Source: Ruegeria sp. YS9
GTDB taxonomy: Bacteria > Pseudomonadota > Alphaproteobacteria > Rhodobacterales > Rhodobacteraceae
Direction: 5' to 3'
Length of the DNA: 64,000 nt
Assembly (NCBI RefSeq): GCF_024628725.1
Contig: NZ_CP102409.1
Coordinates: 2,079,001 to 2,143,000 of the forward strand
The notes under the pieces were generated by a model. It saw nothing but the letters and a program-made list of their open reading frames with translations. It did no database searches and had not been told where the DNA came from. The translations under genes were made by a program, and so were the position numbers. Positions 1-64,000 of the stretch are shown here, piece after piece (the first letter of the stretch is position 1; each line of letters begins with the position of its first letter).

Positions 1-40
1 GATCGATCTGCAATCCGCTTAGGGTCTGTCTGTCCGTCAT
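1..40 (-). CDS. 5' end of a minus-strand gene cut by the window edge
   Basis: Reading leftward, an ATG at 40-38 opens a frame of 13 codons (MTDRQTLSGLQID) that runs off the edge. A purine-rich stretch, gggagagcagga, lies just upstream on the minus strand and would serve as ribosome binding site. The gene would be divergent from pepN. Too little is present to name a product, and chance cannot be excluded. Confidence 0.35.
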   Translation of the reverse strand, partial: MTDRQTLSGLQID

Positions 41-246
41 ATTCCTGCTCTCCCGCGATTGTGCGCCATTGTATGCATTGTGACTTAGGCGGAAAGTTTC
101 CGATAGGCAACTTTCTACCCGGCATTTGTGGTATTCGCTTCGGCTTGAAGCTGTTTCAAAAACCTCAAGGCAATGGCAGGGCCGGTTGCAGCGCCCGAAC
201 GAAGCCCCTAACGTCGCGCCAGTCCCGAACAGATACGAGGCCCAAG

Positions 247-2799
247 ATGCGCGACGCTGCCCCCACCACGATCTACCTGAAAGACTACACACCGTTTGGC
301 TATCTGGTGGACAGCGTGAACCTGACCTTTGATCTGGCCGCGCACGCCACGCGCGTCACCTCGCGCATTGCGTTCCGGCCCAATCCTGACGCCACTGACC
401 GCACATTCTTTCTGCACGGGGAAGAACTAAAATTGATCCGCGCCGCCATTGACGGGGCCGAGATCACACCAGACGTGACCGACAAGGGGCTAACCGCGGA
501 TGTCCCCGACGCGCCGTTCCTGTGGGAAGCCGAGGTTGAAATCGACCCCGGCAACAACACAGCGCTGGAAGGTCTGTACATGTCAAACGGCATGTACTGC
601 ACCCAGTGCGAGGCCGAGGGGTTCCGCAAGATCACCTTCTATCCCGACCGGCCGGACGTGATGTCCACCTTTACCGTGCGCATCAATGGCGACTTGCCGG
701 TTCTGCTGTCGAACGGCAACCCATCGGGCAAGGGTGAAGGATGGGCGGAATGGGTCGATCCATGGCCCAAGCCCGCCTATCTGTTCGCCCTGGTCGCCGG
801 AGACCTGATCGCACATCCCGGTCAGTTCACCACCAAGTCAGGTCGCAACGTCGATCTGAACCTCTGGGTCCGTCCCGGAGACGAGGGGAAATGCGCTTTC
901 GGAATGGAGGCGTTGAAGAAGTCGATGAAGTGGGACGAGGACGTCTATGGCCGTGAATACGATCTGGATGTCTTCAACATCGTGGCCGTCGATGACTTCA
1001 ACATGGGCGCGATGGAGAACAAGGGGCTGAACATCTTCAACTCGTCCGCCGTTCTGGCCAGCCCGGAAACTTCGACCGACGCCAATTTCGAACGGATCGA
1101 GGCGATCATCGCGCATGAGTATTTTCACAACTGGACCGGCAACCGCATCACCTGCCGCGACTGGTTCCAACTGTGCCTCAAGGAAGGTCTGACAGTATTC
1201 CGGGATGCGCAGTTTACCTCGGACATGCGCTCGGCCCCGGTGAAACGCATCCACGACGCGATAGACCTGCGTGCCCGGCAGTTCCCCGAGGACAACGGTC
1301 CGTTGTCGCATCCTGTGCGCCCCGAAAGCTTTCAGGAAATCAACAACTTCTACACCGCCACTGTCTATGAGAAGGGCGCCGAGGTCATCGGCATGCTGAA
1401 ACGGTTGGTCGGGGATGCGGCCTATGCCAAGGCGCTTGATCTGTATTTTGAACGCCATGACGGTCAGGCCTGCACGATCGAGGACTGGCTGAAGGTTTTC
1501 GAAGACACCACTGGACGCGATCTGACACAATTCAAACGATGGTACAGCCAGTCGGGCACACCGCGCGTCAGGGTTAAGGAAGACTGGGCCGACGGCACCT
1601 ATACACTTACGCTGAAACAGCGAACCGACCCCACGCCGGGACAGGATCAGAAACTGCCGCAGGTCATCCCGGTTGCAGTTGGCCTGCTTGGGCCCAACGG
1701 CGATGAGGTTCGCGCGACCGAAGTGCTGGAACTGACACAGGCCGAACAGAGCTTCGAATTCACCGGCCTGGCGGCGAAACCCACGCCCTCGATCCTGCGC
1801 GATTTCTCGGCACCTGTTATTCTGGAGCATGACCAGTCGAACGCAGAACGTGCATTTCTTCTGGCGCATGACACGGACCCGTTCAACCGATGGCAGGCAG
1901 GGCGAGATCTGGCGCAAGACACTTTGATGCGGATGATCCTTCAGGATGCGGCACCGGATACAGATTACCTTGACGGAGTGTTGGCCGTGCTGCGCAATGA
2001 TGAACTGGACCCGGCCTATCGTGCGTTGATGCTGGGATTGCCGACACAGTCGGAATTGGCAGCGGCCCTGCATGACCGCGGTCACACGCCCGACCCTATG
2101 GCGATCTGGGCCGCGGTGGAAACGCTGCGGCAGGCAACGGCCCAGAACGTGCAGGATTTGCTGCCCCGCCTGCACAGTGAGGCCTTTGTGGACGGCCCCT
2201 ACAGCCCGGACGCCGAGCAGTCCGGTAAACGGGCACTTGGCAGCGCTGCGCTGGCATTGACCTCTCGTCTGGATGGTGGGGCGATGGCGGCTGAGGTGTA
2301 CGACACAGCCGACAACATGACATTGCAACTGACTGCGCTGTCTTGCCTTTTACGCGCCCGCAAGGGTGAGGCGCAGCTGGACGCATTCTACGAACAGTGG
2401 AAGCATGACCGGCTGGTCATGGACAAATGGTTCGGCCTGCAAGTCGCGATGGCAGCACCCGAGGCGACACCCGCGATTGCCACGACCCTGACCGAGCATT
2501 CGGATTTCAACTGGAAAAACCCGAACAGGTTCCGCGCCGTCATGGGGGCCCTGGCGATGAACCACGCAGGATTCCACCAGCCGGATGGCGCCGGATACGC
2601 CCTGCTTGCAGACTGGCTGATCCGTCTGGACCCGGTGAACCCACAGACCACTGCGCGTATGTGCTCGGCGTTTCAGACCTGGAAACGGTATGATCCGGAT
2701 CGTCAGGCCCTGATGCGTGCGCAGCTTTCCCGCATCGCGGAAACACCGAACCTGTCGCGGGACACGACCGAAATGGTGTCCCGCATCCTCGGCGCATGA
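247..2799 (+). CDS. pepN: Aminopeptidase N (M1 family zinc metallopeptidase)
   Basis: Removes N-terminal amino acids from peptides in the cytoplasm, in the last step of protein turnover. From the chosen ATG the protein is 850 residues. The exopeptidase motif GAMEN is at about 254-258 and the zinc motif HEYFH at 290-294, with the third ligand E313 (KEG) at the 18-residue spacing expected for M1 enzymes. The C-terminal half fits the DUF3458 and alpha-helical region of the proteobacterial PepN type. The frame is open back to 61, but the extra N-terminus is Cys/Arg-rich and unlike the family; MRDAAPTTIYLKDY is the usual beginning, so 247 was chosen. The stop overlaps the next gene's start by 4 nt. 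Confidence 0.95.
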   Translation: MRDAAPTTIYLKDYTPFGYLVDSVNLTFDLAAHATRVTSRIAFRPNPDATDRTFFLHGEELKLIRAAIDGAEITPDVTDKGLTADVPDAPFLWEAEVEIDPGNNTALEGLYMSNGMYCTQCEAEGFRKITFYPDRPDVMSTFTVRINGDLPVLLSNGNPSGKGEGWAEWVDPWPKPAYLFALVAGDLIAHPGQFTTKSGRNVDLNLWVRPGDEGKCAFGMEALKKSMKWDEDVYGREYDLDVFNIVAVDDFNMGAMENKGLNIFNSSAVLASPETSTDANFERIEAIIAHEYFHNWTGNRITCRDWFQLCLKEGLTVFRDAQFTSDMRSAPVKRIHDAIDLRARQFPEDNGPLSHPVRPESFQEINNFYTATVYEKGAEVIGMLKRLVGDAAYAKALDLYFERHDGQACTIEDWLKVFEDTTGRDLTQFKRWYSQSGTPRVRVKEDWADGTYTLTLKQRTDPTPGQDQKLPQVIPVAVGLLGPNGDEVRATEVLELTQAEQSFEFTGLAAKPTPSILRDFSAPVILEHDQSNAERAFLLAHDTDPFNRWQAGRDLAQDTLMRMILQDAAPDTDYLDGVLAVLRNDELDPAYRALMLGLPTQSELAAALHDRGHTPDPMAIWAAVETLRQATAQNVQDLLPRLHSEAFVDGPYSPDAEQSGKRALGSAALALTSRLDGGAMAAEVYDTADNMTLQLTALSCLLRARKGEAQLDAFYEQWKHDRLVMDKWFGLQVAMAAPEATPAIATTLTEHSDFNWKNPNRFRAVMGALAMNHAGFHQPDGAGYALLADWLIRLDPVNPQTTARMCSAFQTWKRYDPDRQALMRAQLSRIAETPNLSRDTTEMVSRILGA

Positions 2800-3224
2800 C
2801 GCCTTACAGCTTTGCCCGCAGCAACCGGAGTTTGAGAACGCTGGCCATCCTGGCCGGTGTTTATGCGGCGTTGCTGGCGCTGGTGGTCCTGTATGACGCG
2901 GCCTGGTGGATCGCTGGGCTGCTGTCCCTGGCCACCCTGCCCGCACTTTGGGACGTGGTTCAGAACACCCGCGCGGGCATGCAATTGGATCAGGATGCAC
3001 TGAGCTGGTTCACGGGGAACCGGCAGGCAGAGGTCGCGCTGCGCGACATCGACCATTTCCGCTTTGACACCCGTTGGGATTTCTCGGTTCGAGTGTCGAT
3101 CGTTCTGCATTCCGGCAAACGAATCTGTCTGCCGGATGAGTCGCTTCCGCCGCATCGGGATTTGGAAACCCTTCTAAACCAAGCCGGAATTCGCGTGGAA
3201 CGGCATCATTTCACCGTTTTCTGA
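2796..3224 (+). CDS. Small membrane protein of unknown function downstream of pepN
   Basis: A 142-residue protein whose ATG overlaps the pepN stop (ATGA), so it is probably translationally coupled and in one operon with it. Two hydrophobic segments, about residues 15-32 and 36-52, would cross the inner membrane as a hairpin. The rest, about 60-142, is polar and probably cytoplasmic (contains NTRAGMQLDQDALSWFTGN). The overall pattern, with two helices followed by a small beta-rich domain, resembles bacterial PH-like membrane proteins, but this is only a resemblance. No function is assigned. Confidence 0.75.
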   Translation: MTPYSFARSNRSLRTLAILAGVYAALLALVVLYDAAWWIAGLLSLATLPALWDVVQNTRAGMQLDQDALSWFTGNRQAEVALRDIDHFRFDTRWDFSVRVSIVLHSGKRICLPDESLPPHRDLETLLNQAGIRVERHHFTVF

Positions 3225-3353
3225 AACACTGGACCATTGAAGGGTGAATTGGACACTAAAAAGGAAAATTATTCGGCAATTTACTTGATTTGAACCCGAT
3301 ATCCCGCCAGACTTCGGTGTCAGTTATCAGTTTTTTCAGTTTTGAGTTTCGCC

Positions 3354-4613
3354 ATGTTTCGGTCGCTAAGGGCACTGTTCGCCCCATCTACAGCCAGTCC
3401 TACAAATGCTTCAGCAGACCTGTGCGCGACAAAATCCGCGCTTGCGGCAGCCTTGCCCGAGCAGGGTCAGCTCAATATTCCCGTTGCAAGATCCGACCGC
3501 GATGATCTGATCGGACATTCCACGATCGAACATGGCCGCTACCTCGCCCGGCAGGACCGGTGGGCAGAGCTGTCGCAGGAAATGCGCGTGGCCGATCAGG
3601 GTCGCGCCGCTGTTTCAGATGGTATGCCGGTTGCCGATCTGTTGGCGTTCGGCGCCAGATCTGACGTGGTTCTGGCCGCTGAACATGCGCTTTCGGATGG
3701 CAAGGCCATCTCGGATTACGACTTGTTGGGGGGCATCTCAGAACTTGAAGGCGAGATGGCGGACAACCCCGATGATCCAATGATCGCCACCGTCGTATCC
3801 CTTGCCCATATCGATCTGGCATGGGCTTGGCGCGGCACGGCCTCGGACGCGACGCTGCCACCCTTGCACCGGTCACGCTGCGCCGCTCATTTCGACCGTG
3901 CCGCAGCGATACTGCCCAAGTGCAGGAAAAACGCCCCCGACAGCCCCCTGATTGCTGCGGCCGGATGTGCGCTACTGGCTGGTCAACGCAAATCCAACGC
4001 GCGGGTGTCTGACGAATATGAACGCCTGATCACGCTGGATCCACGCAATCAACGCCACATGCGCGCGATGGGCAGCCACCTTCTGCCCCGCTGGTTCGGC
4101 AGCTACGAAGAGCTGGAGCTGCAAGCCTTGCGCACGGCCGCCAGGACACAGGATATCTGGGGCGCGGGCGGATACACATGGGTTCAGTTCGACGCCATCG
4201 CATTGGACGAAGAGGCCTGTGCCCGCGTCGATATCGAGTATTTCCTTGAAGGTCTGCGTGATATCGTGCGCCTGCGGCCCGATCAGCAGATGATCAACAT
4301 GCTGTCATCCTACTGCGCGATCACCGTCCAGAACGGATTTGGCCTGAACGATCAGGCCGACCTTGTCCGGTCTCAGATGCGCGACACGGCAAACTGGCTT
4401 ATCCGCGATCATCTGACGGAATTGCACCCCTTGATCTGGGCGCATGCGGCCAACGGCTTCAACAATTCTGTCCGCATAAACTCGCCCGAGCGATTTGCTG
4501 CGCGCGGTCAGCGCGATGCCTTGCGCGCCATCTCGGATCTGTTCCGGGAAGAATTGCGCAGCGGTATGGATGTGACGTTCACACCTTCGGGCCTGCGGTT
4601 TTCCCAGAACTGA
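3354..4613 (+). CDS. Uncharacterised alpha-helical protein
   Basis: A 419-residue protein I cannot assign to a family. It has no signal peptide or membrane segment beyond a short basic, hydrophobic N-terminus (MFRSLRALFAP). The middle (about 130-300) is rich in Ala, Leu and Arg with helical spacing and includes a DPRNQRHMRAMGSHLLPRW stretch, which suggests TPR-like or other helical repeats. The frame also opens at a TTG at 3342; the ATG at 3354 is preferred. The third-position GC matches neighbouring genes, so it looks like a real gene. It is followed by an inverted repeat before gatB. Confidence 0.7.
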   Translation: MFRSLRALFAPSTASPTNASADLCATKSALAAALPEQGQLNIPVARSDRDDLIGHSTIEHGRYLARQDRWAELSQEMRVADQGRAAVSDGMPVADLLAFGARSDVVLAAEHALSDGKAISDYDLLGGISELEGEMADNPDDPMIATVVSLAHIDLAWAWRGTASDATLPPLHRSRCAAHFDRAAAILPKCRKNAPDSPLIAAAGCALLAGQRKSNARVSDEYERLITLDPRNQRHMRAMGSHLLPRWFGSYEELELQALRTAARTQDIWGAGGYTWVQFDAIALDEEACARVDIEYFLEGLRDIVRLRPDQQMINMLSSYCAITVQNGFGLNDQADLVRSQMRDTANWLIRDHLTELHPLIWAHAANGFNNSVRINSPERFAARGQRDALRAISDLFREELRSGMDVTFTPSGLRFSQN

Positions 4614-4638
4614 ACACGACAGGATTCCCCCTTGCCCC

Positions 4639-4656
4639 TAGGCCCCGCCGGGCCTA
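4639..4656. repeat. Short inverted repeat between the helical-protein gene and gatB
   Basis: Seven-base arms taggccc and gggccta flank a 4-nt loop. No T-run follows on either strand, so a terminator role is uncertain. It sits about 25 nt after the upstream stop codon. Confidence 0.4.
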
Positions 4657-4694
4657 ATACGCAGGCTTAGACTTCTGCGGAAATGAGGCGCGAC

Positions 4695-6206
4695 ATGCTC
4701 GACCTGACATACGAAATGCCCACACCCAAAACCATTGCCGGGGCCAAGCACGATTGGGAACTGGTGATCGGGATGGAGGTGCACGCTCAGGTCTCGTCCA
4801 ATGCCAAGCTGTTTTCCGGCGCGTCGACCCAATTCGGGGCCGAGCCGAACTCGAACGTGGCCTTCGTGGATGCGGCGATGCCGGGTATGCTGCCTGTGAT
4901 CAACGAATATTGTGTGGAACAGGCCGTGCGCACGGGTCTGGGCCTGAAGGCGGATATCAATCTGAAATCGGCCTTTGACCGCAAGAATTACTTCTACCCC
5001 GACCTTCCGCAAGGGTATCAGATCTCCCAGCTGTATCACCCGATCGTGGGTGAAGGCGAAGTACTGGTCGAGATGGGTGACGGCACCGCACGCATGGTGC
5101 GGATCGAGCGTATCCACATGGAACAGGACGCGGGCAAATCGATCCACGACATGGACCCGCATATGTCCTTCGTCGACCTGAACCGCACCGGCGTCTGCCT
5201 GATGGAGATCGTCAGCCGCCCTGACATCCGCGGGCCGGAAGAGGCCGCGGCCTATATCGCCAAGCTGCGCCAGATCATGCGTTACCTGGGCACCTGCGAC
5301 GGTAACATGCAAAACGGCAACCTGCGCGCGGACGTGAACGTCTCGATCTGTTTGCCCGGCGCCTATGAGAAGTATCAGGAAACACAGGATTTTTCGCATC
5401 TCGGCACGCGCTGCGAGATCAAGAACATGAACTCGATGCGCTTTATCCAGCAGGCGATCGAGGTCGAAGCCCGCCGTCAGATCGCCATCGTCGAGGCCGG
5501 CGGCGAGGTCGAGCAGGAAACGCGCCTGTACGACCCGGACAAGGGCGAAACCCGTTCCATGCGGTCCAAGGAAGAAGCGCATGATTATCGCTATTTCCCC
5601 GACCCTGACCTGCTGCCGTTGGAGGTCGAGCAGGCCTGGGTCGATGACATTGCCGCCAGGCTGCCGGAACTTCCCGACGACAAAAAGGCGCGTTTCATCA
5701 AAGACTTCGGCCTGACCGATTACGATGCTTCGGTGCTGACCGCCGAGGTTGAATCCGCCGCCTATTTCGAGGAAGTGGCCAAGGGCCGCAACGGAAAACT
5801 GGCCGCGAACTGGGTCATCAACGAACTGTTCGGTCGGCTGAAGAAAGAAGACCACGACATCACCGATTCACCCGTGTCACCGGCACAATTGGGCGGGATC
5901 ATCGACCTAATCTCGTCGGATGCGATCTCGGGCAAGATTGCCAAGGATCTGTTCGAAATCGTTTACACAGAAGGCGGTGATCCGGCGCAGATCGTTGAAG
6001 ATCGTGGCATGAAACAGGTGACCGACACCGGCGCGATCGAGGCCGCTTTGGACGAAATCATCGCCGCCAACCCGGCACAGGTCGAGAAGGCCAAAGTCAA
6101 CCCGAAGCTGGCCGGCTGGTTCGTGGGTCAGGTCATGAAAGCCACCGGCGGCAAGGCCAACCCGAAAGCCGTCAACGAACTGGTCAGCAAGAAGCTGGGG
6201 TCGTAA
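4695..6206 (+). CDS. gatB: Asp-tRNA(Asn)/Glu-tRNA(Gln) amidotransferase subunit B
   Basis: Subunit of the GatCAB complex, which converts mischarged Glu-tRNA(Gln), and in many bacteria Asp-tRNA(Asn), to the amidated form in the cytoplasm. The 503-residue length is the usual one. The N-terminal catalytic cradle is very recognisable ([61 protein letters not shown]) and the C-terminal third is the GatB/YqeY tRNA-binding helical domain. A start 12 nt upstream (4683) exists, but tgagg at 4684-4688 is correctly spaced for the ATG at 4695, and MLDLTYE is the expected beginning. gatA and gatC are not in the window. Confidence 0.97.
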
Positions 6207-6216
6207 ACCTTTCGTT

Positions 6217-6256
6217 TTGTACAAGCCTGCCGGCCGTCTTTGGCGGGTTTGTACAA
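6217..6256 (+). terminator. Long hairpin 10 nt after gatB
   Basis: The arms at 6217-6232 and 6241-6256 (ttgtacaa at the outer ends) pair over 16 bp including three G-U pairs, with an 8-nt loop. No strong T-run follows, so it may stabilise the gatB mRNA end or terminate weakly rather than act as a classic intrinsic terminator. Confidence 0.55.
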
Positions 6257-6353
6257 TCCGGTTTCTCACGAAATCTTAAGACTTGGGGTCAAGCCATCGG
6301 CTTGACTTCCCGCTGTTCGCGCCCTTTCCTCCGTCACCGAGAGGTGAGGTATA

Positions 6354-7610
6354 ATGCAAAGCAGATTTGATCAGGAACTCGAAGACCGGCTGGTGCGTTA
6401 CACCGCCATCGACAGTCAAAGTGACGAGACATCCCCATCGACCCCGAGCACTCAGATCCAGTTCGACATGCTGAACCTGTTGCGCGATGAACTGAACCAG
6501 ATTGGCGCGCAGGATGTCGAGATGACGGGCGACAGTGTTGTCGTCGCCACCATTCCCGGAACGGCACCGGGACCGACCGTGGGCTTTCTGGCCCATGTCG
6601 ATACGGCCCCTCAGTTCAACGCGACCGGCGTCAAGCCACGGGTGGTCAAGGGGTATAACGGTGGCGACATCACCTTTCCCGACAACCCGGATCTGGTTCT
6701 TTCCCCGGAAGACCATCCCTATCTGGCCGAAAAGATCGGCCATGACCTGATCACCGCATCGGGCACAACCCTGCTGGGCGCGGATGACAAGGCCGGTGTG
6801 TCGATTCTGATGACGATGGCGCGGCACCTGATCGAAAATCAGGACATTCCACATGGCCCGATCCGCATTGCGTTCACACCGGATGAAGAGATCGGCCGGG
6901 GCGTCACGGAACAGCTGCCCAAGGATCTGGGCGTGGATTTTGCCTATACGCTGGATGGGCAGCAGGCGGGTGAGATCGAGTATGAAAGTTTCTCGGCCGA
7001 CCGCGCCGTGATCCGGATCGAGGGTGTTTCGATCCATCCCGGCCTGGCCAAGGAAAAGATGGTGAATGCCACGCATCTGGCGGCGAAGATCGTGCAGACG
7101 TTGCCTCAGGCCACCATGACGCCCGAAACCACGGACGGGCGCGAAGGCTTCATCCATGTCACTGACATGAACGGCGGATCATCCGAGATGGAGATCAAGC
7201 TGATCCTGCGTGATTTCGAGATGGACGGGCTGGAAGCGCAACGAAACATCGTGCGACAGGTCTGCGCCGCCGTGCAGGCCACCGAACCGCGCGCGACCAT
7301 CAGCTGCGACATCAGCCACCAGTACCGCAACATGCGGTATTGGCTGGAAAACGACATGACTCCGGTCGAGCTGGCGCGGGATGCGTGTCGCGAGTTGGGG
7401 ATTGAACCGCTGTCGGTACCGATCAGGGGCGGCACGGACGGATCGCGCCTGACCGAATTCGGCACCCCCTGCCCCAACATCTTCACCGGGATGCAGTGCG
7501 TTCACGGCCCGTTGGAATGGATTTCAGTGCAGGACATGGCGCTGGCGACGGAACTGTGCCTGTCGGTTGTGGCTAAGGCGGCACAGACCGAAGCGAATGG
7601 TCAGGGCTGA
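6354..7610 (+). CDS. pepT: Peptidase T (tripeptide aminopeptidase, M20 family)
   Basis: Cytoplasmic di-zinc aminopeptidase that removes the N-terminal residue of tripeptides. The 418 residues match PepT length. M20 metal-site segments are visible in order: FLAHVDTAP (first His and Asp), GADDKAG (bridging Asp), TPDEEIGRG (catalytic Glu pair), the dimerisation domain near SIHPGLAKEKMVNA, and the C-terminal IRGGTDGSRLT and HGPLEW. The ATG is preceded by gaggtgagg, a good ribosome binding site. Confidence 0.95.
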   Translation: MQSRFDQELEDRLVRYTAIDSQSDETSPSTPSTQIQFDMLNLLRDELNQIGAQDVEMTGDSVVVATIPGTAPGPTVGFLAHVDTAPQFNATGVKPRVVKGYNGGDITFPDNPDLVLSPEDHPYLAEKIGHDLITASGTTLLGADDKAGVSILMTMARHLIENQDIPHGPIRIAFTPDEEIGRGVTEQLPKDLGVDFAYTLDGQQAGEIEYESFSADRAVIRIEGVSIHPGLAKEKMVNATHLAAKIVQTLPQATMTPETTDGREGFIHVTDMNGGSSEMEIKLILRDFEMDGLEAQRNIVRQVCAAVQATEPRATISCDISHQYRNMRYWLENDMTPVELARDACRELGIEPLSVPIRGGTDGSRLTEFGTPCPNIFTGMQCVHGPLEWISVQDMALATELCLSVVAKAAQTEANGQG

Positions 7611-7690
7611 AATCCGCCGGATGGGCAAGGGCCCTTTCACCCGGGGGGCAGCGTGTTAAGTTGGCGCGGAAACGCATTTAGGAACAGTAG

Positions 7691-8110
7691 ATGAAGCGCT
7701 ACGAATACAAGGTCATCCCCGCCCCGCAAAAAGGTGTCAAAGCCAAAGGCGTGAAAACGGCCGAGGGCCGCTTTGCCGTCTCGGTCGAGCAACTGCTGAA
7801 TCAGATGGGTCAGGATGGCTGGGAATACCAGCGGGCCGAATTGCTGCCCAGCGAGGAACGCACGGGCCTGACCGGATCGACCACGAACTGGCGCAATGTT
7901 CTGGTGTTCCGCCGCGTGGTGGAAGAAGAAGTCGATGCCTCGTGGGTCGGCGCAATACCTGAGATGGATGACACCCCGCTGGCCCAGCCGGTTCCGGGCC
8001 CCGACGAGGTGCAGGCGCCGAAACCAATTGCCGCAGAGCCGGACGAGCCACCTTTGTCGCTGAAGCGGTCTGATGACGCCGCTGATGAAAGTGGCCCTTC
8101 AAAAACATAG
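7691..8110 (+). CDS. DUF4177 domain protein
   Basis: A 139-residue protein. The N-terminal ~75 residues (MKRYEYKVIPAPQ, QMGQDGWEYQRAELLP, NVLVFRR) match the DUF4177 pattern: a short beta-rich unit with the characteristic GWE turn. The remainder is acidic, Pro-rich and probably disordered. The family has no settled function. A gap of 196 bp to cysK suggests a separate transcript. Confidence 0.8.
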   Translation: MKRYEYKVIPAPQKGVKAKGVKTAEGRFAVSVEQLLNQMGQDGWEYQRAELLPSEERTGLTGSTTNWRNVLVFRRVVEEEVDASWVGAIPEMDDTPLAQPVPGPDEVQAPKPIAAEPDEPPLSLKRSDDAADESGPSKT

Positions 8111-8306
8111 GCTTGGGGGCTGGTACGAACGACGGACCGAATGCAATCGACCTGTGGTCTTGTGCAGAACGTCCGTTTTCTCTCTGACGTATCGCGGGTC
8201 AATCCGGGTACGGCCCGTGTCCTCATAACGGTATTGGCAGGCAATAAGGGCTACACCCTCGGGAAATCTGTGGCATGTTAGCCGGGTATTCTGGAGGGAC
8301 ATCGAA

Positions 8307-9383
8307 ATGGCTATTCGACAGACACAAGGGCGGACACGCCTGTATGACAGCATTCTCGACACGGTCGGTGACACGCCCTGCATTCGGGTCAATCGGATCG
8401 CGCCAGAGCATGTGACCGTCTATGTGAAATTCGAGGCCTTCAACCCGGCAGGCTCGGTCAAGGACAGGTTGGCGCTGAACATCATCGAGGCCGCGGAACG
8501 TGACGGGCGGCTGAAACCCGGACAAACCGTTGTCGAAGCGACATCCGGCAACACCGGGATCGGGCTGGCCATGGTGTGCGCGGCCAAGGGATATCCACTG
8601 GTCGTGACGATGGCCGAAAGCTTCTCGGTCGAGCGGCGAAAGCTGATGCGGTTTCTGGGTGCGAAGGTTGTTCTGACCCCGAAGGCGCAAAAAGGGTTCG
8701 GCATGTATACCAAAGCCAAGGAACTGGCCGAGGAAAACGGATGGTTCCTTGCCAGCCAGTTTGAGACCTCTGCCAATGCCGATATTCACGAGAACACGAC
8801 GGCGCGGGAAATTCTTGCCGATTTCGAAGGCGAACGGCTGGATTATTGGGTGACAGGCTACGGGACCGGTGGCACCGTTTCGGGTGTTTCGCGGGTATTG
8901 CGGAAAGAGCGGCCCGACACCAGGATCATCCTGACCGAACCGGCCAATGCAGCCATCGTGTCATCGGGTTACGTCAATACGCGCAACGCTGACCATCAGC
9001 CGACCGAAAGCCACCCCAGTTTCGAACCTCATCCGATTCAAGGCTGGACACCGGATTTCATCCCGTGGGTCCTTCAGGAAGCCATCGACAATTCCTATTA
9101 TGATGAGCTGATCCCCATTTCAGGACCCGAAGGGATAGAATGGTCGCGCAGGCTTGCCTCGGAGGAAGGGATTTTCACTGGGATTTCGGGTGGATCGACC
9201 TTTGCGGTGGCCATGAAGTTGGCGGAATCCGCACCGGCAGGCTCTGTCATGCTGGTCATGTTGCCGGACACGGGCGAGCGTTACTTGTCGACCCCCCTGT
9301 TCGAGGGAATCGAAGAGGGCATGACGGAGGAAGAATATTCCATCTCGGCATCGACGCCGTCCGCACAGATGAAGGCGGACTGA
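8307..9383 (+). CDS. cysK: Cysteine synthase A (O-acetylserine sulfhydrylase)
   Basis: PLP enzyme that makes cysteine from O-acetylserine and sulfide. The PLP lysine is K52 in PAGSVKDR, followed by the substrate loop TSGNTG, the phosphate-binding GTGGTVSG, and ISGGST near the C-terminus. At 358 residues it is a little longer than classical CysK (about 310-330), with an acidic tail. The ATG follows ggaggga. It ends 13 bp from the convergent bolA gene. CysM or cystathionine beta-synthase-like activity is a less likely alternative. Confidence 0.9.
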   Translation: MAIRQTQGRTRLYDSILDTVGDTPCIRVNRIAPEHVTVYVKFEAFNPAGSVKDRLALNIIEAAERDGRLKPGQTVVEATSGNTGIGLAMVCAAKGYPLVVTMAESFSVERRKLMRFLGAKVVLTPKAQKGFGMYTKAKELAEENGWFLASQFETSANADIHENTTAREILADFEGERLDYWVTGYGTGGTVSGVSRVLRKERPDTRIILTEPANAAIVSSGYVNTRNADHQPTESHPSFEPHPIQGWTPDFIPWVLQEAIDNSYYDELIPISGPEGIEWSRRLASEEGIFTGISGGSTFAVAMKLAESAPAGSVMLVMLPDTGERYLSTPLFEGIEEGMTEEEYSISASTPSAQMKAD

Positions 9384-9396
9384 CACGCAAAGATCT

Positions 9397-9651
9397 TCAG
9401 ACGCCGATATCCAGGGCCAGCGCATGGATGCGCGGCACGATGTCGCCCAACGCCTTGTGCACGGCGCGGTGGCGGGCGACGCGGGATTTGCCTTCGAATG
9501 CACTGGCGCGGATGCGGACATTGAAGTGACTTTCACCGCCTTCCTGATAGCCCGCATGGCCCCGGTGGCTTTCGCTGTCGTCGATCACTTCCAGCTCGCG
9601 CGGATCAAAGGCGGCTTGCAGGCGGGTTCGGATTTCGTCGGTCACGCTCAT
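9397..9651 (-). CDS. BolA family protein
   Basis: An 84-residue protein with the BolA fold signature: DDSESHRGHAG at about 22-32, then SHFNVRIRASAF, SRVARHRAVHKALG and a C-terminal IHALALDI. BolA proteins partner monothiol glutaredoxins in Fe-S cluster handling and iron regulation. A TTG 18 nt upstream also opens the frame (MPLSEK), but MSVTDEIR is the usual start. In alphaproteobacteria this gene often neighbours a J-domain gene and cobS/cobT, as here. Confidence 0.9.
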   Translation of the reverse strand: MSVTDEIRTRLQAAFDPRELEVIDDSESHRGHAGYQEGGESHFNVRIRASAFEGKSRVARHRAVHKALGDIVPRIHALALDIGV

Positions 9652-9758
9652 TTTTTCGCTCAGCGGCAAAAATATTGCCGCACCCCTCTTCTACTTTCGG
9701 CTGCTTAGATTAAACTGCTGCCTCCGAGTCGAAAAGACGCGTTCTTGAGGATTAGAGC

Positions 9759-10382
9759 ATGGCGAAATCAGACCCCTTCGGATTCGATATGTCCGTTTCC
9801 AGCGCCAAGAAGAAGAATCCGCGGGGTCGTCGAGGCATGTCAGGTGCGTCCGAAACCTCTGTCAGGGTGTGTGATCACGAGGGATGTGACGAGCCGGGCA
9901 AGTTCCGTGCGCCGAAGGCACCGGATGTCCTGGATGATTATTTCTGGTTCTGCCAGCAACACGTGCGGGAATATAACCAGAAGTGGAACTTCTTTGACGG
10001 CACCACCGAGGCCGAGTTGAACGCGCAGCGATCGAAAGACAAGGTTTGGGAGCGCGAGACCAAGCCGATGGGCGACCCCGAAGCGCGCGCCTGGGCCCGT
10101 TTGGGGATCGAGGATCCGCATCAGGTGCTCGGCGCCAACAGCACGCAGAACAAGGGCCGCAACACGGGCAGCGGACGCCGCCTGCCGCCGACCGAACGCC
10201 GTGCGATCGAGATTCTCGAGGCCAAGGACAGCTGGACCAAGGCCGAGGTTCGCAAAGCGTACAAGAAGCTGATCAAAGTGCTGCATCCGGACATGAACGG
10301 CGGCGACCGCTCGCAGGAAGAGCAGTTGCAGGAAGTTGTCTGGGCCTGGGATCAGATCAAGGACAGCCGGAACTTCAAGTAA
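9759..10382 (+). CDS. J-domain (DnaJ-like) protein
   Basis: A 207-residue protein with its J domain at the C-terminus (about 145-207), including the DnaK-stimulating HPD tripeptide at 176-178 (KVLHPDMNGGDRS). The N-terminal part has paired Cys/His residues (VCDHEGCDEPG and WFCQQHV), which look like a small zinc-binding module. It has neither the G/F region nor the C-terminal substrate domains of true DnaJ, so it is a specialised co-chaperone. The link bolA / J-protein / cobS-cobT recurs in alphaproteobacteria. The client is unknown. Confidence 0.88.
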   Translation: MAKSDPFGFDMSVSSAKKKNPRGRRGMSGASETSVRVCDHEGCDEPGKFRAPKAPDVLDDYFWFCQQHVREYNQKWNFFDGTTEAELNAQRSKDKVWERETKPMGDPEARAWARLGIEDPHQVLGANSTQNKGRNTGSGRRLPPTERRAIEILEAKDSWTKAEVRKAYKKLIKVLHPDMNGGDRSQEEQLQEVVWAWDQIKDSRNFK

Positions 10383-10445
10383 GGGTCACGGCTTTGCCTG
10401 CTTTACCTTCGCGGTGCGCCCTGCCTGAATGGTTGGGTGCCGCGG

Positions 10446-11105
10446 ATGACACAAGCTGAAAAAACTGTGCGATTTCCGTATGGAAACCTGTTTCAATCCC
10501 CGCGAAAGTGGTGGAAGATTTGGGACAGGAATTTCCAGGGATCAGTTTCGTTGCGCACATCCATTTGCCTGTTGCTCGTCTCGGTAAGCGGACTCATCGT
10601 CGCCAGTTTCATTCCGACCGATGCGGATTGGCTGTTCCTTCTGGCGCTGATTTGCGTGATGGCCAGCGCCATCCTGTTCATACGGGCCTGGTTCAGCTGG
10701 CGCAGAGCCAACACATGGATCATCGTGGATGGCTCGAACGTCATGCACTGGAAAGACGGCACCCCGGATCTGGACACGTTGAAGAAGGTCCTTGAGACTT
10801 TGAAGCAGGCCGGATTCAAACCGGGCGTCATGTTCGATGCGAATGTCGGGTACAAGGTCGAAGGTGATTATATGGACGACCGGATGCTGAGCCGCGCCCT
10901 GGGCCTACGATCCGGGCAGGTCATGGTGGCCCCCAAAGGAACACCCGCCGACCCGCTGATCTTGCAGGCGGCGCGGGACAGCCAGGCGCGCATCGTCACA
11001 AATGACCGGTTTCGGGATTGGGCGGACGAGTATCCGGATGTGTTGAACGCGGATCGCCTCGTGAAAGGCGGCTTTCAAAAGGGTGAACTTTGGTTCTCAC
11101 TCTGA
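10446..11105 (+). CDS. Membrane-anchored NYN (Zc3h12a-type) ribonuclease candidate
   Basis: About 219 residues. Two hydrophobic segments (about 35-55 and 60-80) are followed by a basic WFSWRRA stop and then a soluble domain with the NYN/PIN-like pattern: WIIVDGSNVMHW (first acidic residue), GVMFDANVG, a helical segment, GTPADPLILQAA, and IVTNDRFRDW near the end. These Asp residues sit where the metal-dependent RNase site of Zc3h12a-like proteins lies. A GTG at 10437 is another possible start. The gene is inserted between the J-protein gene and cobS. RNase activity is inferred from the fold pattern only. Confidence 0.75.
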   Translation: MTQAEKTVRFPYGNLFQSPRKWWKIWDRNFQGSVSLRTSICLLLVSVSGLIVASFIPTDADWLFLLALICVMASAILFIRAWFSWRRANTWIIVDGSNVMHWKDGTPDLDTLKKVLETLKQAGFKPGVMFDANVGYKVEGDYMDDRMLSRALGLRSGQVMVAPKGTPADPLILQAARDSQARIVTNDRFRDWADEYPDVLNADRLVKGGFQKGELWFSL

Positions 11106-11295
11106 GGCGGGATCGGTCCACCTGTCCGGAAAACACTGCTTGGTACGCCTGTCCGGTGTACAGATAGGGCCAGTTTGCAAGAAAAACATGCGCACCTTTG
11201 GACGTGTTCCTCTTTCCCTTGCCCTTGCCTGCAATATGTTGCACCACACACGGGTTCATACCCGGTGAACGGGCCAAAGGATAAGGACTAGGCGC

Positions 11296-12282
11296 ATGGC
11301 TGACGGATCGATCGATATCAACGCAAAACCTACCGAGGATATCTCGGTCCGTGACGTGTTCGGCATTGACAGCGACATGGCGGTGAAGGGTTTTGCCGAA
11401 GCGACAGACCGTGTGCCCGCCATCGACCCGACCTACAAGTTCGACCCGGAAACCACGCTGGCGATTCTGGCGGGCTTTTCCCATAACCGCCGCGTCATGA
11501 TCCAAGGCTATCACGGCACCGGCAAATCGACCCATATCGAACAGGTCGCCGCCCGTCTGAACTGGCCCGCCGTTCGTGTGAACCTGGACAGCCATATCAG
11601 CCGGATCGACCTGATCGGCAAGGATGCGATCAAGCTGCGCGACGGCAAGCAGGTGACCGAGTTCCACGAAGGCATCCTGCCCTGGGCGCTGCGCAACCCC
11701 GTGGCCATCGTGTTCGACGAATATGATGCGGGCCGCGCCGACGTGATGTTCGTCATCCAGCGTGTGCTGGAGCATGACGGCAAGCTGACCCTGCTGGACC
11801 AGAACGAGATCATCACCCCGAACCCGAATTTCCGCCTGTTTGCCACCGCCAACACGGTCGGTCTGGGCGACACCACGGGCCTGTATCACGGCACGCAGCA
11901 GATCAACCAGGCGCAGATGGACCGCTGGTCGCTGGTCTCGACGCTGAACTACCTGAGCCACGACGCCGAGACGATGATCGTTCTGTCGAAGGCGCCGCAT
12001 TACAACACCGCCGAGGGCCGCAAGACCGTCAGCCAGATGGTCACGGTCGCCGACCTGACCCGAACCGCCTTCATGAATGGCGATCTGTCCACCGTCATGA
12101 GCCCGCGGACCGTGATCAACTGGGCCCAGAACGCCGAGATCTTCCGCAACGTGGGCTATGCGTTCCGCCTGTCCTTCCTCAACAAATGCGATGAGCTGGA
12201 GCGTCAGACCGTGGCCGAATTCTATCAGCGCTGCTTCGATGAGGAGTTGCCTGAGAGCGCCGCGAGCGCAAGCTTGGGGTAA
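11296..12282 (+). CDS. cobS: Cobaltochelatase subunit CobS
   Basis: AAA+ ATPase subunit of the aerobic CobNST complex, which inserts cobalt into hydrogenobyrinate a,c-diamide in B12 synthesis. 328 residues. Walker A is at 71-79 (GYHGTGKST), Walker B is [11 protein letters not shown], followed by [11 protein letters not shown] and DRWS (arginine finger region). The N-terminus [12 protein letters not shown] is typical of CobS. The start is preceded by aagga at the right distance. cobT follows after 121 bp containing a hairpin. cobN is not within this window. Confidence 0.96.
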
Positions 12283-12290
12283 GCACCCGA

Positions 12291-12346
12291 ATTGCGCCCG
12301 TTCCGGGCGCAATGCCTCCGGCGGGGATATTTTTGGCCAGATGAAG
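12291..12346 (+). repeat. Hairpin plus common Roseobacter-type intergenic element
   Basis: A perfect 9-bp stem (attgcgccc / gggcgcaat, 12291-12313) with a 5-nt loop stands 8 nt after the cobS stop. It is followed by gcctccggcggggatatttt and then tggccagatgaag. I recognise this string as a frequent intergenic element in Rhodobacteraceae. The stem followed by tatttttgg could give partial termination between cobS and cobT. Confidence 0.6.
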
Positions 12347-12403
12347 TCGGATCCGTTACAGTTTTCAACGCCGGGCAGGTCATTTTGATGAGGGCTTAAG
12401 GAC

Positions 12404-14281
12404 ATGGCACAGAAGAACGACAACCCTGCTGATCCGTTCAAGAAGGCCCTGGCCGAAGCAACCAAGGTCATGGCCGATGATCCCGAGCTGTCGGTGACTT
12501 ATACGGTCGACCCTTCGGGCATGTCGGGCGAGTCGATGCGGCTGCCACAGGTCTCGCGCCGGATGACGCGCGAAGAAGTGCTGTTGGCGCGTGGCACGGC
12601 GGATGCCTTGGCGTTGCAGCGCAAGTATCATGACGACGCGACCCATGCGCGCTATGCGCCACCGGGTGATATGGCGCGGGATCTGTACGAAGCGATGGAG
12701 ACCGCCCGCTGCGAAGCGATGGGCGCGCGGGACATGCCGGGCACCGCCAGCAATATTGACGTCAAGATCGGGCATGAAGCGATCCGGCGGGGCTATGATC
12801 AGTGCAAGCAACCCGCCGATGCACCTCTGTCGATTGCAGCAGGGTACCTGATCCGACATCTGGCCACCGGGCGTGATCTGCCCTCTGCCGCTGATAATAT
12901 CATGAACCTGTGGCGTGGGTTCATCGAAGAGCAAGCTGGCGGAACGCTGGAAAATCTGGACGAAATCCTCTCGGACCAGGCGGAGTTTGCCAAATTCGCC
13001 CGTCAGGTGATCAAGGATCTTGGATATGGCGACCAGCTTGGGGAAGACCCGGACGAGCTGGACGACGAACAGGAAGACCAGGCCGAGGAAGACGCGGAGG
13101 AACAGCCCGATCCCGACAGCACCGGTCAGGATGATCAGGACGAACAGGACGCGGACGCAACACCTGAGCAGACGCAGGAGGAGCAGCAGGATCAGTCTCA
13201 GGCCCAGGTCTCGATGGACGAAATGGCCGAAGACGAGATGGGCGACGAGGCTGAGATGCCGGATGGCGAGGCGCCGCTGGAGCCGCCTGCCCCGCCGCCC
13301 GCATCCGAAGCGGATCCGGATTACAAGGTCTATCTGGACACCCATGACGAAGAGATCGCCGCCGAGGATCTGGCGGAACCGGCCGAGCTGGAACGTCTGC
13401 GGGCCTATCTGGATCAGCAGCTGGAGCCCTTGAAAGGGGCGGTATCGCGTCTGGCCAACAAGCTGCAACGCCGCTTGCAGGCGCAGCAGAACCGCAGCTG
13501 GGAGTTCGACCGCGAGGAAGGCATTCTGGACGCGGGCCGATTGGCACGTGTGGTCGCGAACCCCACCACTCCGCTGAGTTTCAAGGTCGAAAAGGACACC
13601 GAGTTCCGCGACACGGTGGTGACGCTGCTGCTGGACAATTCGGGGTCGATGCGGGGTCGTCCGATTTCGATCGCGGCCATTTGCGCGGATGTTCTGGCGC
13701 GGACGCTGGAGCGGTGCAACGTAAAGGTCGAAATTCTGGGCTTTACCACGCGGGCGTGGAAAGGCGGTCAGGCACGTGAGGCATGGCTGAACGATGGCCG
13801 CCCGCAGCAGCCGGGCCGTCTGAACGACCTGCGCCACATCATCTACAAGGGCGCGGACGCCCCTTGGCGTCGTGCGCGGCCCAATCTGGGGCTGATGATG
13901 AAAGAGGGCCTGCTGAAGGAAAACATCGATGGTGAAGCCCTGGAATGGGCACATCGCCGGATGCTGGCACGGCGCGAACAACGCAAGATCCTGATGGTGA
14001 TCTCGGACGGTGCGCCGGTCGATGATTCGACGCTGAGCGTGAACCCGGCCAACTATCTGGAAAAACACCTGCGCGACGTGATCGCGATGGTCGAAAAACG
14101 CAAGATGGTCGAACTTTTGGCCATCGGGATCGGCCATGACGTGACCCGGTATTATGACCGGGCGGTGACTATTACCGATGTAGAGCAACTGGCCGGCGCG
14201 ATGACCGAACAACTGGCGGCTCTGTTTGACAGTGACCCGCGGGCGCGGGCGCGGGTCATGGGGATGAGAAAGGCCGGCTGA
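12404..14281 (+). CDS. cobT: Cobaltochelatase subunit CobT
   Basis: Second chaperone-like subunit of the CobNST cobalt chelatase; it forms a two-tiered ring with CobS. 625 residues. The N-terminal helical domain is followed by a very acidic Asp/Glu/Gln-rich linker (about 207-300) and a C-terminal von Willebrand A domain. The MIDAS metal motif is DNSGSM from residue 411, with a second element [11 protein letters not shown]. The acidic linker is normal for CobT and explains the skewed base composition at 13.05-13.3 kb. Confidence 0.96.
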
Positions 14282-14431
14282 GGCTGATCTTCTGCCCGGC
14301 GGGCGCATTTCCCCGAGGGCGAAGTGTTTTTCGTTGCTGATCATCGGCTTGTTCAGGCGGGGTGTTCCCGTCTGGACATTTTTTGAAATGCGCCTCAGGG
14401 TCACGCTCAAATGATGTGAATGAGGCCGCCC

Positions 14432-16222
14432 ATGTTCCAATCCTTCGAAGTGACCGCCCGCCCGGAACAGGGGCCACCGCGGCTGGCCGCCTTGCGCGAA
14501 CAGATGGTGCAAGAAGGGCTGGACGGGTTTCTGATCCCGCGGGCGGATGCGCATCAGGGAGAGTATGTCGCGGCGCGCGATGAACGTCTGGCTTGGCTGA
14601 CCGGGTTCACGGGCTCGGCCGGGTTTTGCGCCGCCCTGCGCGACGTGGCCGGAGTTTTCATCGACGGGCGGTATCGCACCCAGGTCAAGGCACAAGTTGC
14701 CGCAGATTTCACCCCGGTCCCCTGGCCCGAGGTAAGCCTGAGCGCCTGGCTGAAACAGCAATTGCCCAACGGCGGCAAGATCGGATTTGACCCGTGGCTG
14801 CATGCGGCGGGGCAGATTTCCGGCACATTGAGTGATCTGGAAGGATCGGGCATCGAACTGGTGAGATGCGAAAACCTTGTGGACCGGATCTGGGCCGATC
14901 AACCCGCACCGCCGATGAACCCGGTCAAGGCGCATCCGATCGAATTTGCCGGGGAAGGTGCGGACAGCAAGATCGCCCGTCTGGCCGAAGACCTTCGACG
15001 GGCCGGGCACAAGGCAGCGGTGATCACCCTGCCGGATTCCATCATGTGGCTGTTGAATATCCGTGGGTCGGATATCGCCTATAACCCGGTGGCCCACGGC
15101 TTTGCCATTCTTCAAGCAGGTGGTCAGGTCGATCTGTTCATGGCGGCAGAGAAACTGGCCGGGGTACGGGATCATCTGGGCTCTCAGGTGACCTTGCGCG
15201 CTGTGGGCGATTTTCTGGATGCGGTTGCGGCTCTGGCCGGTCCGGTGCAGGTGGATGCCGCTTCGGTACCTCAGATCGTGGCCGATGCGCTGGGTGACGC
15301 GATGACGGATGGCGGCGATCCCTGCGCCCTGCCCAAAGCCTGCAAGAATGAGGCTGAAATCGCAGGCAGCGCCGAGGCGCATTTGCGCGATGCGGTGGCG
15401 GTCATCGAAACGTTATGCTGGCTGGACCAGCAAGCCCCGGGCAGCGTGACCGAAACACAGGTTGTCACCCGGCTGGAAGAAAACCGGCGCAAGGACAATG
15501 CGCTTCAGGACATCTCGTTCGATACCATTGCAGGCACGGGTCCGAACGGCGCGATCATGCATTACCACGTGACGGAAGAGACCGACAGCCGCCTGGAACA
15601 CGGCCATATTCTGGTGCTGGACAGTGGCGGGCAGTATCTGGACGGCACCACCGACATCACCCGAACCATCGCCATCGGTGACGTCGGAACCGAGGAAAAA
15701 ACCTGCTTCACCCGGGTGCTGAAGGGCATGATTGCCATGTCGATGCTGCGCTGGCCTGCCGGCCTTGCCGGGCGGGATATCGAATGTGTGGCCCGCGTGC
15801 CGCTGTGGTCCGCGGGACAGGATTTCAACCATGGGGTCGGACATGGGGTCGGCGCCTATCTGAGCGTGCATGAAGGGCCGCAGCGGCTGTCGAAAGTCAG
15901 CCATGTACCGCTGCAACCCGGCATGATCCTGTCAAACGAACCCGGGTATTATCGGGAAGGCGCATTTGGCATCCGCATCGAGAACCTTGTGGTGGTCAAA
16001 GAGGCGCCCGCCCTGCCCTCTGGCGACGCCGAACGCGCAATGTTGAACTGGCGTACCCTGACCTTTGTGCCGATTGACCGCAGGCTGATCATGGTCGATA
16101 TGTTGACGACCGACGAACGCGACTGGCTGAATGCCTATCACCGCGACGTTGCGGAAAAAATCCGCCCAAGGCTGGGACATGACGCGCAACTGTGGTTGGA
16201 TGCCGCAACTGCTCCGGTCTGA
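14432..16222 (+). CDS. pepP: Xaa-Pro aminopeptidase P (M24 family)
   Basis: Cleaves N-terminal residues preceding proline. 596 residues with three parts, as in the long eukaryote-like aminopeptidase P: two creatinase-type N-terminal domains and a C-terminal pita-bread domain. Metal-ligand segments are visible: LVLDSGGQYLDGTTDITRT (two Asp), GHGVGAYLSVHEG (His), LSNEPGYY and FGIRIENLVV (two Glu). An ATG at 14420 is in frame, but tgagg at 14421-14425 is correctly spaced for 14432. Probably cytoplasmic, as no signal peptide is seen. Confidence 0.92.
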   Translation: MFQSFEVTARPEQGPPRLAALREQMVQEGLDGFLIPRADAHQGEYVAARDERLAWLTGFTGSAGFCAALRDVAGVFIDGRYRTQVKAQVAADFTPVPWPEVSLSAWLKQQLPNGGKIGFDPWLHAAGQISGTLSDLEGSGIELVRCENLVDRIWADQPAPPMNPVKAHPIEFAGEGADSKIARLAEDLRRAGHKAAVITLPDSIMWLLNIRGSDIAYNPVAHGFAILQAGGQVDLFMAAEKLAGVRDHLGSQVTLRAVGDFLDAVAALAGPVQVDAASVPQIVADALGDAMTDGGDPCALPKACKNEAEIAGSAEAHLRDAVAVIETLCWLDQQAPGSVTETQVVTRLEENRRKDNALQDISFDTIAGTGPNGAIMHYHVTEETDSRLEHGHILVLDSGGQYLDGTTDITRTIAIGDVGTEEKTCFTRVLKGMIAMSMLRWPAGLAGRDIECVARVPLWSAGQDFNHGVGHGVGAYLSVHEGPQRLSKVSHVPLQPGMILSNEPGYYREGAFGIRIENLVVVKEAPALPSGDAERAMLNWRTLTFVPIDRRLIMVDMLTTDERDWLNAYHRDVAEKIRPRLGHDAQLWLDAATAPV

Positions 16223-16285
16223 CACTGGTCTGTTACATAGAACAGGCAGAGGGGTGGCCCTGATACGACGACGGAAGGAAATGGA

Positions 16286-16627
16286 ATGGCTGAGATCACG
16301 ATCCGGAAAGCGCCGGGCAAATGGACTGTCCGCTCGGGCGGTGCGATCCTGGGCGAAACGAACAACGCGCTGGAACTGCTTGAAGGCGACAAGGATCCCG
16401 TGATCTATTTTCCGCGCAACGATATTGCGATGGCGTTTCTGGATCGGACCGACAAGGTGACCCACTGCCCCGGCAAGGGCGACGCGACGCATTTTTCCAT
16501 CGTCAACAAGTCATCCGTGACCGCCAATGCGGTCTGGAGCTATGAGGATCCGATTCAGGCGGTGGCCGAGATCAGGGACCATCTGGCATTTTATCCGGTC
16601 GAGTCGGTAAAGGTGGAGCAGATTTAA
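16286..16627 (+). CDS. DUF427 domain protein
   Basis: A 113-residue protein with the DUF427 beta-barrel pattern: GKWTVRSGGAILGET, VIYFPRNDI, TDKVTHCPGKGDATHFSI, AVWSYEDP, DHLAFYP. The family is common in alphaproteobacteria and of unknown function. The ATG is preceded by ggaagga. No conserved neighbour gives it a role. Confidence 0.88.
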   Translation: MAEITIRKAPGKWTVRSGGAILGETNNALELLEGDKDPVIYFPRNDIAMAFLDRTDKVTHCPGKGDATHFSIVNKSSVTANAVWSYEDPIQAVAEIRDHLAFYPVESVKVEQI

Positions 16628-16718
16628 CGCCAGCCCCAGCGCCCACCTCACGCAGCTGTGGCATGCACGTGAGCGGTATTTGCGGCACACTTGTTCCGGG
16701 GTAACACCGGAGGCTTCC

Positions 16719-18086
16719 ATGGCGATGTCACGTCGCGGTTTTGCTGGGATGATCGGGGCTGGTGCAATGGCACCCGACGCGCTTTGGGCGCAGCAGGATC
16801 CGGTTCTGGAGGCGTTGCGCAGCACGCTGAACGGGCGTCGGACCGCGTTTGAGGCGCAGATGGCGTATCTGAAGGACCGCGGCCAGCCGGATGTTGTGGC
16901 CGGGTTGCTGACCGCGATGCGCTATGCCGACAGGCGGCGGGATGAGATTGTCGAGGTGATGGAGGCCCTGACCGGGCAGCGTCATGGCAACGACTGGTTC
17001 GCGTGGATGCTGTGGCAGGAACGAAACCCGCAGATTGTCCCTCATCCTTCGCTGATCCCGTTCAAGCGCGAAGTTCTGTTGGGGATCGACCCGAATTTCG
17101 ATCTGTTCCTGCGGTCTGAGTATCTGCAACGCGGCAGGATGAAGATCCGCCTGGAAGAGATCGCCTGGGGCGGTGTGTACAAGGATGGCATTCCGTCGCT
17201 GGACAACCCAACCCTGATCTCGGCTTCGAATGCGGGGTATCTGAAGGGCGATGATCTGGTGTTCGGCGTCGCCATCAACGGCGATGAGCGCGCCTATCCC
17301 CTGCGGATCATGGGATGGCACGAGATGTTCAACGAGGTGATCGGAGGCGTGCCCGTGGCGCTGGCCTATTGCACGCTTTGCGGGTCGGGCATCCTGTTTG
17401 AAACTCAGGTGGCGGGGCGGCGAAAGCCGTTCATTTTCGGGTCGTCAGGTTTCCTCTATCGCTCGAACAAGCTGATGTTTGACCGCGAAACGCATTCGCT
17501 GTGGAACCAGTATACCGGCAAGTCTGTGGTCGGGCCTTTGGCCAACAGCGGCATCACGTTGAAACAGCGCCCGGTTGTGATCACGACATGGGACAGCTGG
17601 AGAACCTCGCATCCCAAAACCCGTGTTCTGTCGCTGAACACCGGGCATCGGCGCAATTACGGATCAGGGGTGGTTTATCGCGACTATTTCGCCTCGAGCG
17701 AGCTGATGTTCCCGGCCACTGTGGATCAGTCCCGGCATCGGCAGAAGGATTACATCTTTGCCGTGCGCCAGTTTGGTGCCGCCCGCGCCTGGCCTCTGGA
17801 TGTGTTCAAGGGCAAACCGGTGATCAACGATGCAATCGGTCGGACACCTCTGGTTCTGATTGGCGATCCCAAAGAGCGCAGCGTGCGGGCCTATGAACGA
17901 AAATCTCATGTGTTCCGGGCGACGCAAGACGGATTGCAGGATAGCGCGGGGAATGGTTGGACCGTCACGGAAGAGGCTTTGATCGGGCCGGATGGCACGC
18001 GTTTGCCTCGGGTCGCCGGGCATATATCGTACTGGTTTGCGTGGGACAATTACATGGGCGACGCAGCCAGCGTGTATGGTGAGTGA
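16719..18086 (+). CDS. DUF3179 domain protein with a Tat-type signal
   Basis: 455 residues from the ATG at 16719, which has ggagg five nt upstream; the frame opens earlier but without a site. The N-terminus MAMSRRGFAG followed by a hydrophobic stretch and an Ala-X-Ala-like region is a twin-arginine signal. The body has DUF3179 hallmarks: NGDERAYPLRIMGWHEMFNE, VPVALAYCTLCGSG with a paired Cys motif, FGSSGFLYRSNKLMFDR, TGKSVVGP and a C-terminal SYWFAWDNY. Tat export and the CxxC motif suggest a folded, possibly metal- or cofactor-bound periplasmic protein. Its reaction is not known. Confidence 0.85.
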   Translation: MAMSRRGFAGMIGAGAMAPDALWAQQDPVLEALRSTLNGRRTAFEAQMAYLKDRGQPDVVAGLLTAMRYADRRRDEIVEVMEALTGQRHGNDWFAWMLWQERNPQIVPHPSLIPFKREVLLGIDPNFDLFLRSEYLQRGRMKIRLEEIAWGGVYKDGIPSLDNPTLISASNAGYLKGDDLVFGVAINGDERAYPLRIMGWHEMFNEVIGGVPVALAYCTLCGSGILFETQVAGRRKPFIFGSSGFLYRSNKLMFDRETHSLWNQYTGKSVVGPLANSGITLKQRPVVITTWDSWRTSHPKTRVLSLNTGHRRNYGSGVVYRDYFASSELMFPATVDQSRHRQKDYIFAVRQFGAARAWPLDVFKGKPVINDAIGRTPLVLIGDPKERSVRAYERKSHVFRATQDGLQDSAGNGWTVTEEALIGPDGTRLPRVAGHISYWFAWDNYMGDAASVYGE

Positions 18087-18089
18087 AAC

Positions 18090-19775
18090 TCAGGAATGCT
18101 CTTCGGCAGCCGTGGCCGCAAGCGCCCTGTTATACGCCTTGAGAGCATCGACGTGATAGAGCGCGCCAACCGGTGTTTCGGATCCGTCTTTTTCCAGAAT
18201 GATAACCGGAATGCAGGGGATGTCGTCACGATCAAAGTAGGGCATGGCGGCTTCCAGCGTGGCGCTGGCCTGAATGCACAGGCCCTGGTCGATCAGCCCC
18301 TGTGCCTCTTCCTTCGTGATCGACCGCGGATCCCCAAGCGGGCGCATCACGGCCCCGGCGCGAAGCATTGCCAGCAGATACGCCTGCGGCCCCGCAGCCA
18401 GGTGGACATCGCGTCGTTCCAGCTGGGTCAGGAAGAACGACCTGTCCACCAGGCGCGAGGCCAGCGCAGTGGACATGGACACACTGACCATAACCGCAAG
18501 ACCGATCTGCCAGTCGCCGGTCAGTTCAAAAACGATCAGAGTGGTCGAGATGGGCGCCCCAAGCACCGCCGCAGCCACGGCACCCATACCGGCAAAGGCA
18601 TAAAGCGTGTGCGTGCCCGACACATCCGGCAGCAACCCGGTGGCGATAAGCCCGAAGGCCAGCCCGGTCAGCGCGCCGACCATCAGAGAAGGCGAGAAAA
18701 CACCGCCACCCATGCGCCCGCCCATGGTAATCGCCACCGCAACCGTTTTGGTCACCGCAAACAGGATGGCCGTGGTCAGCACCAGATCACCGGTCAGGGC
18801 GCGAATCGTCGTCTCGTACCCCACGCCGATGATATGCGGAAACCAGATCGCCATCAGCCCCAGCATCGCCCCGGACACCGCAGGGCGCAGCCAGCCCGGA
18901 ATTGACAGACGGTTCTGGATATGGCTGCCGATATCCTCGGCAAAGAAGATCGACCGCATCAGCAGCAACGCGACAAGTCCGCAGATCAGGCCCAAGATCA
19001 GGAAGGCCGGAAGTTCGACATAGAATTGCAGCGATCCCGGCGTCTCGAGCGTGAACTCGGTAACGTCGCCATATTCCAGCCGGTTGATCACCGTTCCCGC
19101 GACCGAGGCGATGACGATGGGTGCAAAGGCGTGAACGGCGAAGTGGCGCAGCACGACCTCGAGCGCGAACAATGCCCCGGCAATGGGGGCGTTGAAGCTG
19201 GCCGACACGGCCGCAGCGACGGCGCAGCCCAGCAGGTCACGGCCCGTGATCCCATCCGCATGTATGCGGTTGCTGACCCATGTGGAGATGACCCCGGCCA
19301 TATGCACCACCGGGCCTTCGCGCCCCGTTGACCCGCCCGAACTGAGCGTGATCAGCGAGGCGAAAAACGACGCGATGCCCGCCTTGACCTCGACCCGCCC
19401 GTCAGTGATGGCCGAACCTTCGATCACGTCGGCAACCGACCGGACGCGGCCGTCATTGGTGAACCGGTTCAGGATCACACCGACGATCAAACCGCCGATG
19501 ATGGGAATGATCAGAACCATGAACCAAGGCAGTTTCTCGGCGTGGCTGTGCAGCAGCAGGATGTCATCGGTATCGTAAAGATAGGCCTGCAACGCACGGA
19601 TCGCCTTGCGGAAGCCAAGCGCCATGAAACCCGCCGCGATCCCTATGGCCAGCGCGATGAACCAGAACTGGATCTGGCTTGGCCCCCGGCGCAGCATGAC
19701 CCGCCACGCATCCTTGATCGCGGCCAGAGCCTGATTGAACTGGTTGCGCAGAACGGTGCGGGTCGATTGGGTCAT
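18090..19775 (-). CDS. ClC-family chloride channel/transporter with CBS domains
   Basis: 561 residues. About ten hydrophobic helices in the first 440 residues form the ClC core. The gating-glutamate motif is GGSTGREGPVVHMAG and the second filter motif is GGGVFSPSLMVGAL. The canonical GSGIPE motif is replaced by VADVIEGSAI, as in other bacterial ClCs of this subgroup. The C-terminus (about 465-550) is a cytoplasmic CBS-type region that may sense nucleotides. Keeping the gate Glu suggests Cl-/H+ exchange rather than a pure channel, by inference. Convergent with the DUF3179 gene, 3 nt apart. Confidence 0.9.
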   Translation of the reverse strand: MTQSTRTVLRNQFNQALAAIKDAWRVMLRRGPSQIQFWFIALAIGIAAGFMALGFRKAIRALQAYLYDTDDILLLHSHAEKLPWFMVLIIPIIGGLIVGVILNRFTNDGRVRSVADVIEGSAITDGRVEVKAGIASFFASLITLSSGGSTGREGPVVHMAGVISTWVSNRIHADGITGRDLLGCAVAAAVSASFNAPIAGALFALEVVLRHFAVHAFAPIVIASVAGTVINRLEYGDVTEFTLETPGSLQFYVELPAFLILGLICGLVALLLMRSIFFAEDIGSHIQNRLSIPGWLRPAVSGAMLGLMAIWFPHIIGVGYETTIRALTGDLVLTTAILFAVTKTVAVAITMGGRMGGGVFSPSLMVGALTGLAFGLIATGLLPDVSGTHTLYAFAGMGAVAAAVLGAPISTTLIVFELTGDWQIGLAVMVSVSMSTALASRLVDRSFFLTQLERRDVHLAAGPQAYLLAMLRAGAVMRPLGDPRSITKEEAQGLIDQGLCIQASATLEAAMPYFDRDDIPCIPVIILEKDGSETPVGALYHVDALKAYNRALAATAAEEHS

Positions 19776-19875
19776 TGGCCCTCGGGGATCATCACTTAAC
19801 CCTTAGTAAGCCACGGAGCGTCCATATAAAAGTGAGATAGCGACAGTGTGAGCACCAATTCACGCCATCTCCCCA

Positions 19876-21525
19876 TCAGGCCTGCAACAAAGCCCGGGCG
19901 GCGGCACGGGCTTCTTCGGTGATGGTATCGCCGGCCACCATGCGCGCGATCTCGTCCACCCGATCCGGTTCGGCCAGAGGAATGACGGTGGACAGGGTTT
20001 GCCCGTTGGTGACCTGTTTCTGCACCCGCCAGTGATGCGCCGCCCGTGCGGCGACTTGCGGGGAATGGGTGACAACCAGAACCTGCCCGCCCTGCGCCAG
20101 CGACGCCAGCCTGCGCCCGACCGCATCAGCGGTTGCCCCACCGACACCGCGATCGATCTCGTCAAAGATCATCGTCCGGGCACCGTCGTCGCCAGACAGG
20201 CAGACCTTGAGGGCCAGCAGGAAGCGGCTGAGTTCACCCCCCGAGGCGATCTTGTTCAACGGCCCCGCCGGCGCACCGGGGTTGGTGGCCACGGTAAAGG
20301 CCACCGCGTCGGTGCCCTCGGGGCCGGGTTCAGCCGGGGTAATTTCGGTCTGAAACACGGCACGTTCCATCTTGAGCGGGGCCAGTTCCGCCATGACGGC
20401 CGCGTCAAGCCGCCCGGCGGCCGCCTTGCGCGCGGCGCTGAGGTCGGCGGCGGCGGCGTCATAGGCCTGTTGCGCCGCTTCTACGGCTGCTCGCCTGTCT
20501 TCCAGGTCGGCATCTCCTGCCTCCAACCGGTTCAACCGGTCACGCAGAGTGTCGGCAAACGAACCCAGATCATCCGGGGCCACGTCATGTTTGCGGGCCT
20601 GCGCCCGGATGGCAAACAGGCGTTCCTCGGCCTGTTCCAATTCTGCCGGATTGAAGTCCAGCGCCTGAAGGCAGGCATTCACGCCATCCTGCGCCTCGCC
20701 CAATTCGATCATCGCGCGCCCGAGCGCTGCTATCGGTTCTTCCAACTGGCCGCCCGCATTGTCCGAGACGCCTTCCAGCCAGCGGATGGCGTCGGACATG
20801 GCCCCTTCCGCCCCGTCCCCGGACAACAGGGCAAAGGCTCGCGCAACATCGTCGCGAATCCGCTCGGCCCCTTGCATCATGCGGCGGCGGGCATCCAGTT
20901 CGGCATCCTCACCGGGTTGCGGGTCAAGCTGGTCAAGCTCGGCGACCGCGTGGCGCAGGAATTCTTCCTCGCTGCGGACGGCAGCCAGAGCGGCCTCGGT
21001 CTCGGCCAGCGCCTTGCGGGTACGGGACATCGCGGCCCAGGCGGTTCGCACGTTTGTCAGCTGCTCCGAGACCTGTGCAAATTCGTCCAGCATCGCCCGA
21101 TGACCACGCGGATTCAGCAAACCGCGGTCATCATGCTGTCCGTGCAGTTCTATCAGGGTCTCGGACAGCGCCCGCAGCACCTCACCCGAGCACCGGCGAT
21201 CATTGACCCAGGCGGTCTTGCGCCCCTCGGCAGTATTTACCCGGCGCAGGATCAGTTCTTGCCCCCCCGGCAAACCGGCTTCGGCCAAAACCGCATGTGC
21301 GGGATGATCGGCAGAAAGCTCGAACTCGGCGACGACCTCACCCTGCGCGGCACCCTGCCGCACCAGTTCGGCCCGACCGCGCCAGCCAAGCACGAAGCCC
21401 AGTGAGTCCAATAAAATCGATTTGCCCGCACCGGTTTCGCCGGTCAAGGCGTTCAAGCCCGGCTGAAAGCCCAGTTCCAGCCGGTCGATGATCAGCATAT
21501 CGCGGATATCAAGGGCGCGCAGCAT
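19876..21525 (-). CDS. recN: DNA repair protein RecN
   Basis: SMC-like ATPase acting in double-strand break repair. 549 residues. Walker A is at 29-36 (GETGAGKS); two coiled-coil regions with many Ala, Glu and Arg run from about 150 to 375; the ABC signature segment is ASGGELSRFLLALK and Walker B is TMIFDEIDRGVGG, followed by VTHSPQVAA. It is the last gene of the minus-strand run after lpxC and bamD, with 36 bp between it and bamD. Confidence 0.96.
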   Translation of the reverse strand: MLRALDIRDMLIIDRLELGFQPGLNALTGETGAGKSILLDSLGFVLGWRGRAELVRQGAAQGEVVAEFELSADHPAHAVLAEAGLPGGQELILRRVNTAEGRKTAWVNDRRCSGEVLRALSETLIELHGQHDDRGLLNPRGHRAMLDEFAQVSEQLTNVRTAWAAMSRTRKALAETEAALAAVRSEEEFLRHAVAELDQLDPQPGEDAELDARRRMMQGAERIRDDVARAFALLSGDGAEGAMSDAIRWLEGVSDNAGGQLEEPIAALGRAMIELGEAQDGVNACLQALDFNPAELEQAEERLFAIRAQARKHDVAPDDLGSFADTLRDRLNRLEAGDADLEDRRAAVEAAQQAYDAAAADLSAARKAAAGRLDAAVMAELAPLKMERAVFQTEITPAEPGPEGTDAVAFTVATNPGAPAGPLNKIASGGELSRFLLALKVCLSGDDGARTMIFDEIDRGVGGATADAVGRRLASLAQGGQVLVVTHSPQVAARAAHHWRVQKQVTNGQTLSTVIPLAEPDRVDEIARMVAGDTITEEARAAARALLQA

Positions 21526-21561
21526 GAGGTCTTCAGCGTCCCGGACCCGAGGCCATCGCGA

Positions 21562-22425
21562 TTACAACCATTCACCTTTGATGGTCTGACGATAAATCGT
21601 GCTGAGCCAGTTGTTACCGCGGCTCTTGAGATCAAGCCCGCGAGAGGTCAACAGTTTGTACGCATCGTCATACCATTCCGAGGACTGGTAGTTGTAACCA
21701 AGAATGGCACCTGCGGTCTGCGCCTCGTCCAGCAGGCCAAGCGACAGATAGGCCTCGACCAGACGATACAGTGCCTCTGCGGTGTGGGATGTGGTCTGAA
21801 AGTCTTCGACCACAACACGGAACCGGTTGATGGCTGCGATATAGTGATCCTGACGCAGGTAATAGCGCCCGATCTCCATTTCCTTGCCCGCCAGATGGTC
21901 GAAGGCCAGATCGAATTTCAGAACCGCCGATGTGGCGTATTCGCTGTCTGGATAGACCTCGATCACGGTCCGCAGAGATTGCAGCGCCTGGAAGGTCAGG
22001 CCCTGGTCGCGCCCGACTTCGTCAATCTGGTCGTAATAGCTGAGCGCCAGCAGATACTGCGCATAAGCCGCATCTTCATCCGTCGGATAGAAGTCGATAT
22101 AACGCTGCGCCGCCGCGCGGCTTTCTTCGTAATTCTGGTCCGAATGGAACGAAAACGCCTGCATGATCAGCGCACGCTTGGCCCAGTCGGAATACGGATA
22201 CAGACGTTCGACTTCCGAGAAATACCACGCCGCGTCGTCCGAGCGATTCTGCGACAGTTCGTATTCACCACGGGTATATATCTGTTCCGGCGTAAACCCT
22301 TCCAGGTTCTGTTCACGGTCCGCGCCCTTGCGACCAAAAAGGCCGCCGGCGTTGCCGCATGCCGTCAAAACTGCTGCCAGAAGAATCGCACCCGCGAATC
22401 TGACTGCCGCTTTGCTGCCAACCAT
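21562..22425 (-). CDS. bamD: Outer-membrane protein assembly lipoprotein BamD (ComL)
   Basis: Lipoprotein of the BAM complex, which folds beta-barrel proteins into the outer membrane. About 287 residues from the chosen ATG, which has aagga eight nt upstream; an ATG 9 nt earlier is possible. The signal peptide ends in the lipobox LTAC (LLAAVLTACG), giving a lipidated Cys at about residue 24. TPR-like helical repeats follow (TRGEYELSQNRSDDAAWYF, EESRAAAQRYIDFYPTDEDA, YPDSEYATSA), typical of BamD. It sits between lpxC and recN, a common arrangement. Confidence 0.94.
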   Translation of the reverse strand: MVGSKAAVRFAGAILLAAVLTACGNAGGLFGRKGADREQNLEGFTPEQIYTRGEYELSQNRSDDAAWYFSEVERLYPYSDWAKRALIMQAFSFHSDQNYEESRAAAQRYIDFYPTDEDAAYAQYLLALSYYDQIDEVGRDQGLTFQALQSLRTVIEVYPDSEYATSAVLKFDLAFDHLAGKEMEIGRYYLRQDHYIAAINRFRVVVEDFQTTSHTAEALYRLVEAYLSLGLLDEAQTAGAILGYNYQSSEWYDDAYKLLTSRGLDLKSRGNNWLSTIYRQTIKGEWL

Positions 22426-22551
22426 ACCGCCCATCCTTGTCGTCTTGCTTAATGGGGTTTGCCCCGATTTGAGCCATGGTCTAGCACAGAAAATTCCGGT
22501 GCAAAACGCCTTATGCGACTTCTGGTGCAAATGTCGTCAGAGTTGATCTGA

Positions 22552-23472
22552 TCAGGCCACTTCGGGGATTTCGTTGACGACAAGCCCCTGCCCCGGCAGG
22601 CGCGCGGCCTGTTCAGGCGTGCACAGTACCGGACGCACGGCGCCCGGCGTTTCGAACAGGTTGCGCAGCAATGTGTTGGTCAGCGAATGACCCGACTTGT
22701 TTCCGGTGAAGTGACCCAAGATCGGCCCACCAGCCAGATAGAGATCACCCAGGGCGTCCAGCATCTTGTGGCGCACCGCCTCGTCGACCCGGCGGAAACC
22801 GCCCGGTGTCAGAACTTCGACGCCCTGAACGACCACGGCATTTTCAAGCGTGCCACCCAAAGCCAACCCGTTTCGGCGCATCGCCTCGACATCCGTGCGA
22901 CGGCAGAACGTGCGACAATCGCTGAGTTCGCGCGCGAAGGAACCATTGCGCATGTCCAGCGTCTTGCTCTGGCTGCCGATGGCACTGTCTTCGAAATCGA
23001 TGTGGAAGTCGATGATCAGCCCGTCAGCGGGTGCTATGCTGGCGCTGGCCCCTTCACGGGATGCGGTGACGGTTTTCAGAACCTCATAGGCCAATACCGG
23101 GCTGGCCTGACGGCGCACGCCCCTGGCCATGATGCCACGCACGAAGTCAATCGAGGACCCGTCCATGATCGGAACTTCGGGACCGTCGATCTCGATGAGC
23201 GCGTTGTGCACGCCACACCCGGCAAGAGCAGCCATGATATGTTCGACGGTAGAAACCGAAACGCCGGCATCATTCACCAGTCGCGTACAAAGCGGGGTCC
23301 GTTCGACCACATGGTAGAGCGCCGGAATCATCGCATCGCCCAGTTGAATATCCGTCCGCTTGAACCAGATGCCGTGACCCGCTGCCGCCGGTTTCAGGAC
23401 CATGGTCGCCGGCTTGCCGCTGTGCAGCCCGACGCCTGTAAACGTGACCGGAGATTTGAGCGTATGTTGCAA
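22552..23472 (-). CDS. lpxC: UDP-3-O-acyl-N-acetylglucosamine deacetylase
   Basis: Zinc enzyme of the first committed step of lipid A synthesis. The TTG at 23472-23470 is chosen because gagg lies six nt upstream and the resulting protein (306 residues, starting QHTLKSPVTFTGVGLHSG after Met) matches normal LpxC length. The frame extends to 23544 without a better site. The zinc ligand His is in VSTVEHIMAAL, the active-site loop is EIDGPEVPIMDGSS, and the C-terminal His/Asp segment is VRHKMLDALGDLYLAG, with GHFTGNKSGHSLTN. A CtrA-type box lies about 155 bp upstream. Confidence 0.95.
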   Translation of the reverse strand: MQHTLKSPVTFTGVGLHSGKPATMVLKPAAAGHGIWFKRTDIQLGDAMIPALYHVVERTPLCTRLVNDAGVSVSTVEHIMAALAGCGVHNALIEIDGPEVPIMDGSSIDFVRGIMARGVRRQASPVLAYEVLKTVTASREGASASIAPADGLIIDFHIDFEDSAIGSQSKTLDMRNGSFARELSDCRTFCRRTDVEAMRRNGLALGGTLENAVVVQGVEVLTPGGFRRVDEAVRHKMLDALGDLYLAGGPILGHFTGNKSGHSLTNTLLRNLFETPGAVRPVLCTPEQAARLPGQGLVVNEIPEVA

Positions 23473-23626
23473 AATGGGCCTCGGTGAGTGGTGTCCAGCC
23501 TGCATGGGCCGTGTTGGACACCCAGTTAAGGAAGCCCGCGTCAAGGCTCAACTCACTCTTTGCAACCGATTGAAACATGTATGTAACAGATCGGCAAAAC
23601 CCTGCTTACATGCCTGCAACATACTG

Positions 23627-23641
23627 TTAATAAACGATTAA
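23627..23641 (-). promoter_or_regulatory. CtrA-type binding box between ftsZ and lpxC
   Basis: Read on the minus strand with the next base, the site is TTAA-N7-TTAAC, an exact match to the full CtrA consensus of alphaproteobacteria. It lies about 155 bp upstream of the lpxC start and 45 bp after the ftsZ stop. Binding is inferred from the motif only. Confidence 0.55.
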
Positions 23642-23665
23642 GGGCCGCCAAATGGCAGCCCCTTG
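23641..23665 (-). terminator. Weak hairpin downstream of ftsZ
   Basis: On the minus strand, aaggggctgcc and ggcggccctt pair around an attt loop with one bulged G. It lies about 20 nt after the ftsZ stop. The following bases are ttaatcgttta, not a clean T-run, so termination may be partial. Confidence 0.4.
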
Positions 23666-23685
23666 AGTGGATTTTGTTACCGCGA

Positions 23686-25290
23686 TCAGTTGGCTTGACG
23701 GCGCAGGAAGGCCGGAATTTCGATACGGTCCTGATCCGGATCGGCCTCCTCCTGAATCGGCGCGGTAGCCTCGGACTGTCGCAAAACGGGCTGCTGCCGC
23801 GGCGGTTGGGCCGGTGTATCCGAGGCATGACCGGTCATCCGATCGATCAGACGATTGAAGCCGAAACGCGACCGCTCCTCGGGTTCCGGCTGCGAAACCG
23901 CTTCGGGTTGGCGGGGCGCTGCCGGACGCTGCTGCGCCGACGGAACCTTCTGCACAGCGGCCTGCAAACGCTGCAATGCTTCGGGCGACGGGGTGCCGGC
24001 AGCATGTCCGCGCGGCGCCACGAATGCCTCGGGCGCTGGCTCAACATGCTCGGGCTGCGGTTCGAACTCGGCCACACGCGGCTGATAAGCGGGTGGCGGC
24101 AAGCCGTCATCGTCACGCTCGTCGCGCGGCTGGAATTGCGGTTGCGCCGGCTCTTCAGCGGCTTCGAACAGCGAAGGTTCGCGGTTTTCTTCCGGCTGCG
24201 GGGCGGGCTCTGCTGCGTCGGCAACTACCCGGGTTTCTTCCTGAATATGCTCTTCAGCCGAAACCGTGCGGGTCAGCGGTTCTGACATCGAACGGCGCGC
24301 GACCGGGACTTCGGTCGTTTTTTCGCTGGCGTCGATGCCGGTCGCGACAACCGACACGCGCATTCCGCCTTCCATGGCGGTATCCAGCGTCGAGCCGACG
24401 ATGATATTGGCCTCGGGGTCCACTTCCTCGCGGATGCGGTTTGCGGCTTCGTCCAGTTCGAACAGGGTCAGGTCGTGCGACCCGGTGATGTTGATCAGCA
24501 CGCCCTTGGCGCCCTTGAGGCTGATTTCGTCCAACAGCGGGTTTGCAATAGCCTTCTCCGCCGCCTGGATGGCGCGGTCTTCACCTGTTGCCTCGCCGGT
24601 ACCCATCATCGCCTTGCCCATCTCGTCCATCACGGCGCGAACGTCGGCAAAGTCGAGGTTGATCAGGCCGGGGCGCACCATCAGGTCGGTCACGCCTTTG
24701 ACGCCCTGATACAGAACGTCGTCAGCCATCGAGAACGCCTCGGTAAAGGTGGTCTTTTCATTGGCCAGGCGGAACAGGTTCTGGTTCGGGATGATGATCA
24801 GCGTGTCGACAACCTGCTGCAATGCCTCAACGCCGTCTTCGGCCTGACGCATCCGCTTGGCGCCTTCGAACTGGAAGGGCTTGGTGACGACACCGACGGT
24901 CAGAACACCCAACTCACGAGCGGCCTGCGCAATGATCGGAGCGGCGCCCGTTCCGGTACCGCCGCCCATACCGGCGGTGATGAAGCACATATGCGCGCCG
25001 GCAAGGTGGTCCACGATCTGTTCGATGCTTTCCTCGGCGGCGGCCGCGCCGACGGTCGGGCGGGCCCCTGCCCCCAGACCTTCGGTGACCTTCACGCCCA
25101 GTTGCACCCGCGCCGAAGACTGGCTTTGTTGCAGCGCCTGCGCGTCGGTGTTGGCGACCACGAAATCAACGCCGTCCAACTGCTTTTCAATCATGTTGTT
25201 GACGGCGTTCCCGCCTGCACCGCCAACGCCAAATACTGTAATCCGAGGCTTCAGTTCGTCGTGCCCGGGCATCGAAAGATTCAATGTCAT
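23686..25290 (-). CDS. ftsZ: Cell division GTPase FtsZ
   Basis: Tubulin-like GTPase that forms the Z ring at mid-cell. 534 residues. The GTPase core (about 1-320) has [22 protein letters not shown] and the tubulin signature [11 protein letters not shown] long linker (about 330-515) rich in Pro, Gln and Glu follows, as is usual in Rhodobacterales. The conserved C-terminal peptide [11 protein letters not shown] would bind FtsA and other partners. It lies after ftsA and a small periplasmic-protein gene, and before lpxC. The 348-bp upstream gap suggests an own promoter. Confidence 0.98.
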
Positions 25291-25638
25291 GCTCTGTCCG
25301 CCTGTATTTATGTCCCGCCAAAGCGGTGTTTTTCTTACCTATCCTTGGTCGATTCTAGCGGCCTGATGCCAAAAGGTCACGTCAAAAATCGCGTTTTCCC
25401 ACAAAATATGGAGGAAATAAGGCAGAAACCGGCGGCATTTCGCAGGTCATGCCAGATATAGCGGAAACAACGGCGACCATCACTAGACAACCGGCATGAA
25501 CGCGAGGACACATTCGTTCATCGCGCTCTGATCAACTGTCATCTACACTGCGGAAAACTGCTCAGGTCCTGCCGCGAGGCCTCTTTCGGGCCTTGTGGAT
25601 ATCTTGAGGGATAAATCGACATGCTGCAACCGGTTTCT
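25291..25638 (-). promoter_or_regulatory. Upstream region of ftsZ (no gene seen)
   Basis: 348 bp between the ORF139 stop and the ftsZ start. I see no coding frame with reasonable codon use. On the minus strand a TTGACG at about 25388-25383 resembles a -35 element, but no well-spaced -10 box is clear. A small aggcc/ggcct hairpin lies near 25580-25600. It probably holds an ftsZ promoter and leader; exact elements cannot be assigned. Confidence 0.4.
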
Positions 25639-26058
25639 TTAGCTGAGCGGAGCACCTGGGCAGTTCAGGCCGCGCTCGGTCATGGAGCGCACTTCCTGGA
25701 TTTCCCCATCGACGAAAGAGGCAAGCCGCACCAAAAGGCGGCCTTCGTGCAAAAACGGCCACCAGCAGACCGGAATGCCGTCCGGATCATTGTCGTACAG
25801 AAAACACAACTGACCGTTAGGCGTCGTGATCTGCCCGTAGACACAGCCCTGCCCCTCTTCGCGCCAAACCGAGACACTTCGGTTCAGGAACTGTTCCGTT
25901 CCGACCAGACCGCCGCTGCGAATTTCATAGAACGTGAGGGTTTTGCCGACAGCCGCATCCAGAAACGCCTCGGGCGTGATCATGGTCTGGGCCGATGCCC
26001 AGCACGGCAGCAGGGCCGCGCCCAGCGCAACCCCGCGCAGGTGCCTACCAATTGTCAC
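25639..26058 (-). CDS. Predicted periplasmic protein between ftsA and ftsZ
   Basis: A 139-residue protein starting at a GTG that overlaps the ftsA 3' end by 14 nt in another frame. The frame stays open upstream inside ftsA, but only from the GTG does it look like a protein with a signal peptide (VTIGRHLRGVALGAALLPCWASAQ, cleavage after ASA). The mature part, about 115 residues, has aromatic/Gly-rich beta-like segments (LTFYEIRSGGL, GCVYGQITTPNGQLCFLYD, WWPFLHEG) and four Cys. I do not recognise the family. The overlap with ftsA suggests coupled translation. Confidence 0.7.
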   Translation of the reverse strand: MTIGRHLRGVALGAALLPCWASAQTMITPEAFLDAAVGKTLTFYEIRSGGLVGTEQFLNRSVSVWREEGQGCVYGQITTPNGQLCFLYDNDPDGIPVCWWPFLHEGRLLVRLASFVDGEIQEVRSMTERGLNCPGAPLS

Positions 26059-27382
26059 GGAACCACCGCACGGCGCGCTTGAACGGGCGCGCGGCGTAGG
26101 TGTCGACCGGGATTTCAAAATCCCACCATTCGTCCTGTGGATGGGCCGCAAACAGGCTGAGGCCGACAGCGGATGAAAACCCGGGCCCGGTGGCTGACTG
26201 TGGCAGCCCATGCACGCGCAAGGGACGGCCAAGGCGCACGCGCTGGCCCAGAATGCGGGTGGCCAGCCCGTCCAGCCCCATGATCTGGCTGCCACCGCCG
26301 GTCAGTACGATCTGCTGGCTTGGCATATGTTCAAACCCGGCGGCGTCAAGCCGGACGCGGACCTCTTCAAGAATTTCCTCGACACGCGGGCGCATGATGC
26401 CGATCAGCTCGGCGCGGCTGACGGTGCGGCGGTCGTGCTCCCAGTCGCCGGTGTCACCACCGATATCAATCATATCCCTGTCGTCGGCGCCGGTGGCATG
26501 AACGCCACCATTGAATGTCTTGATCCGTTCCGCCACGGCGGCAGGCACACCCAGACCCATCGAGATATCGGCGGTCACGTGATCGCCGCCCATGCGCACG
26601 CAATCGGCATAGATCATGTGCTTCTTCATGAAGATCGAAACGCTTGTGGTGCCGCCGCCCATGTCGATACAGGCCGCGCCCAGTTCCTGCTCGTCTTCGA
26701 CCAGAGCCGAGATGCCCGAGACATAGGCCGAGTTGGCAATACCCGCGAGTTCAAGATCGCAGCGCTTGATACAGCGCACGATGTTCTGGATCGCTGACGA
26801 ATCCACGGTCAGCATATGCATGTCGACCGCAAGGCTCTGACCCATCTGCCCGCGCGGGTCGATCAGGCCCGAACGGTTGTCGAGCGCGAAATTCACCGGT
26901 TGAGCGTGCAGCACTTCGCGCCCGTCGCCATAATCCGGCACGTCGCAGGCGTTCAGAACGCGGCCCACTTCGGCCTCGGTCACGATCTGACCGTCCAGAT
27001 CGACTTGTGCATCCAACCCGTAAGAGCGCGGGTTCGCACCCGAGAAACAGGCGATCACATGGTCGACGCGGATATCGGCCATCTTCTGTGCGGCCTGAAG
27101 CGCGGTGCGGATGGCACGCTCGGTTTCCTGCATGGCGGTGACTTCGCCGAACTGGACGCCCCGCGACCGGGTGGTCGCGGCGCCGATGACGCGAAAGCCC
27201 GTCTGCCCCGCCATGGAGCCGATGGTGTTGTCTTCGCTCAGCCGACCTGTTCCGTCAAAGCGCAGCACAAGACAGGCGATTTTCGAACTGCCCACATCCA
27301 GAATCGCAATCACACCGCGTTGCAAAGCCTGCCGCCGCATCTGACGCATGGCGCGTTGGGACTGATAAAGATCGGTCATCAT
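26045..27382 (-). CDS. ftsA: Cell division protein FtsA
   Basis: Actin-like ATPase that tethers FtsZ to the membrane and recruits the divisome. 445 residues. Actin-type phosphate loops are visible (AILDVGSSKIAC near 26-37; GAACIDMGGGTTSVSIF), as is the adenosine-site IVLTGGGSQIMGLD. The 1C subdomain region VDMHMLTVDSSAIQNI is present. The C-terminus KRAVRWFRDNW is a good amphipathic membrane-targeting helix. It follows ftsQ by 5 nt. Confidence 0.97.
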   Translation of the reverse strand: MMTDLYQSQRAMRQMRRQALQRGVIAILDVGSSKIACLVLRFDGTGRLSEDNTIGSMAGQTGFRVIGAATTRSRGVQFGEVTAMQETERAIRTALQAAQKMADIRVDHVIACFSGANPRSYGLDAQVDLDGQIVTEAEVGRVLNACDVPDYGDGREVLHAQPVNFALDNRSGLIDPRGQMGQSLAVDMHMLTVDSSAIQNIVRCIKRCDLELAGIANSAYVSGISALVEDEQELGAACIDMGGGTTSVSIFMKKHMIYADCVRMGGDHVTADISMGLGVPAAVAERIKTFNGGVHATGADDRDMIDIGGDTGDWEHDRRTVSRAELIGIMRPRVEEILEEVRVRLDAAGFEHMPSQQIVLTGGGSQIMGLDGLATRILGQRVRLGRPLRVHGLPQSATGPGFSSAVGLSLFAAHPQDEWWDFEIPVDTYAARPFKRAVRWFRDNW

Positions 27383-27387
27383 GGTCG

Positions 27388-28395
27388 TTACTGCCCGTTA
27401 CTCACTGTCACTTTTGTGTTCCACCAGTCTTCGCTGGCGGCTTTGGTCATTCGGATGGTCGGACGCTGCCCGAGGCGCATGTCGACCACGGCCACGTCAC
27501 GTTCCAGAAGGTCCTGCACCTCGTTCACGGCAAGCACGCGTTCCAGCGCCCGCACCGGCCGTTCGGTCGGCAGCATGATGCGCTGACCACGGTCCAGCAC
27601 CAGATCCCAGCGTCGCTCTCCCACGCGCACCAAGCCGCGCACGCGATTGCCCAGGCTGCGCGAGGTCTGAAGAAGTTCCAGCGCTTCACCCACGTGATCG
27701 TTGGCGCCCGCCCCCGCGATCAGCGGCAGATCGGCGTGGTCCTTGCGAGAAGTGGCTTCCTTGACATGCGCGCCTGTCTCATCGAGCAGTTCGAGCCCGT
27801 CATGCGTTCGCCAGACAATTACTGGCTGACGCTCGACGACATCGACTTGCAGGATGCCTCCGGGGCGGATTCTGACGGTTGCGGATTTTACCGGGTCCAG
27901 CCCGGTTATCGTGTCGCGGATCTGTTCAACATCCAGATCCCAGGAACTGATCGGGAAATCCAGTGGCACAATTTCGCGGATATCCTCGGACAGGCCGGTT
28001 CCCGCCCCATCGATGGCCATCAGGTTGACCATGAATTCGGGGCGCTCCTGAATCGAAGTGCGCACATCGGCGATGTAAGCGGCCAGTGCGTCGCGACGGT
28101 CCTGCGAGGCAAAGAAGATGCCAACTGCGGCAGCGATGGCGCAGATCGGCAGGCCGACCTTGACACCAAGGCGAATGCCAGGTGTCAGCATCCAACGCTG
28201 GAGCCGGTAGCTGAGGCGCGACGGCGCCGGGTCGCTGCGACGGGCCGTGCGGGAAAACACCCGCGCGCCACGCAGGCGCAGAAGCGGTTCGGCCTCGTGC
28301 GATTCAGTGTCGGCCGAAGCGAAATCCGCATCCGGCCCTGCAACAGGTTTGGTTCGATGGATTTCCAACGCGCGGCTGGCGGTCAGCGGTCGCAT
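27388..28395 (-). CDS. ftsQ: Cell division protein FtsQ
   Basis: Bitopic divisome protein that links FtsL/FtsB to the ring. 335 residues from the ATG at 28395, which has a near-perfect ggagga six nt upstream. The start overlaps the ddl stop by 13 nt. A long cytoplasmic N-terminus (about 1-90, Arg-rich) is followed by one membrane helix (about 90-112, [17 protein letters not shown]), a POTRA domain ([10 protein letters not shown] and [13 protein letters not shown]), and the beta domain with [15 protein letters not shown]. The product and context fit FtsQ well. Confidence 0.94.
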
Positions 28396-29300
28396 GAGGC
28401 GTCCTCCACCATCCAGGCGCAAAGCTGGCCGAATGTCATGTCCAGATGGGCGGCCTGCTCCGGGGCCAGAGATGTGGGCGTCATGCCGGGCTGGGTGTTC
28501 GTCTCAAGCAGGAACAGCCCATCGGCACCCAAGCGGTCATCCCAGCGGAAATCGGTGCGGCTGACGCCTCTGCACCCCAAGGCAACATGCGCGCGCACGG
28601 CATAATCCATGCAGCGATCAAAGATGTCCGGTGGCACATCGGCAGGCAGAACGTGCCATGACCCGCCGGGTTTGTATTTGGCATCGTAGTCATACCAACC
28701 GCCATCGGTCATGATCTCGGTCACGGTCAGGGCGCGGTCGCCCATCACCGTTACGGTCAGTTCGCGCCCCGCGACATATTTCTCGACCATGATCTGATCA
28801 GGCATGTCTTCGGACAGCTGCGGCGGGCCATTGGCATTTTCGTGGACGATGTAAATCCCGACGCTGGAGCCTTCGTTGTTTGGCTTGGCCACATAGGGCG
28901 GCTCCATCACGTGGGCTTCGACCACCTCAAGCCTGGGAACGATCACGCTTGGAACGACAGGCAGACCTTCGGCCTGATAGACGTCCTTGCTGCGTTGTTT
29001 GTCCATTGCCAGCGCCGAGGCCAACACCCCGGAATGCGTGTAGGGAATGCGCATCCATTCCAGCAGGCCCTGCACACAGCCATCTTCGCCCCAGCGGCCA
29101 TGCAGGGCGTTGAAAACCACATCCGGCTTGATGTCCGCAAGGCGCGCGCAGAGGTCGGGACCTGCGTCCAGTTCGACCACTTCAAAGCCTTCTCCCACAA
29201 GGGCGGCTGCGCATTCGCGCCCAGAGCTGAGAGACACCTCGCGTTCCGCCGAGGGGCCACCCATCAATACCGCCACTTTGGGGTTTGTCCTGCTCGACAT
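28383..29300 (-). CDS. ddl: D-alanine--D-alanine ligase
   Basis: Joins two D-Ala using ATP for peptidoglycan precursors. 305 residues. ATP-grasp features are visible: [17 protein letters not shown] at the N-terminus, [15 protein letters not shown], the central [16 protein letters not shown], and the metal-binding [12 protein letters not shown]. The start [11 protein letters not shown] (29300) is preferred over the ATG 18 nt upstream on length and alignment grounds. It lies between murB and ftsQ and overlaps the latter. Confidence 0.95.
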
Positions 29301-29408
29301 ACCCAACGTGTGCCTCAATGTCCCCGGACCTTATATGGTGGTCCGTACTGCGTTTATGCCTTTGATCCGTCGCCTGATTTTGCCTGTTTTGGTCTGACGG
29401 TCCGGGCT

Positions 29409-30335
29409 TTATTCTTTCAGCGGATCTCCGACCCGCATGATTTCCCACTCTAGCGTGATGCCGCTTGTTTCGTAAACCTTTTTTCGCACCTCTTCGCCAA
29501 GGCCTTCGAGGTCGGCAGCGGTGGCTGAACCGGTATTGATCAGGAAATTCGAGTGTTTCGGGCTCATCTGCGCGCCGCCAAGCGTCGCACCGCGCATCCC
29601 CGCATCGTCGATCACCTTCCACGCCTTGAGATCATGCACGTCATCCGCCTGTCCGGTCGAGGAAAACCCGGCTGGATTGCGGAAGGTCGACCCCGCGCTG
29701 CGGTCCTTGGTGGGCTGGGTTTCGTCGCGTTTTTTCAACTGTGCCGCCATCCGGGCATGGAGGTCTTGGGGATTGCCCGAAGGGCCCTCGAACACAGCCG
29801 AAATCAGCACCGCGCCTTCCGGCAGGTCCGTCTGGCGATAGCGAAAGTTCAAGTCTTCGGGCGTCAGGTCCACAAGATCCCCTTGCCGGGTGACAATGGT
29901 GGCCTTGCGCAACACGTCCGCCGTGTAACTGCCATAACAGCCCGCATTCATGCACACCGCACCGCCGATCGAGCCGGGAATGGTACGCAGAAAGGTCAGG
30001 TCTACGCCCGCGTCAGCCGCCTTGCGCGCCACATGCGCATCCAGCGCCGCAGCTCCTGCGGTGACAGTGTTGCCCTCGACCGAGATCGTGTTGAACCCGC
30101 GCCCCAGCCGGATCACCACGGCCCGCAGACCCCCATCCCGAACAATCAGGTTCGAACCGACACCGATCGGAAAGATCGGGGTTTCTGCGGGCAGCTCCCG
30201 CAGGAACGCTTGCAGGTCTTCGATATCGGCAGGCTGGAACAGGTAATCGGCCGGGCCGCCAACGCGAAGCCAAGTGAGGTCAGAGAGAGGCCGCGCGCGA
30301 GACAGGCGGCCTTTCGGAACGGGAAACGTTGTCAT
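29409..30335 (-). CDS. murB: UDP-N-acetylenolpyruvoylglucosamine reductase
   Basis: FAD enzyme that reduces UDP-GlcNAc-enolpyruvate to UDP-MurNAc. 308 residues. FAD-binding segments are [11 protein letters not shown] and [13 protein letters not shown]; the catalytic region is [19 protein letters not shown]; near the C-terminus are SAGSTFRNP and [13 protein letters not shown] with the conserved Glu further on. It belongs to the type with Ser in the active-site loop. The start overlaps the preceding small membrane-protein gene by 4 nt. Confidence 0.96.
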
Positions 30336-30625
30336 GCGTCAGCACGCACCGCCAGGCTGCGTCCGCCCACACCGCCCATGATCGCGGCGAACAGAAAGGG
30401 AAGAACGCCGGCGGTCAGCCAGACCAGCGGGCCGAACGCCTGTTCTTCTTCGCCGGTTCCGATACCGGCCAGCACCACGATCAACGCCAAGCCGACGGCC
30501 GAGGCCAGACCGATCAGCCATAACAGGCCGCGCAGGCCCAACCAGCGGCCCGCCGTGAAACCGGCAGTGGCCCCGAGAAGGAAGGAAAGAAGCGGCAGAT
30601 AGGCAAATGTAGCGACCGACGCCAT
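30332..30625 (-). CDS. Small membrane protein next to murB
   Basis: A 97-residue protein with three hydrophobic segments (about 8-28, 34-52 and 68-86) and few charged residues, so an inner-membrane protein. It overlaps murB by 4 nt (ATGA), suggesting coupled translation. No family is recognised. Its place between the DUF2484 pair and murB suggests it is a lineage-specific companion of the cluster, with unknown job. Confidence 0.7.
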
Positions 30626-30649
30626 GGCGGATCTCCTGAAACTGGCCGG

Positions 30650-30916
30650 TTATTTGTCAGCCGCCTTCATGCCCTGCATTTTCGTCTTTGTCCAACGGGT
30701 CAGATAAATGACGGGCCAGCGCAGCACGGACATCCCCATGGCCAGCACCAGCAAGCCGATCCACGGGCCGTTCTGATAGGTGACATACCCCAGAATCGGA
30801 ATGCCCACGGCGATCAGGATATAGGCGCGCGTCCAATGGTTGTCTTTGCTCGGGATCATTGCCAGCAGATTCGCGGAAACGCCCCACAGACCGGCAAGGG
30901 CGATGGACCAGTTCAT
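30650..30916 (-). CDS. DUF2484 family membrane protein (second copy)
   Basis: 88 residues from MNWSIALAGLW; the frame opens further upstream only by running into the preceding gene. Three hydrophobic segments: LAGLWGVSANLLAMIP, YILIAVGIPILGYVTY, GLLVLAMGMSVLRWPVIYL. It resembles the adjacent gene (30913-31161) in length, in the (S/M)xxLAxLW opening and in the LRWPVIYLTRW/FRNPIRFYWRKW ending, so the two look like a tandem duplication. The ATG overlaps that gene's stop by 4 nt. Confidence 0.8.
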   Translation of the reverse strand: MNWSIALAGLWGVSANLLAMIPSKDNHWTRAYILIAVGIPILGYVTYQNGPWIGLLVLAMGMSVLRWPVIYLTRWTKTKMQGMKAADK

Positions 30917-31161
30917 TCCATGACCTCCCCTCGCACCCATTTCCGCCAATAGAACCGGATCGGGTTGCGGAACATCGAAACGAAACCGCCAAAGGCAAAA
31001 ACGGACCAGAACCAACCGTGGTCATAACCCAGCCAGACGATCAGAACCGGAGCGCAGATCAGCAGGGTCACGCCCGGCGGAAACTGCATTCGCATCGGCA
31101 AGAACGCCACGATCGTGGCGCAGATCACCCAAAGGGCGGCAAGGATCATCGAATAGTCCAC
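30913..31161 (-). CDS. DUF2484 family membrane protein (first copy)
   Basis: 82 residues with three hydrophobic segments (about 4-20, 29-45 and 49-62). DUF2484 proteins are small, found in Rhodobacterales, and as I recall sit beside murB/murC, as here. Function is unknown; the position suggests a link to envelope or division. The ATG is preceded by ggagggg. It is followed with a 4-nt overlap by its paralogue. Confidence 0.8.
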   Translation of the reverse strand: MDYSMILAALWVICATIVAFLPMRMQFPPGVTLLICAPVLIVWLGYDHGWFWSVFAFGGFVSMFRNPIRFYWRKWVRGEVME

Positions 31162-31237
31162 TTGTCCCCTCCGAGGGTATGCGACGGTTGCGGGCAGGTT
31201 ACCACACTTTCAGGTTGTGCGCCAAACAGAAGGGGCG

Positions 31238-32647
31238 TCAAACAGCTTGTTTTCGTTGCAGTCTCTCGGGCAGGCCGTTGGCCCAGGCGCTGATCGTGCC
31301 AGCCCCGAGACAGACAACCATATCGCCCGGGCGGGCCTGTTCCAGCACGAGCCGTTCCAGATCGGCCTCGTCCAGCAGCGCGCGGGCGTGGCGGTGGCCG
31401 TGACGGATCAGGCCCTGCACCAGATCATCCCGCGATGCGCCTTCGATCGGGTCTTCGCCGGCGGCAAAAATGTCGGCAATGGCCACGACATCGGCGTCGT
31501 TGAAACAGGTGCAGAAATCGTCGAACAGGTTGGACAGGCGCGAATAGCGGTGCGGTTGGTGCACGGCGATCACGCGGCCTTCGGTCGCCTGGCGCGCGGC
31601 TTTCAGAACAGCGGCAATTTCGACCGGGTGGTGGCCGTAATCGTCGATGATGGTGACGCCGTCGACTTCTCCGACCTTGGTGAAGCGACGGTTGACGCCA
31701 CCGAAATTGGCCAGCGCGTCGCGGATTTCCGAGGCTTTCATGCCCAGATGGCGGGCAACGGCCACGGCGGACAGCGCGTTCGAGACATTATGGTCTCCGG
31801 GCATCGGCAGGGTGCAGCCTTCGATCACCTTGTCTTCGTATTGCAGGTGGATATCAAAATGCGCGACACCGCCCTTGTAGGTCAGGTTCTCGGCCCGCAC
31901 GTCGGCCTGCGCGTTGAAGCCATAAGTGCGCACGCGGCGGTCGGTGATGCGGCCCACCAGAGCCTGCACCTCGGCATGGTCGGTGCAGCACACGGCCAGC
32001 CCGTAGAAGGGGATGTTCGAGACGAATTCATGGAAGCCCGCGCGCAGCTTGTCGAAATCGCCCCAATGCTCCATATGCTCGGGGTCGATATTGGTGACGA
32101 TGGCGATGGTCGCGGGCAGGCGGTTGAACGAGCCGTCGGATTCGTCGGCCTCGACCACCATCCATTCGCCCTGCCCCATCCGGGCGTTCGAGCCGTAGGC
32201 ATGGATGATGCCGCCATTGATCACGGTCGGGTCGAAATCCCCTGCCACCATCAGTTCGGCCATCATGGTGGTCGTGGTGGTCTTGCCGTGGGTCCCGGCA
32301 ATGGCGATGTTGGATTTCAGCCGCATCAGTTCGGCCAGCATGTCAGCCCGGCGGACAACAGGCAGGCCCTGTGCCCGCGCTTCGTCCAGTTCCGGATTGC
32401 CCGGTTTGATCGCGGTCGAAACAACCACAACGGCCGCGTTTTCAAGGTTTTCGGCGCGTTGACCGACAAAGATCTCGGCCCCCAGACTTGCCAGCCGATC
32501 CGTGATCTTCGATGCCTTGAGGTCCGAACCCTGCACCCGGTACCCCAGATTGAGCAGCACCTCGGCGATACCTGACATCCCGATCCCGCCGATCCCCACA
32601 AAGTGAATCGGCCCTACGTCCTGCGGCAGTTTGGTTGCTGAGTTCAT
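31238..32647 (-). CDS. murC: UDP-N-acetylmuramate--L-alanine ligase
   Basis: First amino-acid-adding Mur ligase. 469 residues. The N-terminal UDP-binding motif is [17 protein letters not shown], the P-loop [12 protein letters not shown], the central [11 protein letters not shown], and the C-terminal domain includes [14 protein letters not shown] and HQPHRYSR, both typical of MurC. The start overlaps the murG stop by 4 nt. Confidence 0.97.
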
Positions 32648-33741
32648 GTGGTCTCCTTCTGCGCCAATTGCTCGACGAGGGCCGTCAGACGCTCGGTGGC
32701 GTCAGGTGCCCCGACGGACAAGGCGGCATGGGCCATTTTCTGTGCGGCTTCGGGGTTCGTGAGAACCGTGGTGATTTGCTGTGTCAGCGCAGGAACGTCA
32801 AGTGCCTTTTCCGGGATCATGATGGCCCCGCCCGCCTGTACCAACCCACGTGCGTTCGCCGTCTGATGATCTCCGGCGGCGGCGGCAAAGGGGATCAGGA
32901 TCGACGGGCGCCCGATGACCGAGATATCGGCAACGCTGGACGCGCCAGACCGTGAGATCACCAGCTGGGCATCCGACATGCGACGGGGGACATCATCGAA
33001 GAAGGGCTGCACATCGGCGCGGATGCCGTGTTCGTTGTAGAAGGCTGTGACGCGCTCGCCGTCCTCGTCCCGCGCCTGATGCGAGACGCGGATGTGATTG
33101 CGGATGTCTTCGGGCAGTGCGGCGATGGCTCCGGGCACAACATCGCTGAGGATGCGGGCGCCTTGCGACCCGCCCATGACAAGGACCGACATCGGGTAAT
33201 CACCGGGCGGAATGTAACCGGCTGCGGCGCGGTCCAGAACGGCGGACCGGACCGGGTTGCCAGTGTGGATGCCATGTGCGCCTTCGGGCAGATCCGTGGG
33301 CCAGACACCGCAGGCCACCTGCGCGACGCGGGTGGCGAACACCTGGTTCACACGCCCCAGCACCCCGTTCTGTTCGTGGATCATGCGCGGGACTTTGAGC
33401 ATGGTCGCCGCGCTCAGCGCCGGGATCGAAGGATACCCGCCGAAGCCGACAACAACATCGGGCTTGTCCCGCATCATCTGGAATACCATGCCAGCCACGC
33501 CGCCGGCGATCTTGGGGCCGGCCATGGCCTTGGCCGCCAGACCGCCACGCGCGAAAGTGGCCGAGGACGCCTCGACAATCTCGGTCGAATGCGGGAAACC
33601 TCCGGTATAACGGGCGCCGCGCGGATCGGTAGACAGCCGCACACGCCAGCCCTTGTTCAGCATCGCCTCGGCCAGCGCCTGAGCGGGGAACATGTGGCCC
33701 CCGGTCCCACCAGCCGCAATCAACAGGTATGGTGTCCCCAT
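32644..33741 (-). CDS. murG: UDP-GlcNAc:lipid I N-acetylglucosaminyltransferase
   Basis: Makes lipid II from lipid I at the inner face of the membrane. 365 residues. The glycine-rich N-terminus [40 protein letters not shown], the mid-protein [11 protein letters not shown] and the donor-binding [13 protein letters not shown] followed by [14 protein letters not shown] are all present. It shares one base with the end of ftsW, so the two are tightly coupled. Confidence 0.97.
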
Positions 33742-34904
33742 TATCCTCGTCCGCGCAGAATATCGCCAAGTTCGCCCTGTGGGCGGTTACGGGTGAAGGC
33801 CAGCAGCATTCCGACCGCAATACCGCCTGCAATCAGCGATGAGCCGCCATAGCTGACAAAAGGCAGCGTCATCCCCTTCGCGGGCAGCAGACGTACCGCA
33901 ACACCCATGTTGATCATCGCCTGCACGCCGAACATGCACGCCAGACCGGTGCCCGCCAGACGGATGAACATGTCGCGTTCCCGCATCAGGCGCAGCAGCG
34001 AGCGTACCACGATCAACGAATAAAGCGCGATGATGATGAGCACCAGAATCAGACCGTATTCCTCGGCCGCGACGGCAATGATGAAATCGGTATGCGCATC
34101 CGGCAGAGACCATTTCACCTGCCCCTCACCCACACCGACACCGAACAAACCACCTTCACGAATGGCGTTGGTGGCATAGCCCAGCTGCGTGGTCGGATCG
34201 ACCTCTTGATTCAGAAAGCCATCGATACGACGGGCAAAATGTTCAGAATTGGAATAGGCGAACATACCGCCCAGAACAACAAACCCGGCCATTCCGACCA
34301 GCAGCAGCATCGGCGCCCCGGCGACAAAGTACATCACCCCCCAGCCGAACAGGATCAGGCAGGCCTGGCCGAAATCAGGCTGCATCACCAGCATGCCGAC
34401 TATCGCCATGCACAGGGCAAACGACCAGATCCGCCCCGGCGGGCCGTTTATCTCTTGTGAGGCAGCCAGCAGCCATGCAGCGACGACGACGAAGCCGGGT
34501 TTCAGAAACTCGGACGGTTGAAGCGAGGCAAACCCCAGCGAGTACCAGCGCACCGCGCCCTTGCCAAAATCAGTTCCGAACACGGGCAGGAAAACCAGCG
34601 CCACGAATGCCCCCAGAAAGCCCAGCACCGCCAGCCGCCGCACCAGCGTCGGCGACATCATCGAGGTCAGCAGCATCGCAATCAGCGCCAATCCGCCGAA
34701 GATGGCCTGACGTTCGACATAATGGAACGGATCGAACCCGTTTCGCCCGGCCAGCGGAGGCGAAGACGCCAGCCCCAGCAACAGACCGATGGCAAACAGG
34801 ATCAGAACGCAGGACATCGTCCAGCGATCGATTGTACGCCACCATTTCGGTAGAATCGGTTCGCCGCGCTGGTCCTGGACCGCGCCATACACCATCTCAG
34901 TCAT
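33741..34904 (-). CDS. ftsW: SEDS-family peptidoglycan polymerase FtsW
   Basis: Septal glycosyltransferase that works with FtsI. 387 residues with about ten membrane helices. SEDS motifs visible are [21 protein letters not shown] (start of the central signature), [27 protein letters not shown] (extracellular catalytic loop region) and [19 protein letters not shown] at the C-terminus. It is the first gene of the second dcw block; 229 bp without a gene lie upstream of its start before the cupin gene. Confidence 0.96.
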
Positions 34905-35133
34905 GAGATACCGCCACTCTCTGCCTCGTCAACGCCCCGTTTTCGGGGTCTGTTTGAGACTTTACAGGGATTTTTGTTTTTGGGCTAGCAGAATGAAGCA
35001 ATAAGGCAGAAATCAACCTGCCATGCCCAAGGTGTCCCCCTTCTGCATCTGGCTGACCTTTGATATCGCAATGTCAGCCGCGCCACTTGGTCGAGCGGCG
35101 TGTGATGAAACCTACAAGGCGTTGCACATTGCG

Positions 35134-35469
35134 CTAACCTTTGATCGGATACCGGTCGGGCTCTTCAAAAACATCGATGACACGAGATCCCGCCTTGATG
35201 GTCCCTCCGTGCTCCACTCCGCTTGGGATCGAGTAGCTGTCGCCGGGGCGGTAGATGCGTGTCTGGCCACCGATCGTGAGTTCAATTTCCCCCTCGACCA
35301 CTGTCCCCCATTGGGCACCATGCGAATGCAGGGGAAGCTCCATGTCCTTGAGGAAAGTGAAGAAAGCGACCAGCCCTGCATCTGATCGAATGACGGCCGT
35401 CTGCACCACGTCTTCAGGAAAAGGCACATCCAGTTTTGGAAATGACGAAATAAATTCGGGAAACTGCAT
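35134..35469 (-). CDS. Cupin-domain protein
   Basis: A 111-residue single-domain cupin. Motif 1 is LPLHSHGAQWGTVVEGEIEL and motif 2 is YRPGDSYSIPSGVEHGG. The usual metal-binding Glu of motif 1 appears to be replaced by Gln in HSHGAQWG, leaving His, His, Gln and the motif-2 His. The substrate is not predictable. It lies inside the gap that splits the dcw cluster between murD and ftsW, on the same strand. Confidence 0.85.
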   Translation of the reverse strand: MQFPEFISSFPKLDVPFPEDVVQTAVIRSDAGLVAFFTFLKDMELPLHSHGAQWGTVVEGEIELTIGGQTRIYRPGDSYSIPSGVEHGGTIKAGSRVIDVFEEPDRYPIKG

Positions 35470-35660
35470 TGGAAATTCCTTTTGTCAGCTTGTTTTGTCA
35501 AAGCCTCTTTGCGTTAAAGCCGCAGCATGACAGCGCGCTGAACATCTGGCAATCGGCATGTCGGTTGACCTCAAATCCGGGAATGCGCGGGCAGTGCGTC
35601 TCATGCACTACTTCGGCATGAGGCCTTGCCATCCCGATTAATCCACGCCATCCCCCGCCC

Positions 35661-36842
35661 ATGACCTACGACACAATCATCCTTGGGGCCGGGGCTGCCG
35701 GCATGATGTGTGCGGCCCATTGCGGCGGGCGCGTGCTGGTGATTGATCACGCCAGGGCACCCGGCGAGAAAATCCGCATCTCGGGTGGCGGGCGCTGCAA
35801 TTTCACCAACATGCATGCCGCGCCGGGCAATTTCCTGTCGCAGAACCCGCATTTCTGCAAATCCGCCCTTGCACGGTACACGCAATGGGATTTCGTCGAT
35901 CTGGTCGGACGTCACAACATCGCCTGGCATGAAAAAACCCTGGGCCAGCTGTTCTGCGATGGCTCTTCGAAACAGATCATCCGGATGTTGCTGGATGAAA
36001 TGAGCGGTGCAGGAGCAGAGCTATGGGTTCAAACCTCGCTGCGTGATCTGCGCAAGACCGAAAGCGGCTTTGCACTGGAGGTGGAGCGTGACGGGCAAAG
36101 GCAGCATCTGACCTGCACCAATCTGGTGCTGGCAACGGGCGGGAAATCGATTCCCAAGATGGGCGCTACCGGGCTGGCCTATGACATCGCGCGCCAGTTC
36201 GGGTTGCGGATGACCGAGACGCGGGCGGCGCTGGTGCCGTTCACCTTCTCGGACGGGCGGTTCAAGGACCTGTCCGGTGTTTCACTGCCCGTGCGACTGT
36301 CGAATGATCGCGCCAGCTTCGACGAGGCGCTGCTGTTCACCCATCGCGGCCTCAGCGGACCGTCAGTGTTGCAATTGTCGTCTTACTGGCGCGAAGGTGA
36401 GCCGATCCGGGTGAACCTGATCGCCGATCTGCCTCTGCTTGATCTGTTGCGCACACAGCGGCAAAGCGCAGGGCGCAAGGCGCTGACCACTGAACTGGCG
36501 CGGCATCTGCCGGCCCGGCTGGTCGATCACCTGTGCCGGATCATTCCGATGTCCGGGAAGCTGGCGGATCAGTCGGACGCGAAACTGGCCGAACTGACCG
36601 CGGCCTTGTCCGCGTGGCAACTGGTGCCGTCGGGAACCGAAGGGTATCGCACCGCCGAAGTCACCTTGGGCGGGATCGACACGGATGACTTGTCCTCGAA
36701 AACGATGGAGGCCAGGGATGTCCCCGGCCTCTATGCGATTGGTGAAGCGGTGGATGTCACCGGCTGGTTGGGCGGCTACAACTTCCAGTGGGCATGGTCG
36801 TCAGGCCATGCCGCAGGTGTTGCAATTGCCGCAGGGCGTTAG
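35661..36842 (+). CDS. HI0933/YhiN-family FAD-dependent oxidoreductase
   Basis: 393 residues. The FAD-binding Rossmann motif is at the N-terminus (ILGAGAAGMMCAAHCGG), followed by the family hallmark GEKIRISGGGRCNFTN and later LATGGKSIPKMGATG, FTHRGLSGPSVLQLS and the C-terminal LYAIGEAVDVTGWLGGYNFQWA. These proteins are flavoenzymes of uncertain substrate; some are annotated as aminoacetone oxidase. It is transcribed against the dcw cluster and converges with the glycine-zipper gene, overlapping it by 4 nt. Confidence 0.93.
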   Translation: MTYDTIILGAGAAGMMCAAHCGGRVLVIDHARAPGEKIRISGGGRCNFTNMHAAPGNFLSQNPHFCKSALARYTQWDFVDLVGRHNIAWHEKTLGQLFCDGSSKQIIRMLLDEMSGAGAELWVQTSLRDLRKTESGFALEVERDGQRQHLTCTNLVLATGGKSIPKMGATGLAYDIARQFGLRMTETRAALVPFTFSDGRFKDLSGVSLPVRLSNDRASFDEALLFTHRGLSGPSVLQLSSYWREGEPIRVNLIADLPLLDLLRTQRQSAGRKALTTELARHLPARLVDHLCRIIPMSGKLADQSDAKLAELTAALSAWQLVPSGTEGYRTAEVTLGGIDTDDLSSKTMEARDVPGLYAIGEAVDVTGWLGGYNFQWAWSSGHAAGVAIAAGR

Positions 36843-37213
36843 CCTACGACGTTGTACCCGCGCCCACGCATGCAGTTGCGCACGATCACTTCCTTGTTCT
36901 GGTTTTTGTTGATGACGTCTGCGCCAGCACCTACCAGGGCACCTGCCACAGCCGCGCGACCAAGATTGTCGCTGCTGTCCTGAACGATCCCGGTAACGGC
37001 CGCGGCACCCGCTGCGCCAATTGCCGCGTTCCCTGCGGTAGAGCCATCAACGCTGCTCTGCGATGCCGCCAGTTGTTGGCATTGTTGCAGGTCCACGTTG
37101 TAGTTCGGACCGACCGGGCCGTCGACAATGGGCTGATAGTTGGCACCCGTATTGGTACAGGCCCCCGCAACAAGAATGGCAGGCAGGATCAGAGAAAGTC
37201 TACGAAATGGCAT
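36839..37213 (-). CDS. Glycine-zipper lipoprotein
   Basis: 124 residues from the second ATG, which has gagg eight nt upstream. The signal peptide ends in a lipobox (VAGAC, Cys19), so the protein is probably lipidated and anchored in the outer membrane. The centre has a Gly/Ala zipper (GNAAIGAAGAAAVTG, then GRAAVAGALVGAGADVI) of the YMGG/Gly-zipper type that can insert in membranes, and the C-terminus has a conserved-looking NCMRGRGYNVVG. Exact role unknown; probably envelope-related. Confidence 0.82.
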   Translation of the reverse strand: MPFRRLSLILPAILVAGACTNTGANYQPIVDGPVGPNYNVDLQQCQQLAASQSSVDGSTAGNAAIGAAGAAAVTGIVQDSSDNLGRAAVAGALVGAGADVINKNQNKEVIVRNCMRGRGYNVVG

Positions 37214-37318
37214 AGTCATAACCTCGTGTTGAATCTGGAGGCAGGCAAAACCAATAGTGATGCCGCGTCAAGCTGATAGCATCCAAGCTTGGCCCAGCCG
37301 GCGATCTATTGCAAATGG

Positions 37319-38719
37319 CTATTCCGTCAGCCTGAGCCTGACTTGCGCTGCAAAGTCATCGCCGCGCTGTTCGAAATTGTCATATTGGTCGAAACTGGCG
37401 GCGGCCGGTGCCAACAGCACCGTTTCACCGGCCTCGGCATCCTCCATGGCTTGTGCCACGGCGGCCTCCATCGTGGTGCAGACCTGCGCGTCTGCTTCAA
37501 GCTGCATCGCAAAACCGGCCGCTTCGCGTCCGATCACATACGCCTTGATGACCTCGCCCGTCGCCGTGTTCAGGGCTGATATGCCGCCCTCTTTCTCAAG
37601 ACCGCCGCAAATCCATCGGATTTTTTTGAACGCGGTCAATGCCTTCACGGCGCTGTCGACATTGGTCGCCTTGGAGTCGTTGACGTAGGTAACCCCATCG
37701 GCCTCGGCGATGATCTGGCTGCGATGCGGCAGACCCGGATAGGAATGCAGCGCATCCTCGATCACGCGCGGGGCAAGGCCCAGCGACCGGCAGGCGGCGT
37801 AGGCCGCGCAGGCATTCTGGTGATTATGCGCACCGGGCAGGCCCTTGATGGCGCGCAGGTCGATAGACCCCGCCTGCCGCCCCTTGCGGTATTCCGACAG
37901 GAACCCTTTGCGCGCAAAGACCTGCCAGCCCGGCCCGGTCAGCTTCCGCGCCACCGAGACACGGATCACCCGGTCATCCGATGGCCCTTCGGCCAGTTGC
38001 CCGGCCAAAAACGCACCTTCGGTTTCGTCGACGCCAATGATCGCGCGGTCGGGGCCGCCTTCGGAAAAGAGGCGCCGTTTGGCCGCGAAATATCCACCCA
38101 TGCCGCCGTGGCGGTCCAGATGATCGGGCGACAGGTTGGTGAACACCGCCACATCGGGGGTCAGAGCGCGGGCCAGTTCCGTCTGATAGCTGGAAAGCTC
38201 CAGCACCACGACCGAACCATCTCCGCCCGGATCGATATCCAGAACACCGCGCCCGATATTGCCCGCCAACTGCGCCTCGCGCCCGGCCTCGGTCAGAATG
38301 TGGTGGATCAACGCCGCCGTGGTCGATTTCCCGTTCGATCCCGTCACCGCAATCACGCGCGGCGGCGTGTCGTAACCGTTCCATTCCGCCCCCGCGAAGG
38401 AGCGGAAGAACAGGCCGATGTCATTGTCCACAGGCACGCCTGCATCCAGGGCTGCCGCCACCACGGGGTTCGGTTCAGGATAGAGATGCGGAATGCCCGG
38501 TGAGACGATCAGCGAGGCAATGTCGTCAAATGCCCCATGCTTGCGCAGGTCGGCGCAAAAGAAGCCCTCGCCTTCGGCGGTTTCACGGGCGGCCGGGTTG
38601 TCATCCCAGCACACTGGCTCGGCCCCGCCCGCACTCAGGGCGCGCGCAGTGGCCAAGCCGGATCGGCCCAGCCCCAGAACAGCTACTCTCTGTCCTGTAA
38701 AGCCTTTGACCGGGATCAT
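37319..38719 (-). CDS. murD: UDP-N-acetylmuramoylalanine--D-glutamate ligase
   Basis: Adds D-Glu to UDP-MurNAc-L-Ala. 466 residues. The N-terminal domain has [14 protein letters not shown], the P-loop is [19 protein letters not shown], followed by [11 protein letters not shown] and [11 protein letters not shown], and in the C-terminal domain are [26 protein letters not shown] and [10 protein letters not shown]. It follows an AT-rich membrane ORF by 3 nt. Downstream the cluster is interrupted before ftsW. Confidence 0.97.
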
Positions 38720-38722
38720 TTG

Positions 38723-39064
38723 TTAGTCACCGAAGTACCTGACGAGTACGATTGCTATGGAAATAATAGTAAACACTACTACCGCGAGCGACCTCCACCC
38801 CATGTAGTTCACGAATTGCAGCTCTAAGCTCTTGCCTTTGCTCAAAACTTTCAGACCGGAATCATAAGTATAGGCAAGGCTCAAAAGAAACCCGGAAAAA
38901 CAAATAAAAGCGCCAAACGCACAAGCCGCACCATACAAAGAAAAGGCAAATTTTTCAGCAAACCAAAGCGTTGCTATGCCGAACCCCAGCATTCCCCCAA
39001 ATCCTCGAGCGAAATTTGCAACTCGGCCTGAGTTTGTGCTCGAGTCTGTGAAGTCAAAATGCAT
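38723..39064 (-). CDS. AT-rich membrane ORF between mraY and murD
   Basis: A 113-residue protein with three hydrophobic segments (about 25-45, 45-66 and 92-110). The start has aaagga nine nt upstream. My hand count gives about 46% GC over 38731-39060, far below the flanking genes, and the codons are AT-rich. The product (MHFDFTDSSTNSGRV..., NYMGWRSLAVVV) is not one I recognise. It fits exactly between mraY (13 nt) and murD (3 nt), so it is co-transcribed. The composition suggests acquisition from outside. Confidence 0.65.
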   Translation of the reverse strand: MHFDFTDSSTNSGRVANFARGFGGMLGFGIATLWFAEKFAFSLYGAACAFGAFICFSGFLLSLAYTYDSGLKVLSKGKSLELQFVNYMGWRSLAVVVFTIISIAIVLVRYFGD

Positions 39065-39077
39065 CGTTTGTATTCCT

Positions 39078-40160
39078 TTATCTTACCTTCAGCGTCGCCA
39101 GACCGATCATCGCCAGGATCAGCGAGATGATCCAGAAGCGGATCACGATGGTCGGCTCGGCCCAGCCTTTTTTCTCATAGTGGTGATGGATCGGGGCCAT
39201 CAGGAAGACCCTCTTGCCCGTGCGTTTGAAATAGAGGACCTGAATGATCACGCTCAGCGCCTCGACCACGAACAGGCCGCCGACCACGGCCAGAACCAGC
39301 TCGTGCTTGGTGGCCACGGCGATGGCACCCAATGCGCCGCCCAGGGCCAGCGAGCCGGTGTCGCCCATGAACACTGCCGCCGGGGGGGCGTTGTACCAGA
39401 GAAACCCGAGGCCGGCTCCGAACAGCGCGGAGGTGAAGATGAAGATCTCACCGGTACCGGGGACGTAATGCACATCGAGATATTCGGTGAAGTCGACCCG
39501 ACCCACCGCATAGGCGATCACGCCCAGGGTCGAGGCCGCGATCATCGCCGGCATGATGGCCAGCCCGTCCAGACCGTCGGTCAGGTTCACCGCATTGGCG
39601 GCCCCCACGATCACGACAATCGCAAAGGGGATATAGAAGATGCCCAGATTGACCAGCGTGTCCTTGAAGACGGGTACGGCCAGTTGGTTCTGCAAGGCTT
39701 CGGGATGGTGCAAGGTCGCCCAAAGCGAGGCCAGCACGGCGATGATCACGCCCAACGCCAGACGCATCCGGCCCGAAACCCCTTGCGTGTTCTGTTTTGA
39801 AACCTTGGCATAGTCGTCCGCAAACCCGATGGCCGCATATGACAAGGTCACAAAAAGAACCATCCAGACATAAGGGTTGTCCAACCGCGCCCAGACAAGG
39901 GTTGACGTGACCAGAGCGCCGACAATCAGCAACCCGCCCATCGTAGGTGTGCCTGCCTTGGAAAAATGCCCTTCGGGGCCGTCGTCACGGATTGGCTGGC
40001 CCTTGCCCTGTTTCTTGCGCAGCACGTTGATCAGGGGTTTTCCGAAGATGAACCCAAAGATCAGCGCAGTCATGAAGGCACCGCCTGCACGGAAGGTGAT
40101 ATACCGGAAGAGGTTCCAGAAATCCCCTCCGTCCGACAGAGCGGTCAACCAGTACAGCAT
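39078..40160 (-). CDS. mraY: Phospho-N-acetylmuramoyl-pentapeptide transferase
   Basis: Makes lipid I by transferring phospho-MurNAc-pentapeptide to undecaprenyl phosphate in the inner membrane. 360 residues, about ten helices. Conserved cytoplasmic motifs: [17 protein letters not shown] (catalytic Asp pair), [25 protein letters not shown] and the histidine loop [13 protein letters not shown]. It lies between murF and an AT-rich ORF. Confidence 0.97.
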
Positions 40161-40196
40161 GACAATACCTTTCTCACACGAGGCGCGCGGGCAAGT

Positions 40197-41591
40197 TCAC
40201 CCGTCAAGCGCGCCCCCTTGCCCCATTTTGCGCAGACCGTCAACAATCGCGGCCAACGCCATGCTGAGCGAGCCCTTGGCGAGCACCGTGTCGCCATCCC
40301 GGATCAACGCAGGCAGATGTTCGGCCATTTCGGCGCTGGTTGCGAACCAGAGTCCACGTTTCTTTTCTGGCAGCGCGTGGTGCATCGCCTGCATCAACGG
40401 CCCGATGCAATGAACCTGATCCACATGCGCCATCGCCTTGATATCTGCCATGGCGGCATGCATGGCCTCTTCCTGGGCGCCCAGTTCCTTCATGTCACCC
40501 AGAAACGCTATGCGGCGGGTGCCTTTGGAGGCGGCCAAGACATCCAGCGCAGCCTCCATCGAGGTCGGGTTGGCGTTGTAGCTGTCATCCAAAAGCTCGA
40601 TCTGCCCACCCCCTGACAATGGCAAGCTTTCACGTACCCCGCGCCCCTTGACGGGTGACCACGCAGGCAGGCCCGCGATGGCCTGATCCAGATCGACCCC
40701 CAATTCGACGCAGGCCGCCAAAGCGCCAAGCGCGTTCATCGCGAAATGCGTGCCGGCGGAGTTCACCTTGAATTGGATCACCTGATCACCGACCAGTGCC
40801 CTGGCCTTCACTGCGTTGGACTCGGGTCGAACATCGGTCAGCCGGTAATCCGCCGCGCTGCGCCCAAAATCGACAATCCCTGCCCCCTGCTCCAGCGCGG
40901 TTTGGCGCAGGATGTCCGCGTGGTCGATATCTGCGTTGACGATCGCGGCCCCGCCGGGTTCGAGCCCTTCGAAGATCGCCGCTTTTTCATGGGCAATGCC
41001 GGCCACCGACTCGAAGGCTTCCAGATGCACCGCCGCCACGGTCGTCACCAGCGCCACATGCGGGCGGGCCTGTTTGGCCAGCGGGGCAATTTCACCGGGG
41101 TGATTCATGCCGATCTCGATCACCGCAAATTCGGTGTCGCGGGGCATCCGCGCAAGGGTCAGGGGCACGCCCCAATGGTTGTTGTAACTGGCGACGCTGG
41201 CGTGGGTTTTCCCTTGCGTTTCCAGGATTGTCGCCAGCATCTCCTTGGTCGACGTTTTACCCACGCTGCCCGTCACGCCGACCACGCGCGCATCCGTTCG
41301 GGCCCGTGCCGCCTGCCCCAACGCTTCAAGACCTGCCTGTACGTCCTGGACGATCAGCAGAGGAGCCCCGTCTGGTACATCGTCCGGAACACGGGAAACC
41401 AGCGCGGCACCAGCCCCTTTTTCCAACGCCTGAGCTACGAAATCATGCCCGTCCCGCGCCGCTTTCAGCGCCACGAACAGATCGCCGGGCTGAAGGGTGC
41501 GGGTGTCGATGGAGACACCATTTGCCGCCCAGTCGGTCGTCGCCTGACCGCCCGTCGCTTTGGCCGCATCGGATGCTGTCCAGAGCGTCAT
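40197..41591 (-). CDS. murF: UDP-MurNAc-tripeptide--D-Ala-D-Ala ligase
   Basis: Adds D-Ala-D-Ala, the product of Ddl, to the UDP-MurNAc-tripeptide. 464 residues. N-terminal DTRTLQPGDLFVALKAARDGHDFV, P-loop GVTGSVGKTSTKEM, AVIEIGMNHPGEI, and the C-terminal LLDDSYNANPTSMEAAL and AFLGDMKELG. The start overlaps the murE stop by 4 nt. Confidence 0.97.
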   Translation of the reverse strand: MTLWTASDAAKATGGQATTDWAANGVSIDTRTLQPGDLFVALKAARDGHDFVAQALEKGAGAALVSRVPDDVPDGAPLLIVQDVQAGLEALGQAARARTDARVVGVTGSVGKTSTKEMLATILETQGKTHASVASYNNHWGVPLTLARMPRDTEFAVIEIGMNHPGEIAPLAKQARPHVALVTTVAAVHLEAFESVAGIAHEKAAIFEGLEPGGAAIVNADIDHADILRQTALEQGAGIVDFGRSAADYRLTDVRPESNAVKARALVGDQVIQFKVNSAGTHFAMNALGALAACVELGVDLDQAIAGLPAWSPVKGRGVRESLPLSGGGQIELLDDSYNANPTSMEAALDVLAASKGTRRIAFLGDMKELGAQEEAMHAAMADIKAMAHVDQVHCIGPLMQAMHHALPEKKRGLWFATSAEMAEHLPALIRDGDTVLAKGSLSMALAAIVDGLRKMGQGGALDG

Positions 41592-43087
41592 GCGACCCTC
41601 CCGTCCAGTGCTGCCACGGAAATGCTGGCCTGTTCCACATCGTCGAAGGGCAGAACCTGATCCCCCACGATCTGTCCGGATTCATGGCCCTTTCCGGCAA
41701 TCAGCAGAGCGTCGCCCGGTTGCAGCGCATCGATGCCGCGCAGGATGGCCTCGGCGCGATCGCCGACTTCGGTCACGCTGGCGTCGCCGGCGGCCTCTGA
41801 AGCGCCCGCCATCACGGCCGCACGGATGACAGCAGGATCTTCGCTGCGCGGGTTGTCGTCGGTGACAAAGACCACATCTGCGTGGTTGGCTGCCGCCTTG
41901 CCCATCAACGGGCGCTTGGTGGCGTCGCGATCCCCGCCCGCGCCAACAATGGCAATCAGACGGCCCATCACATGCGGGCGCAGCGCCTTGAGTGCTGTGG
42001 CGACAGCGTCAGGCGTGTGGGCATAATCCACGAACACCGTCGCGCCATTGTCACGCGTGGCGGCCAGTTGCATCCGCCCGCGAACCGTCGTCAGGTGGGG
42101 CAGAGTTTCAAAAACGCGTTCGGGGCCGTCCCCGGCTGCGATCACCAGCCCACAGGCCAGCAGGATGTTTTCGGCCTGAAACCCGCCGATCAGGTTCAGG
42201 CGGGTCTGGAACGTTCGGCCCTGCCACGCAAAGCGCAGGTCTTGCCCCGTGGCGTCGAACCGTTGGTTGATCATGCACAGGTCAGCATCGCCCAGCCCGA
42301 CCGTCAGCACCGACTGACCACGTGCCTCGGCAATCCGCCTGATCTGAGCCCCTTTAGGGTCGCTCAGGTTGACGACAGCTGTTCCGTCCTGCGGCAAAAC
42401 CCGGTCGAACAGACCAGCCTTTGCGTTGAAATAAGCCTCGAAGGTTTCGTGGTAATCCAGATGATCCTGCGTGAAGTTCGAGAAGCCGGCGGCGGTCAGA
42501 TGAACGCCATCAAGACGGCGCTGTTCAAGGCCGTGGGACGACGCCTCCATTGCGGCATGGGTCACGCCGTTCTCGGCCGCCTCGGCCAGACAGCGGTGCA
42601 AGGTGATCGGCTCGGGCGTGGTATGGGCCAGCGGCGCTGTCCAGGCACCCTCGACCCCGGTGGTGCCGAGGTTGATGGCGGCATGGCCAAGCTCGGTCCA
42701 GATCTGCTGGACAAAGGTGGAAACAGACGTTTTGCCATTCGTTCCCGTGACGGCCACGATGGTTTGCGGCTGCGCCCCGAACCACAGCGCCGCGGCACCG
42801 GCCAGCGCCTGACGCGGGTCTTCCACCACGACCAGCGCTGCGTCCGAGGCTGCCAGTTCGGCCTCGGCGATCTCTGCCCCTTTGGCATCGGTCAGAATCG
42901 CAGCGGCCCCCATGCGCAGGGCAAACTGGATGAACTCTCCGCCATGAACGCGGGAACCGGGCAGCGCGGCAAACAGAAAGCCGTCTTTCACCTCGCGGCT
43001 GTCAACGGCCAGACCAGTGATATCCGGGTTTGCGCCCTCTCTTGCGGTCAGGGCCAGCTGGCTGAGTTTCTTCGTCCTTGTGCCCAT
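41588..43087 (-). CDS. murE: UDP-MurNAc-L-Ala-D-Glu--meso-diaminopimelate ligase
   Basis: Adds the third amino acid of the stem peptide. 499 residues. P-loop AVTGTNGKTSVSTFV, AAMEASSHGLEQRRLDG, YAHTPDAVATALKAL, and the DNPRSEDP motif in the C-terminal domain. DNPR is the signature for meso-diaminopimelate as substrate, as expected for a Gram-negative cell wall. It lies 22 nt after ftsI. Confidence 0.97.
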   Translation of the reverse strand: MGTRTKKLSQLALTAREGANPDITGLAVDSREVKDGFLFAALPGSRVHGGEFIQFALRMGAAAILTDAKGAEIAEAELAASDAALVVVEDPRQALAGAAALWFGAQPQTIVAVTGTNGKTSVSTFVQQIWTELGHAAINLGTTGVEGAWTAPLAHTTPEPITLHRCLAEAAENGVTHAAMEASSHGLEQRRLDGVHLTAAGFSNFTQDHLDYHETFEAYFNAKAGLFDRVLPQDGTAVVNLSDPKGAQIRRIAEARGQSVLTVGLGDADLCMINQRFDATGQDLRFAWQGRTFQTRLNLIGGFQAENILLACGLVIAAGDGPERVFETLPHLTTVRGRMQLAATRDNGATVFVDYAHTPDAVATALKALRPHVMGRLIAIVGAGGDRDATKRPLMGKAAANHADVVFVTDDNPRSEDPAVIRAAVMAGASEAAGDASVTEVGDRAEAILRGIDALQPGDALLIAGKGHESGQIVGDQVLPFDDVEQASISVAALDGRVA

Positions 43088-43109
43088 GACCCACCTCTTG
43101 CCGGACAGC

Positions 43110-44897
43110 CTAGTTTGAGGTCAGCGTTATAGCAGCGCCCGCCTCAGGCTCAAGCCGGGGACGTAGCCCCAACAACGGTGCGACGCGACCGATGAGTTCG
43201 GCGGCAACAGGCACCGCAGTCCAACCGGCCGTGCGGCGCTTTTCACCGTAGGCCACGATCGAAGGTTCGTCCAACGTGACGATCAGAACGTATTGCGGGT
43301 CATAGGCCGGGAAGATCGTCGCAAAGGTGGCAATGACCTTGTCGTCGTAATACCCGCCGCGCGGTTTGGGCTTGTCGGCCGTACCGGTCTTGCCCGCCAC
43401 GTCATAGCCCTTGACCTCGGCGAAACTGGCGGTGCCGTCCGTTACCACCTTGCGCAGCATTTTCTGCGCCTGACGTGCGGTGTCCTGTGACATGACACGA
43501 GGCCCGTATTGCGTGCCGTTCTGGCGCAGGATGGTCGGGCTGACGTAATGCCCGCCATTGGCAATCGCAGCATATCCGGCGGCCAGATGCATCGGACTGG
43601 TCGACAGGCCATGACCATAGGAAATTGTCACGGTGCTGAGCTCGCCCCATTTCTTCGGCTTCAGCGGCACGCCGCCCTTGGCCTCGACAATCTCGAATGG
43701 GGTCGGATCGAACATGCCAAGCGCGTCCAGAAACTCCTGCTGCCGTTTGGCCCCGATTTGCAAGGCCAGACGCCCCGTGCCACGGTTCGAGCTGTGGACG
43801 ATCACATCCGCCACGCTGATCTTGCCATAGTTCTTGCCGTTGAATTCGCCTATGGGAAAGCGGCCGATCTTCATCGGCCCGGACGTATCGATGATGGTGT
43901 TCGAATTCACCAATCCAAGTTCAACGGCCTGGGCCGCGGTGAAAATCTTGAAAACGGACCCCAGTTCGTACACGCCTTGCACATAACGGTTGAACAGCGG
44001 GCTGTCCGAGGGGTCAAAGCCCGAGGTCGGCGGGCGCGGACGGTCATTCGGATCAAAAGAAGGCAGCGAAGCAGCTGAAATGACCTCGCCCGTATGCGCG
44101 TTCATCAGAACGGCCGAGGCCCCCTTGGCGTTCATGATCTTCATGCCGCCATCGAGAACCTGTTCAACCGCGGCCTGAATGGTCAGGTCCAGCGACAGTT
44201 GCAGCGGCTTGTTGCCGTTGGCCGGATCGCGCAGATAATCGTCGAACTGCTTTTCCACACCGGCCACGCCGATCACTTCGGCGGCGCTGACGCCTTCACG
44301 CCCAAAACCGGCCCCGCCCAGGATATGAGCGGCCAGCCGCCCGTTGGGGTAAAGCCGCATTTCTCGCGGGCCGAACAGGATGCCGGGATCACCGATGTCG
44401 TGCACGGCCTGCTTCTGCTCGGGCGAAATGCGTTTCTTGATCCACAGGAATTTGCGGTTGCCGGTGAAGTCCTTGATCAGCCGCTCTTTGTCCAGATCAG
44501 GAAAAATCGCTACCAACTGGTCTGCGGCGGCAACGGGGTCGATCATCAAAGGGGGCTGTGCGTAAACGGAATAGGTGTCCAGATTGGTGGCCAGTATGCG
44601 CCCTTCGCGATCGACGATGTTGGCGCGCTGCATGGCAATCGCTGCTCCCGGCGCGCTGGCCAGAGGCTCTTGTGCTTCCGAGGTCGCCAACATGCCCATG
44701 CGGACACCGACAACTGAAAATGCGCAGAAGAAGAACAGACCAAGCACCAGCAGACGCCCTTCGGCGCGGGCGCGGGCGCGATCTTTCATCTCTTCGTGGC
44801 GCTTGCGGATGTTTTCACGCTCGATTGCCTTGGGGTTTTCGCCTCGGGCGCGGGCATCAAGGATTCGGGCCAGGGGGCGCAGAGGGGTGCGTGTCAT
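43110..44897 (-). CDS. ftsI: Septal peptidoglycan transpeptidase FtsI (PBP3)
   Basis: Class B penicillin-binding protein that cross-links septal wall, partner of FtsW. 595 residues. One N-terminal membrane helix (LLVLGLFFFCAFSVVGV, about 48-66), a pedestal domain with RANIVDREGRILATNL, and the transpeptidase domain with SVFK (catalytic Ser), SSN in HSSNRGTG, and KTGTADKP. The start overlaps the ftsL stop by 4 nt. Confidence 0.97.
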   Translation of the reverse strand: MTRTPLRPLARILDARARGENPKAIERENIRKRHEEMKDRARARAEGRLLVLGLFFFCAFSVVGVRMGMLATSEAQEPLASAPGAAIAMQRANIVDREGRILATNLDTYSVYAQPPLMIDPVAAADQLVAIFPDLDKERLIKDFTGNRKFLWIKKRISPEQKQAVHDIGDPGILFGPREMRLYPNGRLAAHILGGAGFGREGVSAAEVIGVAGVEKQFDDYLRDPANGNKPLQLSLDLTIQAAVEQVLDGGMKIMNAKGASAVLMNAHTGEVISAASLPSFDPNDRPRPPTSGFDPSDSPLFNRYVQGVYELGSVFKIFTAAQAVELGLVNSNTIIDTSGPMKIGRFPIGEFNGKNYGKISVADVIVHSSNRGTGRLALQIGAKRQQEFLDALGMFDPTPFEIVEAKGGVPLKPKKWGELSTVTISYGHGLSTSPMHLAAGYAAIANGGHYVSPTILRQNGTQYGPRVMSQDTARQAQKMLRKVVTDGTASFAEVKGYDVAGKTGTADKPKPRGGYYDDKVIATFATIFPAYDPQYVLIVTLDEPSIVAYGEKRRTAGWTAVPVAAELIGRVAPLLGLRPRLEPEAGAAITLTSN

Positions 44898-45262
44898 GGA
44901 ATCTGCACCTCGCCCAAAGCCTGAATATCGGTGATGGCCTGCAATTCAATCGGATCAACGACAGGCAGGTCCGGGTCTTCGGCATAGGCGATCTGATCCG
45001 CGCGTCCGAACTGCTCGGCCCGCAACGGCAGCAGGCCAAGGCGTTCAAAGTTCAGGTCGGCCAGTTCGCGCAGCCTGTCCGGGCGGTTCAGATAAGCCCA
45101 TTCCGCGTTCAGAACGGCCAGCCGCACCTGTGCCATTCCGATCTCGCGCTGCAAAGACTGCGTTTCCTTGACCACTTGTTGGGTTCGGTAGTTTTCCTGA
45201 TAGGCCCACAAAGCAAGGCCGAATACGGACAGAGCAGTCAACACATACAAAACACTCTTCAT
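44894..45262 (-). CDS. ftsL: Cell division protein FtsL
   Basis: 122 residues. A short N-terminus leads straight into a membrane helix ([18 protein letters not shown], about 4-21), then a coiled-coil-like stretch ([20 protein letters not shown] and onward to RLRELADL), the bitopic FtsL pattern. FtsL pairs with FtsB and binds FtsQ. Assignment rests on topology and on its place between rsmH and ftsI, as FtsL sequences are poorly conserved. Confidence 0.9.
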
Positions 45263-46254
45263 CTTGCCCTTCCCCCCAGTTGCGGCATCCCGATGGCCCG
45301 CGATTCGATTTCCCCCGCCGGAGCATCGGTTCGTATCGCCACGCGCAGTTTGGCTGACCGTGCACGCGGGTTTTCCCGCAACTCCTGTTCGTCAGGACCC
45401 ACCGCCTTGCGGGTCTTCAACGTGAACTGAGGCTGTTCCTGTTCAATCTCGGGTGCATAGCGGTTCGCACGCCCCGTCTTTCCCGCGCGGGACTGGAAAA
45501 ACCGTTTCACCATCCGGTCTTCGATGGAATGGAACGTGACGACAGCCAATTGCCCGCCGGGTTTCAATGCACGTTCAGCGGCCATCAATCCCTGAAACAG
45601 CTCTTCATATTCTGCATTCACGGCGATCCGCAGCCCTTGAAAGCTGCGCGTGGCCGGGTGGGATTGCCCCGGTTTCGGACGTGGCAGGCAGGATTCGATG
45701 ATCTCGGCCAGACGCAGGGTCGTGGTAATCGGCTCTTCCGCGCGCGCTTTGACAATCGCCCTGGCAATCCGGCGGCTGGCGCGTTCTTCACCATAATGGA
45801 ACAGGATGTCGGCCAATTGCGCCTCGGTCGCGGTATTGACCAGATCGGCAGCGCTTTCGCCATCCTGGCTCATGCGCATGTCCAAAGGGCCATCCTTCAT
45901 GAAGGAAAATCCACGGTCGGCCTGGTCCAGTTGCATCGAGGAAACGCCAAGGTCAAGCACAACGCCGTCCAGATCCTGCGCATATTCATCCATACGAGAG
46001 AACACGCCGGGCTGCATCACCAGCCGGTCGCCATACGCGCCCGCCCAGTCTGACGCCATCTCAAAAGCCAGCGGATCGCGATCAACACCGATCACCTTGT
46101 CGGCCCCGGCGTCCAGCAATCCGCGGGTGTACCCGCCTGCGCCGAAGGTGCCGTCCAGCCAGACGCCCGTGACCGGCGCCACCGCCGCCAGGAGCGGGCG
46201 CAGCAAGACAGGGATGTGAGGCGCGTCCGGTTGTGGGTGATCCGCGGCCGCCAT
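45259..46254 (-). CDS. rsmH: 16S rRNA (cytosine-1402-N4) methyltransferase RsmH
   Basis: SAM-dependent enzyme (also MraW) that methylates C1402 in the ribosomal decoding site. 331 residues from [18 protein letters not shown]; the frame continues upstream through mraZ but only as antisense-like low-complexity sequence. SAM motif I is [20 protein letters not shown], followed by [35 protein letters not shown] and the C-terminal [15 protein letters not shown]. It starts 4 nt after the mraZ stop. Confidence 0.96.
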
Positions 46255-46258
46255 GCCG

Positions 46259-46762
46259 TCACCCGCCCTCGACTTCATCGAGGAATTGCAGCGGGTCAAC
46301 ATCGTCGCCAAGGCCGTCGAGCCATTCCTCGGTCGCCGCCAGTTCCTCGGATTCGTAGGTCTCGGGCTTCCAGATCTGAAAAGTATCCCCGGCGGCGATA
46401 AAAAACGCCTCGCCCTCAAGACCGATCTTCTTGCGCAGCTTTGCCGGCAGGACCAGCCGCCCGGTTTCATCGACATTGGTCGGGAAGGACTGCCCGTGGA
46501 ACAGGCGCTGCAACATCTTGCGCTTCATCGAGCCGCGTGGCAGCGCGTCAATCTTGGCATCGACCTCGTCGATCGCCTCCATCGTGTAGCATTCCAGGTA
46601 TTTGCGGCGATGATCCCCGTAGACGATCACAAGCTCTGGATTGTCGCCGGGCTGCCAGTTGGAATCGGAGGCTTCAAGCACACGGCGAAACGAGGCCGGG
46701 ATCGACACCCTGCCTTTCGCATCCACCTTATGGTGGCTTTCACCTCTGAACCTGCGCGCCAA
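46259..46762 (-). CDS. mraZ: Transcriptional regulator MraZ
   Basis: DNA-binding AbrB-like protein that represses its own dcw operon in bacteria where it was tested. 167 residues from a TTG at 46762-46760, which gives [20 protein letters not shown], the normal MraZ start; agggaca lies about 8 nt upstream. The frame opens earlier (to 46843), but that part covers the upstream terminator and is not protein-like. The two MraZ repeats are visible: [17 protein letters not shown] and [17 protein letters not shown]. First gene of the dcw cluster. Confidence 0.94.
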
Positions 46763-46816
46763 GACGACTGTCCCTTTCGCTTGCGCCCCACTTGAAATTC
46801 GCGTTCCCCCCGGATG

Positions 46817-46857
46817 AAAAACGGCGGGTTGATCTGCTGCCACTGATCAACCCGCCG
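46817..46857 (-). terminator. Intrinsic terminator upstream of mraZ
   Basis: Perfect 13-bp arms (cggcgggttgatc at 46822-46834 and its complement at 46845-46857) around a 10-nt loop. Read leftward they are followed directly by five T residues. The terminator points into mraZ and lies about 55 bp before its start, so it must end a leader transcript. Confidence 0.85.
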
Positions 46858-47022
46858 CATTGACCCGCTGTGCGGGATGTCCAGCTGCACGCGCCACCTG
46901 GGGGGATGTCTGCTCGCCCGCGCGCCGGATCTCTTGATTGATGAAAGCGAGATGCCTGTATGAAACCTGATTATTTTTGGTCGGGGTCGTTTGGTGCCCC
47001 TGCTGCCTCGTCCTCATCGGAT
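46817..47022 (-). ncRNA. UpsM-like sRNA / long dcw leader
   Basis: In Rhodobacter sphaeroides the dcw cluster has a long 5' leader whose first part is released as the sRNA UpsM (about 206 nt) by termination at a strong intrinsic terminator just before mraZ; the rest reads through into the operon. Here the same layout is visible: no gene for several hundred bp upstream of mraZ, and a near-ideal terminator 55 bp before its start. The 5' end given is only an estimate from the R. sphaeroides length. A cctaat hexamer at 47030-47025 (minus) could be a -10 box, but no matching -35 is clear. Confidence 0.6.
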
Positions 47023-47027
47023 GCATT

Positions 47028-47063
47028 AGGGATGCCATGGGAATTCATGGAAATCAACAGGAA
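47028..47063. promoter_or_regulatory. Candidate MraZ-type operator (repeats every 10 nt)
   Basis: On the plus strand aggga (47028), tggga (47038) and tggaa (47048) recur with exact 10-nt period, and aggaa at 47059 follows one base out of phase. MraZ of E. coli binds TGGGN repeats with 5-nt spacers. The cluster lies where the promoter of the leader would be. The match is partial and the strand is opposite to dcw transcription. Confidence 0.3.
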
Positions 47064-47331
47064 TTTTGCCAACCGTATTCCCTGAATCACCCTGGGGATA
47101 CAATATCACCATGAAATTTGAGCACAACAACACTAACTGTAGGAGTCACTGTTACAACACCCCCTAGATTTAGATAATATGAAGCTGAAAATTTTTTCCC
47201 ATGATTTCCCGAAAAAACTGGATGATTAGCATTCAGGATGGAAAAACCCGGCATCCATGGGCGGCGATCTTGCAGAATCATTCGCATTTCGCGCGCAATT
47301 CCGGCGGGACATCCCCTCGACAACCACATTA
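47064..47331. other. AT-rich intergenic stretch, no gene seen
   Basis: The part from about 47100 to 47240 is clearly richer in A and T than the neighbourhood. On the minus strand two boxes, cggga and tggga, lie 10 nt apart at 47211-47197 and could be a second regulator site. Frames here have poor codon use and I call no gene. Confidence 0.35.
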
Positions 47332-47532
47332 GCCCATGAAGTCCCGTGGCATTCGGGCAGTACACTCCGCGACCTGCGAGACCGGCAAATCGTGCACCAG
47401 GGAATAGCTGAACCGCCGCGCCTTGCCTGGCGCTTCGGTCACACGCACGTCTTGAGTGGTTTTGTTGCGCACAAATTCCAGCCAACACCGCTCAATTAAA
47501 AGGCAAGCCGTCGGAAGGCCATGTTTCCGCCG
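47332..47532 (-). other. Possible short coding remnant
   Basis: An open minus-strand frame of 67 codons between an in-frame TGA (47535-47533) and a TAA (47331-47329). Codon use looks coding-like (RNKTTQDVRVTEAPGKARRF, then SYSLVHDLPVSQVAE), but there is no ATG. A GTG at about residue 21 would give a 46-residue product with a weak ribosome site. It could be the end of a decayed gene. I cannot name a family. Confidence 0.25.
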
Positions 47533-47643
47533 TCACCCGTGACCCAAGGGAAGGCCCAATGATTCAAGGCGCATTTCGAGTTGAAGGAAAAAACTGAACC
47601 AATCTATGCGCTTGCTGCATAGCAGCATTGACGATGCGACCTA

Positions 47644-47676
47644 TTGTGCAATCGCAGCATTTGCCTATTTTCAACC
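47644..47676 (+). promoter_or_regulatory. Candidate RpoH-type promoter of the DUF1127-cuckoo RNA transcript
   Basis: ttgtgc (47644-47649) and cctattt (47664-47670) are separated by 14 nt, compatible with the alphaproteobacterial RpoH pattern. In R. sphaeroides the equivalent operon is driven by RpoHI/RpoHII. The match is modest. Confidence 0.35.
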
Positions 47677-47728
47677 TCAAGCAAGGGCCGAGCGTTATCG
47701 GCAAAGCAAATGAATACGGATGATGAGC

Positions 47729-47953
47729 ATGGCAGTCGCAAGCACATATACAGCCTCGAAGAGCGCATCGGCGTTCGGGATCGCAACTTTGATCGAAAAC
47801 GCAAAGGCGCGTTTTGCCCGCTATCGTATGTATCGCCAGACCGTCAATGAGCTGGCAGGGCTGTCGGACCGTGAACTGGCCGATCTGGGCCTGCATCGGT
47901 CCATGATCCGTCGGGTGGCCATGCAGGCCGCCAACGATCACATCGCGCAATAA
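47729..47953 (+). CDS. Small DUF1127 protein (CcaF1-like)
   Basis: 74 residues from the third of three nearby ATGs (47720, 47723, 47729); MAVASTYTA is the common Roseobacter beginning. The C-terminal half is a DUF1127 domain: YRQTVNELAGLSDRELADLG then LHRSMIRRVAMQA, preceded by a basic segment KARFARYRMYR. In R. sphaeroides the DUF1127 protein CcaF1 is an RNA-binding protein encoded just upstream of, and co-transcribed with, the CcsR RNAs, and affects their maturation. Here the same neighbours follow directly, so the same role is inferred. Confidence 0.88.
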   Translation: MAVASTYTASKSASAFGIATLIENAKARFARYRMYRQTVNELAGLSDRELADLGLHRSMIRRVAMQAANDHIAQ

Positions 47954-47971
47954 GCGCGCCACGAATACCGA

Positions 47972-48046
47972 GATCAGGCCCTTCCTCCTCCCTTAGGGTC
48001 TGTTATCAGCGGCAACGTCTCTCCTCCTCCCTGACGTTGCCGCACC
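47972..48046 (+). ncRNA. Cuckoo (CcsR-like) sRNA 1
   Basis: Two hairpins with a short linker. The first has an 8-bp stem (47975-47982 with 47995-48002, one G-U pair) and a 12-nt loop holding CCUCCUCCC at 47984-47992. The second has a perfect 11-bp stem (48009-48019 with 48033-48043) and a 13-nt loop with CCUCCUCCC at 48023-48031. The design, two stem-loops each exposing CCUCCUCCC, defines the cuckoo/CcsR RNA family of alphaproteobacteria. It begins about 20 nt after the DUF1127 stop, so it is probably processed from that mRNA. Confidence 0.85.
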
Positions 48047-48077
48047 TTATACCGGCCTCAACCCGCCGGATCCTGAT

Positions 48078-48157
48078 ACATCGAGGCTCTCCTCCTCCCT
48101 GCCTTGATGTTGAAAGCGCGCGGCGACGTCCTCCTCCTCCCTGACGTCGCCGCGTCT
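48078..48157 (+). ncRNA. Cuckoo (CcsR-like) sRNA 2
   Basis: First hairpin: stem 48078-48087 with 48101-48110 (one G-U), 13-nt loop, CCUCCUCCC at 48091-48099. Second hairpin: stem 48118-48130 with 48143-48155 (one G-U at the base), 12-nt loop, CCUCCUCCC at 48133-48141. It is separated from RNA 1 by about 34 nt that can form a small ccggc/gccgg hairpin. The stem sequences resemble RNA 3 (first hairpin) and RNA 1 (second hairpin), which shows tandem duplication. Confidence 0.87.
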
Positions 48158-48189
48158 TCCTCATACCGGGTTCAAACCCGGGTTCGAAT

Positions 48190-48272
48190 ACATCGGGGCT
48201 CTCCTCCTCCCTGCTCTGATGTTGACAAGACGGCGGTTCCCCTTCCTCCTCCCTGGGAACCGCCGTTTTTTT
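48190..48272 (+). ncRNA. Cuckoo (CcsR-like) sRNA 3 with terminator
   Basis: First hairpin: stem 48190-48199 with 48213-48222 (two G-U pairs), 13-nt loop, CCUCCUCCC at 48203-48211. Second hairpin: stem near 48232-48241 with 48254-48264 (ggcggttccc against gggaaccgcc), loop with cctcctccc, followed by seven T residues, so this hairpin is also the operon terminator. The spacer before it (48166-48181) forms a ccgggt/acccgg hairpin. Confidence 0.87.
48231..48272 (+). terminator. Intrinsic terminator of the DUF1127-cuckoo RNA operon
   Basis: The GC-rich stem (acggcggttccc / gggaaccgccgt) runs straight into a T7 tract at 48266-48272. It closes the transcript that carries the DUF1127 gene and the three RNAs. 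Confidence 0.85.
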
Positions 48273-48319
48273 CGACACCAGTGCAAGATGGCCCGCTGAT
48301 TTCTGATCCCAAGGAAACG

Positions 48320-48610
48320 ATAGCCGCCTGTTTCATCGCGCAGATCGACACCCACGACCCGGATGGGTAACAGGATGATCCGGCGGGTTTGATGCGGAAC
48401 TTCGACCGCCACAAGGGCCGACTGCTCACGGTCTCATCGAAACCGGTCGAACGGATCGAAGGCGATTGGCCCAAAGGTGGCATTGTGCTGATGGAGCTTA
48501 CGGACCTTGCCACGGCGAAAGCCAGGAAAGACGACCCCGACTACATCGGGCTGGCGAGAATCCGGCAAGCTACCGCCTCGACCAATCTGGTTCTGGTCGA
48601 AGGGATATGA
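48320..48610 (+). pseudogene. DUF1330 gene broken by an in-frame stop
   Basis: One continuous frame reads IAACFIAQIDTHDPDG, then TAA at 48368-48370, then QDDPAGLMRNFDRHKGRLLTV and on to EGDWPKGGIVLMELTD and STNLVLVEGI. Together the two parts give a complete DUF1330 domain (about 96 residues); the stop stands where family members usually have Tyr (DPxxY), so a TAC/TAT to TAA change is likely. The position of the start holds ATA, not ATG, with aagga upstream, suggesting a second lesion. The downstream part alone (from 48389 or 48392) could still be translated. A sequencing error is not excluded. Confidence 0.7.
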
Positions 48611-48614
48611 CGCC

Positions 48615-51008
48615 TCAGAACGGGACGTCATCCTTGTTGGTCAGAAAACGCGAGACCACTTTCTTTGTGCCGGCCTTGTCGAATTCGACCTCGACCTTGT
48701 CGCCCTCGATCCCGACAACCGCGCCATAGCCGAATTTCTGGTGGAACACCCGTTCCCCCAGCGTGAAACTGGCCACGGCGGTCGCGTCGATCACCGTGTT
48801 GCGGGATTCGCGCGGCTGAGACATACCGTATTGCCCCTGGCGCGCCTGCATCCGCCTCCAGCCCGGCGAGTTGTAGACATTCGCTTCGGCCGCGCGGGTC
48901 TCGATACCGGCCGACATCTGACTGTTGCCGTGCAGCCCGGCCCCTGGCAAAACCTCAACGTGATCTTCCGGCAATTCGTCGATGAACCGGGACGGCATCG
49001 AGTTCTGCCACTGCCCGAACACCCGCCGGTTGGCGGCAAAGGAAATGGTACACACCTCCTCGGCACGAGTGATGCCGACATAGGCCAGACGGCGTTCTTC
49101 CTCGAGGCCCTTGAGCCCGGATTCGTCCATCGACCGTTGCGAGGGGAACAGACCGTCCTCCCACCCCGGCAGGAAGACCGCGGGAAACTCAAGCCCTTTG
49201 GCTGCGTGCAGCGTCATGATCGAGACCTTGGGCCCACCGCTGTCCTGTTCGTTGTCCATCACCAGACTGACATGTTCGAGGAACCCTTGCAGGTTTTCGA
49301 AATTGTCCAGCTGATTGACCAGTTCCTTGAGGTTTTCAAGGCGCCCCGGCGCTTCGGGCGTCTTGTCGTTCTGCCAATGGGCGGTATAGCCGGATTCGTC
49401 GAGAATGATCTGCGCAAGTTCGATATGCGTATGCTCGGGTGCGCCGAATCGCATGGGCGAACCGTCATCGATCACCGAATCGTCGTCCACCTCGATCCGC
49501 GGCCCACGCGTCATCGCATTCCAACGCGCCAGACCGTCGATCAGTTCGCGCAGCGCCTTGCCGCCCTTGCCCTTGATCAACCCGTTATCGACGGCAATCC
49601 GAGCCCCTTCGACCAGTGACACCCCATTTTCGCGCGCGGTCATCTGGATGGTTTGCTGCGCCTTGTCGCCAAGGCCGCGCTTGGGGGTGTTCACGATCCG
49701 CTCGAAGGCCAGATCATCCTCGGGGGAAACCACCAGCCGGAAATAGGCCATGGCATCGCGGATCTCCATCCGTTCATAGAATCGCGGGCCGCCGATCACC
49801 TTGTAGGGCAAACCAATGGTCAGAAACCTGTCTTCGAAGGCGCGCATCTGGTGGCTGGCGCGGACAAGGATAGCCATCTCATCAAGGTTCATAGGGCGAA
49901 TACCACGCGTACCGCCCTGCATCGCGTCAATCTCCTCGCCGATCCAGCGGGCCTCTTCTTCACCATCCCAATGGCCGATCAGATTGACCTTGTGGCCTTC
50001 CTCGGCATCGGTCCAAAGCTCCTTGCCCAGACGATTTTCATTGCCGCGGATGACGTTCGAGGCGGCGGCCAGAATATGAGGGGTCGAGCGATAGTTCTGT
50101 TCCAACCGCACCACATACGCGCCGGGGAAATCCTTTTCGAACCGCAGGATGTTGCCCACTTCGGCACCGCGCCAGCCATAGATCGACTGGTCGTCATCGC
50201 CGACGCAACAGATGTTCTTGTGCCCACCCGCCAGCAGCCGCAGCCACAGGTACTGGGCGATGTTGGTGTCCTGGTATTCGTCCACCAGGATATAGCGGAA
50301 CCAGCGCTGGTATTGCTCCAGAACATCCTGATGGGTCTGGAAGATCGTAACCATGTGCAGAAGCAGATCGCCGAAATCCACCGCATTCAACTCTCGCAGG
50401 CGGGTCTGGTATTGGGCATATAGCTCAATGCCCTTGTTGTCATAGGCCCCGGCATCGGCGGCTGGCACCTTGTCGGGTGTCAGCGCACGGTTCTTCCAAT
50501 CGTCGATGACTCCCAGCAACATCCGCGCAGGCCAGCGTTTGTCGTCGATATTTGCGGCCTGCACCAACTGCTTGAGCAGGCGCAGCTGGTCGTCGGTATC
50601 CAGTATGGTGAAGTTCGACTTCAGATCGACCAGCTCTGCATGCCGGCGCAGCAGTTTGACGCAGATCGAATGAAAGGTGCCCAGCCACGGCATCCCCTCG
50701 GCGGGCTGTCCCAGCAGGCGGCCAACCCGTTCCTTCATCTCGCGTGCGGCCTTGTTGGTGAACGTGACCGACAGAATTTCGTTCGGGCGTGCGCGCGCGG
50801 TGTTGAGAAGATGCGCAATACGGGTGGTCAACGCCTTGGTCTTGCCGGTGCCGGCACCGGCCAGCATCAGAACCGGTCCATCCAGCCGCTCGACCGCGTC
50901 CCGTTGTGCCGGGTTCAGCTCATCCAGATAGGGCGAAGGGCGCACGGCCATGGCCCGCGCCGACAGCGAAGCGCCCTCGAAGGCGTCCATTTCGTCAAAA
51001 CTGCTCAT
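48615..51008 (-). CDS. uvrD: UvrD/PcrA-type DNA helicase
   Basis: Superfamily 1A 3'-5' helicase in nucleotide excision and mismatch repair. 797 residues. Q motif LNPAQRDAVE, motif I AGAGTGKTKAL, Ia SVTFTNKAAREMKERV, II LVDEYQDTN, III CCVGDDDQSIYGWRGA, IV VRLEQNYRS, V IMTLHAAKGLEFPAVFLPG, VI RRLAYVGITRAEE. The C-terminus (FTLGERVFHQKFGYGAVVGI then KVEVEFDKAGTKKV) is a Tudor-like region as in PcrA/UvrD. Convergent with the DUF1330 remnant. Confidence 0.95.
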   Translation of the reverse strand: MSSFDEMDAFEGASLSARAMAVRPSPYLDELNPAQRDAVERLDGPVLMLAGAGTGKTKALTTRIAHLLNTARARPNEILSVTFTNKAAREMKERVGRLLGQPAEGMPWLGTFHSICVKLLRRHAELVDLKSNFTILDTDDQLRLLKQLVQAANIDDKRWPARMLLGVIDDWKNRALTPDKVPAADAGAYDNKGIELYAQYQTRLRELNAVDFGDLLLHMVTIFQTHQDVLEQYQRWFRYILVDEYQDTNIAQYLWLRLLAGGHKNICCVGDDDQSIYGWRGAEVGNILRFEKDFPGAYVVRLEQNYRSTPHILAAASNVIRGNENRLGKELWTDAEEGHKVNLIGHWDGEEEARWIGEEIDAMQGGTRGIRPMNLDEMAILVRASHQMRAFEDRFLTIGLPYKVIGGPRFYERMEIRDAMAYFRLVVSPEDDLAFERIVNTPKRGLGDKAQQTIQMTARENGVSLVEGARIAVDNGLIKGKGGKALRELIDGLARWNAMTRGPRIEVDDDSVIDDGSPMRFGAPEHTHIELAQIILDESGYTAHWQNDKTPEAPGRLENLKELVNQLDNFENLQGFLEHVSLVMDNEQDSGGPKVSIMTLHAAKGLEFPAVFLPGWEDGLFPSQRSMDESGLKGLEEERRLAYVGITRAEEVCTISFAANRRVFGQWQNSMPSRFIDELPEDHVEVLPGAGLHGNSQMSAGIETRAAEANVYNSPGWRRMQARQGQYGMSQPRESRNTVIDATAVASFTLGERVFHQKFGYGAVVGIEGDKVEVEFDKAGTKKVVSRFLTNKDDVPF

Positions 51009-51187
51009 GGCCCCAAACTACGCTGGAAAAGCGCGAAGGGAAAGGGTTTGTTCACGGCTTGTTCGCAGACTTTTCGCACTTCTTTTTATGTTCAATTCTA
51101 AACAAACACGCCACCGCCCTGCACCCCCGTTAACTCTCTGTAAAACCCTGACTGGGATGCTTGGCCGTGTGTTGTGGGAGCGGACAT

Positions 51188-52963
51188 ATGAAACAAGCGA
51201 AACTGACAGGTCAGTCCTCGAGGCTTAAAATGATAGGCGTAGCCCTGATGCTGCTCGTGCTGACGGCAGCAGCGGGCTGGGGGATCTATGCCGTCCCGGC
51301 GCCAGTGGTTGATCGCATGCTGGAAACAGACCTGCGAAAAACCGCGATGCGGATGAGCCGCCAGGTCGAAAGCCATCTGAACGATCTTGAACAGGCATTC
51401 CGTTTCCACACATTGAGCGAGCATGACGAGGAGTTTCTGGAGTTACTGCCCGAAACCACAGACATTTACCGCTTCAAGCTGTTTGATGCGTCGGGGCAAG
51501 TGTTCTGGTCGACCCGTGCAAGCGACGTCGGGTTCGTGAATGAGAAACCCTATTTCCAGTCGATCGTCGCCGCCGGGGGCCTTTATTACAAACACGAAGA
51601 GAAGCCGATTACCGAAGTCGGCTCCTTTGTTGTCGACAATTCCTGGGATTCGGAACTGAGCAGCCGCCATGTGGCCGAGGTCTACACGCCGATCATCAAG
51701 GATGCGACGTTCCTGGGCGCGATCGAGTTCTATTCCGACATAACCGACCTGCGGAACCTGTTCATCACGCGCGTTCGCCTGTCGCTTGCGCTGCTCAGCG
51801 GGATAGCCCTGCTGGCGCTGACGACAGTTATCCTGATTGTTCATCGCACCAACCGTCGACAGGTTCGCGATCTGCGCAAACGGGCCGTAAAAGAGCGGGA
51901 ACTGATGGACGAACAGCTGCGCCTGGCCCGCGAGGTCCGCCTGCTGGGTGAATTGAACGAATGGCTGCAATCAAGCCGGTCACTGGATGAACTGTTCGAC
52001 ATGGTGTCCCGCTTCATGACCCATATCCTGCCAGAGGCCGACGGCAGCGTGTATGTCTACTCAAACTCACGCGACGTGCTGGATGGCTGCGCCAGCTGGA
52101 ACGGTGGAACTCATAAATCCCACATTCATCCCGAAGGATGCTGGGGATTGCGGCGCGGCCGAACCTACGAGTTCGGCGCATCCGAGATTGATTTTGTATG
52201 CGAACACGCCGAACCGCATGACGGGCGGCCCTATTTCTGCTTTCCCATTCTGGCCCATGGGGAAACCGTTGGTCTTTTGCATCTGCGGGCACTTGAGGGG
52301 CGCGAAGACTGTTTCAACAAGAGCCGCAAGCTGGCCCAATTATGCGCCGAACAGATCAGTATGGCGATCGCCAATGTCCGCATGCGGGATCAGCTGCACG
52401 ACCAATCGGTACGAGACCCGCTGACCGGGCTGTTCAATCGCCGCCATATGACCGAGATGCTGCGCAAGTCCATCAGCCGCAGCCAGCAGACGGGCGCCGC
52501 ACTAAGCCTGATCGCGGTGGACGTGGATCACTTCAAGAAGTTCAACGATACTCATGGGCATGATGCGGGCGACATGGTGTTGCGCGCCGTCGGCGCCGCC
52601 TTGGAGCAAGGGTGCGACCGGGACGAAGTCGCCTGCCGCATCGGTGGCGAGGAGTTCATGCTGATCCTGCCTGACAACAGCCCCGAAGATGCCATGACCC
52701 GCGCCGAACAACTGCGCCAGGCGGTTGAAGCCGTTACCGTACGATATGGCGAGAAGGCCTTGCCGCGCATTACGATATCGGTTGGGGTCGCACATTACCC
52801 GGCCCACGGCGCCATGCCGCAGGACCTGATGCGCGCAGCCGACGACGCGCTTTATGTCGCCAAGGACAAGGGGCGCAACCAAGTGTATGTTGCAAGCGGC
52901 ACCGGGAACCAGATTAAAAAAACGCCACCTGAAAACCGGCAACCACCTAAGGATGCAGCTTAA
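51188..52963 (+). CDS. Membrane diguanylate cyclase with sensor, GAF and GGDEF domains
   Basis: 591 residues from the ATG with gggag seven nt upstream. Membrane helix 1 (about 16-36) and helix 2 (about 195-215) enclose a periplasmic sensor region of about 155 residues that reads like a double-Cache/sensor domain (YRFKLFDASGQVFWSTRASD, VVDNSWDSELSSRHVAEVY). A short coiled coil and a GAF domain (about 250-410, Cys-rich) follow, then GGDEF with active site GGEEF at 486-490 and RDPLTGLFNRRHM. The inhibitory RxxD site expected five residues before GGEEF is absent (DRDE). It would make c-di-GMP in response to an external signal. Confidence 0.92.
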   Translation: MKQAKLTGQSSRLKMIGVALMLLVLTAAAGWGIYAVPAPVVDRMLETDLRKTAMRMSRQVESHLNDLEQAFRFHTLSEHDEEFLELLPETTDIYRFKLFDASGQVFWSTRASDVGFVNEKPYFQSIVAAGGLYYKHEEKPITEVGSFVVDNSWDSELSSRHVAEVYTPIIKDATFLGAIEFYSDITDLRNLFITRVRLSLALLSGIALLALTTVILIVHRTNRRQVRDLRKRAVKERELMDEQLRLAREVRLLGELNEWLQSSRSLDELFDMVSRFMTHILPEADGSVYVYSNSRDVLDGCASWNGGTHKSHIHPEGCWGLRRGRTYEFGASEIDFVCEHAEPHDGRPYFCFPILAHGETVGLLHLRALEGREDCFNKSRKLAQLCAEQISMAIANVRMRDQLHDQSVRDPLTGLFNRRHMTEMLRKSISRSQQTGAALSLIAVDVDHFKKFNDTHGHDAGDMVLRAVGAALEQGCDRDEVACRIGGEEFMLILPDNSPEDAMTRAEQLRQAVEAVTVRYGEKALPRITISVGVAHYPAHGAMPQDLMRAADDALYVAKDKGRNQVYVASGTGNQIKKTPPENRQPPKDAA

Positions 52964-53002
52964 AAAACTTGCCGAATCGCATGGCAGGTCGGATCAATCT
53001 GC

Positions 53003-54124
53003 ATGGACTTGCACAGCACCTATCCCGGCATACCGGATCTGAAACACCGTGCGCGCCGTCGCCTGCCGCATTTCGTGTGGGAGTATATCGACAGTGGAAC
53101 CGGGATTGAGACGACACTGCACCGGAACCGCCAGGCCCTGGATGGTGTGCGCCTCTGCCCCTCGATCCTGCATGGCGAGCTGGACTTTGATACGTCAAAG
53201 ACGTTTCTCGACGCTTCGTATCCGCTGCCCTTCGGAATCGCGCCGATCGGCATGTCCGGGCTGGTCTGGCCCCGCGCCGAACAGCTGCTTGCCAGCGCGG
53301 CCGCAAAGGCGGGTATTCCCTATACTCTGTCGACAGTAGCCAGCCAAAGCCCCGAAGACATGGCACCGCATATTGGGGACAATGCCTGGTTCCAGCTTTA
53401 CCCGCCCCGAGATCCGGATATTCGAAAGGACCTTCTGAACCGGGTCCGCAAGGCCGGGTTCAAAACCCTGGTCCTCACCGCGGATGTTCCCGTCGCATCG
53501 CGCAGGGAAAGGCAGACACGATCGGGCCTGCGGCAACCCCCAAAGCTGACCCCGCGCATTCTGGCGCAGATCGCCCAAAGACCCGCCTGGGCCATCGGCA
53601 TGCTGCGCAACGGCGTGCCGCACATGCGAACGCTGGACAAATATATCGAAAACCCCGGAGATCTGCCGCCCACGGCTCATATCGGTTACCTGCTTCGAAC
53701 CTCGCCGGATCTGGACTATGTCAAATGGCTGCGCGACCACTGGGACGGTCCGCTTGTCCTGAAGGGTGTCCTGCGCCCGGAGGATACGAGCCGGCTGGAA
53801 CAAGTTGGCGTCGACGCCTTGTGGGTGTCGAATCATGGCGGTCGTCAGTTTGATGCGGCCCCGGCCAGCATTGAGGTTCTGCCCTCTGTCCGGGATGCGA
53901 CCCGCCTGCCCCTGATCTTCGACAGTGGCGTCGAAGGTGGCCTGGATATCTTGAGGGCCATGTCACTGGGCGCAGACTTCGTGATGCTTGGGCGGGCTTT
54001 TTTGTATGGTCTCGCGGCACTTGGCGTGCAGGGGCCTGCACATGTCATCGAGATTCTCAGGCAGGACCTGCATGCAAATATGGGCCAGATGGGCCTGGCA
54101 AGCCTGTGTCAGATTGAGAGTTAA
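53003..54124 (+). CDS. FMN-dependent alpha-hydroxy-acid dehydrogenase/oxidase
   Basis: 373 residues of the lactate dehydrogenase/glycolate oxidase family. FMN-barrel signatures: FVWEYIDSGTGIE (usually YxxSGAxxE), APIGMSGLVWP, YTLSTVASQSPED, WFQLYPPRDP, VLTADVPVASRRER, GPLVLKGVLRPED and the catalytic SNHGGRQFDAAPA, then FDSGVEGGLDILRAM. Substrate cannot be fixed; L-lactate or another 2-hydroxy acid is likely. An Asp-Ser-Gly in place of Gly-Gly-Ala in the first motif is a small deviation. Confidence 0.9.
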   Translation: MDLHSTYPGIPDLKHRARRRLPHFVWEYIDSGTGIETTLHRNRQALDGVRLCPSILHGELDFDTSKTFLDASYPLPFGIAPIGMSGLVWPRAEQLLASAAAKAGIPYTLSTVASQSPEDMAPHIGDNAWFQLYPPRDPDIRKDLLNRVRKAGFKTLVLTADVPVASRRERQTRSGLRQPPKLTPRILAQIAQRPAWAIGMLRNGVPHMRTLDKYIENPGDLPPTAHIGYLLRTSPDLDYVKWLRDHWDGPLVLKGVLRPEDTSRLEQVGVDALWVSNHGGRQFDAAPASIEVLPSVRDATRLPLIFDSGVEGGLDILRAMSLGADFVMLGRAFLYGLAALGVQGPAHVIEILRQDLHANMGQMGLASLCQIES

Positions 54125-54284
54125 CGTTAAACATTTGATGCTGCGGCGCAGCAAAAGTATAAGGGCGCTGCGATCATAGGGCGTTTGCGAGCGATAACAT
54201 GCCGGTTCTACCCAGAAGAACGGATATACCTGCGCGTATTCTCCGCCCAAAAAGACGCCCATACACAAAAGACCGGGACCTATC

Positions 54285-57200
54285 ATGACAGACTTCAACA
54301 AGATCCTGATCGCCAACCGCGGCGAGATTGCCATCCGCGTCATGCGCGCAGCAAACGAGATGGGAAAACGAACCGTCGCCGTTTACGCTGAAGAAGACAA
54401 ACTGGGCCTGCACCGGTTCAAGGCGGACGAGGCATATCAGATCGGTGAAGGCATGGGGCCGGTGGCCGCGTATCTTTCGATCGACGAGATCATCCGTGTC
54501 GCCAAGCAATGTGGTGCCGACGCGATCCACCCGGGCTATGGCCTGCTGTCCGAGAACCCGGATTTCGTCGATGCCTGCGTCAAGAACGGCATCACCTTCA
54601 TCGGCCCCAAGGCGGAAACCATGCGCGCGCTTGGCGACAAGGCCAGCGCGCGGCGCGTAGCCATCGAAGCAGGTGTTCCGGTCATTCCTGCCACCGAAGT
54701 TCTGGGCGATGACATGGACGCGATCCGCAAGGAGGCCGCCGAAATCGGCTATCCGCTGATGCTCAAGGCGTCCTGGGGCGGCGGCGGGCGCGGGATGCGC
54801 CCGATCCAGTCGGAAGACGAGCTGGAAGAGAAAGTGCTGGAAGGCCGTCGCGAGGCCGAAGCCGCCTTTGGCAATGGCGAGGGTTATCTGGAAAAGATGA
54901 TCATACGTGCGCGCCACGTCGAGGTGCAGATCCTGGGCGACAAACACGGTGAGATCTATCACCTCTATGAACGCGACTGCTCGGTCCAGCGCCGGAACCA
55001 GAAGGTCGTGGAACGCGCCCCTGCCCCGTATCTGAGCGACGAACAGCGCGCCGAGATCTGTGAACTGGGCCGCCGTATCTGCGCTCATGTGAACTATGAA
55101 TGCGCCGGCACGGTCGAGTTCCTGATGGATATGGACACCGGCAAGTTCTATTTCATCGAGGTGAATCCTCGTGTGCAGGTGGAACACACCGTCACCGAAG
55201 AAGTCACCGGCATCGACATCGTGCAGGCGCAGATCCTGATCGCCGAGGGCAAACCTCTGGCAGAGGCGACCGGCGCTGCAAGCCAGGCAGACGTACAACT
55301 GAACGGCCACGCGTTGCAGACCCGGATCACGACGGAAGACCCGCAGAACAACTTCATCCCCGACTATGGCCGCATCACCGCCTATCGCTCGGCCACCGGT
55401 ATGGGCATTCGTCTGGATGGCGGCACGGCCTATGCGGGTGGTGTGATCACACGGTATTATGACTCGCTGCTGACCAAGGTTACCGCCTGGGCCCCGACGC
55501 CCGAAAAAGCGATCAGCCGGATGGACCGTGCTTTGCGAGAATTCCGAATTCGTGGTGTCAGCACCAATATCGATTTCGTCATCAACCTGCTCAAGCATCC
55601 GACCTTTTTGTCGAACGAATACACCACCAAGTTCATCGACACCACGCCCGAGCTGTTCACCTTCAAGAAGCGGCGCGACCGGGGCACCAAGGTTTTGACC
55701 TATATCGCGGACATCACCGTGAACGGGCATCCCGAAACCAAGGACCGCCCGCGCCCGCGCGCCGACCTGAAGGAGGCCAGGCCTCCGGCGCTGAAGGCCG
55801 AACCGCAGATGGGTACCCGCAACCTGCTCGAGCAGAAGGGCCCGCAGGCGGTGGCCGACTGGATGAAGGCGCAGCGCCAACTGCTGATCACTGACACCAC
55901 CATGCGCGACGGGCACCAGTCTCTGCTGGCGACGCGGATGCGCTCGATCGACATGATCAAGGTGGCGCCGACCTATGCGGCGAACCTGCCGCAGTTGTTC
56001 TCGGTCGAATGCTGGGGCGGCGCGACATTCGACGTCGCCTACCGTTTCTTGCAGGAATGCCCGTGGCAGCGCCTGCGGGACCTGCGCGAGGCGATGCCGA
56101 ACCTGATGACCCAGATGCTGCTGCGCGGCGCAAACGGCGTGGGATATACGAACTACCCTGACAACGTGGTGCAGGAATTCGTGCGTCAGGCGGCGACAGG
56201 AATTGACGTGTTCCGCGTCTTCGACTCGCTGAACTGGGTCGAGAACATGCGCGTGGCGATGGATGCGGTCGTCGAAAGCGGCAAAATTTGTGAAGGTACC
56301 GTCTGCTACACCGGCGATATTCTTGACCCGGATCGTGCCAAGTACGACCTGAAATACTATGTCGGCATGGCGAAAGAACTGCGCGACGCCGGCGCGCATA
56401 TTCTGGGCCTGAAGGACATGGCGGGCCTGCTGAAGCCGGCTGCGGCCAAGATCCTGATCCGCGCGCTGAAAGAAGAGGTCGGGCTGCCGATACACTTCCA
56501 CACCCATGACACCGCCGGTATTGCCAGCGCGACCATTCTGGCCGCGTCCGAGGCGGGCGTGGATGCTGTTGACTGCGCGATGGATAGCTTCTCGGGCAAC
56601 ACCAGCCAGGCAACACTGGGTACGGTGGTCGAGGCGCTGCGCCACACAGACCGCGACACCGGGCTGGACATCAAGGCCATCCGTGAAATCAGCGATTACT
56701 TCGAGGCTGTGCGTGGCCAGTATGCGGCCTTCGAATCCAGCCTTCAGGCCCCGGCGTCCGAAGTTTACCTGCACGAGATGCCCGGCGGTCAGTTCACCAA
56801 CCTCAAGGCGCAGGCGCGCAGCCTGGGCCTGGAAGAGCGCTGGCACGAAGTGGCACAGATGTATGCCGACGTGAACCAGATGTTCGGTGACATCGTCAAG
56901 GTCACGCCGTCTTCCAAGGTCGTTGGCGACATGGCGTTGATGATGGTCAGCCAGAACTTGACCCGTGAACAGGTCGAGGATCCGAATACCGATGTGGCCT
57001 TCCCCGATTCGGTCGTGGACATGATGCGCGGCAATCTGGGTCAGCCTCCGGGCGGTTTCCCCGAGACCATCATCAAGAAGGTGCTGAAAGACGAGGTGCC
57101 CAACACCCAACGACCCGGCAAGGATGTGCCCCCGGTCGATCTTGAAGCCACCCGCGCCGAGCTGTCCAAGCAGCTGGAAGGCAAAGAGGTCGATGACGAG

Positions 57201-57722
57201 GATCTGAACGGATACCTGATGTATCCCAAGGTGTTCCTGGACTACATGGGTCGCCACCGGGTCTACGGTCCGGTCCGCACCCTGCCAACGCGCACCTTCT
57301 TCTACGGCATGGAGCCGGGCGAGGAGATCACCGCGGAAATCGACCCCGGCAAGACGCTGGAAATCCGCTGTCAGGCCATTGGCGAAACGGATGAAAAGGG
57401 CGAGGTCAAAGTGTTCTTTGAACTCAACGGTCAACCGCGCGTGATCCGGGTTCCGAACCGGTTGGTCACCTCGACCACGCAGGCGCGGCCCAAGGCCGAG
57501 GTCGGCAACCCGGATCATGTCGGTGCGCCGATGCCAGGTGTTGTTGCCACTGTCGCCGTAACAGCGGGCCAGCAGGTCAAGGAAGGCGACATGCTGCTGA
57601 CCATCGAGGCGATGAAGATGGAAACCGGCATCCACGCCGAGCGCGATGCGACCGTCAAGGCCGTTCATGTGCAGCCCGGCGGCCAGATTGACGCAAAGGA
57701 CCTTCTGATCGAGCTGGAATAA
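54285..57722 (+). CDS. pyc: Pyruvate carboxylase
   Basis: Biotin enzyme that makes oxaloacetate from pyruvate and bicarbonate, refilling the TCA cycle. 1145 residues, usual length. Domains in order: biotin carboxylase/ATP-grasp (IANRGEIAIRVMRA, SWGGGGRGMR, EVNPRVQVEHTVTEE); carboxyltransferase TIM barrel from about 530 (LLITDTTMRDGHQSLLATRM, HFHTHDTAG); tetramerisation/PC-C region with the FYGMEPGEE element; and the biotinyl domain with EAMKMETG, biotinylated Lys at 1111. A clear terminator follows. Confidence 0.98.
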   Translation: MTDFNKILIANRGEIAIRVMRAANEMGKRTVAVYAEEDKLGLHRFKADEAYQIGEGMGPVAAYLSIDEIIRVAKQCGADAIHPGYGLLSENPDFVDACVKNGITFIGPKAETMRALGDKASARRVAIEAGVPVIPATEVLGDDMDAIRKEAAEIGYPLMLKASWGGGGRGMRPIQSEDELEEKVLEGRREAEAAFGNGEGYLEKMIIRARHVEVQILGDKHGEIYHLYERDCSVQRRNQKVVERAPAPYLSDEQRAEICELGRRICAHVNYECAGTVEFLMDMDTGKFYFIEVNPRVQVEHTVTEEVTGIDIVQAQILIAEGKPLAEATGAASQADVQLNGHALQTRITTEDPQNNFIPDYGRITAYRSATGMGIRLDGGTAYAGGVITRYYDSLLTKVTAWAPTPEKAISRMDRALREFRIRGVSTNIDFVINLLKHPTFLSNEYTTKFIDTTPELFTFKKRRDRGTKVLTYIADITVNGHPETKDRPRPRADLKEARPPALKAEPQMGTRNLLEQKGPQAVADWMKAQRQLLITDTTMRDGHQSLLATRMRSIDMIKVAPTYAANLPQLFSVECWGGATFDVAYRFLQECPWQRLRDLREAMPNLMTQMLLRGANGVGYTNYPDNVVQEFVRQAATGIDVFRVFDSLNWVENMRVAMDAVVESGKICEGTVCYTGDILDPDRAKYDLKYYVGMAKELRDAGAHILGLKDMAGLLKPAAAKILIRALKEEVGLPIHFHTHDTAGIASATILAASEAGVDAVDCAMDSFSGNTSQATLGTVVEALRHTDRDTGLDIKAIREISDYFEAVRGQYAAFESSLQAPASEVYLHEMPGGQFTNLKAQARSLGLEERWHEVAQMYADVNQMFGDIVKVTPSSKVVGDMALMMVSQNLTREQVEDPNTDVAFPDSVVDMMRGNLGQPPGGFPETIIKKVLKDEVPNTQRPGKDVPPVDLEATRAELSKQLEGKEVDDEDLNGYLMYPKVFLDYMGRHRVYGPVRTLPTRTFFYGMEPGEEITAEIDPGKTLEIRCQAIGETDEKGEVKVFFELNGQPRVIRVPNRLVTSTTQARPKAEVGNPDHVGAPMPGVVATVAVTAGQQVKEGDMLLTIEAMKMETGIHAERDATVKAVHVQPGGQIDAKDLLIELE

Positions 57723-57745
57723 GCTGCCGAACCGATTACAGTTCA

Positions 57746-57780
57746 AAGGGCCGCGCGGGAAACCACGCGGCCCTTTTTCT
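57746..57780 (+). terminator. Intrinsic terminator of pyc
   Basis: Arms aaagggccgcg (57746-57756) and cgcggcccttt (57767-57777) pair perfectly around a 10-nt loop and lead into a T-run. It stands about 23 nt after the pyc stop. Confidence 0.9.
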
Positions 57781-57801
57781 ATGCCGGAGCGGAGACACAC
57801 C

Positions 57802-58185
57802 ATGCTTGCTATCACCCCGATCTATGCGGCCCTGATCGCTATTCATTATGTGGCACTCAGCGTCAAAGTGATCCTTCAGCGCCGCAGCGACAAAATCTCG
57901 GTCGGGGATGGGGGCAGCAAATTGATGATCAAGGCGATACGGACACATTCCAATTGCGCCGAATACGCCCCTATCGCCCTTTTGCTGATCGCCATGGTGG
58001 AATTACAGGGCGCCGGAGGGTTGCTTGTGCATATACTGGGTTTGATGTTGCTGGCCGGGCGTCTGCTGCACGCTTACGGATTCGGGCGCACGCCCCAGAT
58101 CGTCATCCTGCGGCAGGCTGGAATGAGCCTGACGTTCCTGGCCATTCTGGTTGCGGCCATCGCCAACCTGATTCTGGCGCTGTAG
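57802..58185 (+). CDS. MAPEG-family membrane protein
   Basis: 127 residues from the ATG with ggag about eight nt upstream; an ATG at 57781 lies on the pyc terminator and is unlikely. Four hydrophobic helices with the MAPEG pattern: ITPIYAALIAIHYVALSVKV, a loop with RSDKISVGDGG, RTHSNCAEYAPIALLLI (the conserved R-x-x-x-N-x-x-E-x-x-P segment), LLLAGRLLHAYGF. In this superfamily glutathione-dependent activity is common, but the substrate here is unknown. Confidence 0.9.
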   Translation: MLAITPIYAALIAIHYVALSVKVILQRRSDKISVGDGGSKLMIKAIRTHSNCAEYAPIALLLIAMVELQGAGGLLVHILGLMLLAGRLLHAYGFGRTPQIVILRQAGMSLTFLAILVAAIANLILAL

Positions 58186-58200
58186 GACAGCTGGCGGGTG

Positions 58201-58353
58201 CTATCCCGTCAGGTCCGTCGTCATCACATGGGGCGCTTTCAACAAAACGGGCGTGATCCGATTGTGTTCGTGATCGTCCGATTCCGGCATCACGGCGACC
58301 AGCAAGATCATCGCGGCCAGCGCCATTATCTTCATGTCTGCAACGGATATCAT
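58201..58353 (-). CDS. Small membrane or secreted peptide (50 aa)
   Basis: An ATG with agagggg five nt upstream opens a 50-codon frame. The product starts with a hydrophobic helix (ADMKIMALAAMILLVAVMPE) followed by a polar, His/Asp-rich tail (SDDHEHNRITPVLL). The strong ribosome site and signal-like helix favour a real gene, but I know no family for it. The longer frame to 58500 lacks a good start. Confidence 0.4.
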   Translation of the reverse strand: MISVADMKIMALAAMILLVAVMPESDDHEHNRITPVLLKAPHVMTTDLTG

Positions 58354-58504
58354 GAAAGCCCCTCTGCCTGTGTCCTTTTTTGATCCGTGTTTGAGATTGA
58401 ACGGGCCGGATGCCGGGTTCCGTCGAAATACTTTTTTCTCATTTTTGTGTTTTTCCGCTTGCAGCCCCGCGTGGGAATTTATAAATCCCTCCTCACTCAA
58501 CGGC

Positions 58505-58579
58505 GCGGGCGTAGCTCAGGGGTAGAGCATAACCTTGCCAAGGTTAGGGTCGGGCGTTCGAATCGCCTCGCCCGCTCCA
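58505..58579 (+). tRNA. tRNA-Gly (GCC), copy 1
   Basis: 75 nt with acceptor stem gcgggcg/cgcccgc, D-arm gctcaggggtagagc, anticodon loop ttGCCaa in the stem aacctt/aaggtt, T-arm with gttcgaatc, and an encoded CCA end. The anticodon GCC reads glycine codons GGC and GGU. Confidence 0.97.
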
Positions 58580-58612
58580 TTGAGAGGTCTTCGGACCACA
58601 TATGTATCTGAT

Positions 58613-58687
58613 GCGGGCGTAGCTCAGGGGTAGAGCATAACCTTGCCAAGGTTAGGGTCGGGCGTTCGAATCGCCTCGCCCGCTCCA
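58613..58687 (+). tRNA. tRNA-Gly (GCC), copy 2
   Basis: Identical over all 75 nt to the copy 33 nt upstream, including the CCA end. The tandem copies probably share a transcript. Confidence 0.97.
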
Positions 58688-58768
58688 GATACAGAACTCT
58701 CCATACATGCTGGTTCTTCACAAGACATTGCGTCATTCTGGTTGCATCGCCCAACGCAGGATTCACCC

Positions 58769-59635
58769 ATGTCTGATTACGTCATCCGCCCACTCACCGT
58801 TGACGAGGTGCAAAAGGCCGTCGATTGGGCCGGGCGCGAAGGGTGGAACCCGGGGTATCACGATGCTCGTTGCTTCCACGGCACGGATACCCGCGGGTTT
58901 CTCGGCGGGTTCCTGGATGGCGAGATGATCGCTTCCATTTCGGTCGTTCAGTATGATGACGCCTTTGCGTTCCTTGGGTTCTACATCGTTCGGCCCGAGT
59001 TTCGCGGATCGGGCCACGGGCTGAAAATCTGGCGGCACGCCTTGGAAAACTGCAATGCGGACAACATCGGTCTGGATGGTGTCGTCGAGCAGCAGGATAA
59101 CTACCGCAAGTCCGGTTTTACCTTTGCCTATAACAACTACCGCTTTGGCGGGACAAAACGCGGGATTCTGGCCGCGCTCGGGGCGCAACCGGCTGCGCGG
59201 GTTGAGGAGTTGCACAGCCTCTCGGACGATCTAGCCGCCTATGACCGGCAGATGTTCCCTGCCCCGCGCGACATCTTCCTGCGCGATTGGCTGAGCGCGC
59301 CCAGCCACGCCTCGCGCGTGATTGCCGAGAATGGCGTAATCCGGGGCTATGCGACCCTGCGGCCCTGTCAAAGCGGATACAAGATCGGGCCGTTGTTTGC
59401 GGACGACGCCGAGATTGCGCAAGCCCTGCTGGCCTCGGTATTGGACGCCATCCCCGACGATCACGCCACGCATGACGTGTTCATCGACATGCCGCGGCCC
59501 AACGCCGCCGCCTTTGCGCTGGCGGATGCGCTGGGTCTTGAGAAGGTGTTTGAAACGGCCCGGATGTATTCCGACCACACGCCGGATATCGATCTGGATC
59601 GTGTCTTTGGCGTCACCACATTCGAACTGGGTTAA
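58769..59635 (+). CDS. GNAT acetyltransferase with a C-terminal second domain
   Basis: 288 residues from MSDYVIRPLTVDEV; the longer frame would run back through the tRNA gene. The first half is a GNAT fold with the acetyl-CoA loop VRPEFRGSGHGLKIWRHAL at about 77-95. The second half (about 150-288, including YATLRPCQSGYKIGPLFADD) fits the Acetyltransf_18/YitH-type domain. Substrate unknown. The stop overlaps the convergent AsnC-domain gene by 4 nt. Confidence 0.88.
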   Translation: MSDYVIRPLTVDEVQKAVDWAGREGWNPGYHDARCFHGTDTRGFLGGFLDGEMIASISVVQYDDAFAFLGFYIVRPEFRGSGHGLKIWRHALENCNADNIGLDGVVEQQDNYRKSGFTFAYNNYRFGGTKRGILAALGAQPAARVEELHSLSDDLAAYDRQMFPAPRDIFLRDWLSAPSHASRVIAENGVIRGYATLRPCQSGYKIGPLFADDAEIAQALLASVLDAIPDDHATHDVFIDMPRPNAAAFALADALGLEKVFETARMYSDHTPDIDLDRVFGVTTFELG

Positions 59636-59871
59636 AACGCCTTGAACGTCATTGTGGTCAGCGAGCGTTCGATATTGGGAATCACCAGCAGGTGTTCGTT
59701 GATGAAATGGCCCACATCCTCGGTTTCGGGGATATAGAGCTTGAGCAGCAGGTCATATTCACCGCTGGTGGAATACAGTTCGGAGTGGATTTCGCGCAGG
59801 GCGATTTCCTCGGCGACCTTGTAGGTGGTGCCGGGCTTGCAGCGGATCTGGATGAAAACGCAGGTGGACAT
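59632..59871 (-). CDS. Stand-alone Lrp/AsnC ligand-binding (RAM) domain protein
   Basis: 79 residues that match only the C-terminal effector domain of Lrp/AsnC regulators: CVFIQIRCKPGTTYKVAEEI, IHSELYSTSGEYDLLLKLYI, VIPNIERSLTTMTF. There is no helix-turn-helix part. Such domains form oligomers that bind amino acids and may modulate full Lrp proteins. It is divergent from hisB. Confidence 0.9.
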   Translation of the reverse strand: MSTCVFIQIRCKPGTTYKVAEEIALREIHSELYSTSGEYDLLLKLYIPETEDVGHFINEHLLVIPNIERSLTTMTFKAF

Positions 59872-60025
59872 GGTTTGACCCTATCGGTTCGTGTTGTTGG
59901 CAAGCTGACACGGGGCCAAGCCGGGTGCAATCCCCTGCAACAGTTTGCAGCGATCGCAACGCATGGTCTGGAAAACCACGACCATCCCCGTCTATAAGCG
60001 CGCCTGTAGCAAAAGGAATTCGCCC

Positions 60026-60613
60026 ATGCGCAGCGCAAAGATCAGCCGCCAGACTGCCGAAACCGAAATCTCGGTAGAGATCAATCTGGATGGCGCCGGT
60101 ACATATGACAACCAGACCGGAGTTGGCTTCTTTGATCACATGCTGGATCAACTGGCGCGCCATTCCCTGATCGACATGACGATCCGCGCCAAGGGCGATT
60201 ACCACATTGATGATCACCACACGGTCGAAGATACCGGCATCGCGCTGGGGCAGGCTTTGACGCAGGCCCTGGGCGACAAGAAAGGTATCCGGCGGTACGG
60301 AGAATGCCACCTGCCCATGGATGACGCTCAGGTGCGCTGTGCGCTGGACCTGTCGGGCCGCCCCTATCTGATCTGGAATGTGGACCTGCCGACGCAGAAG
60401 ATCGGTGCATTCGACACAGAACTTGTGCGCGAGTTCTTTCAGGCGCTCAGCACCCATGGCGGCATCACGCTGCATATCGACCAGTTGCACGGTTTCAACA
60501 GCCACCACATCGCCGAGGCCGCATTCAAGGCCGTCGCGCGCGCGCTGCGTGACGCCGTCGAAACCGATCCGCGCAAGGCGGACGCGATTCCGTCGACCAA
60601 AGGCGCGTTGTAA
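60026..60613 (+). CDS. hisB: Imidazoleglycerol-phosphate dehydratase
   Basis: Histidine synthesis step that forms imidazole acetol phosphate. 195 residues, monofunctional type. Manganese-binding His/Glu clusters: [28 protein letters not shown], and near the C-terminus [14 protein letters not shown]. The ATG has aagga eight nt upstream; the frame opens earlier without a site. hisH starts one base after the stop. Confidence 0.97.
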
Positions 60614-61252
60614 ATGCTGACCGCCATTATCGACTACGAAAGCGGCAACCTGCACTCGGCGGAAAAAGCGTTTCAGCGCATGGCGCAGGAGGTCGGCGCG
60701 GGCGAGGTTGTCGTCACCTCGGACGCGGATGTTGTGGCGCGCGCGGATCGCTTGGTTCTGCCCGGCGACGGGGCGTTTCCGGCATGCGCTGCCGAATTGC
60801 GTGGTCACAAGGGTATCTATGACGCGATGGTCGAGGCGGTCGAACAGAAAGGCCGCCCGTTTCTGGGCATCTGTGTGGGCATGCAGTTGATGGCAACCAA
60901 GGGCCATGAATACAGCGAAACGGATGGTCTGGACTGGATTGCCGGCGATGTCGTCAGAATCGAGCCGTCAGACACATCGCTGAAAGTGCCGCATATGGGC
61001 TGGAACGATCTTGTTCTGGACAGCGATCACCCGGTGTTCAACGGGGTGAAATCCGGCGATCACACCTATTTCGTGCATTCTTACCACTTCCGGGTATCCG
61101 ACCCGGCACAGCGATTGGCTTATGTGGATTACGGGCAGGAGGTCACGGCCGTCATTGGCCGCGACACGATGGTTGGAATGCAGTTTCACCCCGAGAAAAG
61201 TCAGGACGTTGGCCTGCGCATGCTGGGAAACTTCCTGACCTGGAAACCCTGA
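60614..61252 (+). CDS. hisH: Imidazole glycerol phosphate synthase glutaminase subunit HisH
   Basis: Releases ammonia from glutamine and feeds HisF. 212 residues. Class I amidotransferase triad: nucleophile Cys in FLGICVGMQLM, His and Glu in MQFHPEKSQ; the oxyanion region LPGDGAFPACA is also present. It directly abuts hisB. Its partner hisF is not seen in this window. Confidence 0.97.
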   Translation: MLTAIIDYESGNLHSAEKAFQRMAQEVGAGEVVVTSDADVVARADRLVLPGDGAFPACAAELRGHKGIYDAMVEAVEQKGRPFLGICVGMQLMATKGHEYSETDGLDWIAGDVVRIEPSDTSLKVPHMGWNDLVLDSDHPVFNGVKSGDHTYFVHSYHFRVSDPAQRLAYVDYGQEVTAVIGRDTMVGMQFHPEKSQDVGLRMLGNFLTWKP

Positions 61253-61255
61253 ACC

Positions 61256-61657
61256 CTACTGAACACGCGTCCAGGTTTGTCCGCGGCAGATCAGACCGCC
61301 CGCCACACACCCTTTGACGGTCAGTTTGTTCTGGCCGTCCAGCGACATTTTCGAGTTGTATGTCTTGTCCCGGTCCGGTGCCCAGATCTTGCCGCTGTCA
61401 TAGCTTCCGCCACCCTCGGGCACCATGTCCCAGATGATCTGCTTGCCAAGGTTTTCATATTCCAGCTGCTCGTTGCCATCCGCATCAAACGCGCTGTCGA
61501 TGGTTCCGCAGATCGCACTGCCGCATGCGGAAATCGTCACGTGCAGATAGCCGCCGGTATCACCCGGTGCGGTCTTCCACAGACCGTCGACGGGATCCGC
61601 AGCCATTGCGCTGGTCGCAAGAAGCATCAAACCCGCTGCAAAAGTAAATCTCTTCAT
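61256..61657 (-). CDS. DUF2147 secreted protein
   Basis: 133 residues with a signal peptide (MKRFTFAAGLMLLATSAMA, cleavage before ADPVDG). The mature part has the DUF2147 pattern: DGLWKTAPGDTG, VTISACGSAICGTID, GKQIIWDM, GKIWAPDRDKTYNSKM, LTVKGCVAGGLICRGQTW. Four Cys may form disulfides. Function unknown, periplasmic. It lies antisense inside the his cluster, between hisH and hisA. Confidence 0.92.
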   Translation of the reverse strand: MKRFTFAAGLMLLATSAMAADPVDGLWKTAPGDTGGYLHVTISACGSAICGTIDSAFDADGNEQLEYENLGKQIIWDMVPEGGGSYDSGKIWAPDRDKTYNSKMSLDGQNKLTVKGCVAGGLICRGQTWTRVQ

Positions 61658-61791
61658 GATTGTCTCCCTGTTTTGCGAGCAGTCTGACCCGGCAACCAGC
61701 TGCGGGCAAGAATGACCCAGCGTCGCGTTGCATCCCCTGCCCCGGCTGTGCGATATCCCGCGCGTGCAACACAGATATAGGGCCGCCCGAC

Positions 61792-62514
61792 ATGATCCTC
61801 TACCCCGCCATCGACCTCAAAGACGGCAATGCCGTGCGCCTGCTGCGTGGTGAAATGGACAAAGCCACCGTGTTCAACGAAGACCCCGCCGCGCAGGCGC
61901 GCGCTTTTGTCGAGGCCGGGTGCGAGTGGCTGCATCTGGTCGATCTGAACGGCGCCTTTGCAGGTGAGCCGGTCAACGCCGCCCCGGTCGAAGCGATTCT
62001 GAAAACCTGCGACGTGCCCGCGCAATTGGGCGGTGGCATCCGTGACATGGCCACCATCGAAACCTGGATCGAAAAGGGTCTGGCGCGGGTTATTCTGGGC
62101 ACGGTCGCGGTCGAGAACCCCGATCTGGTGCGCGAAGCGGCCAAAGCCTTTCCCGGCAAGGTCGCCGTGGGCATCGACGCGCGCAACGGTCTGGTTGCCA
62201 CCAAGGGTTGGGCCGAAGAAACCAATGTTCAGGTAACCGATCTGGCCCGCAGCTTCGAAGACGCGGGCGTGGCCGCGATCATCTACACCGACATCAACCG
62301 GGACGGCGCGATGCAGGGCCCCAATGTCGAGGCCACCGCAGAGCTTGCCAAAGCGGTTGAAATACCGGTCATCGCATCTGGCGGCGTTTCCTCGATCGCC
62401 GATCTGATCGCCCTGCGCGATTGTGGCGCAGCCCTGAACGGTGCCATTTCCGGACGTGCGCTTTATGATGGGGCGATTGATCTGAAAGAGGCTCTGACGA
62501 CGCTCAGAGAATAG
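61792..62514 (+). CDS. hisA: ProFAR isomerase HisA
   Basis: TIM-barrel isomerase of histidine synthesis. 240 residues from [12 protein letters not shown] (catalytic Asp8), with the second catalytic Asp in [10 protein letters not shown], the phosphate-binding [13 protein letters not shown] and the C-terminal [14 protein letters not shown]. The frame is open upstream to 61660 but that part overlaps the antisense DUF2147 gene start and is not HisA-like. Confidence 0.97.
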
Positions 62515-62518
62515 TTCA

Positions 62519-62998
62519 ATGTTCCATTCGCCGGTAAAGCGTTCCGATCTGTCCGCGCAAAGCCTGCTGCACGAACGGTACAAAACCGGCGACTTTCTGG
62601 ACTGCTTCAGCGTCGAATCCGATCTTCCACCGCGCCGGGCCGCGGAAATCATCACCGCGTTCCCCGGATGGGCGATGGCGTTGCTTCGGCTGCGCGGTCT
62701 GCTGGTAACACCCTTTGACCTCAGTACGACCGGCCCGGATGCTGACGACAAGTTGGGTATTTTCCCGGTTGAACATGATGACAGGACCGAGGTGATCGCA
62801 GGATTCAACGATCGCCACCTGGATTTCCGGGTTTCCGTCCTGTCGGAAAACGGTCGCATCTCGCTGGCCACGTGGGTCCGTCGCCATAACCTTGGCGGGC
62901 GCCTGTACCTTGCAGCGATCCTGCCGTTTCACATCCTGATCGCGCGAAACGCGCTTGCGCGTGTGAAAAGCGCAAGCGCAGATCCAAAACGGTCTTAA
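62519..62998 (+). CDS. DUF2867 family protein
   Basis: 159 residues with segments of DUF2867: DFLDCFSVESDL, FPGWAMALLRLRGLLVTPFDL, DDRTEVIAGFNDRHLDFRVSV, and FHILIARNALARV at the end. Function unknown. It begins 4 nt after hisA and is probably in the his transcript. It overlaps the convergent DUF302 gene by 4 nt. Confidence 0.85.
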   Translation: MFHSPVKRSDLSAQSLLHERYKTGDFLDCFSVESDLPPRRAAEIITAFPGWAMALLRLRGLLVTPFDLSTTGPDADDKLGIFPVEHDDRTEVIAGFNDRHLDFRVSVLSENGRISLATWVRRHNLGGRLYLAAILPFHILIARNALARVKSASADPKRS

Positions 62999-63441
62999 CC
63001 CGCGGCGGCAGCGGTCAACTTGGCGAGCGCACCGCGCATCTTCTCGATGACTGGTGACTTTTCGACGTCATCCAACTCGTCCATCGTTTCCTTGGGGTCT
63101 TCATAGGCCAACCAGACCTGACCGTTCTCATCCTCGTACGCCTGCACTTTGAGCGGCAGGAACAACCCTGCACGCGGATCGATCTGCATGGCCGGCGTGC
63201 CCAGCGCAGGATTGCCGAAAATCAGCACTTGATTGGCCGGGATGGGCGTACCGACCTTTTCCGCCCCGGCCGCGTGGTCGATGCGGGCGAAGACGGTGGC
63301 CCCTGCGTTGCCAACAGCCGCTTCCAGCGCATCCAGCGCTTCGGCTACGGATTTGTTCGTTTGAACTTTGATGATGTCGTCAGCCATGGCGGCCAAAGCC
63401 CCTCCGAACGAAAGAATTGAAGCAAGTATCAAGCTACGCAT
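62995..63441 (-). CDS. DUF302 secreted protein
   Basis: 148 residues with a signal peptide (LILASILSFGGALAAMA). The body is a DUF302 domain: KVQTNKSVAEALDALEAAV, VFARIDHAAGAEKVG, NQVLIFGNPALGTPAMQ, GLFLPLKVQAYEDENGQVWL, AYEDPKE. The fold is heme- or small-molecule-binding in a few relatives, but no function is established here. Periplasmic by inference. Confidence 0.9.
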   Translation of the reverse strand: MRSLILASILSFGGALAAMADDIIKVQTNKSVAEALDALEAAVGNAGATVFARIDHAAGAEKVGTPIPANQVLIFGNPALGTPAMQIDPRAGLFLPLKVQAYEDENGQVWLAYEDPKETMDELDDVEKSPVIEKMRGALAKLTAAAAG

Positions 63442-63667
63442 ATCGGTTTTCCTTCTGTAATATTCACCCCAATTCTCACAGGTTTTGGAATTCTGACAAT
63501 CACAAGTCTGGCATCAGCAAAGCCTTGCCTGAATTGGAGATGCTCATTTTACCCTTATTTTTGCGAACAATCCGACCAGAAGCCAAACATTTTACTGCGT
63601 TGAGCCATAATTCGGGCGGAATCCCCGCTTAATTCCTTCGTCAAACACAACAACCCGGGTGGTACAC

Positions 63668-64000
63668 GTGAGTATTTCCAACCTAGACGTTCCCAACACG
63701 TCCAGATTCAGATCAGCAACCATTGCGATCTTCTGCGCGGCGATTTTCACGAGCGCCAGTCTGCTTTTCTTTGTCCAGCCGCTTTTTGCCAAGCTGGTTC
63801 TTCCCAAGATCGGCGGTGCGCCGGCGGTCTGGACGACCGCAATGCTGTTTTTTCAAGTGGTGCTGATACTCGGGTATGTTTATGCGCATCTGTTGACCAA
63901 ATTTCTGCCCTTGCGCTGGCAGATCATCACCCATTTTGCATTCTGGGTCGCAGCGCTGACTTTCCTGCCGCTGTCCACCAGCGAAAGCTGGAGCTATGAC
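63668..64000 (+). CDS. 5' part of a fused MFS/spermidine-synthase-like membrane protein
   Basis: From a GTG at 63668 (another GTG at 63659 is possible) 111 codons run off the right edge. The residues form membrane helices (FCAAIFTSASLLFFVQPLFA, WTTAMLFFQVVLILGYVYAH) with PLFAKLVLPKIGGAPAVWTT, which I recognise from the N-terminal membrane domain of spermidine-synthase-like fusion proteins. The SAM-dependent part would lie beyond the window. No clear terminator or other gene lies in the 226 bp upstream. Confidence 0.75.
   Translation, partial: MSISNLDVPNTSRFRSATIAIFCAAIFTSASLLFFVQPLFAKLVLPKIGGAPAVWTTAMLFFQVVLILGYVYAHLLTKFLPLRWQIITHFAFWVAALTFLPLSTSESWSYD

Follow-up and report, generated by a model that had tools for sequence, protein, structure and literature searches.

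The window analysed here, a stretch of 64,000 nucleotides from Ruegeria sp. YS9 (contig NZ_CP102409.1), carries on its plus strand a gene for a CcaF1-like DUF1127 protein of 77 aa (47720-47953; PF06568, 60.4 bits), which could also start at either of two further in-frame ATGs (47723 and 47729), and which is followed, after a gap of 21 nt between its stop codon and the first stem, by a row of six hairpins. An ORF starting at 47644 is in a different frame from this gene. The hairpins, which an earlier note on this DNA had described as carrying CCUCCUCCC in their loops, were indeed found at 47975-48269, and they form three two-hairpin units at the positions given in that note. Hairpins A and B of unit 1 lie at 47975-48002 (loop motif at 47984-47992) and 48009-48043 (48023-48031), those of unit 2 at 48078-48110 (48091-48099) and 48119-48154 (48133-48141), and those of unit 3 at 48190-48222 (48203-48211) and 48227-48272 (48245-48253), the last of which has a stem reaching to 48269 and a T-run and constitutes an intrinsic terminator. 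The units are separated by small hairpins without the aSD motif, at 48052-48069 and 48166-48181, as had also been predicted.

The region of the array (340 nt) folds at -148.2 kcal/mol as compared to a mean of -96.1 for dinucleotide shuffles (z -12.4; n=100, with none as low), and all six motifs sit in loops. The proposal that two stem types alternate along the row holds roughly, in that hairpin B of unit 1 is 89% like that of unit 2 over 28 nt, and unit 2 is 76% like unit 3 over 78 nt, but hairpins 1 and 6 depart from it with stems of their own. The 9-mer CCTCCTCCC is present in six exact copies on the plus strand, starting at 47984, 48023, 48091, 48133, 48203, and 48245. Genome-wide, counting both strands, there are 13 copies of it vs 12 of the reversed 9-mer, so that the clustering within the array is unusual and the total is not; the other seven sites are solitary within 2-3 kb.

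Family membership and distribution of the array

Judged by its anatomy, the locus corresponds to the ccaF1-CcsR (CIN1, cuckoo RNA) locus of R. sphaeroides. The latter (RSP_6037) is described as having the same order of a DUF1127 gene, tandem aSD-loop RNAs (CcsR1-4), and a terminator (PMC10253847), and differs in that its DUF1127 protein has 71 aa, and in that it has four units, as compared to three in the window. The cuckoo family, as delineated from the descriptions in PMC3927594 and PMC10746234, is recognized by adjacent hairpins with CCUCCUCCC loops and variable stems, all of which are present here, with the stems covarying over 37 genomes. The marks of CIN1 are found as well, namely the small DUF1127 gene that immediately precedes the array in the same orientation and the Rho-independent terminator at the 3' end, formed by hairpin 6 with its T-run; a T-rich stretch follows the last hairpin in the 37 congeners.

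The covariance-model check that the earlier note had called for was borne out in part. The three units match the Rfam CcsR1 model (RF02791) with 51.9, 36.5, and 33.3 bits (E 1.3e-11, 4.6e-7, and 4e-6), and there are three matches to ar14 (RF02344) with 52.8, 49.7, and 19.7 bits (best E 1.4e-8), but all three units miss the gathering cut-off of CcsR1 (65.3), and the ar14 matches miss theirs (58.8). Consistent with that, a search of the 64-kb window at the Rfam gathering threshold returned two tRNAs only, with no match in the array. The PF06568 match, the sub-threshold Rfam matches, and the fold together uphold the reading of the locus as a DUF1127 gene with tandem cuckoo/CcsR RNAs and a terminal T-run hairpin of the R. 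sphaeroides ccaF1-CcsR kind. As such, the array locus is of a known kind and ordinary for its family, and the new part is the conserved two-box promoter. The alpha-r14/NfeR1 RNAs of Rhizobiales (RF02344) also have CCUCCUCCC loops in consecutive hairpins and share a promoter box discussed below, but they differ in being described as a single three-hairpin RNA with an RpoD promoter of its own (PMC10746234). At some Rhizobium loci in the set of named loci introduced below, a DUF1127-like ORF ends ~200 nt upstream of the array.

Among the 61 genomes searched, the exact motif pair was found in 36 of the 37 members of the genus; in the single miss, G033, the locus is present and four of the six loops read UCUCCUCCC. 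When one change of a loop base is allowed, the array is present in all 37 congeners, with six hairpins in 29 of them and eight in the other 8, so that three units are ordinary for the genus and the copy number is not, as had been claimed, specific to this locus. Over the 238 congener hairpins, the motif is exact in 212 and differs in the first base in 24 and in the second in 2, and the spacing within the arrays is steady (37-43 nt from A to B and 63-71 nt from B to A). Across the family, the exact pair occurs in 107 of 149 genomes (106 of 148 genera), and the reversed pair pattern in 22 of the 149, at most four times each; chance may account for some of the single pairs counted in the 107.

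A set of 117 named loci was obtained with a pattern that requires three motifs, so that the minimum of three is by design and the set is no census; it retains the Firmicutes chance matches L059, L099, and L138 (with scores for box 1, described below, of 11, 9, and 9). The largest array per locus has between 3 and 17 motifs among the 117 listed, the 17 being those of Wenxinia marina, the largest among them. MraZ upstream on the opposite strand, as in the window, was matched in 34 of these 117 and a PcrA-type helicase downstream, also as in the window, in 39 (one of them weak, at 29%), the flanks often being short. The nearest among the named loci listed are three from Ruegeria (L041, L118, and L130), with PcrA identities of 91, 87, and 93% and with MraZ identities of 90 and 78% in the two whose records reach MraZ; two of the three have a DUF1330 gene behind the array. 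In the window, a DUF1330 gene (PF07045, 47.6 bits) lies directly 3' of the array at 48389-48610, which was matched in 3 of the 117 named loci listed.

Motif copies that range from 3, a minimum set by design, to 17 among the named loci listed, together with a nearly fixed loop on drifting stems, would also suit an array that acts mainly as a sponge or decoy, be it for Hfq, the DUF1127 protein, or Shine-Dalgarno stretches, in which chosen targets are minor and the repeats provide dosage. The same can be said of the genome G111, where five tandem units (C4:691717-692221) share one identical A-B stretch of 48 nt, pointing to a recent expansion of the array or to gene conversion within it. This explanation is nevertheless considered improbable, as the three redundant aSD loops of NfeR1 reportedly silence defined mRNAs of S. 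meliloti at their ribosome-binding sites (PMC10746234), and flhR mRNA has been described as a target of the CcsR RNAs in R. sphaeroides (PMC8307010).

Stem covariation and spacer hairpins

In the genus, the paired columns of the array stems hold 99-100% standard pairs, with compensatory changes present. With the hairpins divided into six classes (A and B of the first, the second, and the last unit), the double-change cells number 25, 39, 18, 13, 3, and 1, and covariation exceeds all 500 column shuffles in five of the six classes. The terminator hairpin, which is nearly invariant in the genus and for which 3 of the 14 predicted pairs in the alignment take in loop letters, shows covariation that is not above the shuffles (27 of 500 reach its score). 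Column shuffles take no account of relatedness, so the double changes weigh more as evidence. The stems vary yet pair in all congeners, which runs counter to the view that their divergence is specific to the locus.

The spacer stems, CCGGC/GCCGG and CCGGG/CCCGG, are nearly invariant in the genus, where no covariation was seen in them because they do not vary. A broader comparison was made on 101 spacers from 57 of the named loci listed (33 of 134 spacers, which held aSD remnants, having been excluded, and the Firmicutes chance loci L059 and L138 having been kept) and on 94 control segments from upstream of the arrays. The spacers fold with a mean z of -1.69 vs -0.11 for the controls, 41% of them vs 4% of the controls fold at or below the 5% shuffle level, and a stem with at least four G-C pairs is present in 86 of the 101 spacers vs 25 of the 94 control segments. 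The 57 different spacer stems imply that, among the named loci listed, the sequence changes while the hairpin persists. Spacer hairpins are thus enriched in the arrays of other genera, with different stems, and are not a peculiarity of this locus as had been thought; we read them as a part of the repeat unit that probably acts as a processing mark. Spacer 2 (CCGGG-TTCAAA-CCCGG) was also considered as a tRNA T-arm, which was rejected, as the spacer stems and loops differ between genera.

The two-box promoter

The DUF1127 gene is preceded by a conserved block, which has a mean identity of 0.87 at 47625-47684 in 26 congener loci aligned with the window and an identity mostly of at least 0.9 from 47601 on, the preceding line (47505-47564) being at only 0.36. 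Its best-kept parts are two TGC/GCA dyads, TGCATAGCAGCATTG and ATTGTGCA-ATC-GCAGCAT, of which the earlier note makes no mention. The first of them, box 1, is found with a conserved ATGC ahead of it at 47606-47630 on the plus strand (ATGC-N6-TGCATAGCAGCATTG), and the second, box 2, at 47643-47660 on the same strand, where it overlaps a putative -35 TTG (47644-47646). Together with a putative -10 element, CCTATT (47664-47669), the latter would form an RpoH-type core, TTG-N19-TAT, with a predicted transcription start near 47678.

Both boxes resemble binding sites described for LysR regulators of Rhizobiales. The VtlR motif of Brucella is quoted as CAATGCAGCCATGCA (PMC12595884), and box 1 (47616-47630) agrees with its reverse complement in 13 of 15 positions; of 300 shuffled 500-bp stretches, 4 reach 12/15 and none 13. 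All 36 congener arrays compared have a box 1 of at least 12/15 upstream, as do 73 of the 87 named loci listed that remain when 30 of the 117 with a short flank or no three-motif cluster are set aside, vs 0 of 36 and 4 of 87 downstream. Box 2 holds an exact TGCA-N6-GCAT, which is the LsrB box reported upstream of NfeR1 (PMC10746234), and, at 12/14 or better, it is found upstream in 45 and downstream in 0 of the same 87 named loci, with no selection on box 1. The 51 promoters of a further comparison had all been selected on a box 1 score of at least 12, so that box 2 alone counts as independent in it; beyond the genus, conservation of the -10 CCTATT is weak in these 51. The PabcR1 box of S. meliloti, GCAT-N3-TG-N3-T, is placed at -61 to -49 (PMC8844928), and box 1 would also fall at -61 to -49 if positions -12 to -10 are assigned to the TAT at 47666-47668. 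Read as GCAT-AGC-AG-CAT-T, it fails that pattern by one mismatch in seven fixed positions, an A for T which also occurs in many boxes of the named loci listed.

The promoter was also used by itself as a search pattern (CTGCATNGC-N15-25-ATTGTGCANNNGCAGCA), derived from loci first identified through the aSD motif. It matched in 76 of the 149 family genomes, with two matches in no more than two of them and with 0 matches for the reversed control. The exact motif pair is present in 69 of these 76 genomes, vs 38 of the 73 without a promoter match (Fisher p 1.4e-7 from a hand-read table, with kinship ignored), and the exact promoter pattern is absent from 38 of the 107 array genomes. Among the 30 matches read (the first 30 of 78, and not a random choice), all 30 have at least two CTCCTCCC within 700 nt, 26 have a DUF1127-like motif, and 1 repeats exactly a promoter from which the pattern was built. 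Since the loci behind the pattern had been selected by motif, the cleanest part of this test is provided by the four arrays (L217, L225, L229, and L230) that were found by the promoter in genomes missed by the motif-pair search. The pattern is hence precise in finding such arrays but does not find all of them.

Elsewhere in the genome of the window, near matches to box 1 with at most one mismatch were counted at 23 sites, coding or not, vs 2 for the control, and these sites are not taken to be a regulon. No box at 12/15 lies near the seven other CCTCCTCCC sites, except for L166, where it is ~600 bp away. Likewise, none was found near the other DUF1127 matches in the genome (seven, one of them under the cut-off), two 12/15 matches ~900 bp from one of these, L198, being left uncounted.

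At one congener locus, L038 (1414-1560), similar boxes precede an orphan two-hairpin cuckoo RNA, which has no intervening gene, there being only ~30 nt between the promoter boxes and the first motif. Its box 1 (1414-1428) scores 14/15, and its box 2, at 1450, has one change, the two being spaced 36 nt start to start, as compared to 27 in the window. The orphan motif pair was also matched in the congeners G005 and G032, and no pair of this kind was found in the genome of the window. This orphan bears on the idea that the hairpins serve solely as a 3' UTR device for stability or termination of the DUF1127 mRNA and give rise to no free sRNAs, as the position of the row directly behind the ORF and its terminator might suggest. 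A copy with similar boxes so close to its first motif argues against such a role, as do the nearly invariant loops on covarying stems and the processed RNAs known from R. sphaeroides (PMC10253847, PMC8625941), which together make this explanation very improbable.

A candidate LysR regulator and the proposed mechanism

VtlR, the LysR regulator of Brucella, is reported to activate three DUF1127 genes and AbcR2 (PMC12595884), the targets of its Agrobacterium counterpart include abcR1, atu1667, and vrsA (PMC7486931), and those of LsrB in Sinorhizobium include AbcR1 and NfeR1 (PMC10746234, PMC8844928). These targets resemble the locus in the window in being DUF1127 or sRNA genes with a GCAT-N3-TG-N3-T or TGCA-N6-GCAT box, and differ from it in that box 1 of the window has AG for TG. 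The place of VtlR is described as adjacent to trxB (PMC7486931). No VtlR-like LysR gene adjoins trxB in the genome of the window, and a candidate was found by homology instead, using as the query the LysR protein encoded next to trxB in one Rhizobium genome. The best match (G000:C1:1379500-1380360) scored 237.5 bits, with the next best at 129.3, and the return search with this candidate gave the trxB-neighbour LysR of Rhizobium at 236.7 bits, with the next at 139.6, which makes the two reciprocal best matches; the candidate gene lies on the minus strand of L203 (1450-2358). They are 41-42% identical over 290 aa, and 44 of the first 60 residues are alike by hand count.

VtlR/LsrB is described as structurally conserved in many Alphaproteobacteria (PMC7486931), whereas LsrB is elsewhere called unique to Rhizobiales, with only OxyR appearing for R. 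sphaeroides in the tree of that study (PMC11975290). Because these two accounts conflict, the candidate may be a related LysR rather than LsrB proper. In the portions of the literature that were searched, no report of VtlR/LsrB control in Rhodobacterales was found, and there was nothing that connects VtlR, LsrB, or a LysR box to the CcsR/cuckoo RNAs of this order, the latter being a weak negative, since the search ran outside the original CcsR, CcaF1, and cuckoo papers.

RpoH control of the window promoter is plausible on the basis of its TTG-N19-TAT core, which fits the TTG and TAT elements quoted for the RpoHI/HII promoter of rsp_0557; a consensus for RpoH1 of S. meliloti is given in PMC8844928. 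The promoter of R. sphaeroides ccaF1-CcsR is described as RpoHI/RpoHII dependent, these being the only regulators named for it in the text consulted (PMC10253847), and the window differs in adding the two TGC/GCA boxes, the R. sphaeroides sequence being known by description only. That description, the fit of the core to another RpoHI/HII promoter, and the statement that LsrB is unique to Rhizobiales would all agree with a promoter that depends purely on RpoHI/RpoHII, the dyads being bound by some other regulator or merely shaping the DNA. We consider this rather unlikely, as box 1 lies outside the -35/-10 core and yet is among the best-kept positions in the 26 congener loci, which were not selected for it, and as its match to the VtlR motif recurs at 12/15 or better in the 73 of 87 named loci noted above.

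With the anatomy, the stem covariation, the conservation of the spacer hairpins and the promoter, and the presence of a regulator candidate in the genome directly supported, it appears likely that this counterpart of ccaF1-CcsR is expressed as one transcript, from which RNases free aSD RNAs of ~75 nt, and that its promoter combines an RpoH-type core with LysR-bound boxes. The model outlined below, in which we infer for this organism the transcription start, the sigma factor, the RNase processing, the LysR binding, and the targets, would begin at a single promoter, where the RpoH-type core is accompanied by the two TGC/GCA dyads, which would most likely be bound by a VtlR/LsrB-related LysR; the overlap of box 2 with the core promoter could mean repression. 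The resulting transcript would encode the DUF1127 RNA-binding protein, carry the three two-hairpin sRNAs in its 3' part, and end at hairpin 6. An RNase, by analogy the RNase E of R. sphaeroides, would then cut the single-stranded stretches beside the spacer hairpins, releasing the ~75-nt RNAs; maturation of CcsR is reported to involve RNase E and CcaF1 (PMC10253847, PMC8625941). Again by analogy, the aSD loops, with their CUCCUCCC core, would pair with GGAGG-type ribosome-binding sites, following which translation of the target mRNAs would be blocked.

A broader proposal, to which we give slightly less than even weight, is that the cuckoo operons of Rhodobacterales share a dedicated and strongly conserved promoter, in which an RpoH-type core is joined to tandem VtlR/LsrB-like boxes and both inputs are needed, and that the repeat unit consists of two aSD hairpins and a motif-free processing hairpin. 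If true, expression of the sRNAs would require a stress sigma factor and a metabolic or redox LysR regulator to agree, and one old regulator lineage would govern both the AbcR, NfeR1, and DUF1127 genes of Rhizobiales and the CcsR RNAs of Rhodobacterales. The locus opens a testable link between the RpoH-controlled CcsR RNAs of Rhodobacter and the VtlR/LsrB-controlled DUF1127, AbcR, and NfeR1 genes of Rhizobiales, which the literature consulted treats apart.

The surroundings of the locus offer a further point of comparison. The 5' leader of mraZ, on the minus strand at 46785-47050, is conserved at 0.85-0.98 identity per 60-base line (46785-47024, 27 sequences), its end being a 14-bp hairpin with five T behind it; it is probably a homolog of the R. 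sphaeroides sRNA UpsM. We take RS0680a to be CcsR1 and assume that close RSs/RS numbers stand for close places in the genome, on which basis the CIN1 locus of R. sphaeroides probably likewise lies near the dcw cluster, UpsM being RSs0682 and the aSD RNA being RS0680a. The former number is that given for UpsM in PMC5089854, and the latter that of the two-hairpin aSD RNA in PMC3927594. Farther along the window, two identical tRNA genes are found in tandem at 58505-58576 and 58613-58684.
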